From positions 3,520,106 through 3,584,105 of the forward strand of contig NZ_JTHL01000001.1 of assembly GCF_000818195.1 (NCBI RefSeq): a stretch of 64,000 nucleotides of DNA, given 5' to 3'. This stretch comes from Streptomyces sp. 150FB. Lineage in GTDB: Bacteria > Actinomycetota > Actinomycetes > Streptomycetales > Streptomycetaceae. Shown here one piece after another: positions 1 through 64,000 of the stretch. The notes beneath the pieces were generated by a model. That model was not told where the DNA came from, did no database searches, and saw only the letters and a program-made list of their open reading frames with translations. The position numbers were made by a program, and so were the translations under genes. How positions within the stretch are numbered: the stretch's first letter is position 1; each line of letters begins with the position of its first letter.

Positions 1-52
1 CCCCGCGACCCCGGCCCACAAGCCCTACGCCCCCGCCCCCGGACACAGGTGA
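1..52 (+). CDS. C-terminal end of an unidentified protein (truncated by window edge)
   Basis: Reading from base 2 gives an open frame of sixteen codons ending in TGA at 50-52, with G or C in nearly every third position. This is the codon signature of the real genes here. The tail is Pro/Ala-rich and ends in Gly-His-Arg. A strong hairpin terminator begins on the stop codon, which supports a real gene end. Too little remains to name a function. Confidence 0.55.
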   Translation, partial: PATPAHKPYAPAPGHR

Positions 53-87
53 GCCCCGGCACCTGGGGGGGGTTGGTGCCGGGGCTC
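51..87 (+). terminator. Hairpin terminator after the truncated upstream gene
   Basis: A perfect 13-bp stem (51-63 with 75-87) closes an 11-nt loop and starts at the TGA stop of the upstream gene. There is no T tract, as is usual for actinomycete terminators. It may also act on the opposite strand downstream of the sigma-factor gene. Confidence 0.75.
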
Positions 88-170
88 GTCTGAGGGGGCC
101 GACGAATCGGCCGCTACGCACAAACAAGCTGTGCGGATACGGGTGACACTACGGCTGCGGAGCGGCTGCG

Positions 171-1169
171 TCACGCCGCCGCGTCGAAACCTGTGTCGCG
201 AGCCATTTTCTTCAGCTCCATGAGCGCGTGCTTCTCGATCTGCCGGATGCGCTCACGAGTCAGGCCGTGCTCCTTGCCGACCTCGGTCAGCGTGCGCTCG
301 CGGCCGTCCTCGATGCCGTAACGCATCTTGATTATGGACGCCGTTCGCTGGTCGAGCCTGCTGATCAGGTCTTCCAGCTCCTCGCTGCGCAGCAGCGTCA
401 TCACGGACTGCTCCGGCGACACCGCCGAGGTGTCTTCGAGCAGGTCACCGAACTGCGTGTCCCCCTCGTCGTCCACCGACATGTTCAGGCTGACCGGGTC
501 ACGTGCCCAGTCGAGAACATCGGTAACACGTTCGGAGGTGGAACCCAGCTCCTTGGCGACCTCCGCGTGCTCCGGATCACGGCCGTTCTCGCGATTGAAC
601 TCGCGCTGCACACGCCGGATCCTGCCCAGCTCCTCCACCAGGTGGACGGGCAGCCGGATGGTCCGGGACTGGTCGGCTATGGAGCGGGTGATGGCCTGAC
701 GGATCCACCACGTCGCGTACGTCGAGAACTTGAAGCCCTTGGCGTAGTCGAACTTCTCCACCGCGCGCACCAGGCCCGCGTTCCCCTCCTGGATCAGGTC
801 CAGCAGCGGCAGTCCGCTGCGCGGGTAGCGGCGGGCGACCGCCACCACCAGGCGGAGGTTGGAGCGGATGAAGACGTCCTTCGCGCGCTCACCCGCCGCG
901 AACAGCGCTTCGAGCTCCTCGCGCGAGGCGCCCCCGGCGTCGCTCTCCACCTCACCGTCGAGGATATGGCGGGCGTACACACCTGCTTCAATGGTCTGGG
1001 ACAGCTCGACTTCCTTTGCGGCGTCGAGCAGCGGCGTACGTGCGATCTCGTCGAGGTACATGCCGACCAGGTCGCGGTCGGCGATCTCCCCGCCTACGGC
1101 GCGAACACTGCTTGCCGCTTTCGTCCCACCGGAAGTGGTGGTACGACGGGCGACGGCACGGGTTGCCAT
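171..1169 (-). CDS. hrdD: RNA polymerase sigma factor, HrdD type (sigma-70 group 2)
   Basis: A 332-residue sigma factor that directs RNA polymerase to a promoter subset as a non-essential relative of principal sigma HrdB. Region 1.2 (DLVGMYLDEIARTPLL) is followed by region 2 with YATWWIRQAITRSI and by the RTIRLPVHLVEEL segment. Region 4.2 carries the TRERIRQIEKHAL helix-turn-helix. ATG at 1169 is chosen over longer frames because AAGGGAG lies just upstream and the length matches HrdD of S. coelicolor. The divergent neighbour resembles phosphinothricin acetyltransferase, the arrangement known around hrdD in S. coelicolor. HrdA or HrdC is less likely because of length and context. Confidence 0.9.
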   Translation of the reverse strand: MATRAVARRTTTSGGTKAASSVRAVGGEIADRDLVGMYLDEIARTPLLDAAKEVELSQTIEAGVYARHILDGEVESDAGGASREELEALFAAGERAKDVFIRSNLRLVVAVARRYPRSGLPLLDLIQEGNAGLVRAVEKFDYAKGFKFSTYATWWIRQAITRSIADQSRTIRLPVHLVEELGRIRRVQREFNRENGRDPEHAEVAKELGSTSERVTDVLDWARDPVSLNMSVDDEGDTQFGDLLEDTSAVSPEQSVMTLLRSEELEDLISRLDQRTASIIKMRYGIEDGRERTLTEVGKEHGLTRERIRQIEKHALMELKKMARDTGFDAAA

Positions 1170-1233
1170 GCGAGCTCCCTTACTGGAATGAGTAGGTCGC
1201 GACACCCTCCCGGGTGCCCTGCATCCGTTGGTA

Positions 1234-1261
1234 AGAACGACTGGAATCCGGACAGAATTCC
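1234..1261 (-). promoter_or_regulatory. Candidate ECF-type (sigma-E-like) promoter of hrdD
   Basis: On the minus strand GGAATT (1261-1256) is followed after 16 nt by CGTTCT (1239-1234). This fits the GGAAC-N16/17-CGTT pattern of ECF sigma promoters. It lies about 65 nt upstream of the hrdD start. hrdD of S. coelicolor is reported to have a sigma-E-dependent promoter. This is a motif match only. Confidence 0.45.
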
Positions 1262-1323
1262 CCGGGCCTGCGTTGATTTTCGGGCTGATGCAGTACCCTG
1301 TTGCGGCGCCACGGGGAGGCACA

Positions 1324-1887
1324 ATGCCGCAGACGACGACAGACACCGAGGTCAGAGCGGGAGTGGAGGCCGATATCGGCCCGCTCACGGATCTTTACAA
1401 CCACTACATCCGTGAGACCGCCATCACGTTCGACACCGTCGCGCTCACCCCCGAGAACCGGTTGCCGTGGCTGCGTTCCCACCGTGAAGACGGGCCGCAC
1501 CGGCTTTTGGTTGCTCAGGATGTCCCGTCTGCCCGCATTCTCGGGTACGCGACCAGCAGCCCGTTCCGCCCGAAGGCCGCGTACTCCACCTCCGTGGAGG
1601 TGAGCGTCTACTGCGCCGCCGAGGCCGTCGGGCGCGGCGTGGGGACGCTGCTCTACAGGTCGCTCTTCGAGGCGCTTGAGGGCGAGGACGTCCACCGCGC
1701 CTACGCCGGCATCACCCAGCCCAACGAGGCGTCGGAGCGGCTGCACAAACGCTTCGGCTTCCAGTACTTGGGGACGTACGGCGAGGTCGGGCGGAAGTTC
1801 GGCCGGTACTGGGACGTCGACTGGTACGAGAAGAACCTCGACTCGCCCACACCGGTCGCCCCGCCGCCGCCCGGGACGCGGCCCTGA
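1324..1887 (+). CDS. GNAT N-acetyltransferase, phosphinothricin acetyltransferase family
   Basis: A 187-residue acetyl-CoA-dependent N-acetyltransferase. The N-terminal LYNHYIRETAITFDT segment matches the PAT/Bar family pattern. The acetyl-CoA loop is the VGRGVGTLLYRSLFE segment near residues 102-116, followed by GITQPNEASERLHKRFGF. Family members acetylate phosphinothricin or demethylphosphinothricin and give bialaphos resistance, but the native substrate in non-producers is often another amine or amino acid. ATG at 1324 has GGGAGG 6 nt upstream. It is divergent from hrdD. A weak TTGATT...TACCCT promoter-like pair lies at 1273-1299 with a short 15-nt spacer. Confidence 0.8.
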   Translation: MPQTTTDTEVRAGVEADIGPLTDLYNHYIRETAITFDTVALTPENRLPWLRSHREDGPHRLLVAQDVPSARILGYATSSPFRPKAAYSTSVEVSVYCAAEAVGRGVGTLLYRSLFEALEGEDVHRAYAGITQPNEASERLHKRFGFQYLGTYGEVGRKFGRYWDVDWYEKNLDSPTPVAPPPPGTRP

Positions 1888-2003
1888 CCCGCGAGGGCCC
1901 CATGGGGGCGGGTCCGGAGGCCCCAACCCCCGAGTGGAAGCCCCTACTTCCACCCCGCCCCCGCGCCGGCCGGCGCCGCTCAGGGCCGGTCGGCCGGTTC
2001 GGA

Positions 2004-2786
2004 TCAGCCGAACTGGACGGACCGTTTCGCCAGGCCCATCCAGAAGCCGTCGATCATGCTCCGCCCGCTGTCCAGCTCGCCCTCAGAGGCGCCGAGCGTC
2101 ACGAACAGCGGGGCGAAGTGCTCCGTACGCGGGTGCGCGAGGCGGCCCGCCGGAGCCTTGTTCTCGAAGTCCAGCAGCGCGTCCACGTCCTGCGCCAGCA
2201 GCGCCCGCGTACCCCAGTCGTCGAACTCCGCCGACCAGCCTGGCACACCGCCCGCCGCCTGCCGCAGGGCGGCCAGGTTGTGCGTGAAGAAGCCGCTGCC
2301 CACGATAAGTACACCCTCGTCCCGCAGCGGCGCCAGCCTGCGCCCGATCTCCAGCAGCTTCCGCGGGTCGAGCGTCGGCATGGAGACCTGGAGAACGGGA
2401 ATGTCAGCCTCGGGGAACATCTCCACCAGGGGCACATAGGCGCCGTGGTCGAGCCCCCGGTCCGGCACGTCCTGTACGGGCGTACCCGCGCCGCGCAGCA
2501 ACTTCCGGACGGATTGCGCTAGTTCGGGCGCTCCGGGAGCGGCGTACCGTACAGCGTAATAGTGCTCGGGAAAGCCCCAGAAATCGTGCACGAGCGGCAC
2601 GGTCTCGGTCGCTCCGAGCGCCAGCGGAGCCTCTTCCCAGTGAGCGGAGACCATCAGGATCGCCTTGGGACGGGGGAGCTTCGCCGACCAGTCGGCCAGC
2701 TCGCGGGGCCAGAGGGGATCGTCGGCGAGGGGCGGGGCGCCATGGGACAGATAGAGGGCGGGCATCCGCTCCGCGACTTCGCGCAT
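2004..2786 (-). CDS. Class III extradiol ring-cleavage dioxygenase (LigB/DODA family)
   Basis: A 260-residue metal-dependent dioxygenase of the DODA/YgiD group, which opens catechol-type rings such as DOPA. Conserved metal-binding histidines are visible in LSHGAPP, SAHWEE, LDHGAY and FFTHNL. The length is normal for the family. ATG at 2786 is preferred because GGGAG lies 6 nt upstream; a start 33 nt further upstream is possible. It is divergent from a MarR gene, the usual layout for a regulator sensing an aromatic ligand. The substrate cannot be read from sequence. Confidence 0.85.
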   Translation of the reverse strand: MREVAERMPALYLSHGAPPLADDPLWPRELADWSAKLPRPKAILMVSAHWEEAPLALGATETVPLVHDFWGFPEHYYAVRYAAPGAPELAQSVRKLLRGAGTPVQDVPDRGLDHGAYVPLVEMFPEADIPVLQVSMPTLDPRKLLEIGRRLAPLRDEGVLIVGSGFFTHNLAALRQAAGGVPGWSAEFDDWGTRALLAQDVDALLDFENKAPAGRLAHPRTEHFAPLFVTLGASEGELDSGRSMIDGFWMGLAKRSVQFG

Positions 2787-2802
2787 GACATCTCCCGGCT
2801 TA

Positions 2803-2816
2803 CTTGAATCATCAAG
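2803..2816. promoter_or_regulatory. Candidate MarR operator between dioxygenase and marR
   Basis: CTTGAATCATCAAG has 5-bp inverted arms (CTTGA/TCAAG) around a 4-bp centre. A related ATTCAAG motif follows at about 2860. Both lie in the 150-bp divergent intergenic region, where a MarR dimer would be expected to bind. Confidence 0.45.
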
Positions 2817-2936
2817 CATTCGCTTCAGGGCATACCTTAACCTGATCTAGTTCAACATTCAAGAAAATCCGACAATCTGACAAGCAAGACAACCTGCGGG
2901 AAACGACCCGCGGGCCGACCAAGTGGAGTGGGGTCC

Positions 2937-3488
2937 ATGACCGACGGCAGTAAGGACGAGGAGCCACGCGAGCCGAGTGAGCCGGGCGAGCCGGGCGAGC
3001 CGGGCGAGCCACGCTGGCTCAGCGGCGAGGAACAGCGCGTCTGGCAGGCGTACCTCCAGGCCACGCACCTGCTGGAGGACCATCTCGACCGTCAGCTCCA
3101 GCGCGACGCCGGAATGCCGCACATCTACTACGCCCTGCTCGTCCACCTCTCCAGGGCGCCCCGGCGCCGGATGCGGATGACCGAGCTGGCCATGACCGCC
3201 AAGATCACCCGCTCGCGGCTCTCCCACGCGGTCACCCGGCTGGAGAACCACGGCTGGGTCGAGCGCGAGGACTGCCCGTCCGACAAGCGCGGGCAGAACG
3301 CGATCCTGACGCGGAAGGGCGAGGACGTGCTGCGGCGGTCGGCGCCCGCGCATGTCGCCGCCGTACGGCAGGCGATCTTCGACCGGCTCACCCCCGAGCA
3401 GGTCGGGCAGCTCGGCGAGATCATGCGGGTCATGGCGGAGGGGCTCCAGCCGGAGGGTACGGGCGCGGATCTGCCCTGGCGCCGCTGA
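2937..3488 (+). CDS. MarR-family transcriptional regulator
   Basis: A 183-residue winged-helix regulator. The core shows the MarR pattern LLVHLSRAPRRRMRMTELAMTA, the recognition-helix region SRLSHAVTRLENHGWVER, and wing DCPSDKRGQNAILT. The extreme N-terminus is an acidic EPSEPGEPGEPGEP stretch encoded by a 9-bp tandem repeat and is probably disordered. ATG at 2937 has GGAG 8 nt upstream; an in-frame GTG lies 9 nt earlier. It probably represses the divergent dioxygenase and itself. Confidence 0.88.
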   Translation: MTDGSKDEEPREPSEPGEPGEPGEPRWLSGEEQRVWQAYLQATHLLEDHLDRQLQRDAGMPHIYYALLVHLSRAPRRRMRMTELAMTAKITRSRLSHAVTRLENHGWVEREDCPSDKRGQNAILTRKGEDVLRRSAPAHVAAVRQAIFDRLTPEQVGQLGEIMRVMAEGLQPEGTGADLPWRR

Positions 3489-3515
3489 GTCGCGGCGGCA
3501 CCAGGGCAGATCCTT

Positions 3516-3547
3516 GGTGGAGCGGTGGAGCGGTGGAGCGGTGGAGC
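3516..3547. repeat. 8-bp tandem repeat (GGTGGAGC x4) between convergent genes
   Basis: Four perfect head-to-tail copies of GGTGGAGC lie just downstream of the marR stop, in the gap before the end of the convergent exporter gene. No function is evident. Confidence 0.85.
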
Positions 3548-3633
3548 GGGCGGAACGGCGGTACGGACAGGCAGTACGGCCGTACCGCCGCTGCGGCGTC
3601 GCCGCGTCGCAGCGGCGGCGTCAGCGCGTCCCG

Positions 3634-5181
3634 TCAGTGCATCGCCACCGGGATCCTGAGCTCGTCCTCGTCCCCGTCGGCCCCCTGCGTCTCCGAAGAG
3701 GAGACCTTCGAGGCACCGGGCCGTCCGGCGTTGATGAACGTCAGCGCGATCGCCGAGGCGACGACCAGGATGCCGACCGCCCACCAGATGGCGCTCGTGT
3801 AGCCGTGCACCAGGGCCTGTGCCTGGAACAGCTTCTGGTTGCCGCCGGCGGCGGCGGCCAGCGTGTGCCCGGCGACGTACGCCGTGGTGGCGGAGGCGGC
3901 GATCGTGTTCAGCAGTGCCGTACCGATCGCACCGCCCACCTGCTGCGAGGTGTTGACCATCGCCGAGGCGACACCCGCGTCCCGCGGCTCGATGCCGTGC
4001 GTGGCGAGCGACATGGCCGGCATGAACGCCGTACCCATACCGAGGCCGAGCAGCACCATGCCGGGCAGGATCACGCTGGCGTACGGCGAACCGACCTCCA
4101 GCCGCGTCAGCAGCAGCATGCCGACGGCGGCGAGGGCGAAGCCCGGGCCCATCAGCAGGCGGGCCGGGACGCGGTTCATCAGGCGGGCGCCGACCTGCGT
4201 CGAGCCCGTGACCATGGCGGCGACCATCGGCAGGAACGCGAAGCCGGTCTTGACCGACGAGTACCCCTGGACGACCTGGAGGTAGTAGGTCAGGAAGAGG
4301 AAGAGACCGAACATCCCGATGATGGCGAGGCCCAGCGACATGTAGATGCCGGCGCGGTTGCGGTTGGTGACCACCCGCAGCGGCAGCAGCGGCGCCTTGA
4401 CCTTCGACTCGACGAGGGCGAACGCGGCGAGCAGCACGACGGTCGCGACGAACAGGCCGATCGTCACCGGGTCGGACCAGCCGTCGGAGGCGGCGCGGGT
4501 GAACCCGTACACCAGCGAGACCAGGCCCAGGGTGGAGAGCACCACACCGGGGACGTCCAGCGGCGAGCGGTTACGGCCGCCCGCGGGCTCCCTGATCACG
4601 AAGAACGCGCCGAGGGCGGCGATGATCGCGAACGGGATGTTGACGAAGAACGTCCAGCGCCAGTTCAGGTACTCGGTCAGGAATCCACCGAGGAGCAGAC
4701 CGACGGCGCCACCGCCACCGGCGATCGCACCGAAGATGCCGAACGCCTTCGCGCGCTCCTTGGCGTCGGTGAAGGTCACGGCGAGCAGCGAGAGCGCGGC
4801 CGGCGCGAGCAGCGCGCCGAAGAGGCCCTGAGCGGCACGGGAGGTGAGCAGCATCGCCTCGTTGCCGGCGGCGCCACCGACGGCGGAGGCGGCCGCGAAG
4901 CCGAGCAGGCCGATGACGAACGCGCGCTTACGGCCCCACAGGTCGCCGATGCGGCCACCGAAGAGGAGCAGACCACCGAAGGCCAGCGCGTAGGCCGTGA
5001 TGACCCACTGCTTGTTGGCGTCGGATATGTGGAGGTCGGTCTGTGCGTGCGGCAGTGCGATGTTCACGATCGTCGCATCGAGCACGACCATCAACTGGGC
5101 GAGCGCGATGAACACCAGCGCCGTCCAGCGCTTGGGGTCGGTGTGTCCGATATCCGATCGGACTTCTGCTGTTTTTGGCAT
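3634..5181 (-). CDS. MFS multidrug exporter, DHA2 (14-TM, EmrB/QacA) family
   Basis: A 515-residue proton-driven exporter with about fourteen hydrophobic segments. The start ALAQLMVVLDATIVNIALPHAQ is the classical DHA2 motif D1, and motif A appears as GGRIGDLWGRKRAF. ATG at 5181 is used because AGGTGG lies about 9 nt upstream; a GTG 12 nt earlier overlaps that ribosome-binding site. The upstream gene on the same strand encodes a TetR protein, so this is probably an inducible drug efflux unit. The substrate is unknown. Confidence 0.9.
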   Translation of the reverse strand: MPKTAEVRSDIGHTDPKRWTALVFIALAQLMVVLDATIVNIALPHAQTDLHISDANKQWVITAYALAFGGLLLFGGRIGDLWGRKRAFVIGLLGFAAASAVGGAAGNEAMLLTSRAAQGLFGALLAPAALSLLAVTFTDAKERAKAFGIFGAIAGGGGAVGLLLGGFLTEYLNWRWTFFVNIPFAIIAALGAFFVIREPAGGRNRSPLDVPGVVLSTLGLVSLVYGFTRAASDGWSDPVTIGLFVATVVLLAAFALVESKVKAPLLPLRVVTNRNRAGIYMSLGLAIIGMFGLFLFLTYYLQVVQGYSSVKTGFAFLPMVAAMVTGSTQVGARLMNRVPARLLMGPGFALAAVGMLLLTRLEVGSPYASVILPGMVLLGLGMGTAFMPAMSLATHGIEPRDAGVASAMVNTSQQVGGAIGTALLNTIAASATTAYVAGHTLAAAAGGNQKLFQAQALVHGYTSAIWWAVGILVVASAIALTFINAGRPGASKVSSSETQGADGDEDELRIPVAMH

Positions 5182-5290
5182 GGAGGGATCCACCTAAGGG
5201 TGCGAAAAGGCGAAAAGGTACGCAGGTGCCGGCGACGCTGCCGGACCCGCAAGGTCTGGAATCACCCGGGTGTTGAGCCGCCGGGTTGAG

Positions 5291-5318
5291 GAAGTGACGA
5301 CGTGGAAGTGACGACGTG
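5291..5318. repeat. 14-bp perfect tandem duplication
   Basis: GAAGTGACGACGTG occurs twice head to tail, upstream of the exporter gene and within 110 bp of its start. It could be slippage debris or a direct-repeat regulator site. Confidence 0.85.
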
Positions 5319-5376
5319 GTGGACGGACGGAGCTGGATCGGGTCCTACGGGGTGGGCTGTACGGCACCGGCCCGGG

Positions 5377-5432
5377 CGGTCGTGACCTGGCGGTCTTGAC
5401 CTGACAGTCGTGACCTGGCGGTCCTGTCCGGG
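5377..5432. repeat. 14-bp degenerate tandem repeat (four units)
   Basis: Four consecutive 14-bp units (consensus CGGTCGTGACCTGG) lie between the tetR stop and the exporter start. The period matches the different 14-bp repeat 60 bp away. Two independent 14-bp repeats in one 289-bp gap is notable. Confidence 0.85.
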
Positions 5433-5470
5433 CGGGGGCCGTAGCCGGAAGTCATGGGTTCATGGGCGCG

Positions 5471-6124
5471 TCACGGAGCGGCGCGGCGCAGATCCTCCAG
5501 AGTCGCGGCAGAGCCGGACAGTCGGGACCGGGCCGGTGCCTCCAGGCCGTCGAGGAACAACTGGAGATGCCGGTGGGTGAACCGGTCCATATTCAGACAC
5601 CCCGTACCCGGAAGTGGTCGGGTGAGCTGGGACAGCGCCACCATCAGGTCGCCCACGGCGACGTCGTCACGCAGCCGTCCCGCCTGCCGGGCCCGCTCCA
5701 TCAGCGCTTCCACGGCGCCTTCGAGGCGTACGCGGGCCGCGTCGAGATCGGGCCGGTCGACGGTGAAGTCGCCGGAGAGCATGGGGCACAGGGCCCCGAT
5801 CCGCTCGTCGGCGGCGGCGTGCACGAAGTGGCGCAGCGCGGTGAAGGGGTCGCCCTCCTCCGCGGCGCCGCTCTCGGCAAGGTCCGCCGTACGGGCCATC
5901 ACGGAGAGGACGACGTCGTGGATGAGGGAGGTCCGGTCGGCGAAGTGCCGGTACAGCGTGGCATTGCCGATGCCGGCCCTGCGGGCGATCTCGTCGAGCG
6001 GGGCCTCGGGGCCGTACTCCACGAAGATCTCACGCGCCGCCGCCACGATCCGCTCCCGGTTACGCAGAGCGTCCGCGCGCGGCCGTGCGACACGGCGCGC
6101 CTCGGGTTCGGTGGCGGTGGTCAC
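5471..6124 (-). CDS. TetR-family transcriptional regulator
   Basis: A 217-residue regulator. The N-terminal helix-turn-helix reads RERIVAAAREIFVEYG then DEIARRAGIGNATLYRHFADRTSL, a typical TetR DNA-binding domain. The C-terminal ligand domain ends with RHLQLFLDGLEA. GTG at 6124 is chosen because GGGAAGG lies 6 nt upstream; a GTG 39 nt further upstream has no such site. It sits upstream of the exporter gene on the same strand and probably controls it. Confidence 0.88.
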   Translation of the reverse strand: MTTATEPEARRVARPRADALRNRERIVAAAREIFVEYGPEAPLDEIARRAGIGNATLYRHFADRTSLIHDVVLSVMARTADLAESGAAEEGDPFTALRHFVHAAADERIGALCPMLSGDFTVDRPDLDAARVRLEGAVEALMERARQAGRLRDDVAVGDLMVALSQLTRPLPGTGCLNMDRFTHRHLQLFLDGLEAPARSRLSGSAATLEDLRRAAP

Positions 6125-6524
6125 GTCGGGCCTTCCCTCTGTTGTGCGAGCCGTTGCACGCACTGTGCGCGAACGGTCGTGAGAGTTGATGGGTTTAGCT
6201 GCTCGGGGTCCTGATCGCCCACGTCATTGCTGACGAACGGTTTACAAGCCGGACATAACCGGTTCATGAGCCGTACATAAGCGGGGACCCCCTCCCCGCT
6301 TTCGCGGGACACAGGTGCAAACGGGGATGGCATCCCCGGTTATTTCACCGGACGCCAGTGACCTGAGTCACATGCCCACTTCGGGTCTCCGCCGGGTATG
6401 TCCGCCGCGCACGCGGGTCACCACGATCGGCGCACCCAGCGAGCGCCGACACGCCGATGGACGGAGGGTGATCGAACAGAGCGCGGCCGGACCGCCGGCT
6501 GCCGCGTACCCGGAAGGCGACCGC
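6125..6524. other. Intergenic control region between tetR and the M6 protease gene
   Basis: No coding signal is visible. Inverted repeats are CGTCA-TTGC-TGACG at 6222-6235 (a possible TetR operator) and CGGGGAT-GGC-ATCCCCG at 6322-6338. A direct repeat GCCGGACATAA/GCCGTACATAA occurs around 6250-6282. The stretch must hold divergent promoters. Confidence 0.45.
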
Positions 6525-7934
6525 ATGCGGCAGACCCGTCGGATACGCGAGTCCGGCAGCGCCGGAACCCCTCGAAAGCCCAGCGAGTCCACCGCTTCTC
6601 ACACAGCCCACGCGTCCCACGCCTCACACGCGGCGCGTACGTCCCGTAGCTCCGGAGCCCGGCCCCGGTCCCCCAAGCACCGGCGCCCCCGCAGAGCCGG
6701 TGCGCTCGCGGGCCTCGCCGCCCTCACCTTCGCGGCCCTCACCACGGCGAGCACCACGCTCCAGGCCCCCTCGCGGGCCTCGGCGGGACCGGTCGCCGCC
6801 TACGGGGACTCGGCCCTCAACCCCTGCCGTATCGCCTCGGCCACCGCCGTACAGATGTCGGAAGGCGTGCCGACCGGGGCCGGCTACTCCCCCTCCACCG
6901 GCACCGTCCGGGCCCTCAACCTCATGATCGACTTCCCGGACGCGCGAGGCTCGGGGACGGCGCTGAACCGTCTCGCCGAGTTCTTCCCGCAGACCTCCGA
7001 GTGGTTCAGGACCAGTTCGTACGGGCGTCTCGACTACCGCCCCGAGGCGCCGCTGAAGAACTGGCTCCGCATGCCGAAACGCTTCTCCGAGTACGGGATA
7101 GAGCGCGGCTCACCGTACGAGCCCGGCTACCGCGGCCTCGTCGACGACATCGTGGCCGCCGCCGACCCCAAGGTCGACTTCGGCTCCTACGACCTGATCA
7201 ACGTCCTCGTCACCCCGAACGCGGGACCTTCCGCGCTGGACACCGTCCTGTCCGTGACCTTCTCCGGCAACCACGACGCCCCGCGGGCGGACGGCGTACC
7301 GCTCGCCAACACGTCCTTCGTCTACAGCCGCCAGGACGACGGCTCCGGCTCGTACACCAGCACCGGCTACCGCGTGCTGCCGCACGAGAACGGCCATGTC
7401 TTCGGCCTTCCCGACCTCTACACCATGAGCGGGGGCGGCGCCGTCGGACACTGGGACATCATGTCCGAGGACTGGGGCGTCAACAACGACCTGCTGGGCT
7501 GGCACAAGTGGAAGCTCGGCTGGCTCGACGACAGCCAGATCCGCTGCGCCCCAGGGCGGGGCACCAGCGAACAGGTGCTGGAGCCGCTGGCGACGACCGG
7601 CGGGCCAAAGATGATCTTCATACCGCTCACGGCGGAGTCCGGGTACGCGGTGGAGGTACGGACCCGCGCCGGCAACGACGAGGCGGTCTGCGAGCCCGGC
7701 GTGCTGATCTACCGCGTGGACTCCGGGGTCGACACCGGGCGCGGACCTGTCACGGTCTCGGACAGCGCCAAGAACAGCGGCGGCTGTACGCGGCGGCCCA
7801 ATGTGCACGCGGAGCTGTCGGACGCGCCGTACCGGCCGGGGCAGTTCTTCGCCGACCGCGCGAACGGCGTCAGGATCAGCGTGGTCTCGGAGACGGGCGA
7901 GGGGCAGTTCCGGGTACGGGTGGAGCGCTCCTGA
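6525..7934 (+). CDS. Secreted M6-family zinc metalloprotease
   Basis: A 469-residue exported protease of the immune-inhibitor-A type. The N-terminus is long and Arg/Ser-rich, then a hydrophobic stretch (AGALAGLAALTFAALTTAS, about residues 61-79) acts as the signal sequence. The zinc site is H287-E-N-G-H291 followed by VFGLPDLY, the HExxHxxG(x)xD pattern of M6 peptidases, with a GGGAVGHWDIM segment after it. ATG at 6525 has GGAAGG 7 nt upstream. It probably degrades proteins outside the cell. The unusually long basic N-region could indicate a different start. Confidence 0.85.
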   Translation: MRQTRRIRESGSAGTPRKPSESTASHTAHASHASHAARTSRSSGARPRSPKHRRPRRAGALAGLAALTFAALTTASTTLQAPSRASAGPVAAYGDSALNPCRIASATAVQMSEGVPTGAGYSPSTGTVRALNLMIDFPDARGSGTALNRLAEFFPQTSEWFRTSSYGRLDYRPEAPLKNWLRMPKRFSEYGIERGSPYEPGYRGLVDDIVAAADPKVDFGSYDLINVLVTPNAGPSALDTVLSVTFSGNHDAPRADGVPLANTSFVYSRQDDGSGSYTSTGYRVLPHENGHVFGLPDLYTMSGGGAVGHWDIMSEDWGVNNDLLGWHKWKLGWLDDSQIRCAPGRGTSEQVLEPLATTGGPKMIFIPLTAESGYAVEVRTRAGNDEAVCEPGVLIYRVDSGVDTGRGPVTVSDSAKNSGGCTRRPNVHAELSDAPYRPGQFFADRANGVRISVVSETGEGQFRVRVERS

Positions 7935-7946
7935 CGGGCCTGACGG

Positions 7947-9692
7947 TCACGCACGGCCGTCCGCGTCCGCGTTCGCGCGGGCCCGGATGTGTGCCTGTAC
8001 CGGCCCGCGCAGCTCGCGCTTGAGCACCTTGCCCGTGGAGTTCCTGGGCAGCGGCTCGTCCCGTACGAGCACATGCGCCGGCACCTTGAAGGCCGCCAGG
8101 CTCGCGCCGACGTGCGCCCGCAGCTCCCCGGCGTCCGCCGTGGCGCCCGGCCTGAGCCGTACGACCGCGGCGACCTCCTCGCCCAGGACCGGGTGCGGTA
8201 CGCCGAGCACCGCGGCGTCGGCCACGTCCGGGTGGTCGTGCAGGACGGCTTCGACCTCGACGCAGTACACGTTCTCGCCGCCGCGTACGACCATGTCCTT
8301 GATCCGGTCGACGACGGTGACGCGCCCTTCCCGTACGGTCGCCAGGTCCCCGGTCCTGAACCAGCCGTCGCTGAACGCCTCCGCAGTCCCGGCCGGGTCC
8401 TGCCAGTAGCCGCGTACGAGCGCCTGGCCGCGCAGCCACAGTTCGCCCACCTCGCCCTCGGGCAGCGCCCGGCCCCCGCGCCCGGCGATCCGTACCTCGG
8501 TGGCGGGCGTCGGCCGGCCCACGCTGTCGGGGAAGGCCCGGTAGGCGGCGCCGAAGTTGGCCAGCACGCCGCCGGAGGTCTCGGTGAGGCCGTAGCCGTT
8601 GCGCGGCTCGACGCGCTCGCCGTGGCGCGCGGTGAGCCGGCGGACCAGGTCGGGCGGGGCCGCGGCGCCGCCGGTGTTGAGCATGGTGAGCGAGGGCAGT
8701 TCGTCGCCGGACTCGGTCGCGGCGTCCAGGAGCTGGAGGGCGGTGGTCGGCACACCCGAGAACGTCGTCACCCGGTGCTCGGCGATCAGCTCCAGCGCCC
8801 GGCGCGCGTTCCACTTGTGCGTCAGGACGAGCGTGCCGCCGGCGGCCATCACACCGTAGAGGCTGGTGAACGCGGCCACATGGAAGAACGGGAACGTCAT
8901 CAGCGTGACGGGCGCCGGTGCCCGCCCGGGGATGTCCCCGCGGCAGAGCGCGGCGGCCGACGAGAAGTAGCCCGGGTTCATCGCGGCGCCCGCCTGGGCG
9001 AGGTGGGTGGCGACGGCGCCCTTGGGGCGGCCGGTGGTGCCTGAGGTGTAGATGACGGTGGCGTCGTCCTCGGGGCGCACCTCGACGTCGGGCGGTGCGG
9101 CGGCGGGGTCGGGCGCGGGCAGGTCCTCGTAGCGTTCGATGTACCGCTCGATGGACCGCTCGGTGCTTCCGGTTGCTGTCGCACCGTGGTGGTGGAACGT
9201 CATGATCCGCACCCGTTCCCGCTCGGCCCAGCGCGCCACGCGCGGCAGCCGCTCGCCGTCCACGAGCAGCACGCGCGGCGCGCTGTCGTCCAGCGCATAC
9301 GTGAACTCCTCGTCGGTCCACCAGGCGTTGAGCGGTACGGCGACGAGCCCGGCGAGCTGGGCGCCCCAGAAGGCGATCTGCCACTCGGGGTGGTTGCGCA
9401 TGGCGATCACGGCGCGGTCGCCGGGGCGCAGCCCGTACGTGTCGACCAGGCGCACGGCGAGCGCGGAGGCGGCGGCGAAGAACTCGCCGTAGGTGTACGA
9501 GCGGCTCTCGGCGACCAGGAAGGGCCGGTCGCCGTAGGCCCAGGTCGTCTCGACGAACTCGCGGAGGGTGCGCGGACCGTTCGCGTAGACCAGCGAGCCG
9601 TCCTCGGCGCGTACGACTGCGTACGGCGCCCCGGGCGCGGTCAGCGCGGCCTCGGCGCGTACGGCGGGATCGTCCGGCGGCTCCACCATCAT
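7947..9692 (-). CDS. AMP-dependent acyl-CoA synthetase/ligase (ANL superfamily)
   Basis: A 581-residue adenylate-forming enzyme that activates a carboxylic acid with ATP and transfers it to CoA. Core motifs are VIYTSGTTGRPKGA (P-loop), NGYGLTETSG, GWFRTGDLA with the VVDRIKDMVVRGGENVY hinge, and the lysine in NSTGKVLKREL near the C-terminus. The probable ATG at 9692 is followed by two alternative starts within 6 nt; AGGTGG lies about 10 nt upstream. It converges on the protease gene. The substrate is not predictable; fatty or aromatic acids are typical. Confidence 0.88.
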   Translation of the reverse strand: MMVEPPDDPAVRAEAALTAPGAPYAVVRAEDGSLVYANGPRTLREFVETTWAYGDRPFLVAESRSYTYGEFFAAASALAVRLVDTYGLRPGDRAVIAMRNHPEWQIAFWGAQLAGLVAVPLNAWWTDEEFTYALDDSAPRVLLVDGERLPRVARWAERERVRIMTFHHHGATATGSTERSIERYIERYEDLPAPDPAAAPPDVEVRPEDDATVIYTSGTTGRPKGAVATHLAQAGAAMNPGYFSSAAALCRGDIPGRAPAPVTLMTFPFFHVAAFTSLYGVMAAGGTLVLTHKWNARRALELIAEHRVTTFSGVPTTALQLLDAATESGDELPSLTMLNTGGAAAPPDLVRRLTARHGERVEPRNGYGLTETSGGVLANFGAAYRAFPDSVGRPTPATEVRIAGRGGRALPEGEVGELWLRGQALVRGYWQDPAGTAEAFSDGWFRTGDLATVREGRVTVVDRIKDMVVRGGENVYCVEVEAVLHDHPDVADAAVLGVPHPVLGEEVAAVVRLRPGATADAGELRAHVGASLAAFKVPAHVLVRDEPLPRNSTGKVLKRELRGPVQAHIRARANADADGRA

Positions 9693-9829
9693 CCGGTCCT
9701 GTCCACCTCTCCGACTTTCCAAGCGCTTGCTCAGGTTCTCCGTGCGCGGCCGACGCTATGCCGGGGCGTCGGGCCGGGTCAACAACGGGCCGCGGCGCCC
9801 GCCCCGCGCCCATCACCCGACGCGGGCGG

Positions 9830-10591
9830 TCAGTCGGCCTGCGCGCCGCACGTGATGTTGAGCGCGGTGCCGGTCAGCGACCTGGCGTGGTCGGAGGCGG
9901 CGAAGACCGCGACATTCGCCACGTCCGCCAGCGAGGCCGCCCGCTTCAGCATGGTCCGCGCCTCGGTCTCCTCGACGATGGTCTTCCGCCAGGCGGTGTC
10001 GACACCCGGCGGGATCGCCTCCAGGATGCCGGCGGTCTGGAGGGTGAGCGCGCGGATGCCGTACCCGCCCAGCTCGCCGGCGAGCTGCCTGCGCAGGGTG
10101 TCGAGCGCCTGGAGACCGACCTGGAGGCCGCCGAGGCTGGAGCCGAGCAGCGGGTCACCGTACCCGCCGAAGAAGAGGAGTACGCCGGAGCGCTGCCGGA
10201 TCATCTGGCGCGCGGCGGCGCGTGTGGTCAGGAAGTTGGTCCGCAGCGCCGTGACGACGGGCTGCTCGAAGTCGGCCAGCGCCAACTCGGCGAGCGGGGT
10301 GCCCTGCACGACGTTGTGCGAGATCAGATTGAACGAGATGTCGATCGAACCGGTGCGTGCCACCACGTCGTCGGCGTGCGCGTCCACCGCCCCCTCGTCG
10401 AGCGCGTCGACCACGGCGGTCTCGACCCGCCCGCCGTCCGAGTCGATGTCGGAGGCCACCCGCTCCAGCGGCTCCGGCGTACGGCCGGCGAGGAAGACGT
10501 GCGCCCCTTCGTTCGCGTAGGCGCGCGCGACGGCGCCGCCGATCGAGCCGCCACCGCCGTAGATCACCGCGGTCCTGTCCTTGAGAAGCAT
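9830..10591 (-). CDS. SDR-fold protein lacking the YxxxK active site
   Basis: A 253-residue protein of the short-chain dehydrogenase fold. The nucleotide-binding turn YGGGGSIGGAVA (residues 11-22) is intact. Where SDRs carry Tyr-x-x-x-Lys, the aligned segment reads LGGLQVGLQALDTL, placing Leu156 and Leu160 at those positions, and the expected catalytic Ser is replaced by FGG. Dehydrogenase activity by the usual mechanism is unlikely; it may bind NAD(P) as a regulator or use other chemistry. ATG at 10591 has AGGGG about 10 nt upstream. It lies head-to-tail with the ligase. Confidence 0.75.
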   Translation of the reverse strand: MLLKDRTAVIYGGGGSIGGAVARAYANEGAHVFLAGRTPEPLERVASDIDSDGGRVETAVVDALDEGAVDAHADDVVARTGSIDISFNLISHNVVQGTPLAELALADFEQPVVTALRTNFLTTRAAARQMIRQRSGVLLFFGGYGDPLLGSSLGGLQVGLQALDTLRRQLAGELGGYGIRALTLQTAGILEAIPPGVDTAWRKTIVEETEARTMLKRAASLADVANVAVFAASDHARSLTGTALNITCGAQAD

Positions 10592-10738
10592 GCAGGCTGT
10601 CCCCTCTGTCCCTCGGGCTGTAGCTCGGGTCTGTCGCTCGGGCTGTGGCTCGGGCCCGTTGACGGAACGTACGCTCCGCCAGGCCCTACGACCGGCGGAA
10701 CCCGCCGAACTCATCGCCCGCGGGACAGAAAAGCGACA

Positions 10739-10790
10739 GCGGAAGGCCCCTGACGGCGGGAGCGATGTCCTGCCGTCAGGGGCCTTCCGC
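10739..10790 (-). terminator. Strong hairpin terminator after the isochorismatase-like gene
   Basis: A perfect 19-bp stem (10739-10757 with 10772-10790) with a 14-nt loop lies 40 nt downstream of the hydrolase stop, before the SDR gene on the same strand. Confidence 0.85.
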
Positions 10791-10830
10791 CGGTGCGCCG
10801 GGCTGCCGGGCGCGGGCGCCCCGGCGCGGC

Positions 10831-11406
10831 TCACTTGCCGATGGCCGCGACCCATTCGTCGACGGTCACGATGTCCGCCTGCCTCGGGAACACCTTCTCG
10901 GTGAGTACGCGGTGCACCTCGGGGTCGGAGTCCAGGCAGCCGTCCTCCAGCACCGTGAGGCGGAAGTCCAGGTCGGAGGCCTGACGCAGGGTGGACAGGA
11001 CGACACCGCTGGTGGCGATGCCCGTCAGGACGAGCGTGTCCACTTCACCGGCGCGCAGCACCATGTCGAGGTCGCTGCCCGCGAACGCGCTGACGCGCTT
11101 CTTCGTCACCACCAGCTCACCGGGCCGGGGCGCGGCGTCGGGGTGGATCTCGGCGAGGGGGTCACCGTCTGCGAACCCGCCGCCCGCCGGGGCGCTGCCC
11201 GCGATCGCGCCGAAGCTCTTGTTGCGGGCGCTGATCTCGGGGTGTCCGGCGCGGAAGCCGACCACGACGTAGATCACCGGTACGCCGGCGACGCGTGCGG
11301 CGTCGATGGCCCGGCGCAGGCGCGTCAGGTACTCGGGGTCCTCGGCGATGAAGCGGTCGACGATGCCTCGCTGGACGTCCATCACGAGGAGGGCGGTGTT
11401 GCCCAT
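10831..11406 (-). CDS. Isochorismatase-family hydrolase (cysteine hydrolase fold)
   Basis: A 191-residue protein of the isochorismatase fold. Asp10 in LLVMDVQRG and Lys102 in VVTKKRVSAF are two of the usual catalytic residues. The catalytic Cys position falls in GIATSGVVLST and is Gly134, so thiol chemistry as in nicotinamidases is excluded; isochorismatases such as PhzD also lack the Cys. ATG at 11406 has GAAAGGACC upstream. It is third in a co-directional marR-MFS-hydrolase unit, suggesting it detoxifies or processes the compound sensed or exported by its partners. Confidence 0.8.
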   Translation of the reverse strand: MGNTALLVMDVQRGIVDRFIAEDPEYLTRLRRAIDAARVAGVPVIYVVVGFRAGHPEISARNKSFGAIAGSAPAGGGFADGDPLAEIHPDAAPRPGELVVTKKRVSAFAGSDLDMVLRAGEVDTLVLTGIATSGVVLSTLRQASDLDFRLTVLEDGCLDSDPEVHRVLTEKVFPRQADIVTVDEWVAAIGK

Positions 11407-11433
11407 GCGTACGGTCCTTTCGCTTTGCTGATC

Positions 11434-11499
11434 GTTCTTGTCGTTCTTGTCGTTCTTGTCGTTCTTGCGGTCTTGCGGTCTTGCGGTCTTGCGGGTCTT
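11434..11499. repeat. Compound tandem repeat (9-bp then 8-bp units)
   Basis: Three perfect 9-bp copies of GTTCTTGTC and a partial fourth run into four copies of an 8-bp CGGTCTTG unit, the last with one inserted G. The array fills the gap between the exporter stop and the hydrolase start inside the operon, so it is likely transcribed. Confidence 0.85.
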
Positions 11500-11530
11500 G
11501 CGGCGCTGTCGCGCCCGCTTTGTGCTACCG

Positions 11531-13261
11531 CTACCGCGCCGACTCGGCCTTGTAGTGCCGGCCGCGCAGGACCGAGGCGATCGCAGCGACCACCGCCATC
11601 CCGGCGGCGACGGTGAAGACGACAACGAGACCGTGGTGGAAGGGCCCAGAGACCAGCTCGGGGAAGAACTCCTTCCCGGTCAGCGTCTTCGCCTGGCCGG
11701 GCGACACCGTCCTCAGCACACCGCTCGGCTCCAGCAGGTGGCTGATCGGGTTGTTGCCGAGGAACGTGGCGAACAGCGTGCTCACCGGCGGCAGCCCCGC
11801 CACCTGGTCCGCCGTACTCGCCGGCACCCCCTGCGCCTGCAACCCGCTGGTCAGCGCGTGCGGCAGCCGGGTGGCCAGGCCGGAGATCATCAGCGAGAAG
11901 AACACGCCGATCGACAGGGCCGTACCCGAGTTCTGGAACGTCGAGCGCATCCCTGACGCGACCCCGCGCTGCTCCGGCGGCACGCTTCCCATGATCGCCG
12001 AGGTGTTCGGCGCGGAGAACATCCCCTGTCCGAGCCCGCTCAGCAGCAGCAGTCCGGCGAACTCGGGATACGAGAAGTCCACCGGCAGGCTCAGCAGGCC
12101 GACGAACGACAGCGCCACCAGGCAGAGCCCGCCGGTGGCGAACAGCCGGGCGCCGAAGCGGTCGGACAGATAGCCGGACAGCGGACCGGCGATCAGGAAG
12201 CCGACGGTCAGCGGCAGCATGAAGATGCCCGCCCACAGCGGGGTGCGCTCGAAGTCGTACCCGTGCAGCGGGAGCCAGATCCCCTGGAGCCAGATGATCA
12301 GCATGAACTGGAGCCCGCCGCGCGCGATCGCGGTGAGCAGCGCCGCCAGATTGCCCGCGGCGAACGCCCTGACCCGGAAGAGCCCCAGCTTGAACATCGG
12401 TTCGGCGATCCGCGTCTCCGCCACGCAGAACACGACGAGCAGCAGCACGCCGGCGCCGAGGCCGCCCAGCACCACGGGGTTCGACCAGCCGGTCGGGTCG
12501 TCGCCGTACGGCTGGATGCCGTACGTGATGGCCGCGAGGATCGCCCCCGTACCGAGCGTGAACGTTATGTTGCCGACCCAGTCGATACGCCCGGGCCTGC
12601 GGGTGCCCGTCTCGCGCAGGCTGCGGTACGACCAGATGGTGCCGATCACACCGATCGGGACGCTGACCCAGAACACCGCGCGCCAGTCGATGACGGCCAG
12701 CAGCCCGCCGGCGAGCAGCCCGAGGAACTGTCCGGCGAGCGCGGTGATCTGGTTGACGCCGAGCGCCATGCCGCGCTGTCTGGCGGGGAAGGCGTCGGTG
12801 AGGATGGCGGCGGAGTTCGCGGTCAGCATCGCGCCGCCGAAGGCCTGCACGATGCGCCAGCCGATCAGCCATACCGCGCCGGAGCCGCCCTTGAACGGGT
12901 CGAGGGAGAGGGCGAGCGAGGCGGCGGCGAAGATCGCGAAGCCTATGTTGTACATCCGGACCCGGCCGAACATGTCGCCGAGCCGGCCCAGCGCGACCAC
13001 CAGCACGGCGGACACCAGCAGATAGCCCAGGATCATCCAGAGCAGATAGCCGATGTTGCCGGGGGCGAGCGGGTCGAGGCCGATGCCGCGGAAGATGGCG
13101 GGCAGCGAGATGATCACGATCGAGCTGTCGACGGAGGCGATCAGCACACCGAGGGTGGTGTTGGAGAGGGCGACCCACTTGTAGCGGTCGCCGACCGGGG
13201 AGTCCCTGCGCGCGAGGGTGTTTTTGTTGGCGCCCTGCTTGCCGTCCTTGCCGAAACTCAC
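11531..13261 (-). CDS. MFS transporter, DHA2-like
   Basis: A 576-residue polytopic exporter. The first helix region reads LGVLIASVDSSIVIISLPAIF, motif A reads ALGRLGDMFGRVRMY, and about fourteen hydrophobic segments follow. The start codon GTG (13261-13259) overlaps the marR stop TGA in a GTGA junction, so the two are translationally coupled. It is probably a drug or metabolite exporter controlled by the MarR encoded in front of it. The substrate is unknown. Confidence 0.88.
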   Translation of the reverse strand: MSFGKDGKQGANKNTLARRDSPVGDRYKWVALSNTTLGVLIASVDSSIVIISLPAIFRGIGLDPLAPGNIGYLLWMILGYLLVSAVLVVALGRLGDMFGRVRMYNIGFAIFAAASLALSLDPFKGGSGAVWLIGWRIVQAFGGAMLTANSAAILTDAFPARQRGMALGVNQITALAGQFLGLLAGGLLAVIDWRAVFWVSVPIGVIGTIWSYRSLRETGTRRPGRIDWVGNITFTLGTGAILAAITYGIQPYGDDPTGWSNPVVLGGLGAGVLLLVVFCVAETRIAEPMFKLGLFRVRAFAAGNLAALLTAIARGGLQFMLIIWLQGIWLPLHGYDFERTPLWAGIFMLPLTVGFLIAGPLSGYLSDRFGARLFATGGLCLVALSFVGLLSLPVDFSYPEFAGLLLLSGLGQGMFSAPNTSAIMGSVPPEQRGVASGMRSTFQNSGTALSIGVFFSLMISGLATRLPHALTSGLQAQGVPASTADQVAGLPPVSTLFATFLGNNPISHLLEPSGVLRTVSPGQAKTLTGKEFFPELVSGPFHHGLVVVFTVAAGMAVVAAIASVLRGRHYKAESAR

Positions 13262-13707
13262 AGCCGCTCCGCCAACCTGTCGAGCAGCGGCAGCACCGCC
13301 ACGAGCTTGCGGCGCTCCGCCGCGGTGAACTCCTCGTCGAGCACGGTGGTGAGCCGCTGGACGGACTCCGACCGCCGGTCCATCAGCACCTGACGCCCCG
13401 CCTCGGTGACGGTCATCACTGCCCGCCGCCCGTCGGCGCTGTCCTGCCGCCGGCGCACCAGGCCGCGTTCTTCGAGGGCCGCGAGGGTGGTGGCCATGGC
13501 CTGCGGGCGTACGCGTTCCAGCTCGGCCAGCGCGCCGGGCGAGTCGGCGCCGTCGCGGCTGAGGCGCGCCAGGACGGACACCTCGGAGAGGGTCACGTCA
13601 CCGACGGCGTGTGTCTGCCGCAGTCGGCGGGCGATGCGGGCGACGGCCAGTCGTATCGCCGCTCCGGCCTGTTCCGCGTCGTCGGACGCGGCTCCGATCT
13701 CGTTCAT
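13258..13707 (-). CDS. MarR-family regulator, first gene of the efflux operon
   Basis: A 149-residue MarR protein. The winged helix is seen in VGDVTLSEVSVLARLSRDGADSPGALAELERVRPQAMATTLAALEERGLVRRR followed by wing DSADGRRAVMTVT. ATG at 13707 is preferred; the upstream sequence is AT-rich with no Shine-Dalgarno match, so a very short leader is possible. An in-frame TTG lies 24 nt upstream. It heads a three-gene operon with an exporter and an isochorismatase-like hydrolase and probably represses it. Confidence 0.85.
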   Translation of the reverse strand: MNEIGAASDDAEQAGAAIRLAVARIARRLRQTHAVGDVTLSEVSVLARLSRDGADSPGALAELERVRPQAMATTLAALEERGLVRRRQDSADGRRAVMTVTEAGRQVLMDRRSESVQRLTTVLDEEFTAAERRKLVAVLPLLDRLAERL

Positions 13708-13763
13708 ATTTAGTAACAATAGACTTATCAATCAACCGGAAGCATCCCGCCCCGCCACACACG

Positions 13764-13802
13764 AAAGTCTCCCGGCGCGCATGGTGCGCACCGGGAGACT
13801 TT
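13764..13802 (-). terminator. Hairpin terminator downstream of the ThuA-ricin gene
   Basis: AAAGTCTCCCGG (13764-13775) pairs perfectly with CCGGGAGACTTT (13791-13802). Runs of A and T flank both ends, so the element can work in both directions as a Rho-independent terminator. Confidence 0.85.
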
Positions 13803-13829
13803 TACGGCTGATACGGCTGATACGGCTGA
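13803..13829. repeat. 9-bp tandem repeat (TACGGCTGA x3)
   Basis: Three perfect copies directly abut the hairpin terminator, between it and the stop codon of the ThuA-ricin gene. Confidence 0.8.
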
Positions 13830-13857
13830 TCAGACCGGCAGGGAGGGCTACTGGCCC

Positions 13858-15180
13858 CTACGGCTGCTGGGTGAGCTGGAAGGACTGCGCGGCCGAGCCG
13901 TTGCAGGCGCTCTGTACGAGCTGCGCGCCGTCCGTCGTGTTGGCGGGTGCGCTCAGGCACTTCCCGCTGTGCCTGGCCGTGAAGTGGTAGCGGCCGGAGG
14001 TCTCGGCGACCGCCTTCCACTGCTGGTTCGTGCCGCCCGTATAACTCCAGAGCTGGAGCGCGGCGTTGTCGGCGAGCGAGACGTCCCGTACGTCGACGAC
14101 CTGCTGCGGGTTCGCCCGTATCCCGATGCGGGAGAAGCCGCCGTCCGTCGCACGGATCTGGTACTGCTGGGCGCCGGTGCCGTTGCAGGCGTACTGGGTG
14201 ATGTCGGTGCCGTTCGCCGTGGCGGCGGCCTTGGCGTCGACGCACTTGCCGTTGGCGCTGTTGGCGAGCGTGTACCACGCGGTCTCGGAGATCGGGCCGC
14301 CCGGCGGCGTACCGCCACCGTCACCGACCTGGCCGGTGCCGAGCCACTTCAGGCTGTCGATCAGGTAGCGGTTCTGGGTCTCGCTGGCGAACGTCGACGA
14401 CAGGCGGGTGTTGTTGCTGTAGTTCATGTCGTTGTGCCCGAAGTTGTTGTAGACCATCTTGTACTGGGTGTTGGTCCACAGGATCGGGTAATAGCCGCTG
14501 GTCCAGTCCTGGTTGGGGTCCGTACCGAGCGGGAAGCTCACCGGGTCGACCGAGGCCAGGATCTTGATGTTCGGGTTCTGCCTGAGGTCGTTGCTCCAGC
14601 TGTACCACTCGCTGACAGCGGACGTGAAAGTCGCCGGCAGGTTCGCGGTGTTGGGCAGGGAGTGGTCCTCGACCTTCAGCGTGGCGGCCTCGGGGCCCCA
14701 GGTGTTGGTCTGGAAGTTCCCGGATCCCAGGAAGTCGTTGTAATACCAGGGCCATTCACCGGCGTTGGTGGTGAAGGCGGACACATGGAAGCCCATCCAG
14801 CCGCCGCCGCCCCGCATGTACTGCTCGAACCCGCTCCGCTGGGCGGCGCCGTGCGGCGCGTCGTCCAGGAAGAGGATCACTTGGTACTGCTTCAGGTCTG
14901 AGACGTTCGACAGCCTGTCCCAGTTGTTGGTGGCCTCGTACGAGAAGTTGTTGGCCGCCGCGGTCTTGGGGAACCACTCGTTCGCTTCTTTGACGAAGTC
15001 GATGTGGGCGGCGTCGTAGGTGCCGCTGTAGAAGGCGAGCACCTTGAACGCCGCGGCCGCCGGCGCCGCCGGTGCCGCGACGGCGCCCGAGGCGGGAGCG
15101 GCGGTCAGGCCGAGCAACAGGCCCAGCATCGCGAGCAGTCCCAGGCCGATCTGTCTCACACGGGCTTTGTTCCTGGCCAT
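13858..15180 (-). CDS. Secreted ThuA-like domain protein with C-terminal ricin B lectin domain
   Basis: A 440-residue exported protein. A signal peptide occupies about residues 1-35 (IGLGLLAMLGLLLGLTAAPASG). Residues about 46-275 form a ThuA-like (trehalose-utilisation, glutamine-amidotransferase-like fold) domain with VLAFYSGTYDAAH and YMRGGGGWMGFHVSAF. A Gly/Pro linker leads to a ricin-type beta-trefoil from about residue 305, with repeated NGKCVDA and SGKCLSA turns and QYACNG/QSACNG blocks. It probably binds and acts on extracellular polysaccharide. ATG at 15180 has GGAAGGGA upstream. A terminator follows. Confidence 0.85.
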   Translation of the reverse strand: MARNKARVRQIGLGLLAMLGLLLGLTAAPASGAVAAPAAPAAAAFKVLAFYSGTYDAAHIDFVKEANEWFPKTAAANNFSYEATNNWDRLSNVSDLKQYQVILFLDDAPHGAAQRSGFEQYMRGGGGWMGFHVSAFTTNAGEWPWYYNDFLGSGNFQTNTWGPEAATLKVEDHSLPNTANLPATFTSAVSEWYSWSNDLRQNPNIKILASVDPVSFPLGTDPNQDWTSGYYPILWTNTQYKMVYNNFGHNDMNYSNNTRLSSTFASETQNRYLIDSLKWLGTGQVGDGGGTPPGGPISETAWYTLANSANGKCVDAKAAATANGTDITQYACNGTGAQQYQIRATDGGFSRIGIRANPQQVVDVRDVSLADNAALQLWSYTGGTNQQWKAVAETSGRYHFTARHSGKCLSAPANTTDGAQLVQSACNGSAAQSFQLTQQP

Positions 15181-15347
15181 CCGGGATGGTCCCTTCCTCT
15201 GCCTACGTGGGGGGTGAGGCGGTCACACTGTCGTGCATATGACAACCCTCTCGCTGAGTAAAGAAGTGAACCAACCCCCTGTCAAGGCTTTGGTATGGAC
15301 CATCATGGCGAAGGCCGCCGGGATGACCGGTCGCAGCCCGGAAACCC

Positions 15348-16529
15348 TCAACTGTCCAGCGAAATCGCGTTCTTGGCCCGCTCGATGGATTCCTCGGCGG
15401 CGCGACTGCCCGAATTCTCGATGGCGAGCTCCTGGTTGAGCTCGACGAACGGCCGCAGGCGCTCCTCGTAACGGGCGAAAGCCGCCCGGTGCCCCACACC
15501 CACGCCCCCTCCCGCACCCTCCAGGACCTTGCCGAGTTCGTCGGCGAGCACGTAGGCCCCCACCAGGGCCACACTCGTACCCTGCCCGGAGAGCAGCGAC
15601 GGACTGTAGCCCGCGTCGCCGACCAGCGCGCACCTGCCACGCGACCAGTGGTCCATCCGGACCTGGGCCACCGCGTCGAAGTAGAAGTCGGACGCCGCCC
15701 ACATGCCCTTCAGCAACTGCGGTGTGTCGCCGCCGAGATGGCCGAGGCCGCCGGCGACGAGCGCCTTCTGCTGCTCGATGTCCCGGTGGTCGTAGGCGGG
15801 CGGCTCCGACCTGAAACCGAGGGTGGCCCTGATCTCCGAGTTGTCGCGCACCGGATAGAGGCAGTAGGTCGCGGTGCCGTCGTCGAGCCACACCTGCCAG
15901 TTGTCGAGATTGACGAAGTTGTCGGTACTGAAGACGGCCACATGGGGACCGAGCGGACGGAGGTACCGCCCGTCGTCACACCCCTCGTCGCCGAAGGCGA
16001 GCTGCCGCACCTTCGAGCGCAGCCCGTCGGCGCCGATCACGAGGTCGAAGGTACGGGCGGGGGCGCGCTCGAAGCTCACGCGTACGCCGGCCCCGCCCCC
16101 GCCCCCCTCACCCTCCCCGTCCTCATCCTCATCGTTGTCGAGCGTGGCGATGGAGTCACCGAAGAGGTACTCGACGCCCTCGCGCGTCCGCCCGTACAGC
16201 AGCTCGGTGAGGTCGTCGCGCAGCAACTCGATGTCGTCGCTGTCGAGTCGTCCGCTGCTGAGAGTCATCTCCGTGGAGCGCCAGACCTCCTTGCCGTCGC
16301 CGTCGAGCATGGTCATGCCGCCCATGCGGGTACGGACGGCCCGCGCCTCCGCCAGGAGCCCCATCCGGTCGATGACGTCGAGCGCGACACCCCGGACGTC
16401 GAGCGCCTGCCCGCCGGGACGCAGCGCGGGGGCGCGCTCGACGACGGTCGGCGCGTAGCCGCGACGGCGCAGCCAGTGGGCGAGTGTGAGGCCGGCGACG
16501 CTGGCGCCGGAGATGAGCACGGTCTTCAT
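15348..16529 (-). CDS. FAD-dependent monooxygenase (PHBH fold, TetX-like)
   Basis: A 393-residue class A flavoprotein monooxygenase. The FAD dinucleotide motif is ISGASVAGLTLAHWLRRRG at the N-terminus, the DG motif is GADGLRSKVRQL, and the GD motif is LVGDAGYSPSLLSGQGTSVAL. The overall layout resembles TetX-type antibiotic-inactivating or aromatic hydroxylases. ATG at 16529 has GGAAGGGA upstream. It is divergent from a GntR-TetR fusion regulator with a TetR/tetracycline-repressor-like C-terminus, so it may detoxify the ligand that regulator senses. The substrate is unproven. Confidence 0.85.
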   Translation of the reverse strand: MKTVLISGASVAGLTLAHWLRRRGYAPTVVERAPALRPGGQALDVRGVALDVIDRMGLLAEARAVRTRMGGMTMLDGDGKEVWRSTEMTLSSGRLDSDDIELLRDDLTELLYGRTREGVEYLFGDSIATLDNDEDEDGEGEGGGGGAGVRVSFERAPARTFDLVIGADGLRSKVRQLAFGDEGCDDGRYLRPLGPHVAVFSTDNFVNLDNWQVWLDDGTATYCLYPVRDNSEIRATLGFRSEPPAYDHRDIEQQKALVAGGLGHLGGDTPQLLKGMWAASDFYFDAVAQVRMDHWSRGRCALVGDAGYSPSLLSGQGTSVALVGAYVLADELGKVLEGAGGGVGVGHRAAFARYEERLRPFVELNQELAIENSGSRAAEESIERAKNAISLDS

Positions 16530-16619
16530 GGGCTTTCCCTTCCAACGGTGTACGCACAGGAGCGCACGCCGTGAATATACGCCGTACGCACAGTGCCCCC
16601 AAGTGCGGTTACGGCCATC

Positions 16620-16680
16620 CTGTACTAGCCCAGAGAGGCTCTTTCCCCACTTTCCGCTGATAGCCTCTGTGCTAGTACAG
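16620..16680. promoter_or_regulatory. Paired operators (CTGTRCTAG palindromes) between monooxygenase and regulator
   Basis: Two imperfect 14-bp palindromes, CTGTACTAGCCCAG (16620-16633) and CTGTGCTAGTACAG (16667-16680), have centres exactly 47 bp apart. Together with flanking CAGAGAGGCT and AGCCTCTG they form a 20-bp inverted repeat. They sit midway between divergent genes, as expected for sites of the GntR-TetR fusion. Confidence 0.75.
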
Positions 16681-16714
16681 CCGAAAAGATTTACGAAATA
16701 GAGGGAGGCCCCGG

Positions 16715-17707
16715 ATGGTCGGCGAACGCGACGTTCCGCCCTATCTGCGCATCGTCGCCGAGATCCGCCGACGCATCGCCGAAGGCGAACTCGCGCCCGG
16801 CGACCGGGTCCCGTCCATCCGCCGGATCGCCGAGGAATGGAACGTCGCGACGGCCACCGCGACAAAGGCGCTGACGGCCCTGCGGCAGGAGGGCCTCGTA
16901 CGGGCACGCGCCCGCGTCGGCACCGTGGTGGCAGCGCCACGCCACCGCCCGGCCCAGGCCACCGGGGCCGCCCAGCCCCGTACCCCACCCACCGCCCCGG
17001 ACCAGGAACTGACCCGCGAACGTATCGTCCACGCGGCCATCGAGATCGCCGACACGGAGGGACTGGCGGCCCTGTCCATGCGCGGGGTCGCGGCGCGCCT
17101 GGGCGTCGCGGCGATGTCCCCGTACCGCCATGTGACCGGCAAGGACGACCTGGTGTCCTTGATGGCCGACACCGTCGCCGCCGAGATCACCTATCCGAGT
17201 GACCCCCCGGCGCACTGGCGGGCCCGCCTGGAGTGGGGCGCCCGCTCACTCTGGTCACTGCACCGCGCCCACCCGTGGCTGACACAGACCGGCCCCCTCA
17301 CCCGCCCGCTGGTACTCCCGAACCTGATGAGGTACTCGGAGTGGATGCTGAGCGCCCTGGACGGCCACGGCCTCGACGCCACAACGATGCTCAACCTGAA
17401 CGTGCTGCTCTACAGCCACGTCCAGGGCCTGGCGGCCCAGCTCGAACGAGAAGCACAGGCCGTCGACGTCACGGGCCTGACGGACGACCAGTGGCTGGAC
17501 ACCCAGACCCCGGCCCTGGCGGCGATCACGGAATCCGGCGACTACCCCACGTTCACCAGGGTGGTCAGCTCCCTCGGCACGACGGGCTACGACCTGCGCC
17601 TGGACGAACTGTTCGAGATCGGCCTGAGCTCAACGCTGGACGGCCTGACGGTACTCATCGAATCCCACCCCCCACCACCGCCACCCCGCCCCCACCGAAA
17701 CGCCTGA
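16715..17707 (+). CDS. GntR-TetR fusion transcriptional regulator
   Basis: A 330-residue protein with two DNA-binding modules. Residues 8-70 form a GntR winged helix (EIRRRIAEGELAPGDRVPSIRRIAEEWNVATATATKAL). A Pro/Ala linker leads at about residue 100 to a TetR helix-turn-helix (IVHAAIEIADTEGLAALSMRGVAARLGVAAMSPYRHVTGKDDL) and a TetR_C-like ligand domain. ATG at 16715 has GGGAGG upstream. Such fusions occur in several actinomycetes. It probably represses the divergent FAD monooxygenase through the paired sites in the gap. Which domain contacts DNA is not evident. Confidence 0.88.
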   Translation: MVGERDVPPYLRIVAEIRRRIAEGELAPGDRVPSIRRIAEEWNVATATATKALTALRQEGLVRARARVGTVVAAPRHRPAQATGAAQPRTPPTAPDQELTRERIVHAAIEIADTEGLAALSMRGVAARLGVAAMSPYRHVTGKDDLVSLMADTVAAEITYPSDPPAHWRARLEWGARSLWSLHRAHPWLTQTGPLTRPLVLPNLMRYSEWMLSALDGHGLDATTMLNLNVLLYSHVQGLAAQLEREAQAVDVTGLTDDQWLDTQTPALAAITESGDYPTFTRVVSSLGTTGYDLRLDELFEIGLSSTLDGLTVLIESHPPPPPPRPHRNA

Positions 17708-17780
17708 GCCGCCCCCACGCACCACCCGCTACACTATGGGCCGTGGCGCAGGCTCCAACGGCCCGCACCAGCACAAGACT

Positions 17781-17853
17781 GCCTTCGTAGCTCAGGGGAT
17801 AGAGCACCGCTCTCCTAAAGCGGGTGTCGCAGGTTCGAATCCTGCCGAGGGCA
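17781..17853 (+). tRNA. tRNA-Arg (anticodon CCU)
   Basis: A 73-nt cloverleaf. The acceptor stem GCCTTCG pairs with CGAGGGC (one G-U). The D-arm is in GTAGCTCAGGGGATAGAGC. The anticodon stem CCGCT/AGCGG encloses the loop CTCCTAA with anticodon CCU. The T-arm is GCAGGTTCGAATCCTGC. CCA is not encoded. It reads AGG arginine codons. Confidence 0.97.
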
Positions 17854-18337
17854 CAGCACGTTAAGCCGCTGACCTGGGGTTTCTCCCCCAGGAAGGCACG
17901 CTACTCGGCCTCGGACTCATCGTCCGGGGCCGTTTGCGTGAGCGGTCCGTGAGCGGACGGGAAGTTGATCTCCCGGATACCGCCACGCGGCTCGGCATCA
18001 TCCGGCACGGACGCGTCGGCCTCACCGAGGCTCTGGGGATCGTTCGTAGCGTTTCCTGTGATCCGTGCGTCCATCCGCGTAGGCACGGTGAGGTTGGGGT
18101 AGGTACCGGGACCGTCCGTCGCGCAGTGGACAAGGCAGAGACGAAAGGCCGGGGCCGTCGCATGCCAGGACTGGTGTCTGCAGACCGCGTCCACCACCGA
18201 CGAAAGGCCGCGGGAAGCGTGCGAGACAGAGCCTGGCCAACCAGCACCGGACAGGCGGCAGACGTGGCCGAGCCTGAGCTGACCAGCGAGTAGCGCGACG
18301 ACGTGGTACGCACACTCGGAATGGGGGGTACGCAGCT
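17854..18337. other. Gene-poor stretch after tRNA-Arg
   Basis: No convincing gene. The best candidate is a minus-strand frame of 98 codons (17901-18197) with moderately GC-rich third positions. It matches no family I recognise and could be a remnant or chance frame. No copy of the tRNA 3' end was seen nearby, so integration at this tRNA is unproven. Confidence 0.4.
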
Positions 18338-19021
18338 ATGCCGCAGCGCACCTGTAGTGCCGGTCAGCACGTTCTGCGGGGGCTCATCCTGGACTTTGCC
18401 GGGGTGTTGACCGCTGATCCGCGTCCCGCGCATCGCGCGTGGGCGGAATCCGAGGGACTTCACGCTGACGCGTGGGGTGCCGCCCTTGGTGGCGATCCTG
18501 AAGGGCGGCGGCTGTACTCGGCGTTGGAGGTCGGGCTGATCGGCCAAGCCGAGTGGAATGCGGGAACAGCCACCCTGCTCGGTGCACATGTCGATCCGGC
18601 GAACCTGATGGGCCGGGCCTGGTCCGCCGTGCCCGCGGCACGGCAGATGGCCGCGCTCGCCCGTGCTGCCAAGGAAGCGGGATACCAACTCGCTCTGCTG
18701 TCCAACAGCTTCGGCCTGGATCCTTTCAATCCCTATGAACACGCCGACATCTGGGATCTGTTCGACGTGCATGTCATATCCGAAGTGGTCGGCATGGCGA
18801 AGCCGGACCCGGCCATCTACCAACTGACGTTGGACCGTCTCGGCCTTTCCGGGGAGGCATGCGTATTCGTTGATGACCACTCGGTGAACCTTCCGCCCGC
18901 CAAGGCGCTCGGTATCACTCCCGTCCTCGCGACTCACGAGGCAGATACGGTCGCCGCACTGGAGGGCCTGCTCGGTGTGACCGCGGCGCGGGCCGGTCAG
19001 CCGAAGCGGCCGTTTACGTAG
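18338..19021 (+). CDS. HAD-superfamily hydrolase (subfamily IA)
   Basis: A 227-residue phosphatase-like protein. Motif I is LILDFAGVL (Asp19, with Ala21 where many phosphatases have a second Asp, as in the DFGGV subgroup). Motif II is LLSNS, motif III AKPDPAIY and motif IV FVDDHSVN. ATG at 18338 has a G-rich site upstream. Codon use is visibly less GC3-biased than in surrounding genes, and it lies in a sparse stretch after a tRNA gene, both hints of acquisition. The substrate is unknown; a phosphorylated metabolite is likely. Confidence 0.8.
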   Translation: MPQRTCSAGQHVLRGLILDFAGVLTADPRPAHRAWAESEGLHADAWGAALGGDPEGRRLYSALEVGLIGQAEWNAGTATLLGAHVDPANLMGRAWSAVPAARQMAALARAAKEAGYQLALLSNSFGLDPFNPYEHADIWDLFDVHVISEVVGMAKPDPAIYQLTLDRLGLSGEACVFVDDHSVNLPPAKALGITPVLATHEADTVAALEGLLGVTAARAGQPKRPFT

Positions 19022-19656
19022 TCCGCGATTCGGGTGTCTTGGGGGGGTGAACATCGCGTGGGTGTCGCCGTGTTCGGTTCTGACTCCTGGGGTGCCCTGG
19101 GCCGCCCAGGAAGAACGCGCAGGCGTGGGAGACCCGTGCGGCCTGTTGCATGTACGGGTGGACGGGCGGGTCGGTGTACGGGCGGATACGCGGGCAGAGG
19201 GCGGCGCCTGCACCGTTGTCCGAACGAGAGGCGCCCTCAGGCAACTTCCGGTGACGAGGTGCGCGAATGACGTGTGGGCGCGCCCGCCGTACGACCCTTT
19301 ACGCGCCGTCCGCCGGCCTTCCTCACGCTTCACACCCCCGCCGCTCCTCTCCTCGGACCGCCGGCGCGGCACGTGGAGCGGCCATCGCAGCCTATTGAGG
19401 CGGTGGTGACGGTTGGGAACCAATCGGATACCCAGAGAGATGGTTCGCCGCGATACTGCCCCTTGGTCATCGTCCGGCCACCGGAGGCGGGCAGAAAGCG
19501 TGTTCAGCGGTCGCATGGCTGATTTAAGTCAGTCGCTTGACGTATGTAGGTACCCGGCGTTCACTGATCATCTGCGCCAGGCACGTCAGACACGTCGGTA
19601 CGTCAGATACGTCGGTACGTCAGGCACGTTGGTACGTCAGGCGAGAGGGGACCCCG
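19022..19656. other. Non-coding stretch upstream of tetR
   Basis: About 630 bp with no frame showing Streptomyces codon bias. It includes a 17-bp tandem repeat near its right end. The promoter of the following tetR-P450-ferredoxin set must lie here. Confidence 0.45.
19581..19641. repeat. 17-bp tandem repeat (3.6 units) in the tetR leader
   Basis: Units at 19581, 19598, 19615 and a partial one at 19632 share the pattern GYACGTCAGRYACGTYG. Each contains two ACGT half-sites. The array ends 15 nt before the tetR start codon and may be a binding array for the regulator or a slippage product. Confidence 0.85.
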
Positions 19657-20361
19657 ATGACCCATCCGTCCGCCCGCTCCGGCCGGGCCGTCGGGACCAG
19701 AGAGGTGATCCTCACGGTCGCCGAGCGGCTGTTCGCCGAACACGGGGTGTTCGCCGTGTCGAACCGGCAGATCAGCGAGGCCGCCGGGCAGGGCAACAAC
19801 GCCGCCGTCGGCTACCACTTCGGCACAAAGACGGACCTGTTGCGGGCGATCGTACGCAGGCACAGCGAGCCCATCGGCACACTGCGCGACCACATGCTGG
19901 CGCAGGTCGGCGACTCCACCTCCGTACGGGACTGGGTGGCCTGTCTGGTGTGTCCCGCCACCGAGCATCTGGCCGAACTGGGCAGCCCCACCTGGTACGC
20001 CCGCTTCGGCGCCCAGTTGATGACCGACCCGGTGCTGCGCGAGCTGATGCTCGACGAGACCTTCGGTCCCCCGATCCGGCGGACCCTCGACGGACTCAAC
20101 CGCTGCCTGCCCGAACTCCCCCTGCCCGTACGGATCGAGCGCGGCGACATGGCACGCAACCTGATGGTGCACATGCTCGCCGAACGCGAACGCGCCCTGG
20201 CCGAAGGCACCCACACCGCCCGCCCCGACTGGCCCGCGTACGCGACCGGGCTCATCGACGCGATCGCCGGCCTCTGGCTCGCGCCCATCACGCCCGTCAC
20301 CTCCGTCACGCCCCTCACCTCCGTCACGCCCGTCGCACAGGTCGGCAGCGCCCGCACCTGA
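19657..20361 (+). CDS. TetR-family regulator of the P450 unit
   Basis: A 234-residue TetR protein. The helix-turn-helix reads REVILTVAERLFAEHG and NRQISEAAGQGNNAAVGYHFGTKTDLLRAI, the variant seen in large-body TetR proteins near oxidases. The C-terminus ends in a Thr/Pro/Val repeat (PVTSVTPLTSVTPV) encoded by a short DNA repeat. ATG at 19657 has GAGAGGGG upstream. It lies 55 nt before the P450 gene in the same direction and probably regulates it. Confidence 0.87.
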   Translation: MTHPSARSGRAVGTREVILTVAERLFAEHGVFAVSNRQISEAAGQGNNAAVGYHFGTKTDLLRAIVRRHSEPIGTLRDHMLAQVGDSTSVRDWVACLVCPATEHLAELGSPTWYARFGAQLMTDPVLRELMLDETFGPPIRRTLDGLNRCLPELPLPVRIERGDMARNLMVHMLAERERALAEGTHTARPDWPAYATGLIDAIAGLWLAPITPVTSVTPLTSVTPVAQVGSART

Positions 20362-20416
20362 CCCCCCACCCCGCACCGAGCCGGTCCAGGCGCGGCGCGG
20401 CGTACGAAAGGACACC

Positions 20417-21640
20417 ATGACCAACACCCTGTCCCCGGCCGAAGAACAGTCCGCCGAGATACCCGAGTTCCCGATGCCCCGCGCGGCCACCTGCCCCTTC
20501 GACCCGCCGCCGGCCCTGCGGGAGCAGCAGGAGCAGGGGCCCCTCACCAGGGTCAAGCTCTGGGACGGCACCACACCGTGGCTCGTGAGCCACTACACCG
20601 AGCAGCGCGCCCTGCTGGCCGACCCCCGGGTCAGCGCCGACGTCACCAAGCCCGGCTACCCCAGCGGGGCTCCCGTCGTCGGCAACAGCATCGGCTTCAT
20701 CCTGATGGACGACCCCGAACACGCCCGCCTGCGGCGCATGGTGACGGCGCCCTTCACGATCAAGCGGGTCGAGGCGATGCGCCCCCGCGTGCAGAAGATC
20801 GTGGACGACCTCATCGACGACCTGCTCGCCGGGCCCAAGCCGGTGGACCTGGTCCAGGCGTTCGCGCTGCCGGTGCCCTCGCTCGTCATCTGCGAACTGC
20901 TGGGCGTGCCCTACACGGACCACGACTTCTTCCAGGAGAACAGCAAGACGATCATCAACAGGGAGGCCACGACCGAGGCGCGCAGCGCCGCTCTCGGGCA
21001 CCTGGCCGAGTACCTGGACAAGCTGATCGGGCAGAAGCTGGAGTCCCCCGAGGACGACCTGCTGTCCGGTCTCGCCGAGCGGGTCACGGCCGGGGAGCTG
21101 CCCAGGGACGAGGCGGCCCGGATCGGCGTACTGCTGCTGATCGCCGGGCACGAGACGACCGCGAACATGATCGCGCTCGGCACGCTCGCCCTGCTCGAAC
21201 ACCCCGAGCAACTGACCGCGCTCCGCGAGACGGAGAGCCCGGCGCTCGTCTCCTCGGCGGTCGAGGAGCTGCTGCGCTACCTGAACATCACGCACAGCGG
21301 GCGCCGCCGGGTGGCGCTTGAGGACATCGAGATCGCCGGGCAGACCATCAAGGCCGGCGAAGGACTGGTCCTCGCCAACGACATCGCCAACCGCGACCCC
21401 GCCGTCTTCTCCGACCCCGACGACCTGGACATCAGCCGCGACGCCCGGCGCCACGTCGCCTTCGGCTTCGGCGTCCACCAGTGCCTCGGACAGCCGCTGG
21501 CCCGGATGGAACTCCAGGTCGTCTACTCCACCCTGTACCGCCGGATCCCCTCCCTGCGGCTCGCGGCGGACATCAAGGACCTCCCCTTCAAGCACGACGG
21601 GGCCGTCTACGGCGTGTACGAGCTGCCCGTCACCTGGTGA
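20417..21640 (+). CDS. Cytochrome P450, CYP105-like
   Basis: A 407-residue soluble bacterial P450. The I-helix oxygen-activation motif is A243-G-H-E-T-T248, the K-helix ExxR is EELLR, and the heme loop is FGFGVHQCLGQ with Cys356 as thiolate ligand. The N-terminal FPMPRAATCPFDPPPAL is typical of CYP105 enzymes such as SoyC. ATG at 20417 has GAAAGGAC upstream. The next gene encodes a small ferredoxin, the usual electron donor. CYP105 members hydroxylate xenobiotics and secondary metabolites; the substrate is unknown. Confidence 0.92.
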   Translation: MTNTLSPAEEQSAEIPEFPMPRAATCPFDPPPALREQQEQGPLTRVKLWDGTTPWLVSHYTEQRALLADPRVSADVTKPGYPSGAPVVGNSIGFILMDDPEHARLRRMVTAPFTIKRVEAMRPRVQKIVDDLIDDLLAGPKPVDLVQAFALPVPSLVICELLGVPYTDHDFFQENSKTIINREATTEARSAALGHLAEYLDKLIGQKLESPEDDLLSGLAERVTAGELPRDEAARIGVLLLIAGHETTANMIALGTLALLEHPEQLTALRETESPALVSSAVEELLRYLNITHSGRRRVALEDIEIAGQTIKAGEGLVLANDIANRDPAVFSDPDDLDISRDARRHVAFGFGVHQCLGQPLARMELQVVYSTLYRRIPSLRLAADIKDLPFKHDGAVYGVYELPVTW

Positions 21641-21741
21641 ACGGGCCCAGCCCCCGGCGTACGCGCCACCCAGCACTCTCCCCCGCCACAACGCGCCGCC
21701 CAGGCCGCCCCACCCGAACGCCGCTTTCTTGAAGGAGCACC

Positions 21742-21936
21742 GTGAAAGTACTTCTGGACCAGGACAAATGCGTTGCCTCCGGCCAGTGTGTCGTAGCCGC
21801 CCCTGACGTGTTCGACCAGCGGGACGAGGACGGCATCGCCGTACTCCTCGACGCCACACCGCCCGCGTCCGGCGCGGAAGACGTCCGGCACGCCGCCGCC
21901 GTCTGTCCCGCCCTCGCCATCATCCTGGAGGAGTAA
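21742..21936 (+). CDS. 3Fe-4S ferredoxin, P450 redox partner
   Basis: A 64-residue ferredoxin. Cys10, Cys16 and the Cys of AAAVCPALAI near residue 55 form the CxxxxxC...CP pattern of 3Fe-4S ferredoxins; the position of the fourth Cys is Ala, as in Streptomyces P450 ferredoxins of the SuaB type. GTG at 21742 has GAAGGAG 5 nt upstream. It follows the P450 by 101 nt and presumably supplies its electrons. No ferredoxin reductase gene is adjacent. Confidence 0.92.
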   Translation: MKVLLDQDKCVASGQCVVAAPDVFDQRDEDGIAVLLDATPPASGAEDVRHAAAVCPALAIILEE

Positions 21937-21963
21937 CTCCCGGCTGTACGCGGCGCGATGGCG

Positions 21964-21998
21964 CGGCGGCCCCGGGGAATCACTCCCCGGGGCCGCCG
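21964..21998. terminator. Strong hairpin terminator between ferredoxin and methyltransferase
   Basis: A perfect 15-bp stem (21964-21978 with 21984-21998) with a 5-nt loop separates convergent genes and probably serves both. Confidence 0.88.
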
Positions 21999-22019
21999 TC
22001 CGTGCGTTTCCGCAGCCGG

Positions 22020-22805
22020 CTACGGGATGCGGGCGACCGCCGCATACACGACGCTCTCCTCGTCCTTCGGCGCCGGTGTGTCCTTGAACCACTGCGGGCT
22101 GGTCACCAAGCCCGGGTCGACCAGGTCGAGTCCCTCGAAGAACCGCAGGACCTCGGCACGGGTCCGGTTCCGCAGCGGGATTCCGCTGGTCTTGTACGTC
22201 CCGACAACTCGCCGCACCTGCTCGGGTGTCAGGAAGTCCTCGGTGGCGTGCGACAGCACCAGATAGCTGCCGGACGGCAGCGCGTCGACGAGGGTGCGGA
22301 CGACGGTGTACGCCTCCTCCTCGGGTACGAAGTGCATGAGCGCGACCAGCGACAGCGCGACCGGCCGGCTGAAGTCCAGGAAGGTACGGGCGTGTTCGAG
22401 GATCGCGGCGGGCTCGCGAACGTCGGCCTGGATGTAGTCGGTGGCGCCCTCGGGCCTGCTGATCAGCAGGGCCTCGGCATGGCGCAGCACGATGGGGTCG
22501 TTGTCCGTGTAGACGATCCGGGACTTGGGCTCGATCTGCTGGACGATCTGGTGCAGGTTCGGCTCGGTGGGGATTCCGGTGCCGATGTCGAGGAACTGGT
22601 CGACGCCGGTACGCGCCACCCAGGCGATCGCACGGTTCATGAAGGCCCGGTTGTGCTGTGCCCCGCGCCGCGCCTCCTGCGAGAGCCGCTCGCCCACTTC
22701 GCGGTCGACGGGGTAGTTGTCCTTGCCGCCAAGGAGGTAGTCGTAGATGCGCGCCGGGTGCGGCTTGCTGGTGTCGACCTGGGACTTGGGGATGCGTGCC
22801 GTCAC
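22020..22805 (-). CDS. SAM-dependent methyltransferase, SAV2177/DUF574 family
   Basis: A 261-residue protein of a family expanded in Streptomyces. The N-terminal HPARIYDYLLGGKDNYPVDREV signature is diagnostic. It is followed by the SAM-binding FLDIGTGIPT, the acidic strand IVYTDNDPIV and LVALMHFVPEE. GTG at 22805 has GGAG 6 nt upstream. Function is unknown for most members; they are predicted class I methyltransferases. It converges on the ferredoxin gene and is preceded by a repeat-rich gap. Confidence 0.88.
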   Translation of the reverse strand: MTARIPKSQVDTSKPHPARIYDYLLGGKDNYPVDREVGERLSQEARRGAQHNRAFMNRAIAWVARTGVDQFLDIGTGIPTEPNLHQIVQQIEPKSRIVYTDNDPIVLRHAEALLISRPEGATDYIQADVREPAAILEHARTFLDFSRPVALSLVALMHFVPEEEAYTVVRTLVDALPSGSYLVLSHATEDFLTPEQVRRVVGTYKTSGIPLRNRTRAEVLRFFEGLDLVDPGLVTSPQWFKDTPAPKDEESVVYAAVARIP

Positions 22806-22895
22806 GGAGAACTCCGGTGTGCTGTGTCGTCGGCGGGTGCGACGAGGCCGGGCGCGAGTTTACGCCGCCCGGCCCCGGAGCTTCCGGCCGGTGGG

Positions 22896-22940
22896 CCGGA
22901 CCAGACCGGCCCGGACCACGACCGGCCGGACCACGACCGG
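22896..22940. repeat. 15-bp tandem repeat (three units, two perfect)
   Basis: CCGGACCACGACCGG is perfectly repeated at 22911 and 22926, preceded by a variant unit at 22896. It lies between the DoxX-like stop and the methyltransferase start. Confidence 0.8.
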
Positions 22941-22989
22941 CCGGGCCACCACGGGACGGGACGCGGCACCAATCTCAAGACCCCGGAGG

Positions 22990-23559
22990 CTACTGACCGA
23001 TCTCCGAAGCGCGGCGGCTGCTCAGCCAGCCGTACGAGCCGAGCTTCGGGCGCAGCTTGGTGTCCAGGCTCCAAGTCGCCCCGGCGAAGGCGTAGTAGAG
23101 GGCCAGCGAAGCGAAGATGTAGCCGACCGAGGGGCCGAGGTCGGTCATGCCCGACTTCCACGGCAGGTGGAAGCCCTCGGCCGAGGACCAGATGCCGAAC
23201 GAGAAGATCGCGCTGCCGATGAAGACGGCGTTGCTGAACACCCCGAAGATCAGGCCGAGCGCGATCAGCGTCTCGATGATCGCGGTACCGACCGCGAAAG
23301 CGCCGGGACTTGACGTACCGATCGAGTGCCACATCGACAGCCACTGGTGGATCACCGGGGTCTGTACGTCGGCGGCCTTGCCGAGTTCGTCGCCGAGGGT
23401 CTGGCCGTGGATGAAGCCGGGGAGCCATTTGAAGATCGCGTCGACGGCCCAGAGGACGCCGAAGGCGATCCGTACCACCGCCGCGCCGTGCAGCCGGCGG
23501 AGTGCGGGCGAGGTGGCGGACCCGGTGGCGGGGACGGCGTGGGGCTGGGTGGTGGTCAC
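22990..23559 (-). CDS. DoxX/DoxD-like membrane protein under iron control
   Basis: A 189-residue integral membrane protein with about four hydrophobic helices (VVRIAFGVLWAVDAIF, AVGTAIIETLIALGLIFGV, AVFIGSAIFSFGIW, VGYIFASLALYYAFA). The pattern resembles DoxX or quinol-oxidase small-subunit (DoxD-like) proteins. GTG at 23559 has only a weak ribosome-binding site. A near-perfect iron box lies about 40 nt upstream, so expression should rise in iron starvation. The role may be in redox homeostasis at the membrane; family functions are poorly defined. Confidence 0.75.
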   Translation of the reverse strand: MTTTQPHAVPATGSATSPALRRLHGAAVVRIAFGVLWAVDAIFKWLPGFIHGQTLGDELGKAADVQTPVIHQWLSMWHSIGTSSPGAFAVGTAIIETLIALGLIFGVFSNAVFIGSAIFSFGIWSSAEGFHLPWKSGMTDLGPSVGYIFASLALYYAFAGATWSLDTKLRPKLGSYGWLSSRRASEIGQ

Positions 23560-23597
23560 AGGCGTGTCCGTTCGGGGAATGAGTCAGGGGACACGAC

Positions 23598-23616
23598 TTA
23601 GGTTAGGCACACCTAA
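23598..23616 (-). promoter_or_regulatory. Iron box (DmdR1/IdeR/DtxR operator)
   Basis: TTAGGTTAGGCACACCTAA matches the 19-bp DtxR-family consensus TTAGGTTAGGCTAACCTAA at 17 positions. It lies upstream of the DoxX-like gene, where Fe2+-loaded DmdR1 would block transcription. Confidence 0.9.
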
Positions 23617-23729
23617 GTGGAAGTCAATGTGATGCTTCACGCCCCCGGATGCTTGAACATTCCGGTCCGTATCCCCGTATCCCTAGAACACCCCTTTCGC
23701 GGAAGGGCCGTCCGGGCGGACCGCTTCGC

Positions 23730-24506
23730 TCAGCTCTCCTGGACCGTCGGCCTGACGACCATCTCGTTGACAGCCATCCGGCGCGGCCTGGTCACGATGT
23801 AGCCGACCGCCTCCCCGACGTCCTCGGCGGTGAGGTTCTCCATGCTTCCGTACCAGGCCCGGATGTTCTCGCGGACGCCCGGCTGGATGTGGTCCGTCAG
23901 CTCCGTCGCCACCGCGCCGGGCTCGACCACGCTCACGCGTACGTACTTGCCGGCGAACTCCTGGCGCAGCGCCTCGCTCAGCCCCGTCACACCGAACTTC
24001 GACAGGTTGTAGGCAGCCGCGCCGGGGCCCGCGACCCGCCCCGCGACCGAGCTGATGTTCACCAGGTCGGCCACTCCGCGCGGGCCTTCGGCCGCCGCCT
24101 CGACCAGGTGCGGCAGCGCCGCGTGCGCCACCTGGAGCAGTGCGGACACGTTGATGTCGACCGTCCGCAGCCACTCCTCGACCGGCGTACCGATCGCGGG
24201 GCCGATCAGCATGACGCCCGCGCTGTTCACCACGGTGTCCAGCCGGCCGAGGGCCTCCACGACCCGGCCCACCACGGCGGCCGCCTCCCCCGGCGCCGCG
24301 AGGTCGGCGTCGAAGGCGTGCGCGCTGCCGCCCTCCTCGCGGATACGGGTCACCACACCGTCGAGCCGGTCCTTCCGGCGCGCCACCACGGCAACCGCCG
24401 CGCCCTCGGCGGCCAGCGACAGCGCGGCGGCCTCGCCGATACCACTGCTCGCGCCGGTCACCAGCGCCACAGTGCCGTCAAGCCGTCCGCGTCCACGTCC
24501 ACTCAC
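23730..24506 (-). CDS. SDR-family NAD(P)-dependent oxidoreductase
   Basis: A 258-residue classical short-chain dehydrogenase. The cofactor motif is TGASSGIG, followed by NSAGV, ISSVAG for the catalytic Ser, and YNLSK for Tyr/Lys. All catalytic residues are present. GTG at 24506 has GAAGGAG 7 nt upstream. It follows the aldo/keto reductase on the same strand after an 84-nt repeat-filled gap, so the two reductases are probably co-transcribed. The substrate is unknown. Confidence 0.88.
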   Translation of the reverse strand: MSGRGRGRLDGTVALVTGASSGIGEAAALSLAAEGAAVAVVARRKDRLDGVVTRIREEGGSAHAFDADLAAPGEAAAVVGRVVEALGRLDTVVNSAGVMLIGPAIGTPVEEWLRTVDINVSALLQVAHAALPHLVEAAAEGPRGVADLVNISSVAGRVAGPGAAAYNLSKFGVTGLSEALRQEFAGKYVRVSVVEPGAVATELTDHIQPGVRENIRAWYGSMENLTAEDVGEAVGYIVTRPRRMAVNEMVVRPTVQES

Positions 24507-24525
24507 AACTGTTCTCCTTCAATGC

Positions 24526-24585
24526 GGCCTTCGTCACGGCCTTCGTCACGGCCTTCGTCACGGGCTTCAGTACGGGCTTCGGTAC
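24526..24585. repeat. 12-bp tandem repeat (five units)
   Basis: Three perfect copies of GGCCTTCGTCAC are followed by two variants (GGGCTTCAGTAC, GGGCTTCGGTAC). The array fills the space between the aldo/keto reductase stop and the SDR start in the same operon. Confidence 0.85.
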
Positions 24586-24590
24586 GGGGC

Positions 24591-25613
24591 TCAAGCGGGG
24601 TCTTCGCGGGTGTCGGAGACCCAGTCGGGGTCCTCCCTGTTGTCGGAACGCCCGCCGACCACACCCAGCGCCAGTTCGTCGAGCAGCGCCATCCGCTCCG
24701 CGTCGAGAGCGACGTCCAGGGACCCGATGTTCTCGTCGACGCGCGCCGCGCGCCGCGTACCCGGGATCGGTACGACCGGCAGCCCGAACTGCCGCCCCCG
24801 CACCCGGAGCCAGGCGAGCGCCACCTGCGCCGGGGTCGCCCGCAGTTCGGCCGCGATGCCCTGGATGGCCCGTACGACGGCCTGGTTGCGGTCGAAAGCC
24901 GCACCCGAGAAGCGGGCGAGACCCGCGCGCCAGTCACCGGCCAGGACGGCGGGGTCGGTGAGCGTACCGGTGAGGAAGCCGCGCCCGAGCGGCGCGTACG
25001 GCACGAAGCCCACGCCCAGCTCGACCGCCGCCGGCACCACCGCCCGCTCGACGTCCCTGCTCCACACCGACCACTCGCTCTGCACTGCGGCGATCGGGTG
25101 GACTCCGTGCGCGCGGCGCAGTTCGTCGGCGGTCACCTCGGACAGTCCGAGGTGACGGACCTTGCCCTGCCGGACCAGCTCCGCCATGGCGCCCACGGTC
25201 TCCTCGACGGGGACCGCGAGCTGGCGGCGGTGCAGGTAGTACAGGTCGATGGTGTCGACGCCGAGCCGCCGCAGGCTCGCCTCGCAGGCCGCGCGTACGT
25301 GGTCGGGGTCGTTGCGCGTCGACATCCGGCCGTTGTCCGCCTCGTCGCCGAGGACGATCCCGAACTTGGTGGCCACGGTCACCTCGCCCGGCCGCTCCTT
25401 CAGCAGCCGCCCGACGAGGCGTTCGTTGCCTCCTTCGCCGTACGCGTCCGCCGTGTCGATCAGGGTCACGCCCCGGTCGACCGCGTGCCGCAGGGTGGCC
25501 AGGGACTCGGCCTCCTCCACCGGGCCGTAGACGTCGGAGAGGCCCATCGCTCCGTAACCGATCGCGCTGACCGTCAGCCCGTCGCCGAGCTGTGTCGTGG
25601 GCACTTGCGTCAT
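24591..25613 (-). CDS. Aldo/keto reductase
   Basis: A 340-residue (beta/alpha)8 NADPH-dependent reductase of the AKR13-like group. The catalytic tetrad is visible as Asp and Tyr in DTADAYG, Lys in VATKFG and His in LYYLHRRQ. An early TTQLGDGLTVSAIGYGAMGLS is typical. ATG at 25613 has AAGGAACA upstream. It is divergent from an MmyB-like regulator that may control it and is followed by an SDR gene. It probably reduces aldehydes or ketones. Confidence 0.9.
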   Translation of the reverse strand: MTQVPTTQLGDGLTVSAIGYGAMGLSDVYGPVEEAESLATLRHAVDRGVTLIDTADAYGEGGNERLVGRLLKERPGEVTVATKFGIVLGDEADNGRMSTRNDPDHVRAACEASLRRLGVDTIDLYYLHRRQLAVPVEETVGAMAELVRQGKVRHLGLSEVTADELRRAHGVHPIAAVQSEWSVWSRDVERAVVPAAVELGVGFVPYAPLGRGFLTGTLTDPAVLAGDWRAGLARFSGAAFDRNQAVVRAIQGIAAELRATPAQVALAWLRVRGRQFGLPVVPIPGTRRAARVDENIGSLDVALDAERMALLDELALGVVGGRSDNREDPDWVSDTREDPA

Positions 25614-25626
25614 GGCGGTGTTCCTT

Positions 25627-25656
25627 GTTCGTGGACGTTCGTGGACGTTCGTGGAC
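25627..25656. repeat. 10-bp tandem repeat (GTTCGTGGAC x3)
   Basis: Three perfect copies begin 13 nt upstream of the aldo/keto reductase start codon, so the array lies in its leader or promoter. Confidence 0.85.
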
Positions 25657-25813
25657 GAGAGATCCGGCGACTCCGCGGCTACGGACCCGATCCGCCCCGC
25701 TTCCCTCTCCACACAACCACCGCGCGGTACCCCCCACACCACCTCAGCCGCGCCTCACCGGACCGAGGTCCCAGGGACCTACCCTCAGGCCGCCGCACCC
25801 GTCGCGGCGGCCG

Positions 25814-25819
25814 TAGAGT
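25814..25819 (+). promoter_or_regulatory. Candidate -10 element for a leaderless mRNA
   Basis: TAGAGT lies exactly 7 nt before the GTG start of the MmyB-like regulator, and no Shine-Dalgarno sequence is present. This spacing places the transcription start on the start codon. Confidence 0.5.
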
Positions 25820-25826
25820 CGACGGC

Positions 25827-26666
25827 GTGGAGCAGAACGCGGAGCTGCGCGACTTCCTGCGCAGCCGGCGCGCCAGGATCACCCCGGAGCAGGCCGGCAT
25901 CCGGCCGCACCCGGGTCCGCGCCGCGTCCCGGGCCTGCGGCGCGAGGAGCTGGCGCTTCTCGCCGGCGTCAGCACCGACTACTACGCGCGGCTGGAACAG
26001 GGCCGCGACCTCAACGTCTCCGACGGGATCCTGGACGCCCTCGCCGGCGCCCTGCGCCTGGTCGACACCGAACGCGCCCACCTCTACCGGCTGGCCCGCC
26101 GCCCCACCGGCCGCCCCCGCCGCAGCGCGCCGGCCGCGCAGCGGATCCGGCCCGGGCTGACCAACCTGCTCGCCGGCCTCGACCATCTGCCGGTGTTCGT
26201 CATCGGCCACCGGATGGACGTCCTCGCCTCGAACCACCTGGCGCACGCGCTGCTGACGGACTTCGAGGCGCAGCCGGCGCGTACGCGCAACTTCGCGCGG
26301 TACATCTTCCTCGACCCCACAGCGCGCGAGCGCTTCACCGAGTGGGACGACATGGCGGCGGACACGGTGGCCAACCTGCGCCGCTACAGCGGCCGCTTCC
26401 CGCACGACCCCCGGCTGGCCGAGCTGGTCGGTGAACTGTCCGTCCAGGACGCGGACTTCCGTACCTGGTGGGCGGCGTACGACGTGCACTACGACACGTA
26501 CCGCGTGAAGCACGCCCGCCACCCGGTCGTGGGCGACCTGGTCTTCGACTGCGAGACGCTGATCTTCCCGGACGACCCGGACCTGATGATCAACATCTTC
26601 GCGGTCGGCCCGGCCTCGGAGTCGGCGGCCCGGCTGCGGGCGCTGGCCCGGCTCGGCGCCGAGTAG
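25827..26666 (+). CDS. XRE-type regulator with MmyB-like ligand-binding domain
   Basis: A 279-residue regulator. Residues about 5-75 form a helix-turn-helix with the family signature RRVPGLRREELALLAGVSTDYYARLEQGRDLNVSDGILDALAGAL. The remainder, with HRMDVLASNHLAHALL and RNFARYIFLDPTARE, matches the MmyB-like ligand domain thought to bind small molecules or fatty acids. The open frame extends far upstream, but only from GTG 25827 does it match the family. It is divergent from the aldo/keto reductase, which it probably controls. Confidence 0.85.
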   Translation: MEQNAELRDFLRSRRARITPEQAGIRPHPGPRRVPGLRREELALLAGVSTDYYARLEQGRDLNVSDGILDALAGALRLVDTERAHLYRLARRPTGRPRRSAPAAQRIRPGLTNLLAGLDHLPVFVIGHRMDVLASNHLAHALLTDFEAQPARTRNFARYIFLDPTARERFTEWDDMAADTVANLRRYSGRFPHDPRLAELVGELSVQDADFRTWWAAYDVHYDTYRVKHARHPVVGDLVFDCETLIFPDDPDLMINIFAVGPASESAARLRALARLGAE

Positions 26667-26680
26667 CTCTTGTCCGACGG

Positions 26681-26730
26681 ACCGCTGCGGATCGCTGCGG
26701 ATCGCTGCGGACCACGACGAACCGCTGCGG
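26681..26730. repeat. 10-bp tandem repeat (A[C/T]CGCTGCGG)
   Basis: Three contiguous 10-bp units, a diverged unit and a further match fill the 65-bp gap between the convergent regulator and hydrolase genes. Confidence 0.8.
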
Positions 26731-26731
26731 G

Positions 26732-27988
26732 TCACTCGCTCTTCGCGAACACCTCGTCCAGGAAGTCGAACTCGATCTGGTTGGCCAGCCCCCGGTTGTT
26801 CACCGCACAGTGCGCCTCGCCGCCCTCGAACTCCTCGATGAAGCGCTCGGCCTTCACGCAGGACAGCCGCTCGTAGAACCTATGGCCGTCGCTCGCCAGC
26901 GAACCCTCCCCGGCGCCGCCGATGTTCAGCAGCGGGCAGGTGATCCTGTCCTCCAGCCCCCAGATGTCGAACTCACCGAGGTAGTCGATGTAGTCCTTGA
27001 TCGGGCGGTCGAGCATGCCGAAACGCTCCCGCACATCCCCGAGGAGCAGCCGCGCCATCGGCGACGACAGGTCGACCCGCGATTCGAGATCGTCGATCTC
27101 GGCGTACGACTCGTTCTCCTTGATCCCGATCAGGTTGAGGATCGCGGGCCGGAACGACGGCGTGAGAGTACTGGTCACCACCGCCTTGATCCGCTTCTCG
27201 GTGGCGACGGCCCGGGGGACGAACAGGCCGCCCATGCTGTATCCGGTGAGCGAGAGACGTTCCGGATCGACATCCGTCCGGCTCAGGGCGTGGTCGACGA
27301 CGTAACCGATCTGGACGTCGAGGTCGGGCCGGAACGTCAGCTCGGGGTTGGAGTAGTACGCCCCGCGCTGACCGGGGAGTTCGACGATGAACGCGTTGTA
27401 GCCCCGGCGGACGGCGGCGGCGCCGGTGAAGAAGTACAGCTCCTCGGCGGTCATGTCGCCTCCGCCGATGATGATCGCCGTGGCGCGCGGCTCCACCGGA
27501 CCGCTCGGCTTCACGAAGTACCCCGGGAGAACCGCGCCGTTCTCGTACGGGACTTCCACCGTCTCGAACGGAATCCCGGAGAGAGTCATGCCCGTCCGGA
27601 AGCAGTGACGGTTCCTCTCCCAGGTGGGAATCCTCGTGTCGTCGGCCCGCTCCAGGAACATGCCGGCCGCGCGCCAGTACGTCGAAGCGCGCAGGTACGC
27701 CTCGCTCGCGCTGACCTCATGCCCCTTGGCGAGGCTTTCCGTCGCGATGCCCTCCACCCGCCGCGCCGTTTCCGACCACGCGTCGTACCACCCGGCGAGG
27801 TCGCCGTCCGTGATCTTCGAAGCGGTCGCGTAGCACTCGCCGACGGCGGCGCCGCCGTTGTCCGCGGACCCCAGGGCGAGCGCCAGTTGGAAGTCGAAGT
27901 TCGACCCGAAGCGCCGCGGCAGACCGGCCGTCGACATGAAGACATCCGCATCGCCCTGCACGGTCGCCTTGGCGTTGTCCGTAACCAT
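26732..27988 (-). CDS. Alpha/beta hydrolase with N-terminal cap
   Basis: A 418-residue serine hydrolase. An N-terminal helical cap (about residues 1-140) precedes the hydrolase core with an oxyanion-region IIIGGGDMTAEE, nucleophile motif LTGYSMGG and late EGGEAHCAVN histidine region. The arrangement resembles FrsA/DUF1100 and dihydropseudooxynicotine-hydrolase-like enzymes. ATG at 27988 has AAAGGGG upstream. It is divergent from a TetR gene, with two palindromic operators in the gap. The substrate is unknown, perhaps the inducer. Confidence 0.82.
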   Translation of the reverse strand: MVTDNAKATVQGDADVFMSTAGLPRRFGSNFDFQLALALGSADNGGAAVGECYATASKITDGDLAGWYDAWSETARRVEGIATESLAKGHEVSASEAYLRASTYWRAAGMFLERADDTRIPTWERNRHCFRTGMTLSGIPFETVEVPYENGAVLPGYFVKPSGPVEPRATAIIIGGGDMTAEELYFFTGAAAVRRGYNAFIVELPGQRGAYYSNPELTFRPDLDVQIGYVVDHALSRTDVDPERLSLTGYSMGGLFVPRAVATEKRIKAVVTSTLTPSFRPAILNLIGIKENESYAEIDDLESRVDLSSPMARLLLGDVRERFGMLDRPIKDYIDYLGEFDIWGLEDRITCPLLNIGGAGEGSLASDGHRFYERLSCVKAERFIEEFEGGEAHCAVNNRGLANQIEFDFLDEVFAKSE

Positions 27989-28011
27989 TCCAGCCCCTTT
28001 TCCGAACCAGT

Positions 28012-28031
28012 AAGATGCAGAACTGCATCTT
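28012..28031. promoter_or_regulatory. Perfect palindromic operator O1
   Basis: AAGATGCAGAACTGCATCTT is a perfect inverted repeat (9-bp arms, 2-bp centre). It lies 23 nt upstream of the hydrolase start and is matched by a second site 47 bp away at the tetR start. Confidence 0.8.
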
Positions 28032-28058
28032 GTGAGACTCACCGTAGGGCACCCTGTT

Positions 28059-28078
28059 AAGATGCGCAAGTGCATCCT
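28059..28078. promoter_or_regulatory. Operator O2 overlapping -10 and start codon of tetR
   Basis: AAGATGCGCAAGTGCATCCT is a near-palindrome related to O1. It covers most of a candidate -10 (TAAGAT, 28058-28063) and the GTG start (28070) of tetR. Binding here would block initiation directly. Confidence 0.75.
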
Positions 28079-28711
28079 AAAGAAGCTCACTCAACAGCTC
28101 AGTCGACAGCCCAGCCGGCGGCTCAGACGGCACAGGGACGGCGTCGACGCGGCGCGGCGCTGGAAGAGGCCCTGCTCACAGCGGCGTGGGAGGTGCTGCG
28201 CGACAACGGCTATGCCGGATTCACCCTGGACGCCGTGGCCGGCCGGGCAGGCACCAGCCGACCGGTCATCGCCCGCCGCTGGGCCGGCCGGCACGACCTG
28301 CTGCACGCGACCATCGCGCACATCGGCGCGAGGCAACCGTCCCCGACACCCGACACCGGAAGCCTGCGCGGTGATCTGATCGCCCTGCTGCGCGAGCTGA
28401 ACGCGTCCCGCCTCGACCTCGCGACCGTGCTGGGTGTGCAACTCGGCGGCTACTACCAGGAGACCGGCACGTCACTGTCCTACCTCCGCGATGTCCTGCT
28501 CAGCGGCGAGGACGCGGTACTCGACCGGATCCTCGGCGCCGCGGTCGAGCGCGGCGAAGCCGACCCCGAACGGCTGACCTCACGCATCCGGTCCCTGCCG
28601 GTCGACCTCCTGCGCCACCACGTCTTTCTGACGTTCCAGCCGATGCCGGACGACGGCATCGAGGAAATCGTGGACACGATCTTCCTGCCCCTCGTCCGAC
28701 CCGCACCGTGA
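28070..28711 (+). CDS. TetR-family regulator, probably leaderless
   Basis: A 213-residue TetR protein. After a Gln/Ala/Thr-rich N-tail the helix-turn-helix reads EEALLTAAWEVLRDNGYAGFTLDAVAGRAGTSRPVIARRWAGRHDLL. The C-terminal part belongs to the TetR_C_16-like group. GTG at 28070 is the only sensible in-frame start. It has no Shine-Dalgarno, and TAAGAT sits 6 nt before it, indicating a leaderless mRNA. The start codon lies inside operator O2, so tight autorepression is likely. It also probably represses the divergent hydrolase. Confidence 0.85.
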   Translation: MHPKEAHSTAQSTAQPAAQTAQGRRRRGAALEEALLTAAWEVLRDNGYAGFTLDAVAGRAGTSRPVIARRWAGRHDLLHATIAHIGARQPSPTPDTGSLRGDLIALLRELNASRLDLATVLGVQLGGYYQETGTSLSYLRDVLLSGEDAVLDRILGAAVERGEADPERLTSRIRSLPVDLLRHHVFLTFQPMPDDGIEEIVDTIFLPLVRPAP

Positions 28712-28774
28712 CCGGACAGCTCGGCCCGCACCGTGACCGGACAGTCCGCCCCGCACCGTGACCGAGCGGTCCGC
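28700..28774. repeat. 25-bp tandem repeat (three units) at the tetR 3' end
   Basis: Three consecutive 25-bp units begin inside the last codons of tetR and continue past its stop; the third is partly diverged. Each unit contains CCGCACCGTGACCG. Confidence 0.85.
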
Positions 28775-28821
28775 GGCGCAGAGCGCCGGAAGGTTGGAGA
28801 CCGATGGGCGAGCCGTCCGGA

Positions 28822-29391
28822 TTAGCTGTCGGTGCACGACGGCCATGTGTCCACCGCCCACTCCGGCCAGCTCGGCCACCCCGCCGGTGGGGTGGGAATC
28901 TCGCCGCCGTCGAGTTCGGCGGCGTCGGGCACCTGGAACCGCTCCCGCCAGGCATCCAGGTCGGCCTCGCCCATCGGGAACGTCTGATGCGGTGCCGTTT
29001 CCTGGCGGTGCGCGATGCGGGCGAGCTGGACGTCCTTGTCCACGGGCAGGTAGACCACCTGGCACGATGCCCCGACCGACCGGGCCAGCCAGCGCAGTGC
29101 CGACCGTTCATCGCGGCTCCAGAGCCCGTAGTCGAGTACGACGCTGGTCCCCAGCCGCAGCGCCTGTAGGGCGACCGAGATCAGCCGCCCTTCGAGCACC
29201 CAGCGCTTGCCGTCGGCCGTCGAATCGCCGAACAGCGGGATCATCCAGTGATCTGGGGTCAGCCGCAGCGCCCGGTGGGTTGCGGCGAGCTCCTCGGCAC
29301 GGGTGGTTTTTCCAGCCCCGGGGAGCCCGACCATCAGGAACAGGGTGGCTGCATGCGGGTGCTGTGAATCGAAACGCTGCGACTGAGACAT
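28822..29391 (-). CDS. AAA-family P-loop kinase (Zeta-toxin / polynucleotide-kinase-like)
   Basis: A 189-residue protein with Walker A GLPGAGKTT near residue 25. It continues with a small kinase-like domain (LTPDHWMIPLFG, SVVLDYGLWSRDERSALRWLA, VVYLPVDKDVQLARIAHR). The layout matches small P-loop kinases related to chloramphenicol phosphotransferase and Zeta toxins. ATG at 29391 has AGGGAAG upstream. No antitoxin-like small gene is adjacent, so a toxin role is not supported. It probably phosphorylates a small molecule or nucleic-acid end. Confidence 0.75.
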   Translation of the reverse strand: MSQSQRFDSQHPHAATLFLMVGLPGAGKTTRAEELAATHRALRLTPDHWMIPLFGDSTADGKRWVLEGRLISVALQALRLGTSVVLDYGLWSRDERSALRWLARSVGASCQVVYLPVDKDVQLARIAHRQETAPHQTFPMGEADLDAWRERFQVPDAAELDGGEIPTPPAGWPSWPEWAVDTWPSCTDS

Positions 29392-29808
29392 GACTTCCCT
29401 GATCAGGCGGGATGACCCGGCGTCACAGGAATACGAGTGACTGCCGGCAGGACACTGACCCGGCGGTACGTCCTGGCACTGCCCCGCGGGGGGAGCAGGC
29501 AATGGCCGCGGTTACAGCGACCGCGGTACCGCCGTTAAGCAGCGGTTGTAGTCATGGGAGCGCAGCAGCACATGTCTTGACCATAGCGGACAGCCGATCC
29601 TGTGGGGACGGATGTCTGTCCTGCCCTGGACCGTCAGCACTGGAACCAGCGCTGTCCTGTTCAGCGGGCACAGCGGGACTCTGTCCCCGGTCGGCCGGTG
29701 GTGCTGCACCCCGCACGGCGGCTCGGGAACTGCGCAGCCGGTACGGGAGCGAACGCACATCTCGGAATCGGCGCCTTCGGATTCCAGGATCCCCGCCCGC
29801 GTCAGGCC
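29392..29808. other. Intergenic stretch without recognised gene
   Basis: About 420 bp separate the kinase start from the stop of the membrane-protein gene; both lie on the minus strand. Open frames here lack codon bias. The kinase promoter must lie here. Confidence 0.4.
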
Positions 29809-31593
29809 CTAACGCAACTCCGCCGGGCACGCCGTGCCCCGTGGCAGCCGGTACGGCGCGGCCAGCCGGTACACCCCTGCCCGGGGCGCCAGCAATTGCG
29901 TCCACTCGTCGCCGTCCGCGTCCTTCACCGCCTTGATCAGGCAGCCGCTCGGGTTCGTGTACGCCCTGACGTGGTCCGACGGGTCCGCCTTGGACTGCTC
30001 GGTCTCCTGCGGCGGCACCACGCTCTTGCCGTCCTTGTCGACCAGCCCGAGCCACGGCGAATACGGGATACGGATCAGCACCCGGCCCGCCGACTTCACA
30101 TGGATCGTCAGTTCGTCGGCGCCCGCCAGGTCCACCGTCGCCGGCGGGTCCGCCAGCGGCCTCGGGTCGTCGACGGAGTACAACTGCCAGTTCGCGTCGG
30201 TCCAGACGTGCTTGAGGTACGGCAGGCCCGCCCGTACGAGCTGCGCCTCGCGCTCCGCGCCCGAGTCCGGCCGGCCCGTCGGCAGCACCACGTACCGCAC
30301 GGCCCAGCGGTCCAGCCAGGTGCGGTAGTTGTCGGCCGTCAGGGTGTCGTCGTAGAAGATCGGGTTGCGCCCGATGTCCGCCTGCCGGTTCCAGCCGCGG
30401 GCGAGGTTGACGTACGGCGTGAGCGCGGAGGATTCGCGGTGGCTCCGGGGCGGCACCACCTCGACGCGGCCCTTCTCGGCGTTCACCCGCTGCAACTGGT
30501 TGACGAGCGGCGCCAGCTCCCTGGTCCAGGACGCCGTAGGCGCGGTCGCGACCATGTCGTCGACGCCCTTGAAGCCGATCCACACGTTGAGGCCGGCCAG
30601 CGCGATCAGCACGGCGTACCAGCGGTACGTGCGGGGCGCCGCGTACGGGAGCGCGGCGAGCAGTACCACGCCGCCGAAGACCATCACGAGGCGCGAGACG
30701 TTGGAGCCGATCTGCGAGTCGATGACCCAGGTCAGCAGCACACCGATGCCGTAGACCGCGGTGGCGGTGCGGACCGTGCGCCACTTGGCCGGCACCAGCA
30801 CGAACACCGCCACAGCGAAGATGAACGGCAGTGAGGCCGACCCGATCGACATCGGCTGCGTACCCGAGAAGGGGAACAGCCAGGCCGAGAGCAGCACGAC
30901 CAGGAGGGGGGCAAGGCCCAGCGCGTACGCCCCAGGGCGGCGCTTGTTGAGGAACAGCGCGGCGGCGACCACGCCGAGGAACAGCCCGGCCACCGGGCTC
31001 GCCGCTGTCGCGAGTCCGGCGAGGGGCGCGGCGACCCAGGCCTTGGCCCAGCGTCGCCTACGCCAGCGGTACGGCCAGCAGAACACCGCGGCGACCGCGC
31101 CGAGCGCGAACAGCATGCCCAGGCCGAACGTGACGCGCCCCGACAGCGCGTTGCACAGGAACGCGAACACCCCGGCCATCGAGCAGGCGACCGGATTGCG
31201 GACAGCGCGGACCCGCACCAGGACCAGCGCGGTCAGGCCGGCGGAGAGCGTCCCGGCGAGCATCATCGTCGTACGGACGCCGAGCACCGACATCAGGTAT
31301 GGGGACACCACGCTGTACGAGACCGGGTGCATCCCGCCGTACCAGGCGAGGTTGTACGCGGAGTCGGGGTGGCGGCCGACGAACTCGGCCCAGGCGTCCT
31401 GCGCCGCGATGTCGCCGCCGCTGTTGGCGAAGAAGAAGAACCAGAGGAGATGGACCAGCGCGGCGACGACGGTGGTGAAGAGAACCGGGTGGTCCTCCAG
31501 GAAAGCGCGGGCGCCGGTGCGCTGCGGCGCTTGTATTCGGGCGCCCGCCGGGATGGCGCCGTGGTTCGTCCGCCTCGGCTCAGTGGTCGTCAC
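29809..31593 (-). CDS. Polytopic membrane protein, GT-C glycosyltransferase-like
   Basis: A 594-residue protein. About ten to twelve hydrophobic segments occupy residues about 35-370. A C-terminal extracytoplasmic domain follows (YRTWLDRWAVRYVVLPTGRPDSG, a pattern common after the membrane part of lipid-linked sugar transferases). GTG at 31593 is chosen for its GGAGAG site; the frame extends 37 codons upstream. It lies downstream of the D,D-carboxypeptidase, separated by a strong terminator. A role in cell-envelope glycan assembly is an inference; no catalytic motif is definite. Confidence 0.65.
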   Translation of the reverse strand: MTTTEPRRTNHGAIPAGARIQAPQRTGARAFLEDHPVLFTTVVAALVHLLWFFFFANSGGDIAAQDAWAEFVGRHPDSAYNLAWYGGMHPVSYSVVSPYLMSVLGVRTTMMLAGTLSAGLTALVLVRVRAVRNPVACSMAGVFAFLCNALSGRVTFGLGMLFALGAVAAVFCWPYRWRRRRWAKAWVAAPLAGLATAASPVAGLFLGVVAAALFLNKRRPGAYALGLAPLLVVLLSAWLFPFSGTQPMSIGSASLPFIFAVAVFVLVPAKWRTVRTATAVYGIGVLLTWVIDSQIGSNVSRLVMVFGGVVLLAALPYAAPRTYRWYAVLIALAGLNVWIGFKGVDDMVATAPTASWTRELAPLVNQLQRVNAEKGRVEVVPPRSHRESSALTPYVNLARGWNRQADIGRNPIFYDDTLTADNYRTWLDRWAVRYVVLPTGRPDSGAEREAQLVRAGLPYLKHVWTDANWQLYSVDDPRPLADPPATVDLAGADELTIHVKSAGRVLIRIPYSPWLGLVDKDGKSVVPPQETEQSKADPSDHVRAYTNPSGCLIKAVKDADGDEWTQLLAPRAGVYRLAAPYRLPRGTACPAELR

Positions 31594-31711
31594 TGCGGCT
31601 CTCCGCGTTCCTGGTGTGCCGTCCCCCGGCGCGAGCGAGTCACCGTTCCGGCGCCCGACGGTTGCCTGTTGTTCCGCTGGCTGTCCGTTTCGTGACGCTA
31701 GCACGTGACAA

Positions 31712-31758
31712 CGACAGCGGGGACGGTCACCGGTCCGGGTGACACGTCCCCGCTGTCG
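31712..31758 (-). terminator. Terminator after the D,D-carboxypeptidase gene
   Basis: A perfect 13-bp stem (31712-31724 with 31746-31758) with an inner GTCACC/GGTGAC stem lies 18 nt past the stop codon. Confidence 0.8.
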
Positions 31759-31775
31759 CGGAAGAGCCGATCAGG

Positions 31776-34151
31776 TCAGAAATTTCCCAGCTTCGCGCCG
31801 AAACCGGGCTCGGCCAGAGCCTTCTGGAGAGCGACGGGCACCGTGACCTGGCCGGAGCCCCTGCCGACGGACATGCTGCCGACGACGGTGCCCGCCTTCG
31901 CCGAGTGCGGGAGCGACTTGCCGTTGTCGCTGAAGTCGAGCCGGACCTTGAGGCCGCCCCAGCCGACCGCCTTGAGGTCCTTGGTGACGACGATCGGGGT
32001 CCTGGTGCCGAGTCCGTCGTCGACGTAACCGACGACCTGGCCCTTCTTCGCGACGGTGCCCGAGGTGACGCCTGCCTGGGCGGCCTTGATCAGCTTGAGG
32101 CTGTCCTGGTTCGCCAGCTCCAGTTTCTGCGAGAGCAGAGAGGCGTTCTGGATCCCCATGACCATGCCGACCACACGGCGGTCCTTGCCGTCGACGACCG
32201 TGTTGGCGGCCCAGAGCAGATTGCCGCCGGCCGGGGTCGACGAACCGGTCTTGATGCCGCTCACACCGTCCTGGAGCAGGATCGAGTTGTTGTTGTAGAT
32301 CGTTTTGTCTATGCCGGGGATCTCGGCCTGCGGGGTGTTCACGATGTCGCGGAAGACGCTGTTCGCCATGACCGCCTTCGCCAGTTTGAGCTGGTCGACG
32401 GGGGTCGAGACAGTGGTGGGCGTCAGGCCGCTCGGGTCGGTGTACGTGGTGTGCGCCATCCCGAGCTGCTTGGCGGCGTCGTTCATCTTCTTGACGAAGG
32501 CCGGCTCGGCGCCCGCGTCCCAGCGGGCCAGCAGCCGGGCCGCGTTGTTGCCCGAGGGGATCATCAGGAGCTGGAGCATCTGACGCTCCGTGTACTGCTG
32601 CCCCTCCTTGATCGGCGCGGTGGACTCGTCGGGACGGTTGGACTCGTCGCCCGCCTGCTTGTCGACCGTGATCTTCGGGCCGTTCTGGTCGCCCGTGATC
32701 GGGTGCGCCTTGAGGATCACGTACGCCGTCATCGTCTTGGCGACGCTCGCGATGGGCGCGGGCTTCTGCGGGCCGTACGTACCGATGGTGCCGACGCCGT
32801 CGACCTCGACGGCGCCCTGGCCCTCCGTGGGGAACGGCATGGCGAGCGTGTCGCCGTCGAAGGTGAACGTGGGCGAGCCGGATCCCGCGAGAGTCGGCGC
32901 CGGGAGCGGGCGCAGGACCTGGACGACACCGAAGACGATCAGCAGGAGCAGGACCAGCGGGGTCCAGATCTTGACGCGCCGCACGGTCGTGCGGACCGGA
33001 GTCTCGCGCGGGGGCGGGGTGTTGGTCAGCTCGGCGAGCAGGTCGAGCGGCGGCTTGGGCGGCATGGGCTGCTGCCGGGTGCGCTCGGCGCCGCTGAGCG
33101 AGGCGGGCGCGGGCGCCGGTACGGAGGGCTCGGGCTTCGGGGCGGTGGTGGTGCCGAAGCCCGCGCCGAAGTCCGACGGGGTGTCGTCGCGGCGCAGCGG
33201 TACGAACGTGCTGCCGCGGTCGGCGCCGGCGGCCGTGCCGGTGCCTGTGCCCGTGCCCGTACTCCCGTCCAGCTCCGCGGGCTTGGGCTTCTTGAGTGCG
33301 GTGGTGGGCCGGTCGACCACGGGGCGGGGGCGCGCCTTGAGGGTGGTGGTGGGGCTGTCCACCTGCGGACGGTCGTCGCTGTCGTCGCTGCCGTCGCTCG
33401 TGTCCGTGGCGTCGCTGCCGGCGTCCGCCGAGGGGCTTTTGGCGTCCTTGGGCGCGTCGGTGGGACCGGCGGCCCAGGAAGGCGTTTTACGACCTTCGAC
33501 GGGCGGTGCGGCCTTCGCGTCTTTCGTGTCCTCGGCGGCCTCGGTCTTCTCGGCGGCCTCGGCGGCCTCGGCGGCCTTCGCGTCCGGCGCGTCCTTCGCG
33601 CTGTCCGGCTCGGACGGCTCGGACGGCTCGGACGGCTCGGACGGCTCGGACGGCTCGGACGGCTCGGACGGCTCGGACGGCTCGGACGGCTCCGACGACG
33701 CGGCGCGCTCTTCGTCGCCGGACGGTTCATCCGCATCCGCATCCGCGTCCGCGTCGGTATCGGCATCGGCGGCCGGCGGCTCCGCCGAGTCCGTCCCGTC
33801 GGTCACCGCGTCCGGCTTACCCGGCTCCTCCGGCTCCTCGGACCCTTCCGGATCGCCGCCCGGCTTTGCGGTTGCGACCTCTGCCGACGCCGCCTCGGGC
33901 TCCGTACCCGACCCCTTGCCCGGCCCCTTGCCCGACCCCGTACCCGCTTCCGCTTCGGTCCCGGCCCCGGGCTCGGGAGACGCCCCACGATCCGTATCGC
34001 TCTCGGTCCCGGCACGCGCCGAGGATTCCGCGTCCCGGTCGGCGGCCACCGCCGATTCCCGGAAGACCGCGAGTCTCGGATCCCCCTTCGCCCGGGTCGT
34101 CTCCCCCGACGACTGCCGTTGTTCCGCCTTGCCGGGGGACTCGCCCGCCAC
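31776..34151 (-). CDS. D-alanyl-D-alanine carboxypeptidase (S11/PBP5 type) with long cytoplasmic SEP-repeat arm
   Basis: A 791-residue membrane-anchored penicillin-binding protein that trims D-Ala from peptidoglycan pentapeptides. Residues 1 to about 390 are acidic, low complexity and cytoplasmic, including ten Ser-Glu-Pro repeats. One membrane helix (IWTPLVLLLLIVFGVVQVL, about residue 397) precedes the extracellular catalytic domain with S469-V-A-K472, S533-G-N535 and K634-T-G636. GTG at 34151 has AAGGAG upstream. Context with GPP34, scr1 and scr2 matches the SCO4439 region, whose carboxypeptidase is linked to vancomycin sensitivity and spore maturation in S. coelicolor. Confidence 0.92.
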   Translation of the reverse strand: MAGESPGKAEQRQSSGETTRAKGDPRLAVFRESAVAADRDAESSARAGTESDTDRGASPEPGAGTEAEAGTGSGKGPGKGSGTEPEAASAEVATAKPGGDPEGSEEPEEPGKPDAVTDGTDSAEPPAADADTDADADADADEPSGDEERAASSEPSEPSEPSEPSEPSEPSEPSEPSEPSEPDSAKDAPDAKAAEAAEAAEKTEAAEDTKDAKAAPPVEGRKTPSWAAGPTDAPKDAKSPSADAGSDATDTSDGSDDSDDRPQVDSPTTTLKARPRPVVDRPTTALKKPKPAELDGSTGTGTGTGTAAGADRGSTFVPLRRDDTPSDFGAGFGTTTAPKPEPSVPAPAPASLSGAERTRQQPMPPKPPLDLLAELTNTPPPRETPVRTTVRRVKIWTPLVLLLLIVFGVVQVLRPLPAPTLAGSGSPTFTFDGDTLAMPFPTEGQGAVEVDGVGTIGTYGPQKPAPIASVAKTMTAYVILKAHPITGDQNGPKITVDKQAGDESNRPDESTAPIKEGQQYTERQMLQLLMIPSGNNAARLLARWDAGAEPAFVKKMNDAAKQLGMAHTTYTDPSGLTPTTVSTPVDQLKLAKAVMANSVFRDIVNTPQAEIPGIDKTIYNNNSILLQDGVSGIKTGSSTPAGGNLLWAANTVVDGKDRRVVGMVMGIQNASLLSQKLELANQDSLKLIKAAQAGVTSGTVAKKGQVVGYVDDGLGTRTPIVVTKDLKAVGWGGLKVRLDFSDNGKSLPHSAKAGTVVGSMSVGRGSGQVTVPVALQKALAEPGFGAKLGNF
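33607..33696 (-). repeat. 9-bp coding tandem repeat (nine perfect copies plus one variant)
   Basis: GGCTCGGAC on the plus strand is repeated nine times perfectly (33607-33687), then once as GGCTCCGAC. It encodes ten Ser-Glu-Pro units in the carboxypeptidase cytoplasmic arm. Such identity suggests recent slippage expansion. Confidence 0.95.
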
Positions 34152-34341
34152 CGTGTCTCCTTCGCATCGCAGCGCCGTACCGCGCTGTCCGAACCATCTC
34201 TCAGTTTCGCGTCTGAGAGCGCGACCTACGTGCTAGACGAGAACGACATACATAACGGTTCCCGCACAAAGCACCCAGGCACCCTCGACAGACCAATGTG
34301 AGAGGGGTCACCCTGTCATTCATCCACGCGGGGAGGCATGG

Positions 34342-35085
34342 ATGGGCAAGAGCCGCAGAAGTATCCCGGAGGAGCTCCTGTTGCTCGCTCTGGACCCGGC
34401 CACGGGTACCACAGCGCAGCCGCAGTCGCTCGACCTCGGCCTGGCCGGAGCACAGCTAGTGGAGCTGGCGCTGGCAGGACGGATAGCCCCTGACGGGGAT
34501 CGTATCGCCGTGGTGATGCCACGGCCGACCGGAGATCCGACTCTGGACTCCGCGCTGGAACTGCTGCGCAGACGCGGCAGCCCGGTTCGGGCGGTCCACT
34601 GGATTGGCGGGCCCCGCCTGGGGCTGCGCCAGACTTACCTCTCGCATCTGGAGCGGTGCGGCATGGTGCATGCCGTGGCGGGTCAGATGTGCGGGGTGCT
34701 GCCGACGACGCGCTACCAGGCGACGGAGACGGCAATCAGCCGGGAAATCAGGTCCCGGCTGGACAGTGCGATCCGCACCGGCGTACCGCCGGACCCGCGG
34801 ACCGCGGCGCTCGCCGCCCTGGCCCACGCGGTCGGACTCGGCAAGCACCTGTACCCCGGGAACGAGGGGCGCTCATCGCGCTCAAGGCTCCGGGATCTGA
34901 TCAGACACGACCCCATGGGCGGTCTCGTGGCGCACGCCGTGATGGACGTTCAGAACGGTGTGGCCGCACAGCCGCGCCGTAACCCCACCCAGGGCGCCCA
35001 GAGCCCGCAGAGCGCCCCTGTCGGACGGCAGGGGGGCGTGCCGATGCAGCCACAGCACCACGGAAGCATGGCCCGCGCCATCTGA
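34342..35085 (+). CDS. GPP34 (GOLPH3/Vps74)-domain protein
   Basis: A 247-residue protein with the GPP34 fold, known in eukaryotes to bind phosphatidylinositol-4-phosphate at the Golgi. Visible features are the early IPEELLLLALDPATG, the LDLGLAGAQLVELALAGRIAPDGDRI segment and the late NEGRSSRSRLRDLI. A Gln/Pro-rich C-terminal tail of about 45 residues follows. ATG at 34342 has GGGGAGG upstream. It is divergent from the carboxypeptidase. Its bacterial role is unknown; attachment to acidic lipids at the membrane is a plausible inference. Confidence 0.88.
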   Translation: MGKSRRSIPEELLLLALDPATGTTAQPQSLDLGLAGAQLVELALAGRIAPDGDRIAVVMPRPTGDPTLDSALELLRRRGSPVRAVHWIGGPRLGLRQTYLSHLERCGMVHAVAGQMCGVLPTTRYQATETAISREIRSRLDSAIRTGVPPDPRTAALAALAHAVGLGKHLYPGNEGRSSRSRLRDLIRHDPMGGLVAHAVMDVQNGVAAQPRRNPTQGAQSPQSAPVGRQGGVPMQPQHHGSMARAI

Positions 35086-35226
35086 ACCGCACCGACAGCA
35101 GCACCGACATCACCGTCGTCACGCAGCACACGCAGTACACGCAGCACAGAGCACGACCAGCAGACCGCACCACCCAGCAGTCCGCCGCACCGACGTCCCC
35201 AAAGCCGGTCCGGGAGCCGCACAGAG

Positions 35227-35268
35227 ACGCGCGGGGCAGCCAGGCACCATCGGCTGCCCCGCGCGTCG
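35227..35268 (+). terminator. Strong hairpin terminator between GPP34 gene and scr1
   Basis: A perfect 16-bp stem (35227-35242 with 35253-35268) closes a 10-nt loop in the 307-bp gap, which otherwise shows no coding signal. Confidence 0.88.
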
Positions 35269-35392
35269 CGTCCGGCCCCCAGCGGCCCGGCGTACGCCCT
35301 CTGTCGCCATTTCCCAGCGCGGCCGGGATCATTGGTGGCAGTCTGCTGAGCAGTAGATACGTACAGCTACGCAGCCGGAGGTGCAGTTTCCC

Positions 35393-36250
35393 GTGGCGTC
35401 CAACGTCAACCCCACCGTCAGGCGACGCCGATTGGGCCAGGAGTTGCGCCGGCTCCGCGAGCTCAGAGGCATGACTGCCGAGGAGGTGGCGGAGCGCCTG
35501 CTGGTCTCGCAGTCGAAGATCAGCCGCCTGGAGAACGGCCGCCGGTCGATCAGCCAGCGTGACGTCCGCGACCTGTGCGGGGTGTACGAGGTCGAGGATC
35601 ACCGCATCGTCGACTCGCTGATGCAAATGGCCAAGGACTCCCGCCAGCAGGGCTGGTGGCACGCCTTCGGCGACATCCCGTACAGCGTCTACATCGGTCT
35701 GGAGACGGACGCCGCCTCGCTGCGGGTGTACGAGCCCCAGGTGATCCCCGGGCTGCTCCAGACGCGGGCGTACGCGGAGGCGCTGATCAACGGCGCGCTG
35801 CCCGAATCGACCGTGTCCGACGTCGAGAAGCGCGTCGGGGTACGGCTCAGGCGCCAGGACCGGATCACCGGGGACGAAGACCCGCTGCGGCTGTGGGCCG
35901 TGGTGGACGAGGCGGCGCTGCGCCGGGTGGTGGGCAGCAGGCAGTTGATGCGCGAGCAGTTGGAACACCTCGTCGAGCAGTCGAAGTTGCCGCATGTCAC
36001 CGTGCAGGTACTGCCCTTCGAAATGGGAGCGCACCCGGGAATCACCGGGCACTACGCGGTTCTCGAATTCCCGGACGCCTCCGACTCCAGCGTCGTCTAT
36101 ATCGAGGGCGTCACGAGCGACCTTTACCTGGAGAAGGCGAATGACGTGCAGCGGTACAGCGTGATGTACGAGCACCTGCGCGCCCAGGCCCATAACGTCG
36201 ATCAGACGCGGGACTTCATCGCCGATATCGCCAAGGGGTACGCCCGCTGA
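35393..36250 (+). CDS. scr1: XRE/DUF5753 regulator Scr1
   Basis: A 285-residue regulator. The helix-turn-helix (about residues 14-70) reads LGQELRRLRELRGMTAEEVAERLLVSQSKISRLENGRRSISQRDVRDL. The DUF5753 domain follows with the IPGLLQTRAYAEALI signature and a late DNVQRYS-like segment. GTG at 35393 is chosen with GGAGG about 11 nt upstream. A small DUF397 gene lies 252 nt downstream. The GPP34 and carboxypeptidase neighbours identify it as the SCO4441 orthologue, Scr1, which with Scr2 activates antibiotic production in S. coelicolor. Confidence 0.87.
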   Translation: MASNVNPTVRRRRLGQELRRLRELRGMTAEEVAERLLVSQSKISRLENGRRSISQRDVRDLCGVYEVEDHRIVDSLMQMAKDSRQQGWWHAFGDIPYSVYIGLETDAASLRVYEPQVIPGLLQTRAYAEALINGALPESTVSDVEKRVGVRLRRQDRITGDEDPLRLWAVVDEAALRRVVGSRQLMREQLEHLVEQSKLPHVTVQVLPFEMGAHPGITGHYAVLEFPDASDSSVVYIEGVTSDLYLEKANDVQRYSVMYEHLRAQAHNVDQTRDFIADIAKGYAR

Positions 36251-36502
36251 GGCGACCGGGAGATCCCGCCGGCACCGAACAGGAGCTGCGGACGGGAGCC
36301 GTCCGGTTTGCCGGGAATAGCCACGCCTGATTGACGGGTGGGGGCATGATACAGCTCAACTGCCCCCACCTGTAAGGCCCGCCCGGGAGAGGTCATCCGG
36401 ATGAGTGAATGGCTGACCCACACAACGAGCCAGGCGAGTAGCGTCGATCATGCCAGCAGGACGTTGGCGGGATTTCAGACCACTTGCTGAACCGGAGTGA
36501 AC

Positions 36503-36712
36503 ATGGCAATTCTCCAGGGCGCCACGGACGCGTGGACCAAATCTTCGTACTCGGGCGGGAACGGGGCATGCGTAGAAGTGAAGTCCCCCGAAGTACGGCT
36601 CGTCGCCGTGCGGGATTCAAAGGCCCCCGAGGGACCTTCGATTTCTTTTGTCCCCGCCTCGTGGAACGCGTTCGTGCGCGAGATGAACACGGGCGCTTTC
36701 GACCTCGGCTGA
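36503..36712 (+). CDS. scr2: DUF397 protein Scr2, partner of Scr1
   Basis: A 69-residue DUF397 protein with the family pattern WTKSSYSGGNGACVEV, then VAVRDSK and FVPASWNAFV. DUF397 proteins pair with XRE/DUF5753 regulators throughout actinomycetes in an arrangement that looks like toxin-antitoxin but acts in development and antibiotic control. ATG at 36503 has GGAG 5 nt upstream; a GTG two codons earlier overlaps that site. It is probably the SCO4442 orthologue. Confidence 0.9.
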   Translation: MAILQGATDAWTKSSYSGGNGACVEVKSPEVRLVAVRDSKAPEGPSISFVPASWNAFVREMNTGAFDLG

Positions 36713-36815
36713 AACAGCCGACGCTCGACCGGCATTCTGCTCTTGCGCACGAATAGCCATTGATTTCAGCACGTACGCATCACAGACAGAGCCCTCTCGA
36801 CCGGTCCGCCGTCCT

Positions 36816-36833
36816 GGCCGAGGGGGCTCGGCC
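36816..36833 (+). terminator. Hairpin terminator after scr2
   Basis: GGCCGAG pairs with CTCGGCC around a GGGG loop, about 100 nt past the scr2 stop. The rest of the 496-bp gap to the symporter has no gene. A second hairpin, AGAAAGC/GCTTTCT, lies at 37024-37050 and could attenuate the symporter transcript. Confidence 0.7.
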
Positions 36834-37208
36834 ATGCCCGGCCGCACCCCAGCCGTGCCCGGCACCTTCTCTCGCCGTTCCGTTTGCCTCCCCTTCCCAG
36901 CCGCTCGGGACCCGCATCCCGGGCGGTTTCGCGTTTCTGGCCTCAGCCATGGCCGGAGTCCTGACGAAGTGTCCGCTCATCGTGTGGCTGTCGTCACGTT
37001 CACGACAACAACCCTTCAGGTCAAGAAAGCGTAAAATCGTTCGGCTTTCTGACTGTCGTTCACACTCATGACCTCGAGAACCCTTGACCCGCCACCGTAC
37101 GAAGCGGTTCAATCCCCCAAGTCCCCACTCCCGCACGGGGCTGCCGCTGATCGGACGCACTGACGAAGCGCCAACGACGTTCACAAGGCGGACCCCTGGA
37201 GGGGGCAC

Positions 37209-38804
37209 ATGAACAGCCTCGACTGGATCGTGCTCATCGCGTACTTCGGTGTGATGATCGCGATCGGTGTCTGGTCGCACAAGCGCGTGGACAATGTCAG
37301 CGACTTCTTCACCGCCGGCGGCAAGATGCCGTGGTGGCTGTCCGGCATCTCGCACCACATGTCCGGCTACAGCGCGGTGATGTTCACCGGGTACGCGGGC
37401 ATCGCGTACCAGTTCGGCGTCACCTCGTTCGTGACCTGGTCGCTGCCCATCGCCATCGGCATCGGGATCGGCGCCAAGCTCTTCGCGCCGCGCCTCAACC
37501 GGCTGCGCTCGCGGCTGCACGTCTCCTCGCCGCTCGAATACCTGAAGAACCGCTACGACGTGAAGACGCAGCAGGCGCTCGCCTGGTCGGGGCTGCTCCT
37601 GAAGATCGTCGACGTCGGCGCCAAGTGGGCGGCGGTCTCCACCCTGCTCTCCGTCTTCACCGGGATCTCCCTCAACCAGGGCATCCTGATCACCGGTGTG
37701 ATCACCGCCGTCTACTGCACGGTCGGCGGCCTGTGGGCCGACGCCCTCACCGAGCTGGGGCAGTTCATCATCCAGCTCCTCGCCGGTGTCGCGATGCTCG
37801 TCGCCGTGATGGCCAAGCTCGGCGGCTTCAGCGCGCTGTGGACCGTGTGGGACAAGCTCCCCGACGGCCACGCCGACCCCACGGCCGGCCCGTACACGGT
37901 GACGTTCCTGGTGGCGTTCCTCTTCATCAAGACCTTCGAGTACAACGGCGGCATGTGGAACCAGGCCCAGCGCTACATGGCCACGGCCAACGCCCACGAG
38001 GCCACCCGCTCGGCGCGGCTCTCCGCCATCCTCTGGCTGGTCTGGCCGACGGTCCTGTTCTTCCCGATGTGGTGCGCGCCGCTGCTCGTCCACGCGCAGA
38101 AGGCGGACGCTTCCGACTCGTACGCCCTGATGACCGAACAGCTCCTGCCGCACGGTCTGCTGGGCCTGGTCGTCGTCGGCTTCTTCTCGCACACCATGGC
38201 CATGTGCTCCTCGGACGCCAACGCGATCTCGGCGGTCTTCACCCGCGACATCGCGCCGGTGCTCGCCAAGTCGGCGCGCAGTTGGTCCGAGAAGGCCGGG
38301 CTGCTGGCGGCCCGGGTGTCGACGATCTCGTTCCTGGCGCTGTCGATGGCGGTCGCCACCCAGGTCAACTCGCCGACCTTCAAGGACATCATCACCGTCG
38401 TCATCAAGTGGGTGGCCGGACTGATGGGGCCGATCGCGATCCCGTTCATGCTCGGTCTGCTCAAGACGTTCCGCAAGTCGGGCCCGACCGCGGCGCTCGT
38501 GAGCTGGGCGGCCGGACTTTTCGCGTTCTATCTGGTCAACTACCCGATCGACTCGCACGTCGACGGCGGTGTCGGCCTCGAATACCAGGTCTCGGTGCCG
38601 CTCGTCGTCTCGCTGATCCTGTTCATCGTGATCGGCTACCTGAAGCCGGAGGCGACCCCGGCCCGCGACGTGCTGCTGGCCCGGATCAACGGGCAGGGCG
38701 ACGGCGACGGTTCGGACATCACCGCCGCCTCGCTCGACCTGCCGGGACAGGCGGGGCCGAGCGACGCGAAGGTGCTGGGCGGACGCGACGGCAAGGACGG
38801 CTGA
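37209..38804 (+). CDS. Sodium:solute symporter (SSS family)
   Basis: A 531-residue transporter with about thirteen hydrophobic helices. It opens with SLDWIVLIAYFGVMIAIGVW, then VSDFFTAGGKMPWWLSGIS, the signature of sugar- and solute-type SSS members. Na+ coupling is inferred from the family. ATG at 37209 has GGAGGGGG upstream. A 17-bp-stem terminator follows. The substrate is unknown; sugars, inositol or sialic-type compounds are common in this subgroup. Confidence 0.88.
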   Translation: MNSLDWIVLIAYFGVMIAIGVWSHKRVDNVSDFFTAGGKMPWWLSGISHHMSGYSAVMFTGYAGIAYQFGVTSFVTWSLPIAIGIGIGAKLFAPRLNRLRSRLHVSSPLEYLKNRYDVKTQQALAWSGLLLKIVDVGAKWAAVSTLLSVFTGISLNQGILITGVITAVYCTVGGLWADALTELGQFIIQLLAGVAMLVAVMAKLGGFSALWTVWDKLPDGHADPTAGPYTVTFLVAFLFIKTFEYNGGMWNQAQRYMATANAHEATRSARLSAILWLVWPTVLFFPMWCAPLLVHAQKADASDSYALMTEQLLPHGLLGLVVVGFFSHTMAMCSSDANAISAVFTRDIAPVLAKSARSWSEKAGLLAARVSTISFLALSMAVATQVNSPTFKDIITVVIKWVAGLMGPIAIPFMLGLLKTFRKSGPTAALVSWAAGLFAFYLVNYPIDSHVDGGVGLEYQVSVPLVVSLILFIVIGYLKPEATPARDVLLARINGQGDGDGSDITAASLDLPGQAGPSDAKVLGGRDGKDG

Positions 38805-38852
38805 CGCACCACCCGTACGTCGCGCGTATACGTACGCGTACGGCGTGAACCG

Positions 38853-38893
38853 CGCGGGCCCGGCTCCGGGAGGCATCCGGAGCCGGGCCCGCG
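38853..38893. terminator. Strong hairpin terminator after the symporter
   Basis: A perfect 17-bp stem (38853-38869 with 38877-38893) with a 7-nt loop separates convergent genes. Confidence 0.9.
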
Positions 38894-38932
38894 TGCCGCG
38901 TCAGCCGCCTGCTCCGTCAGCGGCCCGCACCG

Positions 38933-40048
38933 TCAGCCGCGCGGGTAACGGGCCAGCCAGGCCGAGGAGTTGATCGCCGGGCTGTGCAGCGCCGGGCCCT
39001 GCGTCATCTCCATCGCGAAGTCGTCGGACAGCTCCAGCAGCGTGGGCCGCCCCTCCACCTCGGCGAGCCACGCGGGCGGCAGCGCCGTCTCCCCGTGCAG
39101 CGCGCCGAGCAGCGCCCCGCAGAGCGTGCCCGTCACCCCCGAGGGCCCGTCGTGGTTGACGGAGAGCCGCAGGCCGTGGCGTACGTCCTCGCACACCAGC
39201 GCGCAGTACACGGCGACCGCCAGCGCCTCCTGCGCCGTACTCCCCTCGCCCAGCGTGGCGATCCTCGCCGGTCCCGGAATGCCCTGCCGTACGGCGCCCA
39301 GCGCCTGTTGGAGCGCGTCCGTGACCGGCTGGTGGCCCGGCCGGGGCGCGAGCAGCGCCAGCGCCCGCTGGACCGCCGGATCCAGGCTCTCGCCGCGCGC
39401 GAGGCCGTGCACGATCACGGCGAAGGCACCGGCCGAGAGGTACGCGGCGGGGTGGCCGTGCGTCTGGGCGGCGCACTCCACCGCGAGCTGGCACACCAAC
39501 TGCGGCTCCCAGCCCACGAGCAGCCCGAACGGCGCCGACCTCACGACAGCGCCCGCGTCGGACGCCGTCGGGTTCTTGGGGGCGTCGAGCGTGCCCATCG
39601 TGTCGTCGCCGAGCCCGGTCAGGCAGGCGGCGGCCGGATCGCGGCGCGCGTACAGCCACTCCTCAAGGCCGAGCCAGCCGTTGTCCTTGCGGCGCTCGTC
39701 GGGGCCCCAGTCGCGCTGGGTCGCCGCCCAGCGCAGATAGGCGCGGTGCACGTCGGTGGGCGGATGCCAGGCGCCGGTGTCCCTGCGCACCTGGGCGCGG
39801 ATCAGCCCGTCGACGCTGAACAGGGTCAACTGCGTGGCCGCTGTGACGGTTCCGCGGCGGCCCATGAACGGGACGAAGTCGACCACGGCGTCCATGCCGT
39901 GCGCGGCCCGCATCTCCTCCAGGGTGAGCGTGGCGACCCCCGCGCCCAGCGCGTCCCCGATGGCCCCGCCCAGCAGGCAGCCCCGTACCCGGCTACGGAA
40001 GTCCTGCTGCTCGGCACGGCCCCAGATGGCCCCGGACGGTGTACTCAC
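38933..40048 (-). CDS. ADP-ribosylglycohydrolase-fold protein with altered metal site
   Basis: A 371-residue all-helical ARH-fold protein. The N-terminal RVRGCLLGGAIGDALGAGV and C-terminal SGVTGTLCGALLGALHG frame the family. The usual Mg-binding TDDT segment reads TAATQLTLF here (both Asp replaced by Ala), and the later DxDxxG motif reads HDGPSGVTG. Classical removal of ADP-ribose is therefore doubtful; it may bind ADP-ribose or act differently. GTG at 40048 has GAAGGAGGG upstream. It lies 105 nt downstream of a large P-loop/TPR gene on the same strand. Confidence 0.82.
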   Translation of the reverse strand: MSTPSGAIWGRAEQQDFRSRVRGCLLGGAIGDALGAGVATLTLEEMRAAHGMDAVVDFVPFMGRRGTVTAATQLTLFSVDGLIRAQVRRDTGAWHPPTDVHRAYLRWAATQRDWGPDERRKDNGWLGLEEWLYARRDPAAACLTGLGDDTMGTLDAPKNPTASDAGAVVRSAPFGLLVGWEPQLVCQLAVECAAQTHGHPAAYLSAGAFAVIVHGLARGESLDPAVQRALALLAPRPGHQPVTDALQQALGAVRQGIPGPARIATLGEGSTAQEALAVAVYCALVCEDVRHGLRLSVNHDGPSGVTGTLCGALLGALHGETALPPAWLAEVEGRPTLLELSDDFAMEMTQGPALHSPAINSSAWLARYPRG

Positions 40049-40153
40049 GCGCCCTCCTTCTCCTCGGCCTGCCCAGCGAACTGCGCAGCACTGTAATCGA
40101 ACGTGACCAGCGGTTCCGGGGCGCGGAGAGCGCCGGGGGAGACTTCGCGGGGC

Positions 40154-43100
40154 CTACTCCCATCGCGCGGCCGTCGCGTCGCGTGCGGCGGTCAGGCGTG
40201 CGAGGGCCGGGGCGAGGTACTCGGTGTCGGTGTCCGTGCCGGGGGCAGTGTCCGTGCCGGGGGCAGTGTCCGTGCCGGGGGCGGCGGTCAGTTCGGTCAG
40301 GTAGCCGGTCAGCTCGGCCAGTTCGTCCCAGCCGCATTCGGCGGCGAGCACCGTGTCCAGCGAGGCGTCCAGCAGGGGCCCGTCGCCGAGTGCGGCGGCG
40401 CAGGTCACCGACCAGAACGCGCGCTTGCCCGCCCCGAAGTCCACCGCCGCCAGGCGCTCGGCCACCTCCCGCCAGGCCGGTCCGGCGGCCCAGGCGCCGT
40501 CCGTCGCCGTCACCGCCAGGGCGTAAGCGAAGGCGCCACGCAGCGGGTTCGTGACGCGCAACTGCTCGGCGGCGGCCAGGGCTTCGGCGCTGCGGCCCGC
40601 ACGGCGCAGCGCGTCGCACCTCAGCAGGAGGATGCCGCCGGCGGACGCGCCCCCGGCGAAGGCGGGCGTCAGCCGGTCCAGCGCGCCGAGGGCCGCTTCC
40701 GGGTCACCGGCGAGCAGGTGCGCCCTGGCCGCCGCGTACAGCGGTACGCCGGTCTGGTCGGCCCGGTCGGCCCGGTCGGCCCGGTCGGTGAGCGCCGCGC
40801 ATCGTTCGAGGTCGGCCAGCGCGCTGTTGACACGGCCCATGGCCAGCGCGGTCCTGGCCCGCTGTTCGTACGCCCACGCCCCCTGCGACCCCAGCTCCAG
40901 GGCCCGGTCCGCGTCGGCGAGAGATTCCCGGTGACGGCGGAGCGCCCGGTTGACGACGGCCCGGTGCGTCAGCGCCCAGCCGTACGCCGGCCGCAGCGCC
41001 ACCGCCCTGTCGAGGTCGGCGAGCGCCTCGGTGTGCCGCCCCATCCGGTGGCGGACGTTCCCCCGTCCCGCGAGCGCCGACGCGTGGTCGGGCCGCAGCG
41101 ACAGGGCGCGGCTCAACTCGCGCTCCGCGTCCTCGTAACGCCCGGCGACGCGGTAGGCGTCGCCCCGCTCGGAGGCGATCCAGTCGCTGTCGGGAGCGAT
41201 CTCGACGGCCCGGTCCAGATCGGCGAAGCCCCGGTCGTCGCGGCCCGTCGCGCGCAGCAGCCGGCCCCTGCGTACCAGCGCCCAGAGGTAGTCGCCGTCC
41301 AGCTCCAGGGCGCGGTCGAAGTCGGCGAGCGCCTCGGTGTACGCGGCGAGCAGGTGCCGGCACACACCCCGGCACGCCAGCAGGAACGCGTTCGCCGGGT
41401 CGAGCGCCAGCGCGCGGTCGAGTACGCCGACGGCCTCCTCGACCCGGCCCGAGCGGCGCAGCGCCTCCGCGTACCAGCCGAGCACCCACGGTGTGCCGGG
41501 GGCCAGTTCGTCGGCGCGGCGCAGATCGGCCACGGCGGCGGCGTAGTCGTGCAGCTCCACGTGGTTGACGCCGCGCCCCGCGTACGCGAGGTAACTGCCG
41601 GGGTCGAGCGCGAGGGACCGGTCGTACTCGGCGAGCGCCGCCTCGTTCTCGCCCGCGTTGTACAGCTCGCGGCCCCGCACCTCGTGCGCGGCCGCCCGGC
41701 CCGCCGTGTCCAGGCCCGTACCGTCGATGAGCAGCCCGAGCGCGGCGCGTATCCCGCCGCCTTCACCGCCCCCGGCGTCGGCATGAAGATCGCCATCGCC
41801 ATCGGCACCGGCACCGGCACCGGAGAGCGCGGCGCGCAGCCGGGACCCCCAGTCCCGTACCTCCCGGTCGTCCGTGTCCTCCCCCGCCTCCGCCAGCACC
41901 CGCGCGCACCTGCGGGCCGCCGTCCGGCCCTCGCGGCAGGCGTCGACGACGGTGGCCAGCGCCCCGGGGAGCGCGGCGTGCGGCGACGCGCACAGCTCGT
42001 GGTACGTCTCCTCCAGGCGCAGCGCCCGCCACGCCGCGCTCTCCCAGAGCTTGTCGGGCCGGACACCGTCCTCGGCCTCCGCGCGCCAGCCCGCGAACGT
42101 ACGCGCGAGAGCCGCGTGCTGCTCACGCCAGCGGTGCGGCGAACGGGTGTGCTGGAGGCGCAGCATGGGGACGCGTACGACGTCGTGGTAGCCGATGCCG
42201 CCGTCCTTGGGCGTGGCGAACGGCAGGTCGCACAGCCACCCGTACAGCCCGGCCGCCTCCTCCCCCACCGCCGCCAGGAAGATGTCCTCGTTCAGCCGTC
42301 GCGGCAGCGCGCACGCCAGCGCGGCCGCCCGCCGCACCGGGTCCCGCTCCCACTTCAGGAAGCGCTCGACCGCGGTCGCGCTCGGATCGCCCACGTCGCC
42401 GGGGTCGGTGGGCTGGTTCTCCGCGAGAGTGGAGACGAGGACGGGCAGCCCCCGCGAGAGCCGCAGGATCTCGGTGACCACCCCCTCGTCGGTCACCTGC
42501 TTCGCCGCCAGCAGCTCGCGCGCTTCCCCGTCCGTGAACGGCTCCAGCCGCACGTCCGCCATGAAGTAGGGCCGTCCGCCCCAGCAGGCGCTGTCGAAGG
42601 GGCGTTGGCCGGCGACCGTCACCACGGCCCGGGGCGTGAGCCCGCCGTACTCCTCGGTGGTCATCAGGTCGCGGAGCCAGGTGTCGAGGAAGGGCGCGGT
42701 GCGCTCGTACGTGTCGAAGAACAGCGCGATCCAGGGGACTTCGGCGGCGACCTCGGCCAACTCCCGTGTCAGTACGGGGGTGAGCACCTGCTGCGGCGCC
42801 AACACCAGCCGTACGTCGTCCGGGTTGCGGAAGCGCGAGGACAGCGAGGCCCACACCTGGTCGGCGGCGCCCGCGAGTTGTCCGGCGTCGATGACCCCGG
42901 TGAGCGCGCCGAGCCCGGGGACGGCGCCGAGTCCGACCAGCGAGGCGACGGCGACCGCCCGGCCACCGGCCGAAGGACCGGCGGGAGGGTGCACGTCCCC
43001 GGGCAGCGAAGCCAGCACGGCCTCGTGCCTGCGCTCCCGGTAGGTCGCGAGCATCCTGTCCAGCCGCGCGAGCGGATGTCCCTTTCTGGCGAACTGCTCG

Positions 43101-43384
43101 CTGATCGAGGCCAGCGCCTCCGGGACGCTGCCCACCGACTCGTCGAGGTACGCGGTGAGCGCGCCCCGCTCCTCGGCGGCCCGCCGCATCTCCCGGACGA
43201 GATACGTCTTCCCGACGCCCGCGCTGCCGTGCAGATGGAAGAGGAAGCGGTGCCCCGGGTCGTCGTGCGGGATGTCGAAGTTCGCCCGGAACGACGCCAG
43301 TTCGCCGCCGCGCCCGACAAAGCGGGTACGCGCGTGCCGCTGGATCAGCTCGGCCATGGACGGCCCCGACCGCCGCTGCGCCAT
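40154..43384 (-). CDS. STAND-like P-loop ATPase with C-terminal TPR repeats
   Basis: A 1076-residue protein. A P-loop domain with Walker A G53-S-A-G-V-G-K-T60 and Walker B-like WIALFFDTYE (218-227) occupies the first 330 residues. A winged/helical region follows, then about eight TPR units from residue 550 to 850 (for example AALAEYDRSLALDPGSYLAYAGRG). The C-terminal part has an APGTDT repeat and a helical end. The layout is that of STAND signalling ATPases, where TPRs sense and the NTPase switches. No effector domain is obvious. ATG at 43384 has GGGAGG upstream. The next gene is a degenerate ADP-ribosylglycohydrolase. Confidence 0.82.
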   Translation of the reverse strand: MAQRRSGPSMAELIQRHARTRFVGRGGELASFRANFDIPHDDPGHRFLFHLHGSAGVGKTYLVREMRRAAEERGALTAYLDESVGSVPEALASISEQFARKGHPLARLDRMLATYRERRHEAVLASLPGDVHPPAGPSAGGRAVAVASLVGLGAVPGLGALTGVIDAGQLAGAADQVWASLSSRFRNPDDVRLVLAPQQVLTPVLTRELAEVAAEVPWIALFFDTYERTAPFLDTWLRDLMTTEEYGGLTPRAVVTVAGQRPFDSACWGGRPYFMADVRLEPFTDGEARELLAAKQVTDEGVVTEILRLSRGLPVLVSTLAENQPTDPGDVGDPSATAVERFLKWERDPVRRAAALACALPRRLNEDIFLAAVGEEAAGLYGWLCDLPFATPKDGGIGYHDVVRVPMLRLQHTRSPHRWREQHAALARTFAGWRAEAEDGVRPDKLWESAAWRALRLEETYHELCASPHAALPGALATVVDACREGRTAARRCARVLAEAGEDTDDREVRDWGSRLRAALSGAGAGADGDGDLHADAGGGEGGGIRAALGLLIDGTGLDTAGRAAAHEVRGRELYNAGENEAALAEYDRSLALDPGSYLAYAGRGVNHVELHDYAAAVADLRRADELAPGTPWVLGWYAEALRRSGRVEEAVGVLDRALALDPANAFLLACRGVCRHLLAAYTEALADFDRALELDGDYLWALVRRGRLLRATGRDDRGFADLDRAVEIAPDSDWIASERGDAYRVAGRYEDAERELSRALSLRPDHASALAGRGNVRHRMGRHTEALADLDRAVALRPAYGWALTHRAVVNRALRRHRESLADADRALELGSQGAWAYEQRARTALAMGRVNSALADLERCAALTDRADRADRADQTGVPLYAAARAHLLAGDPEAALGALDRLTPAFAGGASAGGILLLRCDALRRAGRSAEALAAAEQLRVTNPLRGAFAYALAVTATDGAWAAGPAWREVAERLAAVDFGAGKRAFWSVTCAAALGDGPLLDASLDTVLAAECGWDELAELTGYLTELTAAPGTDTAPGTDTAPGTDTDTEYLAPALARLTAARDATAARWE
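40230..40283 (-). repeat. 18-bp coding tandem repeat (three units)
   Basis: GTGTCCGTGCCGGGGGCA is repeated at 40230 and 40248, with a third copy at 40266 differing in its last base. It encodes repeated Ala-Pro-Gly-Thr-Asp-Thr near the C-terminus of the TPR protein, in a probable flexible loop. Confidence 0.9.
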
Positions 43385-43587
43385 CGTTCCTCCCGTACCC
43401 GGTTTCCCCGTGACTCCACCCCTGGCCCCCTGCCCCCCGGGGCCGCCTCAGTCTGGCAGCTCGTCAGGGGCAGGGGCAGAGGATCACGGTTCATTCACAG
43501 GTGGGCACGGAGGCCGTCTGGCACGACGGCGGTCCCGGTCGGAGCAGCGGCGGCAGCCCCGGCATCAGAGCGGCAGCGGCTCCCGCG

Positions 43588-46179
43588 TCAGAGCAGCGGC
43601 AGCAGCTCCGGCAGATGCCCGTCCGACGCAGCCGCCGCCCGTACCCGCTCCTCGGGCACCTCGCCGTACAGCGTCGTACGCGGCTTCGCCGGCCGTCCCG
43701 CCGCCTCCGCGATCGCCACCAGGTCCTTGACCGACCGGTACGAGCCGTAACTGGAGCCCGCCATACGGGAGATGGTCTCCTCCATCAGCGTCCCGCCCAG
43801 GTCGTTCGCGCCCGAGCGCAGCATCTCCGCCGCGCCCTCCGTGCCGAGCTTCACCCAACTGGTCTGGATGTTGGGGATGTACGGGTGCAGCAGCAGCCGC
43901 GCCATCGCCATCACCGCGCGGTTGTCGCGGTCCGTCGGCCCCGGCCGCGCGATGCCCGCCAGGTAGACGGGGGCGTTGGTGTGGATGAAGGGCAGCGTCA
44001 CGAACTCCGTGAAACCGCCCGTCTCCTGCTGGATGTTCGCGAGGGTGCGGAAGTGCCCGAGCCAGTGGCGCGGCTGGTCGACATGGCCGTACATCATCGT
44101 GGAGCTGGACCTGATGCCCAGGTCGTGCGCGGTCTTGATGACCTCGATCCAGGTCGCCGTGGGCAGCTTGCCCTTGGTCAGGATCCAGCGCACCTCGTCG
44201 TCGAGGATCTCCGCCGCCGTGCCGGGGATCGAGTCGAGTCCCGCCTCCTTCGCCGCCGTCAGCCACTCGCGGATCGAAAGCCCGGTGCGGGAGGCGCCGT
44301 TGACGACCTCCATCGGGGAGAAGGCGTGCACGTGCATGCCGGGGACGCGTTCCTTCACGGCGCGCGCGATGTCGAAGTACGCATCGCCCGGCAGGTCCGG
44401 GTGGATGCCGCCCTGCATGCAGACCTCGGTCGCGCCGACCTCCCACGCCTGCTCGGCGCGGTCGGCGACCTGGCTGAGCGAGAGCGTGTAGGCGTCCGCG
44501 TCCGTACGGCGCTGCGCGAAGGCGCAGAAGCGGCAGCCGGTGTAACAGACGTTGGTGAAGTTGATGTTGCGCGTGACGATGTACGTGACGTCGTCGCCGA
44601 CCACGTCGCGCCGCAGCTCGTCCGCGATCCGCGTCAGCGCGTCCAGCGCCGGGCCGTCGGCGTGCAGCAGGGCGAGCGCCTCGTCGTCGGTGAGCTTCGT
44701 CGGGTCGTCTGCGGCCTGCGCCAGCGCCTGCTTGATGTCGCCGTCGATCCGCGAGGGCACCATGCCGGGCGCCGCCGCCTCACGCAGGGCCTCCCAGTCG
44801 CCGTACACGTCCTCGAAGTCGTCGCGCCGGTCGGAGGTGCGGCCCTCGGTGTCGATGGTGCGGTGCAGATCGGTACGGCCGGTCGCGGTGAACCCCTCGT
44901 CGGGCTCCTGCCACGGCAGCCCCGACGGCTTCACCCCCTCGCGCGCGAGCCCGGTCTCCTCGTCGGCCAGCGCCCGTACGTGCGGCATCAGGCGCGGGTC
45001 CAGCCAGGGTTCGCCGCGCTGGATGAACTCCGGGTAGATCGTGAGGCGTTCACGCAGCTCGAAGCCCGCGTCGGCGGTCCGCGCCGACAGCTCCTCGATC
45101 TGCGGCCAGGGGCGTTCGGGGTTGACGTGGTCGGGCGTGAGCGGCGAGACGCCGCCCCAGTCGTCGATGCCGGCGCCGATCAGCAGCGCGTACTCCGCGT
45201 CCACGAGGTTCGGCGGCGCCTGGATACGCGCCGAGGGGCCGAGCAGGTGCCGGGCCACGGCGATCGCCGCCGCCAGCTCCTCCAGTTCGGCGTCCGGCAT
45301 GCCGCGCATCGCCGTGTCCGGCTTGGCGCGGAAGTTCTGCACGATGACTTCCTGGATGCCGTGGTAGGCGCGGGCGGTCCTGCGCAGTTCGAAGAAGGCG
45401 TCGGCGCGCTCGTCGTACGACTCGCCGATGCCGATCAGCACACCGGTCGTGAACGGGACGTTGGAGCGGCCCGCGTCCTCCAGCACCCGCAGCCGTACGG
45501 CGGGCTCCTTGTCCGGCGAGCCGTGGTGCGGGCCGCCGGGCTCGGACCACAGCCGGGTCGCCGTCGTCTCCAGCATCATGCCCATGGACGGCGCGACGGG
45601 CTTCAGCCGCTGGAGGTCGGTCCACGACATCACACCCGGGTTCAGGTGGGGCAGCAGGCCGGTCTCTTCGAGGACCCGGATCGCCATGGCCCGTACGTAC
45701 GACAGCGTGTCGTCGTACCCCTCGGCCTCCAGCCACTCCTTCGCCTCGGGCCACCGGTCCTCGGGCCGGTCGCCGAGCGTGAACAGGGCTTCCTTGCAGC
45801 CCATCTCGGCGCCCTTGCGCGCGATGTCGATGACCTCGTCGGGCGAGAGGAACATGCCGTGACCGGCCCGGCGGAGCTTGCCGGGCACGGTCACGAAGGT
45901 GCAGTAGTGGCACTTGTCACGGCAGAGCCGCGTCAGCGGGATGAAGACCTTGCGGGAGTACGTGATGACTCCCGGCCGGCCCACCGCCGCCAGTCCGGCG
46001 TCCCGCACCCGGGCCGCCGAACCGGCGAGGTCCTTCAGGTCGTCGCCGCGCGCCTGGAGAAGGACCGCGGCCTCGGTGACATCCAGCGCGACGCCGTCCC
46101 GCGCGCGCTTCAGCGCACGCCGCATCGCGTTGGCGGTCGGTCGTCCGGTCCCGGGTTCCTCAGGCGCGCTCGTCGTCAT
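43588..46179 (-). CDS. fbiC: 7,8-didemethyl-8-hydroxy-5-deazariboflavin (FO) synthase, CofG-CofH fusion
   Basis: An 863-residue double radical-SAM enzyme making FO, the chromophore of coenzyme F420, from tyrosine and 5-amino-6-ribitylaminouracil. The CofG half carries C86-RDK-C90-HY-C93; the CofH half carries C545-YTG-C549-RF-C552. Both CxxxCxxC clusters are intact and the fused length is normal for actinomycetes. ATG at 46179 lacks a Shine-Dalgarno site, and TATGCT sits 6 nt upstream, suggesting a leaderless mRNA. The next gene upstream encodes an LLM-class oxidoreductase likely to use F420. Confidence 0.95.
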
Positions 46180-46185
46180 ACTTTG

Positions 46186-46191
46186 AGCATA
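46186..46191 (-). promoter_or_regulatory. Candidate -10 element for a leaderless fbiC transcript
   Basis: On the minus strand TATGCT is followed by 6 nt and then the fbiC ATG, the geometry of leaderless actinomycete genes. No convincing -35 was seen. Confidence 0.5.
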
Positions 46192-46279
46192 CGTACGGGA
46201 GCACCCAGGTATTCCGCGATGTCCCAGGTCATCAGACGTACGCGATCAGAAGCCCGGGATACAGGAGGACGCGCGGGAG

Positions 46280-47107
46280 TCAGAGGTACGCCGCGAGAGC
46301 GTCCAGCGCGGTCAGCACCTCGGCCTCCCCGGCGGACGGCAACTGCACCACGACCTCCTCGATCCCCAGGTCCGCGTAGTGCGCCAGCTTCCCGTCGCTC
46401 GGCCGCACCGAGTACGGCACGATCCGCAACGCGCCGGGCTCCCGCCCCGCCGCCTCCCACGCCGTACGCAGCCGGGGCGCCGTCTCCGCGAGACCCTGGC
46501 CGCCGATCGGCAGCCAGCCGTCCGCGTAGGTGGTGATCTGCTCGATCTGCTTCGGCCCGAGCGCACCGCCGATCAGGATGCGCGGCTTGCCGTTCACCGG
46601 CTTCGGGTACGCGTCGCTGGCGAGCACGGACCGGTGAACGCCCTTGTACGCCGTCGGCTTCGGCGCCCACAGCGCCCGCATCACCTCCAGGTCGTCCTTG
46701 GCCAGCTCGCGGCGCGTGCTCCACTCCACACCGTGATCGGTGGCCTCCTCCTTGTTCCAGCCGTAGCCGACACCGAGCGTGAAGCGCCCGCCCGAGAGGT
46801 GGTCGAGGGTCGCTATCTGCTTGGCGAGGTCGATCGGGTCGTGCTGCGGTACGAGCGTGATGCCGGTGCCGAGGCCCAGCCGCTCGGTCACGGCGGCGGC
46901 CTGGGCCAGGGCCACGAACGGGTCGAGCGTACGGCCGTACTCGCGCGGCAGTTCGCCCCCGGCCGGGTACGGGGTGGTCCGCTCGACGGGTATGTGGGAG
47001 TGCTCGGGAACGTAGAGGCCGGCGAAGCCGCGCTCCTCCAGCTCGCGGGCGAGGCGTACCGGAGTGATCGTCTCGTCGGTGAGGAAAATACCGGTGGCGA
47101 TGCGCAT
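46280..47107 (-). CDS. LLM-class, probably F420-dependent oxidoreductase
   Basis: A 275-residue luciferase-like (beta/alpha)8 oxidoreductase. Family signs are the early GIFLTDETITPVRLARELEERGFAGLYVPEHSHIPV, LGTGITLVPQHDPIDLAKQIATLDHLSGGRFTLGVGYGWN and the ILIGGALGPKQIEQ phosphate-binding region. Sequence style fits the F420 rather than FMN branch (TIGR03619-like), and the F420 pathway gene fbiC lies just downstream on the same strand. ATG at 47107 has GGAGG upstream. The substrate is unknown. Confidence 0.88.
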   Translation of the reverse strand: MRIATGIFLTDETITPVRLARELEERGFAGLYVPEHSHIPVERTTPYPAGGELPREYGRTLDPFVALAQAAAVTERLGLGTGITLVPQHDPIDLAKQIATLDHLSGGRFTLGVGYGWNKEEATDHGVEWSTRRELAKDDLEVMRALWAPKPTAYKGVHRSVLASDAYPKPVNGKPRILIGGALGPKQIEQITTYADGWLPIGGQGLAETAPRLRTAWEAAGREPGALRIVPYSVRPSDGKLAHYADLGIEEVVVQLPSAGEAEVLTALDALAAYL

Positions 47108-47337
47108 GGACGTACCTCCGTGGGGGTGGTTGCGGGTGCGTGTCGGCCATGGGTGAGCACAGGGGGAACAGACCGGCGGCCCAGACTATGCCGCGCCTCG
47201 CAACCCTCCATCTCCCTTCCCTTCCACGCCGGTTCACGCCTGGGGCGGACAGTCGCCGGGCACGACACGCCCACATGACGGAACAAAACAACCGGAAACG
47301 GAACAGACCGAAACCGGACGGAAGAGGGAGAGCGACC

Positions 47338-48936
47338 ATGTGCGAGGAGCACGCGGCAGGCACCACCGACGGCGCGGCGGGCACGGACCACGCGGGTGCG
47401 GGTGGCCGGATGGGCAGACGCGGACTGCTGGTGACGGGAGCGGCGGCGGCGCTTACGTTGGGAAGTGTGAGCTTCGCGAACGCGGCATCGGCCGACCCCG
47501 GTGCCGGTGCGGGCAGCAGCGGCACCGCCCGCACCGAGACCCGGACGGTGCGCGGCACCCTGCCGCCCGGCGCCCCCGACTTCGTCCACCTGCCGGTGGA
47601 GGTGCCGTGCGGAGTGAGCGAGCTGCGCGTCTCGTACACGTACGAACGCCCCACGGTCCCGGCCGGCACCCAGGGCAACGCCCTCGACATCGGCCTCTTC
47701 GACGAGCGCGGCACCGCCCTCGGCGGCCCCGGCTTCCGTGGCTGGTCGGGCGGCGCGCGGACGGAGTTCTTCGTACGGGCGGACGACGCGACCCCCGGCT
47801 ACCTCAGGGGCCCGGTGCGCGCGGGCACCTGGAACATCATGCTGGGCCCCTACACCGTGGCGCCCGAGGGCCTCACGTACGAGGTCACCATCACCCTCAC
47901 GTACGGCCCGACGGGCACCGTCCCGAAGCCGTCGTACCCGCCGGAGCGCGCCAAGGGGCGCGGCAGGTCCTGGTACCGCGGCGACTGCCACCTCCACACC
48001 CTCCACTCCGACGGCAAGCGCACCCCGGCCGAGGTCGCCGCGCTGGCCAGGGCCGCCGGGCTCGACTTCATGCACAGCAGCGACCACAACACGTCGTCAG
48101 CGCACCGCGCGTGGGACGGCCTGTGGAGCGACGACCTGCTGATCCTCGTCGGCGAGGAGATCACCACCCGTAACGGCCATGTCCTGGCGATCTCCACCGA
48201 CCCCGGCACCTGGATCGACTGGCGCTACCGCGCACGCGACAACCGCTTCGGCCACTACGCGCGCGAGGTCCGCAAGGCCGGCGGCCTGGTGGTCCCCGCG
48301 CATCCGCACTCCACCTGCATCGGCTGCAACTGGAAGTTCGGCTTCGGCGACGCCGACGCGGTCGAGGTGTGGAACGGCCCCTGGACCGCCGACGACGAGG
48401 TCTCGCTCGCCGACTGGGACAACAGCCTGGTGGCGTCGGCGCGTTCGGGCATGGCCTGGACCCCGGCGATGGGCAACAGCGACGCGCACAAGGACCCCGA
48501 CGCGATCGGCACACCCCAAACGGTGGTGCTGGCCGACGACTTGACGCGTCAGGCGATCCTCGCCGGCATCCGGGCGGGCCACAGCTACATCGCCGAGTCG
48601 GCCAAGGTCTCGCTGACGTTCGGCGCGACGGGCGGCCGGGCGGCGCACGCCGGGATCGGTGAGCGGCTGCGGGTGGACAAGGACGACGCGGTGACCGTAC
48701 GCCTTGAAGTGACCGGAGCGCCCGGCTGCACGGCCCAGTTCGTCACCGACCAGGGCACGCTGTACACGGCGCCGCTCCCCGAGTCCGGCTCGGGCACGGT
48801 GGAGTGGACGACCACCGCGTCGTACGCCGCGTACGTACGGGCCGAGGTCAGGCACGCCCCGACGGTCCCGGGACTGCCCGGCGCGCCCGCCGCCTTCACG
48901 AACCCGGTGTTTCTCGGGGAGCAGCCGCACAACTGA
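47338..48936 (+). CDS. Exported PHP-domain metallohydrolase (CehA/McbA family)
   Basis: A 532-residue exported protein. A twin-arginine-like signal (GRMGRRGLLVTGAAAALTLGSVSFANA, about residues 23-49) is followed by a beta-rich domain. The PHP catalytic domain comes next, with DCHLHTLHSDGKRTPAE, HSSDHNT, VVPAHPHSTC and GNSDAHKDPDA as metal-ligand motifs. Family members hydrolyse carbaryl or phosphoester bonds. ATG at 47338 has GAGGGAGAG upstream; the frame extends further upstream without a good start. The native substrate is unknown. Confidence 0.87.
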   Translation: MCEEHAAGTTDGAAGTDHAGAGGRMGRRGLLVTGAAAALTLGSVSFANAASADPGAGAGSSGTARTETRTVRGTLPPGAPDFVHLPVEVPCGVSELRVSYTYERPTVPAGTQGNALDIGLFDERGTALGGPGFRGWSGGARTEFFVRADDATPGYLRGPVRAGTWNIMLGPYTVAPEGLTYEVTITLTYGPTGTVPKPSYPPERAKGRGRSWYRGDCHLHTLHSDGKRTPAEVAALARAAGLDFMHSSDHNTSSAHRAWDGLWSDDLLILVGEEITTRNGHVLAISTDPGTWIDWRYRARDNRFGHYAREVRKAGGLVVPAHPHSTCIGCNWKFGFGDADAVEVWNGPWTADDEVSLADWDNSLVASARSGMAWTPAMGNSDAHKDPDAIGTPQTVVLADDLTRQAILAGIRAGHSYIAESAKVSLTFGATGGRAAHAGIGERLRVDKDDAVTVRLEVTGAPGCTAQFVTDQGTLYTAPLPESGSGTVEWTTTASYAAYVRAEVRHAPTVPGLPGAPAAFTNPVFLGEQPHN

Positions 48937-48985
48937 CCCGCGGCGCTTGGGGGGGCGGGGCGTTGGGGGGCGGGGCCCGGAGGTC

Positions 48986-49000
48986 TCTGCCGGGGGCGAA
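48986..49000 (+). promoter_or_regulatory. Partial PopR-box-like site upstream of the clpP pair
   Basis: TCTGCCGGGGGCGAA matches the TCTGCC-N3-GGCAGA palindrome at 10 of 12 positions. It lies 110 nt before the first clpP start. PopR is known to activate clpP3-clpP4 in S. lividans. A perfect copy of the palindrome lies upstream of the popR-like gene at 58175. Confidence 0.5.
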
Positions 49001-49109
49001 TCTGCTGAGGGCCGAGAATCCGGACGTAGCACCGCGATCGGGCCGAAGGTGGAGAGACGGGCGGCGTACGAGAGCCGCCACCGCCCCGCCCACCAAGGAG
49101 GCTCCTCCC

Positions 49110-49748
49110 ATGACCCCGCCCCTGCCACCCGCGGTACGCGCGACCGAGGACGACACCCCCTCGACCCGGTTCGACGACCATCTCGCCGCCCAACTCCTGC
49201 ACCAGCGCATCGTCTTCCTCGGTACGCAGGTCGACGAGGTGTCGGCGAACCGTGTCTGCGCGCAGCTCCTGCTCCTGTCGGCGGAGGACCCGAAGACCGA
49301 CATCAGCCTCTACATCAACAGCCCCGGCGGGTCGGTGACAGCCGGTCTGGCGATCTACGACACGATGCGGCTGATCCCCAACGACGTGTCGACGCTCGCC
49401 ATGGGATTCGCCGCGAGCATGGGGCAGTTCCTGCTCACGGTGGGCGCCGGAGGAAAGCGCCACGCGCTGCCGAACGCGCGGATCATGATGCACCAGCCGT
49501 CGGCCGGCATCGGCGGAACGGCCGCCGACATCGCGATCCAGGCGGAGAACCTCGAATTCACCAAGAAGGCCGTCGAGCGCATCACCGCGGAGCACACAGG
49601 CCAGAGCCAGGAGACGATCTCCCGCGACGGCGACCGCGACCGGTGGTTCACGGCCGAACAGGCCAAGGAGTACGGCATGGTGGACCGCGTCCTGGAGTCG
49701 CTGGCCGACGTACGCCCGGCGGGTTCGCAGCGCAGGCTGGGCCTCTGA
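49110..49748 (+). CDS. clpP3: ATP-dependent Clp protease proteolytic subunit, ClpP3 type
   Basis: A 212-residue ClpP with a complete catalytic triad: Ser103 in GFAASMGQ, His128 in IMMHQPSAG and Asp177 in DGDRDRW, the same spacing as E. coli Ser97-His122-Asp171. It carries the [18 protein letters not shown] segment of the handle region. ATG at 49110 has AAGGAG 9 nt upstream. A second clpP begins 1 nt after the stop, so the pair is co-transcribed and probably forms a hetero-oligomer. The symbol is by similarity to the streptomycete clpP3-clpP4 operon. Confidence 0.88.
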
Positions 49749-49749
49749 C

Positions 49750-50355
49750 ATGAGCCAGTACACGATCCCGACCGTGGTCGAGCGCACCCCGCAAGGCGAG
49801 CGCGCGTACGACATCTACAGCCGGCTGCTGGCCGAACGGGTCATCTTCCTCGGCACCGAGATCGATGACGGCGTCGCGAACGTCGTCATCGCGCAACTCC
49901 TCCACCTGGAATCGTCCAGCCCGGGCAGCGAGATCGCGATCTACATCAACTCCCCCGGCGGCTCGGTCACTTCACTCATGGCGATCTACGACACGATGAC
50001 CTTCGTCGGCTCACCGATCTCGACGTGGTGCGTCGGCCAGGCGGCGTCGACCGCCGCGGTACTGCTGGCCGGCGGCGATCCGGGCCGACGCTTCGTCCTG
50101 GAGCACGCCCGGGTGCTGCTGGGCCAGCCGGCGAGCGGCGGCCGGCAGGGGACGGTGTCGGACCTCAGCCTCCAGGCGAAGGAGATGCTCCGCATCCGCT
50201 CCGAGGTCGAAACGGTCCTGTCCCGCCACACCCACCACGACGTGGCGACGCTGCGCGCCGACATGGACCGCGACAAGATCTTCACGGCGGAGGAAGCGGT
50301 GTCCTACGGCCTGGCCGACGAGGTCCTGAGCCGCCGCCACGCCCCGACGCGCTGA
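49750..50355 (+). CDS. clpP4: ClpP4-type subunit lacking the catalytic histidine
   Basis: A 201-residue ClpP homologue, second gene of the clpP operon (1-nt gap). Ser100 in VGQAASTAA and Asp175 in DMDRDKIF are kept. The His position reads [10 protein letters not shown], so His is replaced by Gly125. The subunit is therefore probably inactive alone and may serve a structural or regulatory role in a mixed complex with the first subunit. [18 protein letters not shown] is conserved. Similar Gly-for-His sequences are, as I recall, usual in ClpP4 of Streptomyces. Confidence 0.86.
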
Positions 50356-50365
50356 ACGCGAGCGC

Positions 50366-50998
50366 TCAGCGAACCATGCCCGTGCCGGAGATGGCGGCGC
50401 CGGGCGTGGGCGCTGAGTCGGCGCGCGCCTGAAGGATTCCTTCGATGCCCAGCAGGAAGGTCTCGGAGACCATTTTGGGGTCGAAGAGACAGCCGGCCGC
50501 CATGGCGCCGTCCCTGAGCATGACGAGGTGCCGGGCGGCCGGCCCGGCGGGCGCGTCGCCGACCCCTGCCAGCTCGTCCGTGACGGTGTTCAGGAACCAC
50601 TGCCGGTGAACCAGGACGGCCTGGTGGACCGGGTGGGTGGGGTCCGGATACTCGGCCACCGCGTTGAGGAAGGCGCAGCCGCGGAAACCGGGCGACCGGA
50701 TGCCTTCGGTGATGGACCTGCCGACGGCCCGGACCCTGTCCGCCGCCGCCTGGCTGCTCGCCTGCGCCGTGGCGACCTGTCCTCGGATCCCCTGGTCGGC
50801 TTGATCGAGGTAGGCGAGGACCAGCTCTTCCTTGCCCGCGAAGTGCCGGTACAGCGTGGCCCGGGTCACCTCCGCCTCCGCGGTGACGCGGTCGATGCCG
50901 ACGGAGTGAATGCCCTCCGCGTAGAAGAGCCTCATCGCCGTGCTCAGCAGCCGCGCTCGCGCTTCGGACGCCCTACCGCTCTCTGGACTTCGGCTCAT
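50366..50998 (-). CDS. TetR-family regulator
   Basis: A 210-residue TetR protein. The helix-turn-helix reads ARLLSTAMRLFYAEGIHSVGIDRVTAEAEVTRATLYRHFAGKEELVLAYL. The C-terminal half holds the GFRGCAFLNAVAEYPDP motif common to the YjdC-like C-terminal domain group. ATG at 50998 has a weak upstream GGTGGC; the frame extends 25 codons further. It is divergent from a DUF308 membrane protein and the gap holds a perfect 18-bp inverted repeat. It converges on the clpP operon with a 10-nt gap. Confidence 0.86.
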   Translation of the reverse strand: MSRSPESGRASEARARLLSTAMRLFYAEGIHSVGIDRVTAEAEVTRATLYRHFAGKEELVLAYLDQADQGIRGQVATAQASSQAAADRVRAVGRSITEGIRSPGFRGCAFLNAVAEYPDPTHPVHQAVLVHRQWFLNTVTDELAGVGDAPAGPAARHLVMLRDGAMAAGCLFDPKMVSETFLLGIEGILQARADSAPTPGAAISGTGMVR

Positions 50999-51019
50999 GC
51001 CACCAGAGTACCAAACCGC

Positions 51020-51094
51020 TGAGGGAGAACGTTCGGTATTGACAAGGGTCGCGCCAGCCCTCTCTAATTCCATGCGACCGAACGTTCTCCCTCA
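51020..51094. promoter_or_regulatory. Perfect 18-bp inverted repeat with internal GAACGTTC palindromes (TetR operators)
   Basis: TGAGGGAGAACGTTCGGT (51020-51037) and its exact reverse complement (51077-51094) are separated by 39 nt. Each contains the 8-bp palindrome GAACGTTC. The two arms lie at the two ends of the divergent promoter region and are strong candidate TetR sites. Confidence 0.85.
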
Positions 51095-51171
51095 TGGCGA
51101 CCGGATCGACACCCGCACGGCCCGGCACGGACACACACCTGATGGCAGAAGCCAACCGAAAGGCACCCCCC

Positions 51172-51732
51172 GTGGACACTCTCCTGAGCACCACTTCCCC
51201 CAGCGTTCCCCTGACTCTGCGCAAGCTGTACTTCCTGCGCTTCGCCTTCGCCGCCGTGTGGGCCGCTCTGCTGTTCACGACCGCCGACACACTGGGGCCG
51301 CTCAGCGTGGCCCTCCTGGTGATCTATCCCCTGTTCGACGTGGCAGCCGCGATCGTCGACGTCCGGTCGGCCAAGGCGAACGGCGATACGGCTCCGGCGC
51401 TCTACGTGAACATCGCGATCAGCTCGCTGGCCGTCATCGGCCTGGCCCTCGCCGCCACGTCCGGGATCCCGGACGTCCTGCGGATCTGGGGAGTCTGGGC
51501 CGTCGCTTCGGGAATCGTCCAGCTCGTCGCCGGTACGGTCCGCCGGGCGTTGGGCGGCCAGTGGGCGATGATCATCAGCGGTGCCATCTCAGCGTTCGCC
51601 GGCACATCGTTCTTCCTCCAGGCCGGCAGCGACGACCCCACGCTGGGAAACCTCGCCGGCTACGCCTTCCTCGGAGGCGTCTTCTTCCTCATTTCGGCAC
51701 TCCGGCTGAAGCGCGCCCGCAACGGTGCGTGA
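51172..51732 (+). CDS. DUF308 (HdeD-like) membrane protein
   Basis: A 186-residue membrane protein with about six hydrophobic segments (LRFAFAAVWAALLF, LSVALLVIYPLFDVAAAIV, AISSLAVIGLALAA, IWGVWAVASGIVQLVAG, AMIISGAISAFAGTSFFLQ, LAGYAFLGGVFFLISALRL). This is the layout of DUF308/HdeD proteins linked to stress resistance. GTG at 51172 has AAAGG upstream; an upstream ATG at 51094 lies on the operator and is less likely. The divergent TetR gene probably represses it. Confidence 0.8.
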   Translation: MDTLLSTTSPSVPLTLRKLYFLRFAFAAVWAALLFTTADTLGPLSVALLVIYPLFDVAAAIVDVRSAKANGDTAPALYVNIAISSLAVIGLALAATSGIPDVLRIWGVWAVASGIVQLVAGTVRRALGGQWAMIISGAISAFAGTSFFLQAGSDDPTLGNLAGYAFLGGVFFLISALRLKRARNGA

Positions 51733-51791
51733 ACGCCGCGGCGGCCGTTCCGATCGGCTGATCGGAACGGCCGATCGGAACGGCCAACTCG

Positions 51792-52145
51792 TTACAGGAT
51801 TTCGATCGCGTTCACCTTCGGCGGGCGGTTCGGGAAGGAGATCTCGTGCCACCGTGCGATTTTCACCGAATCGCCATTGGCGTCGAAATAGATTAAGTCG
51901 TTGTTCCCCGTGGAGATCTTGTCGACCCACCACCCGCCGAAGTTGGTCCTGCCACGGTTCGCGTAGCAGTCCACGCTCTGCTTCCCGCCGTTGTGCGACC
52001 AGATCTTCAGGAAGTTTTCCCCGCCGCGACATTCCACGTGGTCGATGGCGTACGCGGAGCTGGTCGGCACGATCATCGTGAACGTGGCGGCTGCGGCGAA
52101 GGCCACGGCCACGGAGCGTACGGCTCTCTTCGTTTTTGAGATCAC
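51792..52145 (-). CDS. Small secreted protein, beta/gamma-crystallin-like
   Basis: A 117-residue exported protein. The signal peptide spans about residues 1-33 (VAVAFAAAATFTMIVPTSSAYA). The mature part of about 85 residues has two Cys and a pattern (VECRGGENFLKIWSH, CYANRG, VDKISTGNNDLIYF) resembling single-domain Streptomyces beta/gamma-crystallins such as the killer-toxin-like SKLP. GTG at 52145 has AAGGAG upstream. Calcium binding or toxicity is an analogy only. Confidence 0.7.
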   Translation of the reverse strand: MISKTKRAVRSVAVAFAAAATFTMIVPTSSAYAIDHVECRGGENFLKIWSHNGGKQSVDCYANRGRTNFGGWWVDKISTGNNDLIYFDANGDSVKIARWHEISFPNRPPKVNAIEIL

Positions 52146-52298
52146 TTGTTCTCCTTAACTCGAATATCGAATCGGGAGCGCACTTCACCACCACCGTGGG
52201 TGCTGTCGTGCTGAACAAGCATCTCGGCGCCCGGCACCCTCGTCAATAACACAAATAGAAAGCCAAGAAAGTAATACCGGAATACTCGCGAGTGCGGC

Positions 52299-53225
52299 CT
52301 ACGCCCAACTCGGTGTCCAGACATCGGTGTTCCGGGGGCCTCTCGGGCCGCGCGCGAGGTGTTTCCGCAGGGCCGTGAGGGCCGGGTGCGGGTTGTCGGT
52401 TCGCCAGATCAGGGAGTGCGGGTAGACCGGCATCGGCTCGCGCACCACGATCCTTCTGAGGTCCTGCCGCGCCGTCCAGACCAGGTGGGTCCGGGCGCCG
52501 ACGAAGGTGGCGAGTGACGCCGACTCGCTCACCACTTGCAACAGGTGCTCCACGCCGAAGTTGGGGCCCTTGGCGTCGATGGAGAGGCCGAAGGCGGCGG
52601 CGAGTTCCGCGTAGTAGGCGCCCCATTCGGAACCGGGGACAATGCCGGGCATCCAGATCCCGTGCCGGGCGAGTTCGGCCAGAGTGGTCGTGCGCGCCGA
52701 GGCGAGGGCGTGGGCGGGACCGGTCAGCAGCTCGATCGGTTCGTCCAGGACGCGCACGGTCCGTACGGTGCCGGGCAGCCGGTCCGGCGGAATCCGCTGG
52801 GTGCAGAACGCCGCGTCGATCGTTCCCGCGTGGACGGCCGCCGTGGCGGCCTCCGCGTTCGGGAGCGTCACGACGTCGAGTTCGGTCCCCGGATGCTTGC
52901 GGTGGAAGTCCTGGAGCAGCGCCGCCGACGCGAGATGCCGGCCGAGGACGTCCACTCGCAGGGCGCGCCGCCCCGGCCGTACGGACTCGGTCGCGCGCCG
53001 GGCCGCTTCGAGCAGGGCCCGGGCGTGCGGCAGGAACGCCTGCCCGTCGACCGTGAGCCGGGCGCCGCGCGCGGTCCGCGTGAACAGCCGTACGCCCAGC
53101 TCCGATTCGAGGGCCGCGATCCGTTTGGAGACCGCCTGCTGGGTGATGGCCAGTTCGGCTGCCGCCTCGCGGAACTGCCCCTGTTCGGCGGCGACGACCA
53201 CCGTACGCACCGCGTCGAGGTCCAT
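52299..53225 (-). CDS. LysR-family transcriptional regulator
   Basis: A 308-residue LysR protein. The N-terminal winged helix reads LDAVRTVVVAAEQGQFREAAAELAITQQAVSKRIAALESELGVRLFTR. An effector domain starting ALRVDVLGRHLASA follows. ATG at 53225 has a weak GGTG site. It is divergent from an MFS gene, and LysR proteins usually activate the divergent gene. The effector is unknown. Confidence 0.9.
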   Translation of the reverse strand: MDLDAVRTVVVAAEQGQFREAAAELAITQQAVSKRIAALESELGVRLFTRTARGARLTVDGQAFLPHARALLEAARRATESVRPGRRALRVDVLGRHLASAALLQDFHRKHPGTELDVVTLPNAEAATAAVHAGTIDAAFCTQRIPPDRLPGTVRTVRVLDEPIELLTGPAHALASARTTTLAELARHGIWMPGIVPGSEWGAYYAELAAAFGLSIDAKGPNFGVEHLLQVVSESASLATFVGARTHLVWTARQDLRRIVVREPMPVYPHSLIWRTDNPHPALTALRKHLARGPRGPRNTDVWTPSWA

Positions 53226-53395
53226 CCCGACACCCTAACCACCCCAGGTCACGAGCACCTTCGGGTATGCCGACCGGCACAACTTCCGGTTGTTCCGGGC
53301 CGGGGTCCGGTTGTTTGATGACGGGCCGCTCCTCGCTGTTTGATCTGGGCCGACAGGACCAAGGGCTGTTCGGATCGAGCGGGGCGTGGGCGGAC

Positions 53396-54733
53396 ATGGC
53401 AGATGTGACAGACGTGGCGGATGTGACAGATGCGGCGGGCACGACGAACAGGCAGCCGAAGCAGCGGCAGCGGAAACAGCGGCAGCCGAGACCGTCGCTG
53501 GGCCGGGACTTCGGGTGGCTGTGGGGCGCGTACGCGGCCAGTACGGTCGGCACCTGGTTCGCCCTCGACGCGTTCCCGCTCATCGCGATTCTCGTACTGC
53601 ACAGCAGCGCGACCCAGGTGTCCGTCCTGTCGGCTGCGGGTCTGGCCGTGGGGGCGCTGATCGCGGTGCCGCTCGGGCCCTGGGTGGAGTTCCGGCGTAA
53701 ACGGCCGGTCATGATCACGATGGATGTGCTGCGGTTCCTGGCGCTGATGTCCGTACCCGCCGCGTATGCGGCGGGTTGGCTGAACTTCGTTCAACTTGTC
53801 GTCGTGTCGGTGATCGTGGCCGCCGCCAACATCGTGTTCACCGCGGCGAGCGGCGCGTGCCTGAAGGCGTTGGTGGCCCCGGAGGATCTGCTGGTGGCCA
53901 ACGGCAGGTTCGAGACGACCACCTGGACGGCGACCGCCGTCGGTCCGCCGCTGGGCGGCGCCGCCATCGGGGTGTTCGGGCCGCTGACGACGGTGGTGCT
54001 GGACGCGGCCACGTACGTGCTCTCAGCGCTCGGCATCCGCGCGATCGGCGGCCAGGAGCCGGAGCCGCCGACCAGAGCAGCGAAGCTCTTCGGCGCGGGC
54101 GACATCATGGAGGGCTGGCGCTACATCCTGCGCCACCCGCGTCTGCGACCGCTGTTCCTCAACACCAGCCTGGTGAACGGCCTGATCATGGCGACCGCGC
54201 CGCTGATGGCGGTACTGCTCCTGCGCGACCTGGGCTTCTCGCCCTTGCGGTACGGTCTCGCCTTCGGCGTGCCGTGCGTCGGCGGCCTCGTCGGCTCGCG
54301 GCTCGCGCGGCCGCTGGTGGCGAGGTTCGGGCAGCACCGGGTGCTGCTGGCGAGCGGTGCGCTGCGGGCGTGCTGGCTGCTGGGGCTGGCCTTCGTACGG
54401 CCGGGCATCTGGGGGCTGGTGCTCGTCATGGCGATCGAGTTCGGCCTGATCACCTGCATGGGCGTCTTCAACCCGGTGTTCGCCACCTACCGGCTGGAAC
54501 ACACAGCGACCGACCGGGTCGCCCGGACCCTGTCGGCGTGGTCGGTCACGAGCAGCGCGACCATCGCGCTGCTGACGGTGTGCTGGGGGCTGCTCGCGGC
54601 GGTTACGGGCCCCCGCACCGCCATCGCCGTCGCCGGCGTCCTGACCCTGATCACACCACTGCTGCTGCCGCGCCGGGAACGGGCGGTGGGAGCCGTGACG
54701 GTGCCTGTGCCCACCGAGGACCGGGCCTGGTGA
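53396..54733 (+). CDS. MFS transporter (12-TM, EntS-like)
   Basis: A transporter of about 445 residues with twelve hydrophobic segments (DFGWLWGAYAASTVGTWFALDAFPLIAILVL is the first pair), resembling the MFS_3/EntS exporter group. The start is uncertain: ATG 53396, 53318 and 53267 are in frame and none has a strong ribosome-binding site. The first 20 residues from 53396 are low complexity (DVTDVADVTD). Divergent from LysR. The substrate is unknown. Confidence 0.75.
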   Translation: MADVTDVADVTDAAGTTNRQPKQRQRKQRQPRPSLGRDFGWLWGAYAASTVGTWFALDAFPLIAILVLHSSATQVSVLSAAGLAVGALIAVPLGPWVEFRRKRPVMITMDVLRFLALMSVPAAYAAGWLNFVQLVVVSVIVAAANIVFTAASGACLKALVAPEDLLVANGRFETTTWTATAVGPPLGGAAIGVFGPLTTVVLDAATYVLSALGIRAIGGQEPEPPTRAAKLFGAGDIMEGWRYILRHPRLRPLFLNTSLVNGLIMATAPLMAVLLLRDLGFSPLRYGLAFGVPCVGGLVGSRLARPLVARFGQHRVLLASGALRACWLLGLAFVRPGIWGLVLVMAIEFGLITCMGVFNPVFATYRLEHTATDRVARTLSAWSVTSSATIALLTVCWGLLAAVTGPRTAIAVAGVLTLITPLLLPRRERAVGAVTVPVPTEDRAW

Positions 54734-54739
54734 TCCGGC

Positions 54740-55309
54740 TCAGAACTCCTGGTCCAGCTTGGTGCCGGCCGGGGCGCGGAAGCAGGCCGAGACGACGTTG
54801 ATCAGGATCAACGGTGTCTTCTCCTTGGTCGACGCGGTGGAGATGTGCAACTCAGCGTTGACGGAGAAGCGCTCCTTCTTGTAATCCGCCGTCATTTCCA
54901 GAGTTTTGTCCTTGCTCTTGTTGGGCCCGTATTCGACGATCTTCCAGTCGTTCTTGGGAAGTGCCTCCCTGAGGCGCTGAAAGCCCTGCTTCAATTCGTC
55001 CTCGGAGACCTGGTACACCGACCACGGATGCAGCGTCCGGTACAGGTGCTCCGGGTCCTCGTCGCACGGCGAGACTCCAGGACCTGGCTCCGTCACCTTG
55101 CCGCCCTTGATCCCGATCATGTTGAGAATCTGGCTGGATACCGACCCTGTTTTGTCCTTGGCCTTGGCGACCGCCAGCGTGGTGGGGGTGTAGTCAAGAT
55201 CGTCCACTGTCTTGGAACATCCTGTCGCTGCGAGGGAAAAGGCGATGGCCGTCGCCGCCATGGCGAGACCGCGCCCACGGTACTTGGCCTTGCCGACGGC
55301 CACATTCAC
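54740..55309 (-). CDS. Putative lipoprotein, last gene of the DUF1023 operon
   Basis: A 189-residue lipoprotein. The signal peptide ends in the lipobox LAATGC with Cys31 as the lipidated residue. The mature part contains CDEDPEHLYRTLHPWSVYQV and a C-terminal SACFRAP but matches no family I recognise. GTG at 55309 shares one base with the TAG stop of the upstream hydrolase gene, so it is translationally coupled to it. This places it with a DUF1023 hydrolase and a WXG-like protein, suggesting a joint cell-surface role. Confidence 0.78.
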   Translation of the reverse strand: MNVAVGKAKYRGRGLAMAATAIAFSLAATGCSKTVDDLDYTPTTLAVAKAKDKTGSVSSQILNMIGIKGGKVTEPGPGVSPCDEDPEHLYRTLHPWSVYQVSEDELKQGFQRLREALPKNDWKIVEYGPNKSKDKTLEMTADYKKERFSVNAELHISTASTKEKTPLILINVVSACFRAPAGTKLDQEF

Positions 55310-57105
55310 TAGTCCTCACTCACCCTGCTGTATTGGCCCACAACGACGAAGGCCTGGTTCTTGAGGCTCTCGGTCCCGTTATTCCAGTAATCGCTATGAC
55401 CACTGGTGTCAACATCCATACGGTGGGCGCCGAAGGCCTCGTCCGAGGGAATGTTCTGGATGTAACCCGCGTCGTACGGGATTCCGTTCCACTTCGAGAC
55501 ACCCCATTCGTAACCTCCGAGGCCGACGCTCTTGCCCAGCAGCGGAACCGGGTCGGTCCGTCCCGCCTCCGACCACACATGGTCCTTGCCCACGTCGAGA
55601 TCGTCCGCGTTGCCGACCAGCATCCCCGGACTTCCCACCACCACAAGGTCGTCGGCGGCCAGATCGCCCTTCTGGGCCGCCGCGCCGATCGTGGTCGTGC
55701 CGTAACTGTGCCCGATGACCGTGGTGTGGCTGGCGTCGGCCCCGCCCTGGGCGCTCTGGAGCCCGTCCAGGAACTGGTTGAGCTTGGGGGCCCCGTCGTA
55801 TGCGAAGTGCTTCTGCGGCGAGTCCGTCACGATGTTCTGCGGAGCGTCGTATCCCAGCCAGGTAATGGTCGAGAGCGACTCCCCCGGGTCTTTGGCGTGC
55901 CCTTCTCTCCAAATGGCCAACATACGGCTGACGTCACCACCGAAACTCTCCAGCTTCGACGAGGTCCCCGGCACATACACCGCCGTGTTCTGCGCCGTGT
56001 CCGGGTTTCCGTTGGCGAGGATCGCGTGGCCGTTCCCGTCCAGGTCGAAGCCCAGGAGGTACGCGTCCGGCAGGCCGTTCTCGCCCGTCTTGTCGAAGCG
56101 GGACTGGATGGCGTCCATGCCCTTGAGCTGGGTTCTGAGCTTGTCGCCGCCCCCGTCGTGCCACGTCTGCCACGCGGGGTTGGTGATGGCCACCGGGTAC
56201 GAGCCGTACGGGTTGGCGATCATCTTCGGCGGCTCTTTGCCCAGGCTGTCGAGTTGCTGCCGCACCTTGGCGTGCGTCTCCGCGAGCACCATCCGGTTGG
56301 CGTCGTCCCGCACCGTGCTGGGTATCCCGTCCAGCGCGCCTATCTCGTGCGGATACACCGTGCTGTACTCGTCCTGCTGCTCCGGCGTGAGGCTGTCCCA
56401 CCACTTCTTGTTCTCCGCCGGGGACTTGCCGTGCGGGATGCTGTTCTTGTCGAGGAACTCCGACGTCGCCTTCGCCACCGCCGCCGTGTCGCTCGCCGCG
56501 TCGGTCAGCATGGCGTCGGTGACGTCGATGCCGGGGGGCGCCTTGAGTTTACGGAGCGCACTCGCGTAACGCGCGTCCGTCACGCCCGCCTCGCTGAGCG
56601 CGTCGGCTATGCGCTGGGCTATGTCCTCGGCCTTGCCCTTGTTGATGTCGGCGCCGCCCTCCGCCACTCCCGGCAGCAGCGGGACCGGGGCGCCGGGGGT
56701 GGCCGTCCCCCTGCCGGGCGCGAAGGGAACCGCGGGGGTGTGCGTGTAGGTGACCGAACCGTCGCTCTCCACCGTGAACTTGAGGCTCTCGGCATCCGCC
56801 AGCGCGTCCTTGAGTTTGCGCTGCGGGGCGGCGAGTTCGGAGGCGAGGCCGTTCAACAGAGTACGGACCAGGCCGCATTCGGTCTGTGTGTACTGGAAGT
56901 TGCGCTCAAGCCGCTGGATACGCGACACGGCGGCCGTCGCCGACTCGCTCTCCTGGGTCTTCTTCAGCGCCCCGGTCATCTCCGACTGGACCTGGTCGTG
57001 CGCCGCGCCAGCGCGGCTGCTCACCGTGCCCCACCCGTCGGCGACATCGTCCAGACCGCTGAGCTTCACATCGCGAAGCTGCTGCCACGTCAGCCCGGCG
57101 GTCAC
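55309..57105 (-). CDS. Alpha/beta hydrolase, DUF1023 family, with WXG-like N-terminal helices
   Basis: A 598-residue protein. The first 130 residues are helical (LTWQQLRDVKLSGLDDVADGWGTVSSRAGAAHDQVQ...), with a WG turn like WXG100-type secretion domains. The C-terminal half is a DUF1023 hydrolase with nucleophile G-H-S467-Y-G and late VWSEAGRTDPVPLL. GTG at 57105 overlaps the previous stop in a GTGA junction with AAAGAGGGG upstream. It has no cleavable signal peptide, so if exported it would need another route such as a type VII system. Probable surface-acting esterase or lipase. Confidence 0.85.
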   Translation of the reverse strand: MTAGLTWQQLRDVKLSGLDDVADGWGTVSSRAGAAHDQVQSEMTGALKKTQESESATAAVSRIQRLERNFQYTQTECGLVRTLLNGLASELAAPQRKLKDALADAESLKFTVESDGSVTYTHTPAVPFAPGRGTATPGAPVPLLPGVAEGGADINKGKAEDIAQRIADALSEAGVTDARYASALRKLKAPPGIDVTDAMLTDAASDTAAVAKATSEFLDKNSIPHGKSPAENKKWWDSLTPEQQDEYSTVYPHEIGALDGIPSTVRDDANRMVLAETHAKVRQQLDSLGKEPPKMIANPYGSYPVAITNPAWQTWHDGGGDKLRTQLKGMDAIQSRFDKTGENGLPDAYLLGFDLDGNGHAILANGNPDTAQNTAVYVPGTSSKLESFGGDVSRMLAIWREGHAKDPGESLSTITWLGYDAPQNIVTDSPQKHFAYDGAPKLNQFLDGLQSAQGGADASHTTVIGHSYGTTTIGAAAQKGDLAADDLVVVGSPGMLVGNADDLDVGKDHVWSEAGRTDPVPLLGKSVGLGGYEWGVSKWNGIPYDAGYIQNIPSDEAFGAHRMDVDTSGHSDYWNNGTESLKNQAFVVVGQYSRVSED

Positions 57106-57533
57106 TGCCCCTCTTTCCAGGCACTCGGGACATGCACGGCGTCCGACTGCGCACCGGTGTCCGTGTCGACCTCGCCCATGATGGCGGCGACATCGGTCAA
57201 CTTCGGTCCCAGGCTGCCGCATTCGCGCCCGACGGCGGTGAGCCGCTCGTCCCAGGAGGTGTGGACCTCCGTGAGCGCGCTCAGGCTGGTCAGCCCTTCA
57301 ACACCGGTCGGCGCCTTTCCCACGGCGATGTCCAGATCCCGCTTCGCGGTGTTCAGGCCCGTTCGCAAGGTGCCGGCCACCGCCGCCGCATGGGTCCAGG
57401 GTCCGTCCGTGTGGTTGAGCGTCCCGGGGCCACCGCCCCCGCCGGGCTCCGGCGCGACATGGTCGAGCCCCATCTTCGCCGAACTACGCCGGGCCGCCTC
57501 GGACTTGAGCTGCTCCCACTCCTCCCACGCCAT
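57102..57533 (-). CDS. WXG100-like helical protein, first gene of the DUF1023 operon
   Basis: A 143-residue mostly helical protein beginning MAWEEWEQLKSEAARRSSAKMGL, with a later SWDERLTAVGRECGSLGPKL. It resembles the Streptomyces proteins found upstream of DUF1023 hydrolases and related to WXG100 helical hairpins. ATG at 57533 has AAAGAGG upstream. Its TGA stop overlaps the GTG of the hydrolase gene. It could be a secretion partner or chaperone of the hydrolase. Confidence 0.75.
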   Translation of the reverse strand: MAWEEWEQLKSEAARRSSAKMGLDHVAPEPGGGGGPGTLNHTDGPWTHAAAVAGTLRTGLNTAKRDLDIAVGKAPTGVEGLTSLSALTEVHTSWDERLTAVGRECGSLGPKLTDVAAIMGEVDTDTGAQSDAVHVPSAWKEGQ

Positions 57534-57655
57534 GCGTGGCCTCTTTCCCCGTGTCTCATGGTGCCGGACGAGCGCCGGCATCATATCCAGGGGGATGCTA
57601 GTCCGAAAGTCCCCCCTTTGGCGGGAAGTCGCACCAAGACAGGGGGCCGGAATCG

Positions 57656-58129
57656 TCAGGCGGCGAGGCGCGCCTCGAACTCGCGCGTCGTACGTCCCGA
57701 GTTGAGGTCACGGCGCGCGGCGGCCGAGATGTCAGAGGTGACCGAGGTGACCGACGTAACAGACGTGACCGACGACGTACGGGCGTCACGCCTCCGGCTC
57801 TGCCCCACCGCGTGGATGCGGACCAACTCGTCCTGAGCCAGCGACAACAGGTCCATGAGGCCGAGGCCCAGTGCGTGAGCGGCGGCGGCGAGCACCTCCG
57901 ACGAGGCCTCCTTGCGCCCGCGCTCCACCTCGGAGAGGTACGGCACCGAGATGCGCGCCTCGTCGGCGACGTCCTTGAGCGTACGTTCCTGCGCGAGGCG
58001 TTCGCGGCGCAGCACATCGCCGACGATGTCCCGCCACAGCGGCTCTCTCACCGTGGGCGCCGCCGCGACCGGGGTCGCGACCGGGCGCAGGGGAATGACG
58101 CGGGCTTGGTTCGGCGCGTGGCTGGTCAC
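57656..58129 (-). CDS. popR: ClgR/PopR-type XRE regulator of clp genes
   Basis: A 157-residue regulator. The helix-turn-helix (about residues 35-95) reads GDVLRRERLAQERTLKDVADEARISVPYLSEVERGRKEASSEVLAAAAHAL, the ClgR/PopR signature. A SVTSVTSVTSVTSD linker from a 9-bp DNA repeat follows. The protein ends in LAA; PopR of S. lividans is degraded by ClpP through C-terminal alanines. A perfect TCTGCC-N3-GGCAGA palindrome lies 46 nt upstream. GTG at 58129 is preceded by GGGGAG directly and TATCCT 6 nt before, so the mRNA may be leaderless. ClgR itself is less likely because of length and the N-terminal extension. Confidence 0.82.
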   Translation of the reverse strand: MTSHAPNQARVIPLRPVATPVAAAPTVREPLWRDIVGDVLRRERLAQERTLKDVADEARISVPYLSEVERGRKEASSEVLAAAAHALGLGLMDLLSLAQDELVRIHAVGQSRRRDARTSSVTSVTSVTSVTSDISAAARRDLNSGRTTREFEARLAA

Positions 58130-58135
58130 CTCCCC

Positions 58136-58141
58136 AGGATA
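58136..58141 (-). promoter_or_regulatory. Candidate -10 of popR-like gene (leaderless)
   Basis: On the minus strand TATCCT lies exactly 6 nt before the GTG start. If used, transcription starts on the start codon and the GGGGAG in between is not a ribosome-binding site. Confidence 0.45.
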
Positions 58142-58174
58142 GGAGCGTCGCGCCCGACGGGAAGGGAGGAGCGT

Positions 58175-58189
58175 TCTGCCCTCGGCAGA
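58175..58189 (-). promoter_or_regulatory. Perfect PopR-type box TCTGCC-N3-GGCAGA
   Basis: TCTGCCCTCGGCAGA is an exact match to the palindrome I recall for PopR binding upstream of clpP3-clpP4. Its position at about -53 relative to the popR-like start suggests autoregulation. Confidence 0.75.
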
Positions 58190-58248
58190 CAGCGACGCGG
58201 ACAGCCATGCGGACAGCAACGCGGACAGCGACGCACCAGGGCTGCTGC

Positions 58249-59046
58249 TCAGTAGTGGATCGGCCCGATCTGCCCGCCGCCGACGGCGATCGCCTCTCCG
58301 TTGATCGCCACGCTCAGCGGTGAGGCCAGGAAGACGACGGTGTGCGCGATCTCCTCCGCCGTGACCAGCCGGCCGATGCTGATCCCGGAGGCGAAGCGCC
58401 GTACGATCTCCGCTTCCTCGACCCCCTGCGCCTCCGCCATCGCGGCGAACGTCGCCGGGGACGCCTCGGTGATCGTCGCGCCCGGGTGGACGACCGTGAC
58501 GTTGATCCCCTGAGGGCCGAGTTCGTCCCCGAGGTTCTTCGTCATCGCCGCCACCGCGACATTACGTATGGAGCCGATCACCGATCCGGTCTGCCGCGCG
58601 GCCAGCCCGCTCACATTGATGACGCGCCCCCAGCCCTGCGCCGCCATCAGGGGCGCGACGGCCCGCGCGCAGCGCAGATAGCCGAGGACCTTCGTCTCCA
58701 CCTCGTGTCGCAGCCGGTCGTCGTCCACGTCGGCGAGCGCACTGGAGAACCCCGAAGTGGCGGGCGTAGCGGCGGAGTTGACGAGTATGTCCACTCCCCC
58801 GAACTCGCCGGCCGCGCGCCGCACCAGTCCCCGTACCGACGCTTCGTCCGTGGTGTCCGTCACCACGGCGAGCGCCCGGCCCCCGTCGGCGGCTATACGG
58901 GCGGCTGCCGCGTCGAGCGCGTCCTGCCCCCTGGCGGCCAGCACGACGGCGGCGCCTTCGGCGGCCAGTGCGCGGGCGACGGCGTACCCGATGCCCCTGC
59001 TCGCTCCTGTGACGATCGCGCGCTTCCCTGCGAGCTGGAGATCCAT
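58249..59046 (-). CDS. SDR-fold protein with YxxxK replaced by GxxxN
   Basis: A 265-residue short-chain dehydrogenase-like protein. TGASRGIG (cofactor), VNSAAT and the Ser146 region INVSGLAA are present. The usual Tyr-x-x-x-Lys falls in IGSIRNVAVAAMTKNL and reads Gly158 and Asn162. The rest (DELGPQGINVTVVHPGA) is well conserved, so the gene is not decaying. It probably belongs to an SDR subgroup with GSxRN at the active site and altered chemistry. ATG at 59046 has GAGGAAG about 10 nt upstream. Confidence 0.78.
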   Translation of the reverse strand: MDLQLAGKRAIVTGASRGIGYAVARALAAEGAAVVLAARGQDALDAAAARIAADGGRALAVVTDTTDEASVRGLVRRAAGEFGGVDILVNSAATPATSGFSSALADVDDDRLRHEVETKVLGYLRCARAVAPLMAAQGWGRVINVSGLAARQTGSVIGSIRNVAVAAMTKNLGDELGPQGINVTVVHPGATITEASPATFAAMAEAQGVEEAEIVRRFASGISIGRLVTAEEIAHTVVFLASPLSVAINGEAIAVGGGQIGPIHY

Positions 59047-59108
59047 ACGAGGCCGACTTCCTCTGCTGACTCTTGCAATTGGCTCTTGCAGTGCTTCTAA
59101 CTGGTCGT

Positions 59109-60104
59109 TTACTTGGCCGTCAGTGTAGGTCGGGCCGCCGCGCGCGCTTCGGCGACCCTGGCTCGCACCGTCTCGGGCGGAAGGTACGGAGAGGACGCAG
59201 CGGACGCTTCAGGCCGTGCGCGCTCGCCCCGGCAGGTACCGCAGTCGCCGTCCTGGAGCGTCTCGGGACGGCCGGGGGCCCCGCACGTGGAGCACTCCAT
59301 GAGACGCATCGGCGGGCGCGCGGCGGGCGGTACGTACGCGGGCGGCAGCTTGGCCGTCAGCCGCTGCCGGATGAATCCGGCCGGGTGCTGCACGGCCACG
59401 GGAAGCCGGTCGGTGAGCGCCCGCAGCACCATCTCCTCGGTGGCGCCCCGCTCGAACCACGCGGCGGCGAGCGGCTCCAGCGCCGCGCACTCGGCGGCGG
59501 ACAACGACAGGTCCGGCTTACGGTGACCGAGCGCGGCGAGCGCGGCGTACGCGGGCGAACGCTCGGGGAGCCGGGCCGGAAGCCGCGAGCCGACGGTCTC
59601 AACCTCGCGGGGGTCGGACTCGGGCTCAGGCTCGGACTCGGGCTCGGGCCCGGGTTCATCCACCGCCACAGGTTCGCCGGAAGCAGCCGAAGGCGCCCGC
59701 ACACCTTGATCGTCACCGGTCAGGTACGCGGCCCACGACGCCTCACTCATCGCCGTACGCGAGAACCACGTATGAGTGACCCAGCGCGCCGCGTGTTCGG
59801 TTACGAGATGCTCACGGCCCCGACGTAAGAACCCGGCCCGCTGAATGAGGCGCAGCGCGGTCCGCATGGCGCACTGCCCGTACGGAAGCACTTTGGCCAG
59901 CGCCTTTACCGAGATGTCAGCGCCGTCGGGAAGCCTGTCGATGTATCCGGCGACGGCCGCCTCGCGCGCCGGAAGAAGCGAGAAGTCGGCTGCGGCGGGG
60001 GCGGGTTGACTGGAAGTCGAACGCTTGCCGTAACCCGGGCTGGCCATCGGGTGCGTTGCTGCGTGCGCGGGACGGGGCACATCACTAAACTGGCTGTCAG
60101 CCAC
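59109..60104 (-). CDS. Helix-turn-helix protein with C-terminal zinc ribbon
   Basis: A 331-residue protein. A winged-helix-like domain spans about residues 43-105 (AAVAGYIDRLPDGADISVKALAKVLPYGQCAMRTALRLIQRAGFLRR). An acidic Glu/Pro linker (EPGPEPESEPEPESDP) and a second helical domain lead to a CSTCG...CGTC four-cysteine cluster near residue 285. GTG at 60104 has AGAGAG upstream. Proteins of this type are common in Streptomyces but their role is unknown; DNA binding is likely. Confidence 0.75.
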   Translation of the reverse strand: MADSQFSDVPRPAHAATHPMASPGYGKRSTSSQPAPAAADFSLLPAREAAVAGYIDRLPDGADISVKALAKVLPYGQCAMRTALRLIQRAGFLRRGREHLVTEHAARWVTHTWFSRTAMSEASWAAYLTGDDQGVRAPSAASGEPVAVDEPGPEPESEPEPESDPREVETVGSRLPARLPERSPAYAALAALGHRKPDLSLSAAECAALEPLAAAWFERGATEEMVLRALTDRLPVAVQHPAGFIRQRLTAKLPPAYVPPAARPPMRLMECSTCGAPGRPETLQDGDCGTCRGERARPEASAASSPYLPPETVRARVAEARAAARPTLTAK

Positions 60105-60498
60105 GGGATCACTCTCTAGTCGGAATTGGATCGCTCTCTGGGGAGCGATCTCGTCGGTCAGGCCCTCTCAGGTGCTCGATACACCTGCGGGGGCCGTTTA
60201 CGTCTCTGTGGGCAAGCTAAACCGTCACCACCCAACGTGGCAAGCCGATCACTTGGCGTCAACATGCCAGGTGGGGAGGGTGGGTGGGAAAGACTTCCCT
60301 CCCATTCCGCTCAAGCAGGGCTCGAAGCACGGCACTTGAGCTTCGGGCCGAACGCAGCCTCCCAAAAGCCGCAGACCGCCCCGGAAAAACCCTCTCCCGT
60401 GTCCCGCCCATCCGGCACTTGAGCCCCGAGCCGACAACGCCGGGGACCACGGTGGAAATGTCGTTGCCGAGGGGTGTCTCCGACGGCAGGCTGGGCGG
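60105..60498. other. Divergent intergenic region with inverted repeat
   Basis: No coding signal. GATCGCTC-N6-GAGCGATC (60129-60150) is a perfect 8-bp inverted repeat just upstream of the HTH gene. GGCACTTGAGC occurs twice (60331 and 60414) with an inverted GCTCAAGC at 60309. Confidence 0.5.
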
Positions 60499-61422
60499 GT
60501 GGATGACCCGCAGCAAGCCCCTGGCAGGACCAACCGCAGCACGCCCGACTCCGGCACGCCCGACTCGGGCACTCCCGACTCGGGCACTCCCGACGCGACT
60601 CTCCAGACCCGGCGGATGTCGTTCAACGGCGCCGCCGAGACCTACCGACAGGGGCGCCCGCCGTACCCGGACGCGGTCTTCGACCTGCTGGCCGAGCGCT
60701 GTGGGCTACGGCCCGGCGCGCGCGTTCTGGAGATCGGCGCCGGTACGGGGCTCGCGACCGGGCCGCTCCTGGCCGCCGGGGCGCACGTCGTCGCCGTCGA
60801 ACCAGGCGCGAACCTCGCCGCACTCCTCGCCGCGACCCACGCGGGCGACCGGCTCGATGTCACGGTCGCCGACTTCGAGACCGCCGAGCTGCCCGGCGGG
60901 TTCGATCTCGCGGTCGCGGCGACCGCGCTGCACTGGCTCGACCCCGTCACCTCGACCGAGAAGATCGCCGGCCTGGTCCGGCCCGGCGGGTGGCTGGCCG
61001 CCTGGTGGAACGAGTTCGGGGACACCAACCGGCCCACACTGTTCCGCGACCGGCTGGACGACGTATACCGCGACCTGCTCCCCGCCGAACCGGGCTACCT
61101 CCAGAGCCGGTCGACCGCGCTCGACAGCGACCGTTGGCGGCAACAGATCACCGGCGGCGGCTGGTTCGCCGATGTCTCCGTCGAGGTCATCGAATGGAAC
61201 CAGACCCTGACCGCGCGAACCGCTCGTGCGCTGTGGTCGACCTTCCCGAACATCGTGGAACTCGCCCCGCCCGCCCGCGAGCAGTTCCTGACCCGGCTCG
61301 GCGCGCTCATCGACAGCGAGCCCGGCGGCACCGTGGAAGACCCGAGGCTCACGGTCGTCTACACGGCCGCCCGCACCGACGCCCGTACCGCGACACACAC
61401 CACGACCGGCGCCACGACCTGA
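60499..61422 (+). CDS. Class I SAM-dependent methyltransferase
   Basis: A methyltransferase of about 307 residues. The SAM-binding motif is VLEIGAGTGLATGPLLAAG, the acidic strand VVAVEPG, and motif IV ATALHWLDP. The pattern fits the Methyltransf_11 group acting on small molecules. GTG at 60499 gives an N-terminus with a PDSGT repeat encoded by a 15-bp tandem repeat (60544-60588). A start at ATG 60616 (MSFNGAAETYRQGRPPYP) would match typical family starts. The substrate is unknown. Confidence 0.82.
   Translation: MDDPQQAPGRTNRSTPDSGTPDSGTPDSGTPDATLQTRRMSFNGAAETYRQGRPPYPDAVFDLLAERCGLRPGARVLEIGAGTGLATGPLLAAGAHVVAVEPGANLAALLAATHAGDRLDVTVADFETAELPGGFDLAVAATALHWLDPVTSTEKIAGLVRPGGWLAAWWNEFGDTNRPTLFRDRLDDVYRDLLPAEPGYLQSRSTALDSDRWRQQITGGGWFADVSVEVIEWNQTLTARTARALWSTFPNIVELAPPAREQFLTRLGALIDSEPGGTVEDPRLTVVYTAARTDARTATHTTTGATT
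60544..60588 (+). repeat. 15-bp tandem repeat encoding Pro-Asp-Ser-Gly-Thr
   Basis: Three units starting CCCGACTC (two identical, one variant) plus a partial fourth lie in frame at the N-terminus of the methyltransferase frame. Confidence 0.85.
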
Positions 61423-61502
61423 TCGATCCGACGGCTCTTCGTCCACGCAGTACCCTCACCGAGACCGTACGCGACACCCCGCCCCTCGCGAGAGAGAACA
61501 TC

Positions 61503-62099
61503 TTGTCAACCTTTGTTCTGTTCGACCTTGAATTCACTTCGTGGGCGGGCGCACTTGAACAGGGCTGGTCTGCACCGGGCCAGCTTCGCGAGATCGTACA
61601 GATCGGCGCCCTGCGCATCGGAGACGATTATTCCGTTGTCGAGGAGTACGAAGTCCTGGTCCGCCCGGTCGTCAATCCGGAGCTGTCCCCCTACTTCACC
61701 GACCTCACCGGCGTGACTCAGGAAATGGTGGACCGGGAAGGCATCGCCCCAGCTCAGGCGCTCGGGGATTTCCTCGGTTTCTGTCAGGGACAGTCCGCCC
61801 TCTCCTACGGCAACGACATGGTCGTCATCGGGGAGAACCTGGGCTGGGCGCGAGCCCGGGGGGAAGAGGTGAAGCACGGATTTCTCGGTACCAGTTTCTC
61901 GAATGTCCGACCGTGGCTGAATTCCGCCGTTCCCGAAACGGCGTCGGCCAATGTGGGGCGCCTGTGGGAAGTGCTCGGCCTGCCCAAACCCGCCGCAGGG
62001 CGTGAGCATTCCGCGCTTTTCGACTGCTATTCGTTCGCAGCGGCCATCAAGCACCTGTCCGTAACGGGGACCGCCCCCCTGCCCGGGGCCTTCCGCTGA
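61503..62099 (+). CDS. 3'-5' exonuclease, DEDDh family (RNase T/DnaQ-like)
   Basis: A 198-residue exonuclease-fold protein. Exo I is FVLFDLEFTSW (Asp8, Glu10), an Asp of Exo II lies in SYGNDMVV, and Exo III is REHSALFDCYSF (His and Asp). The match is good for DEDDh nucleases. TTG at 61503 is the probable start, with GAGAGAGA 5 nt upstream; no ATG or GTG is better placed. Codon use is less GC3-biased than its neighbours. Its biological role, DNA repair or RNA trimming, is unknown. Confidence 0.82.
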   Translation: MSTFVLFDLEFTSWAGALEQGWSAPGQLREIVQIGALRIGDDYSVVEEYEVLVRPVVNPELSPYFTDLTGVTQEMVDREGIAPAQALGDFLGFCQGQSALSYGNDMVVIGENLGWARARGEEVKHGFLGTSFSNVRPWLNSAVPETASANVGRLWEVLGLPKPAAGREHSALFDCYSFAAAIKHLSVTGTAPLPGAFR

Positions 62100-62115
62100 C
62101 CCCCGTACCCCGCCG

Positions 62116-62949
62116 TTATCCCACCAGGCTCTGCGTGCCGAGGACACCCAGCAGCGCGAGCCGTTCCGCGTCCTCGGTGCCGGGCTCGGCCGTGTAGATC
62201 ATGATCCGCAGGTCGCTGCCCTCGACGCTGAGCAGGTCGCAGTCCAGCGTCAAGGCGCCCACCTGCGGGTGGTCGATGGTCTTGCGTGACGGCTGGAGTC
62301 CGTCGCCCACCGTTCCGGAGTCCCACAGCTCGGCGAACCGCTCACTGTTGGCGCGCAGTTCGGCCACCAGGCGCCGCAGCCGCTGGTCAGCCGGATACCG
62401 GTTCGCCGCCGTACGCACCCCGGCGACCTGCGCGGTCTCGACGTTGCGCCGCGACTCCGGCGTGTGGCGGACGCGGCTGCCCGAGCCGAGGAAGTCCCGC
62501 CACACCGCGTTGCGTTCCTTGCCGCGCCGCTCCCCCATCAACGCCACGTACAGCGGGTTGGCCAGCAGCAGCGTCCAGGTCGCGTCGGACACCGCGACGG
62601 GCGTCTCGGTCAGCCTGTCCAGCATCCGCTGCACGCTCGGCGTGATGTACGCGGGTACGGTGCCCTGCCCCGGCGGTACGAGCCCGGCGACGTTGAAGAG
62701 GTGCGCGCGCTCCGCCCCCGACAGGCGCAGGGCCCGGCCCAGGGCCTCGACGACCTGTTCCGACGGGTTGGCCGCCCGGCCCTGTTCGAGGCGGGTGACG
62801 TAGTCGACCGAGATCCCGGCCAGCAGCGCCAACTCCTCCCGGCGCAGCCCGGCCGCACGCCGATGGCCGCCGACGGGCAGCCCGGCCGCCTCCGGGGAGA
62901 CCCGGTCGCGCCAGCGCCGCACCGTATGCCCGAACTCTGTGCCTGCCAT
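62116..62949 (-). CDS. XRE-type regulator with MmyB-like ligand domain
   Basis: A 277-residue regulator homologous in layout to the one at 25827. The helix-turn-helix contains RRAAGLRREELALLAGISVDYVTRLEQGRAANPSEQVVEALGRAL, then an MmyB-like ligand-binding domain (TWTLLLANPLYVALMG). ATG at 62949 has no strong ribosome-binding site. It is divergent from an SDR gene that it probably controls through an inverted repeat in the gap. Confidence 0.87.
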   Translation of the reverse strand: MAGTEFGHTVRRWRDRVSPEAAGLPVGGHRRAAGLRREELALLAGISVDYVTRLEQGRAANPSEQVVEALGRALRLSGAERAHLFNVAGLVPPGQGTVPAYITPSVQRMLDRLTETPVAVSDATWTLLLANPLYVALMGERRGKERNAVWRDFLGSGSRVRHTPESRRNVETAQVAGVRTAANRYPADQRLRRLVAELRANSERFAELWDSGTVGDGLQPSRKTIDHPQVGALTLDCDLLSVEGSDLRIMIYTAEPGTEDAERLALLGVLGTQSLVG

Positions 62950-62979
62950 GAGACCACTGTGCACCGGATTGGCCGGAAC

Positions 62980-63004
62980 TTCCTGGTACTGGCAGTCCCA
63001 GGAA
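62980..63004. promoter_or_regulatory. Candidate operator TTCCTGG-N11-CCAGGAA
   Basis: Perfect 7-bp arms separated by 11 bp lie in the 102-bp gap between the divergent MmyB-like regulator and SDR genes. Confidence 0.6.
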
Positions 63005-63051
63005 AACGGGACTCCTGGCTGCCCCGCCCGGCTCCACCGCATCGTGAAGGC

Positions 63052-63762
63052 ATGACAACAACACTGATCACCGGAGCGAACAAGGGTCTCGGCTTCGAGA
63101 CCGCCCGCCGGCTCATCGCCGAGGGCCACACCGTGTACGTCGGCAGCCGCGACGCCGAACGCGGACGCAGCGCCGCCGAGCGCCTGGGCGCGCGCACGGT
63201 GCAGCTCGACGTCACCGACGACGCGTCCGTGGAGGCGGCGGCGAAGGTCATCGAGGCCGACGGCGGGCTCGACGTACTGATCAACAACGCGGGCATCCAG
63301 GCGGAGATGAACGAAGCCAACGTCGCGAGCGGCGCCGCCGACACGACCGCCGACATGATGCGGACCACCTTCGAGACGAACGTCTTCGGTACCGTGCGCG
63401 TCCTCCACGCCTTCCTCCCGCTGCTGGCGCGCTCGGCCGCTCCGGTCGTGGTCAACATCAGCAGCGGCCTGGCCTCGCTGACGCGGGTCGCCACCCCGGG
63501 CACCCACACGTACGCGTACCCGGGCGTCGCCTACCCGGCGTCGAAGAGCGCGGTCAACATGGTCACCGTGCAGTACGCGAAGGCGTACCCGGAGATGCGG
63601 ATCAACGCGGTGGAGCCCGGCTTCACCGCGACCGACCTGAACGGGCACAGCGGGATCCAGACCGTGGAGGAGGGCGTCGAGATCATCGTGCGCATGGCGC
63701 AGGTGGGCCCCGACGGCCCCACCGGTGGGTTCTTCGACGCCGAGGGCGTCCTTCCCTGGTAA
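63052..63762 (+). CDS. SDR-family NAD(P)-dependent oxidoreductase
   Basis: A 236-residue short-chain dehydrogenase. TGANKGLG binds cofactor, NNAGI is conserved, ISSGLA carries the Ser, and YPASK carries Tyr and Lys, so the active site is complete. The GANKGLGFETARRL style resembles the carbonyl-reductase-like SDRs. ATG at 63052 has GAAGG close upstream. It is divergent from an MmyB-like regulator, a common pairing in Streptomyces. Confidence 0.9.
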   Translation: MTTTLITGANKGLGFETARRLIAEGHTVYVGSRDAERGRSAAERLGARTVQLDVTDDASVEAAAKVIEADGGLDVLINNAGIQAEMNEANVASGAADTTADMMRTTFETNVFGTVRVLHAFLPLLARSAAPVVVNISSGLASLTRVATPGTHTYAYPGVAYPASKSAVNMVTVQYAKAYPEMRINAVEPGFTATDLNGHSGIQTVEEGVEIIVRMAQVGPDGPTGGFFDAEGVLPW

Positions 63763-63864
63763 CCCCCGGGGGGATGGAGGAGGCGTGAAGCGTGCGGCGA
63801 GGTGGACAGATCGGCGTCGGCTGAGTAGACAGGCACGCGGAGGCTTCTGGGGACAGACGCGATG

Positions 63865-63889
63865 AACTGCCCTACGCATCAGGGCAGTT
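63865..63889. terminator. Hairpin (AACTGCCCT/AGGGCAGTT)
   Basis: A perfect 9-bp stem with a 7-nt loop lies about 100 nt past the SDR stop and 54 nt before the next gene. It may terminate the SDR transcript or act as a leader element of the next gene. Confidence 0.55.
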
Positions 63890-63942
63890 GAGCGGAGGCG
63901 GAGGCGGGAAGGGCAGTCTCGGCGCGTCGCGGAGGGACTGCA

Positions 63943-64000
63943 ATGACAGCAACGGCGCCACCGGGCGGAACGTCGGCCCCGGAGCCGGAGCCGACTCCCG
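63943..64000 (+). CDS. Start of an unidentified gene (truncated by window edge)
   Basis: ATG at 63943 has GGAGGGA 6 nt upstream, a strong ribosome-binding site. The nineteen visible codons encode a Thr/Ala/Pro/Glu-rich N-terminus with GC-rich third positions. Nothing further can be said. Confidence 0.55.
   Translation, partial: MTATAPPGGTSAPEPEPTP

Follow-up and report, generated by a model that had tools for sequence, protein, structure and literature searches.

Does a predicted operator that contains the start codon of a TetR-family repressor gene serve this gene alone, or does it control the divergent neighbour as well? The question arises in a 64,000-nucleotide stretch of the Streptomyces sp. 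150FB genome (hereafter the window), in which a gap of 81 bp (27989-28069) separates a minus-strand hydrolase-like gene from a plus-strand tetR gene. The tetR gene (28070..28711, plus strand) encodes a 213-aa regulator that belongs to the TetR family according to the Pfam profile PF00440 TetR_N (36.4 bits, cut-off 24) and also carries PF16859 TetR_C_11 (69.1 bits, cut-off 32). The divergent gene, which is the predicted target (26732..27988, minus strand, an ORF with its ATG at 27988), encodes a 418-aa alpha/beta-hydrolase-like protein; the Pfam profile Abhydrolase_6 scored 20.9 bits, below its cut-off of 26.3, and the comparison with PDB 3fnb_A (acylaminoacyl peptidase SMU_737) gave an E value of 8.6e-33. 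Short repeats are found at the far ends of both genes, namely a tandem-like run of GATCGCTGCG units at 26679-26732, just past the end of a gene and next to the hydrolase 3' end, and, at 28700-28769, a 20-nt unit (CCCGCACCGTGACCGGACAG and variants) present in three copies with a 25-bp period, of which the first holds the tetR stop codon.

Two related candidate operators

The first candidate operator, O1 (28012..28031), reads AAGATGCAG-AA-CTGCATCTT. A preliminary description of this DNA had called it a perfect 20-bp palindrome, which holds for the two 9-bp arms, as these pair at 9/9 positions, but not for the central AA, which is not self-complementary and reduces the symmetry to 18/20. The second candidate, O2 (28059..28078; AAGATGCGCAAGTGCATCCT), pairs at 7/9 arm positions and is a copy of O1 at an offset of 47 bp; it retains AAGATGC and GCATC, while carrying GTG for CTG and CAAG instead of GAAC in its centre. 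That O2 is related to O1 and overlaps both a -10-like box and the tetR start codon was confirmed, with TAAGAT and GTG at the positions claimed.

When the 92-nt region 27989-28080 was shuffled 20,000 times with dinucleotides preserved, 22 shuffles contained a palindrome whose 9-bp arms paired perfectly (spacer 0-6), and none (0/20,000) contained such a palindrome together with a second copy matching at 14/20 positions or more. In the GC-rich window as a whole, perfect 9-bp arms are by themselves no rarity: 16 matches at 11 places were found, compared to a mean of 5.8 and a maximum of 13 in 30 shuffles. The strict pattern AAGATGCRNNNNYGCATCYT with zero mismatches matched O1 and O2 only in the 9.8-Mb genome. 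Allowing up to two mismatches yielded 26 strand-matches, as many as a reversed control pattern (also 26), and we consequently rejected additional operators elsewhere in the genome. A similar site at position 8929651 of the genome lies within a coding frame.

The operator call is backed by conservation in relatives (described below) and by covariation with the repressor itself. Codons 62-71 of tetR (28253..28282, plus strand) encode TSRPVIARRW, which, from our knowledge of TetR_N, we take to be the recognition helix. Where the half-sites are of the AGATGC or GGATGC type, residue 68 of this predicted helix is A, N or S in 11/13 loci, and Arg occupies position 64 in 11/13; among the other loci, residue 68 is Tyr in 42/42 and Arg is found at position 64 in 3/42. 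Operator type covaries with the predicted recognition helix, in the sense of a correlation along a tree.

The tetR start codon and its predicted promoter

The GTG at 28070..28072 (plus strand) is the start codon of tetR and, if the mRNA is leaderless, also its predicted transcription start. An in-frame TAA (28058..28060, plus strand) closes the frame upstream, and from there on no other in-frame ATG, GTG or TTG occurs before codon 29, so that this GTG is the only usable standard start. On these grounds we discarded a downstream start, which the preliminary description had named as a refuting outcome and which the sequence makes very unlikely. The box TAAGAT (28058-28063) ends 6 nt before the GTG and is preceded by TG and one further base, which together form a predicted extended -10, TG-T-TAAGAT (28055..28063, plus strand). 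The -10 motif reported for S. coelicolor is TANNNT (excerpt of PMC4895711), and in 9/9 loci of a group of close relatives (see below) a TANNNT ends 6 nt before the GTG, as the sole TANNNT at a shared position, with TG two bases ahead of it in 8/9.

No Shine-Dalgarno sequence precedes the GTG of the window, where AAGGAGGT is matched by no more than AAG (3 nt); in the close group the longest match is 3 nt in 7/8 genes and 4 nt in 1/8. Taking a 5' leader under 9-10 nt as the criterion for a leaderless mRNA, we consider leaderless autorepression of tetR to be a prediction that these sequence comparisons support well. Published work on start codons counts against a leaderless GTG, given that the leaderless mRNAs of S. 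coelicolor favour AUG (76.4%; excerpt of PMC4895711) and that a change from ATG to GTG strongly cut the expression of leaderless acuR (excerpt of PMC3017554).

Conservation of the control region in relatives

Homologues were found in 54/295 same-genus genomes (E<=1e-20), in 6/396 genomes of a phylum sample (E<=1e-40) and in 22/148 genomes from the genus of a Nocardia locus, L048 (E<=1e-35), and named genome contigs contributed 8 loci. From a subset of these matches we compared 61 distinct upstream regions, five of which had no assignable O2 and were left out (L055, L040, L044, L043 and L046), resulting in 56 O2 loci, for which the O2 positions were set by hand from a palindrome listing. An O1 counterpart was present at 50 of these 56 loci, the remaining six falling below the O1 threshold. 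A fixed helical phase between the two sites was rejected, as their distances ranged from 34 to 48 bp, with 47 bp in 22/50.

The close group comprised nine loci, from the window, S. niphimycinicus, S. sp. AcH 505, N. albiluteola, N. colli, N. transvalensis, genome G697, Winogradskya consettensis and Fodinicola feengrottensis, the last with a broken tetR frame. O1, O2 and GTGCATCC within O2 were present in 9/9 of them, although the divergent gene differs. Moreover, the His codon at position 2 was CAT in 8/8 intact close genes, whereas the other His codons of the same eight genes, from codon 29 on, were CAC in 36/38 cases and CAT in 2/38; this bias points to selection for the DNA sequence and not for the peptide.

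A wider scan with AGATGC-n5-TGCATCC, a pattern blind to the O2 of genome G150 (AGGATGC), gave matches in 42/392 same-genus and 25/394 same-class genomes, two draws that overlap, and the GCGCAAG form of O2 appeared among these matches in the window's own genome only. Three further observations were made in passing. AGATGCCGAACTGCATCC recurred in many of the matched same-genus Streptomyces genomes and is perhaps a conserved coding stretch. Upstream of tetR in Streptomyces sp. AcH 505 (L052), O1 occurs twice (G684:C1:3680086 and 3680235), once on each side of a run of masked bases, which gives the impression of a partly duplicated control region. Finally, a TetR relative in the proteobacterium Pseudoxanthomonas sp. 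J31 (L053) has retained a pair of AAGATGC-type sites at a distance of 46 bp, the second of which includes an ATG, but no divergent promoter pair.

As to the divergent gene, its N-terminal sequence identified an FAD monooxygenase in 6/9 close loci (L018, L048, L049, L050, L054 and L080), while it is a hydrolase in the window and a DHA2 pump in Winogradskya, and is unreadable because of masked bases in S. sp. AcH 505. The divergent proteins of two relatives were covered by a profile scan, in which that of L048 matched PRK06184.1 (516.6 bits, cut-off 476) and that of L051 matched TIGR00711 (334.4 bits, cut-off 230.2). A divergent hydrolase is also found in the distant relative L042 (32% identical over residues 39-412). 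In N. colli, a second O1/O2 pair with a distance of 47 bp (L157, G682 contig, 2990-3056) precedes a second FAD monooxygenase (ORF 3078-4619), and mere first codons of a tetR-like frame are left beside it, which suggests that this monooxygenase is a second target. The neighbour genes, encoding a hydrolase, FAD monooxygenases or a DHA2 pump, hint at a response to a small molecule.

A predicted divergent promoter that overlaps O2

On the minus strand, the centre of O2 (GCGCAA on the plus strand) contains a predicted -35, TTGCGC (28064..28069), located 17 nt from a predicted -10, TACGGT (28041..28046), and together these would form the promoter of the hydrolase gene. TTGCGC matches TTGACA at 3/6 positions and is hence a weak -35, and a scan with the sigma-70 consensus found no promoter here. 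Across the family, 49/56 O2 loci have a minus-strand TTGNNN-(16 to 19)-TANNNT whose -35 falls at O2, compared to 3.4 loci on average and at most 9 when the 27 nt upstream of O2 were shuffled in 500 trials; in the close group 8/9 loci have it, compared to 0.6 on average and at most 5 after shuffling. These controls do not allow for the fact that the relatives share ancestry and are not independent. Relative to the first O2 base, the minus-strand TANNNT bases at -18, -14 and -13 are kept in 8/9, 8/9 and 9/9 close loci, with the three bases in between varying. The register of the 49 pairs was -18 with a spacing of 17 in 32 cases, -18 with a spacing of 18 in nine, -17 in seven and -30 in one, the last being the deviating place in L041.

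Within the close group, TTG(C/T)GC-17-TANNNT occurs in 8/9 loci, Winogradskya (L051) being the exception, and the spacing is constant at 17 in those eight while the O1-O2 distance is 43, 44, 47 or 48 bp. One clade carries TTGACG-(17 or 18)-TACTCT, which is nearer to the textbook -35. In addition, CAA is present in 48/50 O2 centres but in 1/50 O1 centres (5/50 when O1 is read in the opposite orientation), and the palindrome itself therefore does not need it. The promoter pair was missing at seven of the 56 O2 loci (L051, L025, L053, L097, L099, L042 and L045), and of the six loci without a detected O1, three also lack the pair (L025, L097 and L099) and three have it (L084, L085 and L041).

The simplest reading of these patterns is that the centre of O2 very probably doubles as the -35 of the divergent gene's promoter, and O2 would therefore most likely control both genes. 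The earlier proposal that O2 serves tetR autorepression is borne out insofar as O2 covers the tetR -10-like box and the GTG; it is incomplete, however, in that O2 probably covers the divergent -35 as well, as indicated by the 49/56 pairs.

Position of the start codon within the family

O2 contains an ATG or GTG at 14/56 loci, where the frame then reaches the conserved domain without a further start codon; L084 and L085, in which the ATG is one base earlier in O2, were assigned to this embedded group by eye. At 35/56 loci, the codon at the O2 place is not a start and the gene begins 28-40 nt (in three cases 50-52 nt) past the first O2 base, preceded by a Shine-Dalgarno core of 4 nt or more, and the start class was ambiguous for 7/56. 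We placed these states on a maximum-likelihood tree of 59 proteins, compared from the codon 29 anchor onward (L043 and L054 left out), in which the window's clade of eight has a support of 98/91. At least three changes between the embedded and the leadered state are required, two of which are forced by the starred branches alone, while 500 label shuffles gave a mean of 12.8 changes and none as low as three. The first count had scored all rows without an embedded start as Shine-Dalgarno-led, and the recount dropped the seven ambiguous ones (7/56); the number remained three with clear rows only, or when five long or uncertain rows were omitted.

The two classes also differ in their TANNNT boxes, which stand at the right distance before the start place in 12/14 embedded versus 8/35 leadered loci, and five bases further upstream in 0/14 embedded versus 15/35 leadered loci, in counts and Fisher tests that ignore kinship. 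Leaderless embedded starts would be expected to show such a placement. We tentatively propose, at somewhat worse than even odds, that the repressor start codon moves repeatedly between a leaderless site (ATG or GTG) in the operator, at the predicted transcription start, and a site ~30 nt downstream behind a Shine-Dalgarno sequence, and that this would set the amount of repressor while the ~24-bp element keeps its four predicted jobs, serving as operator, as -10 and start codon of the repressor gene, and as -35 for the neighbour.

Proposed mechanism and alternative explanations

Taken together, we consider it probable (roughly 0.8) that the 81-bp gap is a divergent, jointly repressed control region for the hydrolase-like gene and tetR, with a TetR-family protein acting at O1 and O2; binding, the transcription starts, repression and the ligand are what we infer. 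The protein would bind both sites, presumably as dimers. When bound to O2 it would cover three elements of its own, presumably leaderless, gene, namely the -10, the GTG and the predicted transcription start, as well as the -35 of the hydrolase promoter on the opposite strand; when bound to O1, which lies just downstream of the predicted hydrolase start, it would sit at the beginning of the hydrolase transcript. A small molecule would presumably release the protein and thereby switch both genes on. If this holds true, a single base change in this short element could alter repressor binding, two promoters and the translation start together, and the evolution of an element with so many roles would be tightly constrained. 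A family with and without an operator-embedded start would also offer a natural experiment on the leaderless repressor genes that are frequent in actinobacteria.

Alternatively, O2 might serve tetR autorepression and O1 the divergent gene, with the CAA before the GTG having no promoter role. This would fit the coverage of the tetR -10-like box and start codon by O2, the weakness of TTGCGC as a -35, and the missing register at L051 and six other O2 loci. Yet, it leaves the contrast between O2 and O1 centres in CAA content (48/50 against 1/50) as well as the TTGNNN-(16 to 19)-TANNNT pairs at 49/56 O2 sites (shuffled mean 3.4) without an explanation, and we regard it as unlikely. Slightly less likely still is that the tetR transcript starts further upstream and carries a leader, the GTG being translated without a Shine-Dalgarno sequence and O2 acting as a roadblock within the leader. 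A second plus-strand TANNNT (TAAGAT) does exist at 28011-28016, and many distant relatives have a leadered start codon; however, that box is in place in 1/9 close loci against 9/9 for the box at O2, and the AAGGAGGT matches before the GTG are as short as described above (3 nt in 7/8, 4 nt in 1/8).

We deem it highly improbable that the O1/O2 repeats arose by chance or belong to another regulator. Perfect 9-bp arms at 11 places in the GC-rich window and the one similar genomic site inside a coding frame would be compatible with such an origin, but the O1/O2 pair goes with this TetR family across genera and neighbours, the operator covaries with the helix, and the pair appeared in 0/20,000 shuffles. 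Joint repression of both genes through O1 and O2 is the reading that we prefer, and what is added here is the predicted fusion, in ~24 bp, of an operator, the repressor's own -10, its own start codon and its neighbour's -35, together with the possible movement of the start codon in the family.

Comparison with known systems

The statements on published systems in this section draw on excerpts of the cited papers. Like the window, the Tn10 tetR/tetA system consists of a divergent repressor and target with two operators that overlap the promoters, of which one operator shuts both (PMC3037858), the operators, the promoters and the joint shut-off being predicted in the case of the window, and its TetR-tetA gap is likewise 81 bp (PMC3511530). 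In contrast, the Tn10 operators are 15 bp long, whereas those of the window span ~20 bp, have another sequence and go with a TetR_C_11 protein, no tetracycline pump and a start codon inside one operator. The tetR of Tn1721 resembles the window gene in that it encodes a TetR repressor and lacks a 5' leader (mentioned in PMC3848588, PMC3017554 and PMC4681348), a state that was measured there and is predicted here. AcuR is, as is predicted for the window regulator, a TetR-family autorepressor with a leaderless mRNA and an inverted repeat that overlaps the promoter and is kept among relatives, but it differs in forming an operon with its targets instead of a divergent pair, in its ATG start and in its operator, TAATAGAC-n6-GTCTATTA (PMC3017554).

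With regard to leaderless transcription in S. coelicolor, ~21% of primary starts give leaderless mRNAs, and TetR-family genes were singled out (PMC4895711), while a second study described 264 leaderless mRNAs with no functional group enriched (PMC4681348); the excerpts of these two studies make no mention of operators over start codons. None of the Table 2 operators of seven regulators in the excerpt of PMC3511530 resembles AAGATGC-n6-GCATCTT, and among the literature matches listed there was no published description of this operator, which does not imply its absence in print. PMC3511530 also reported on Streptomyces TetR-family regulators whose distance to a divergent gene is below 200 bp, and in 5/5 tested cases this gene was repressed by the regulator. 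ActR, SCO4099, SCO7222, SCO3367 and SGR3979 are like the window in gene order and in a gap of less than 200 bp, and they repress the divergent gene, as is predicted for the window, several of them with two or three operators (PMC3511530). Leaderless TetR-family repressors were already known from Tn1721 tetR and AcuR, and, by analogy, the window system may work like Tn10, these leaderless TetR-family cases and the divergent Streptomyces regulators.
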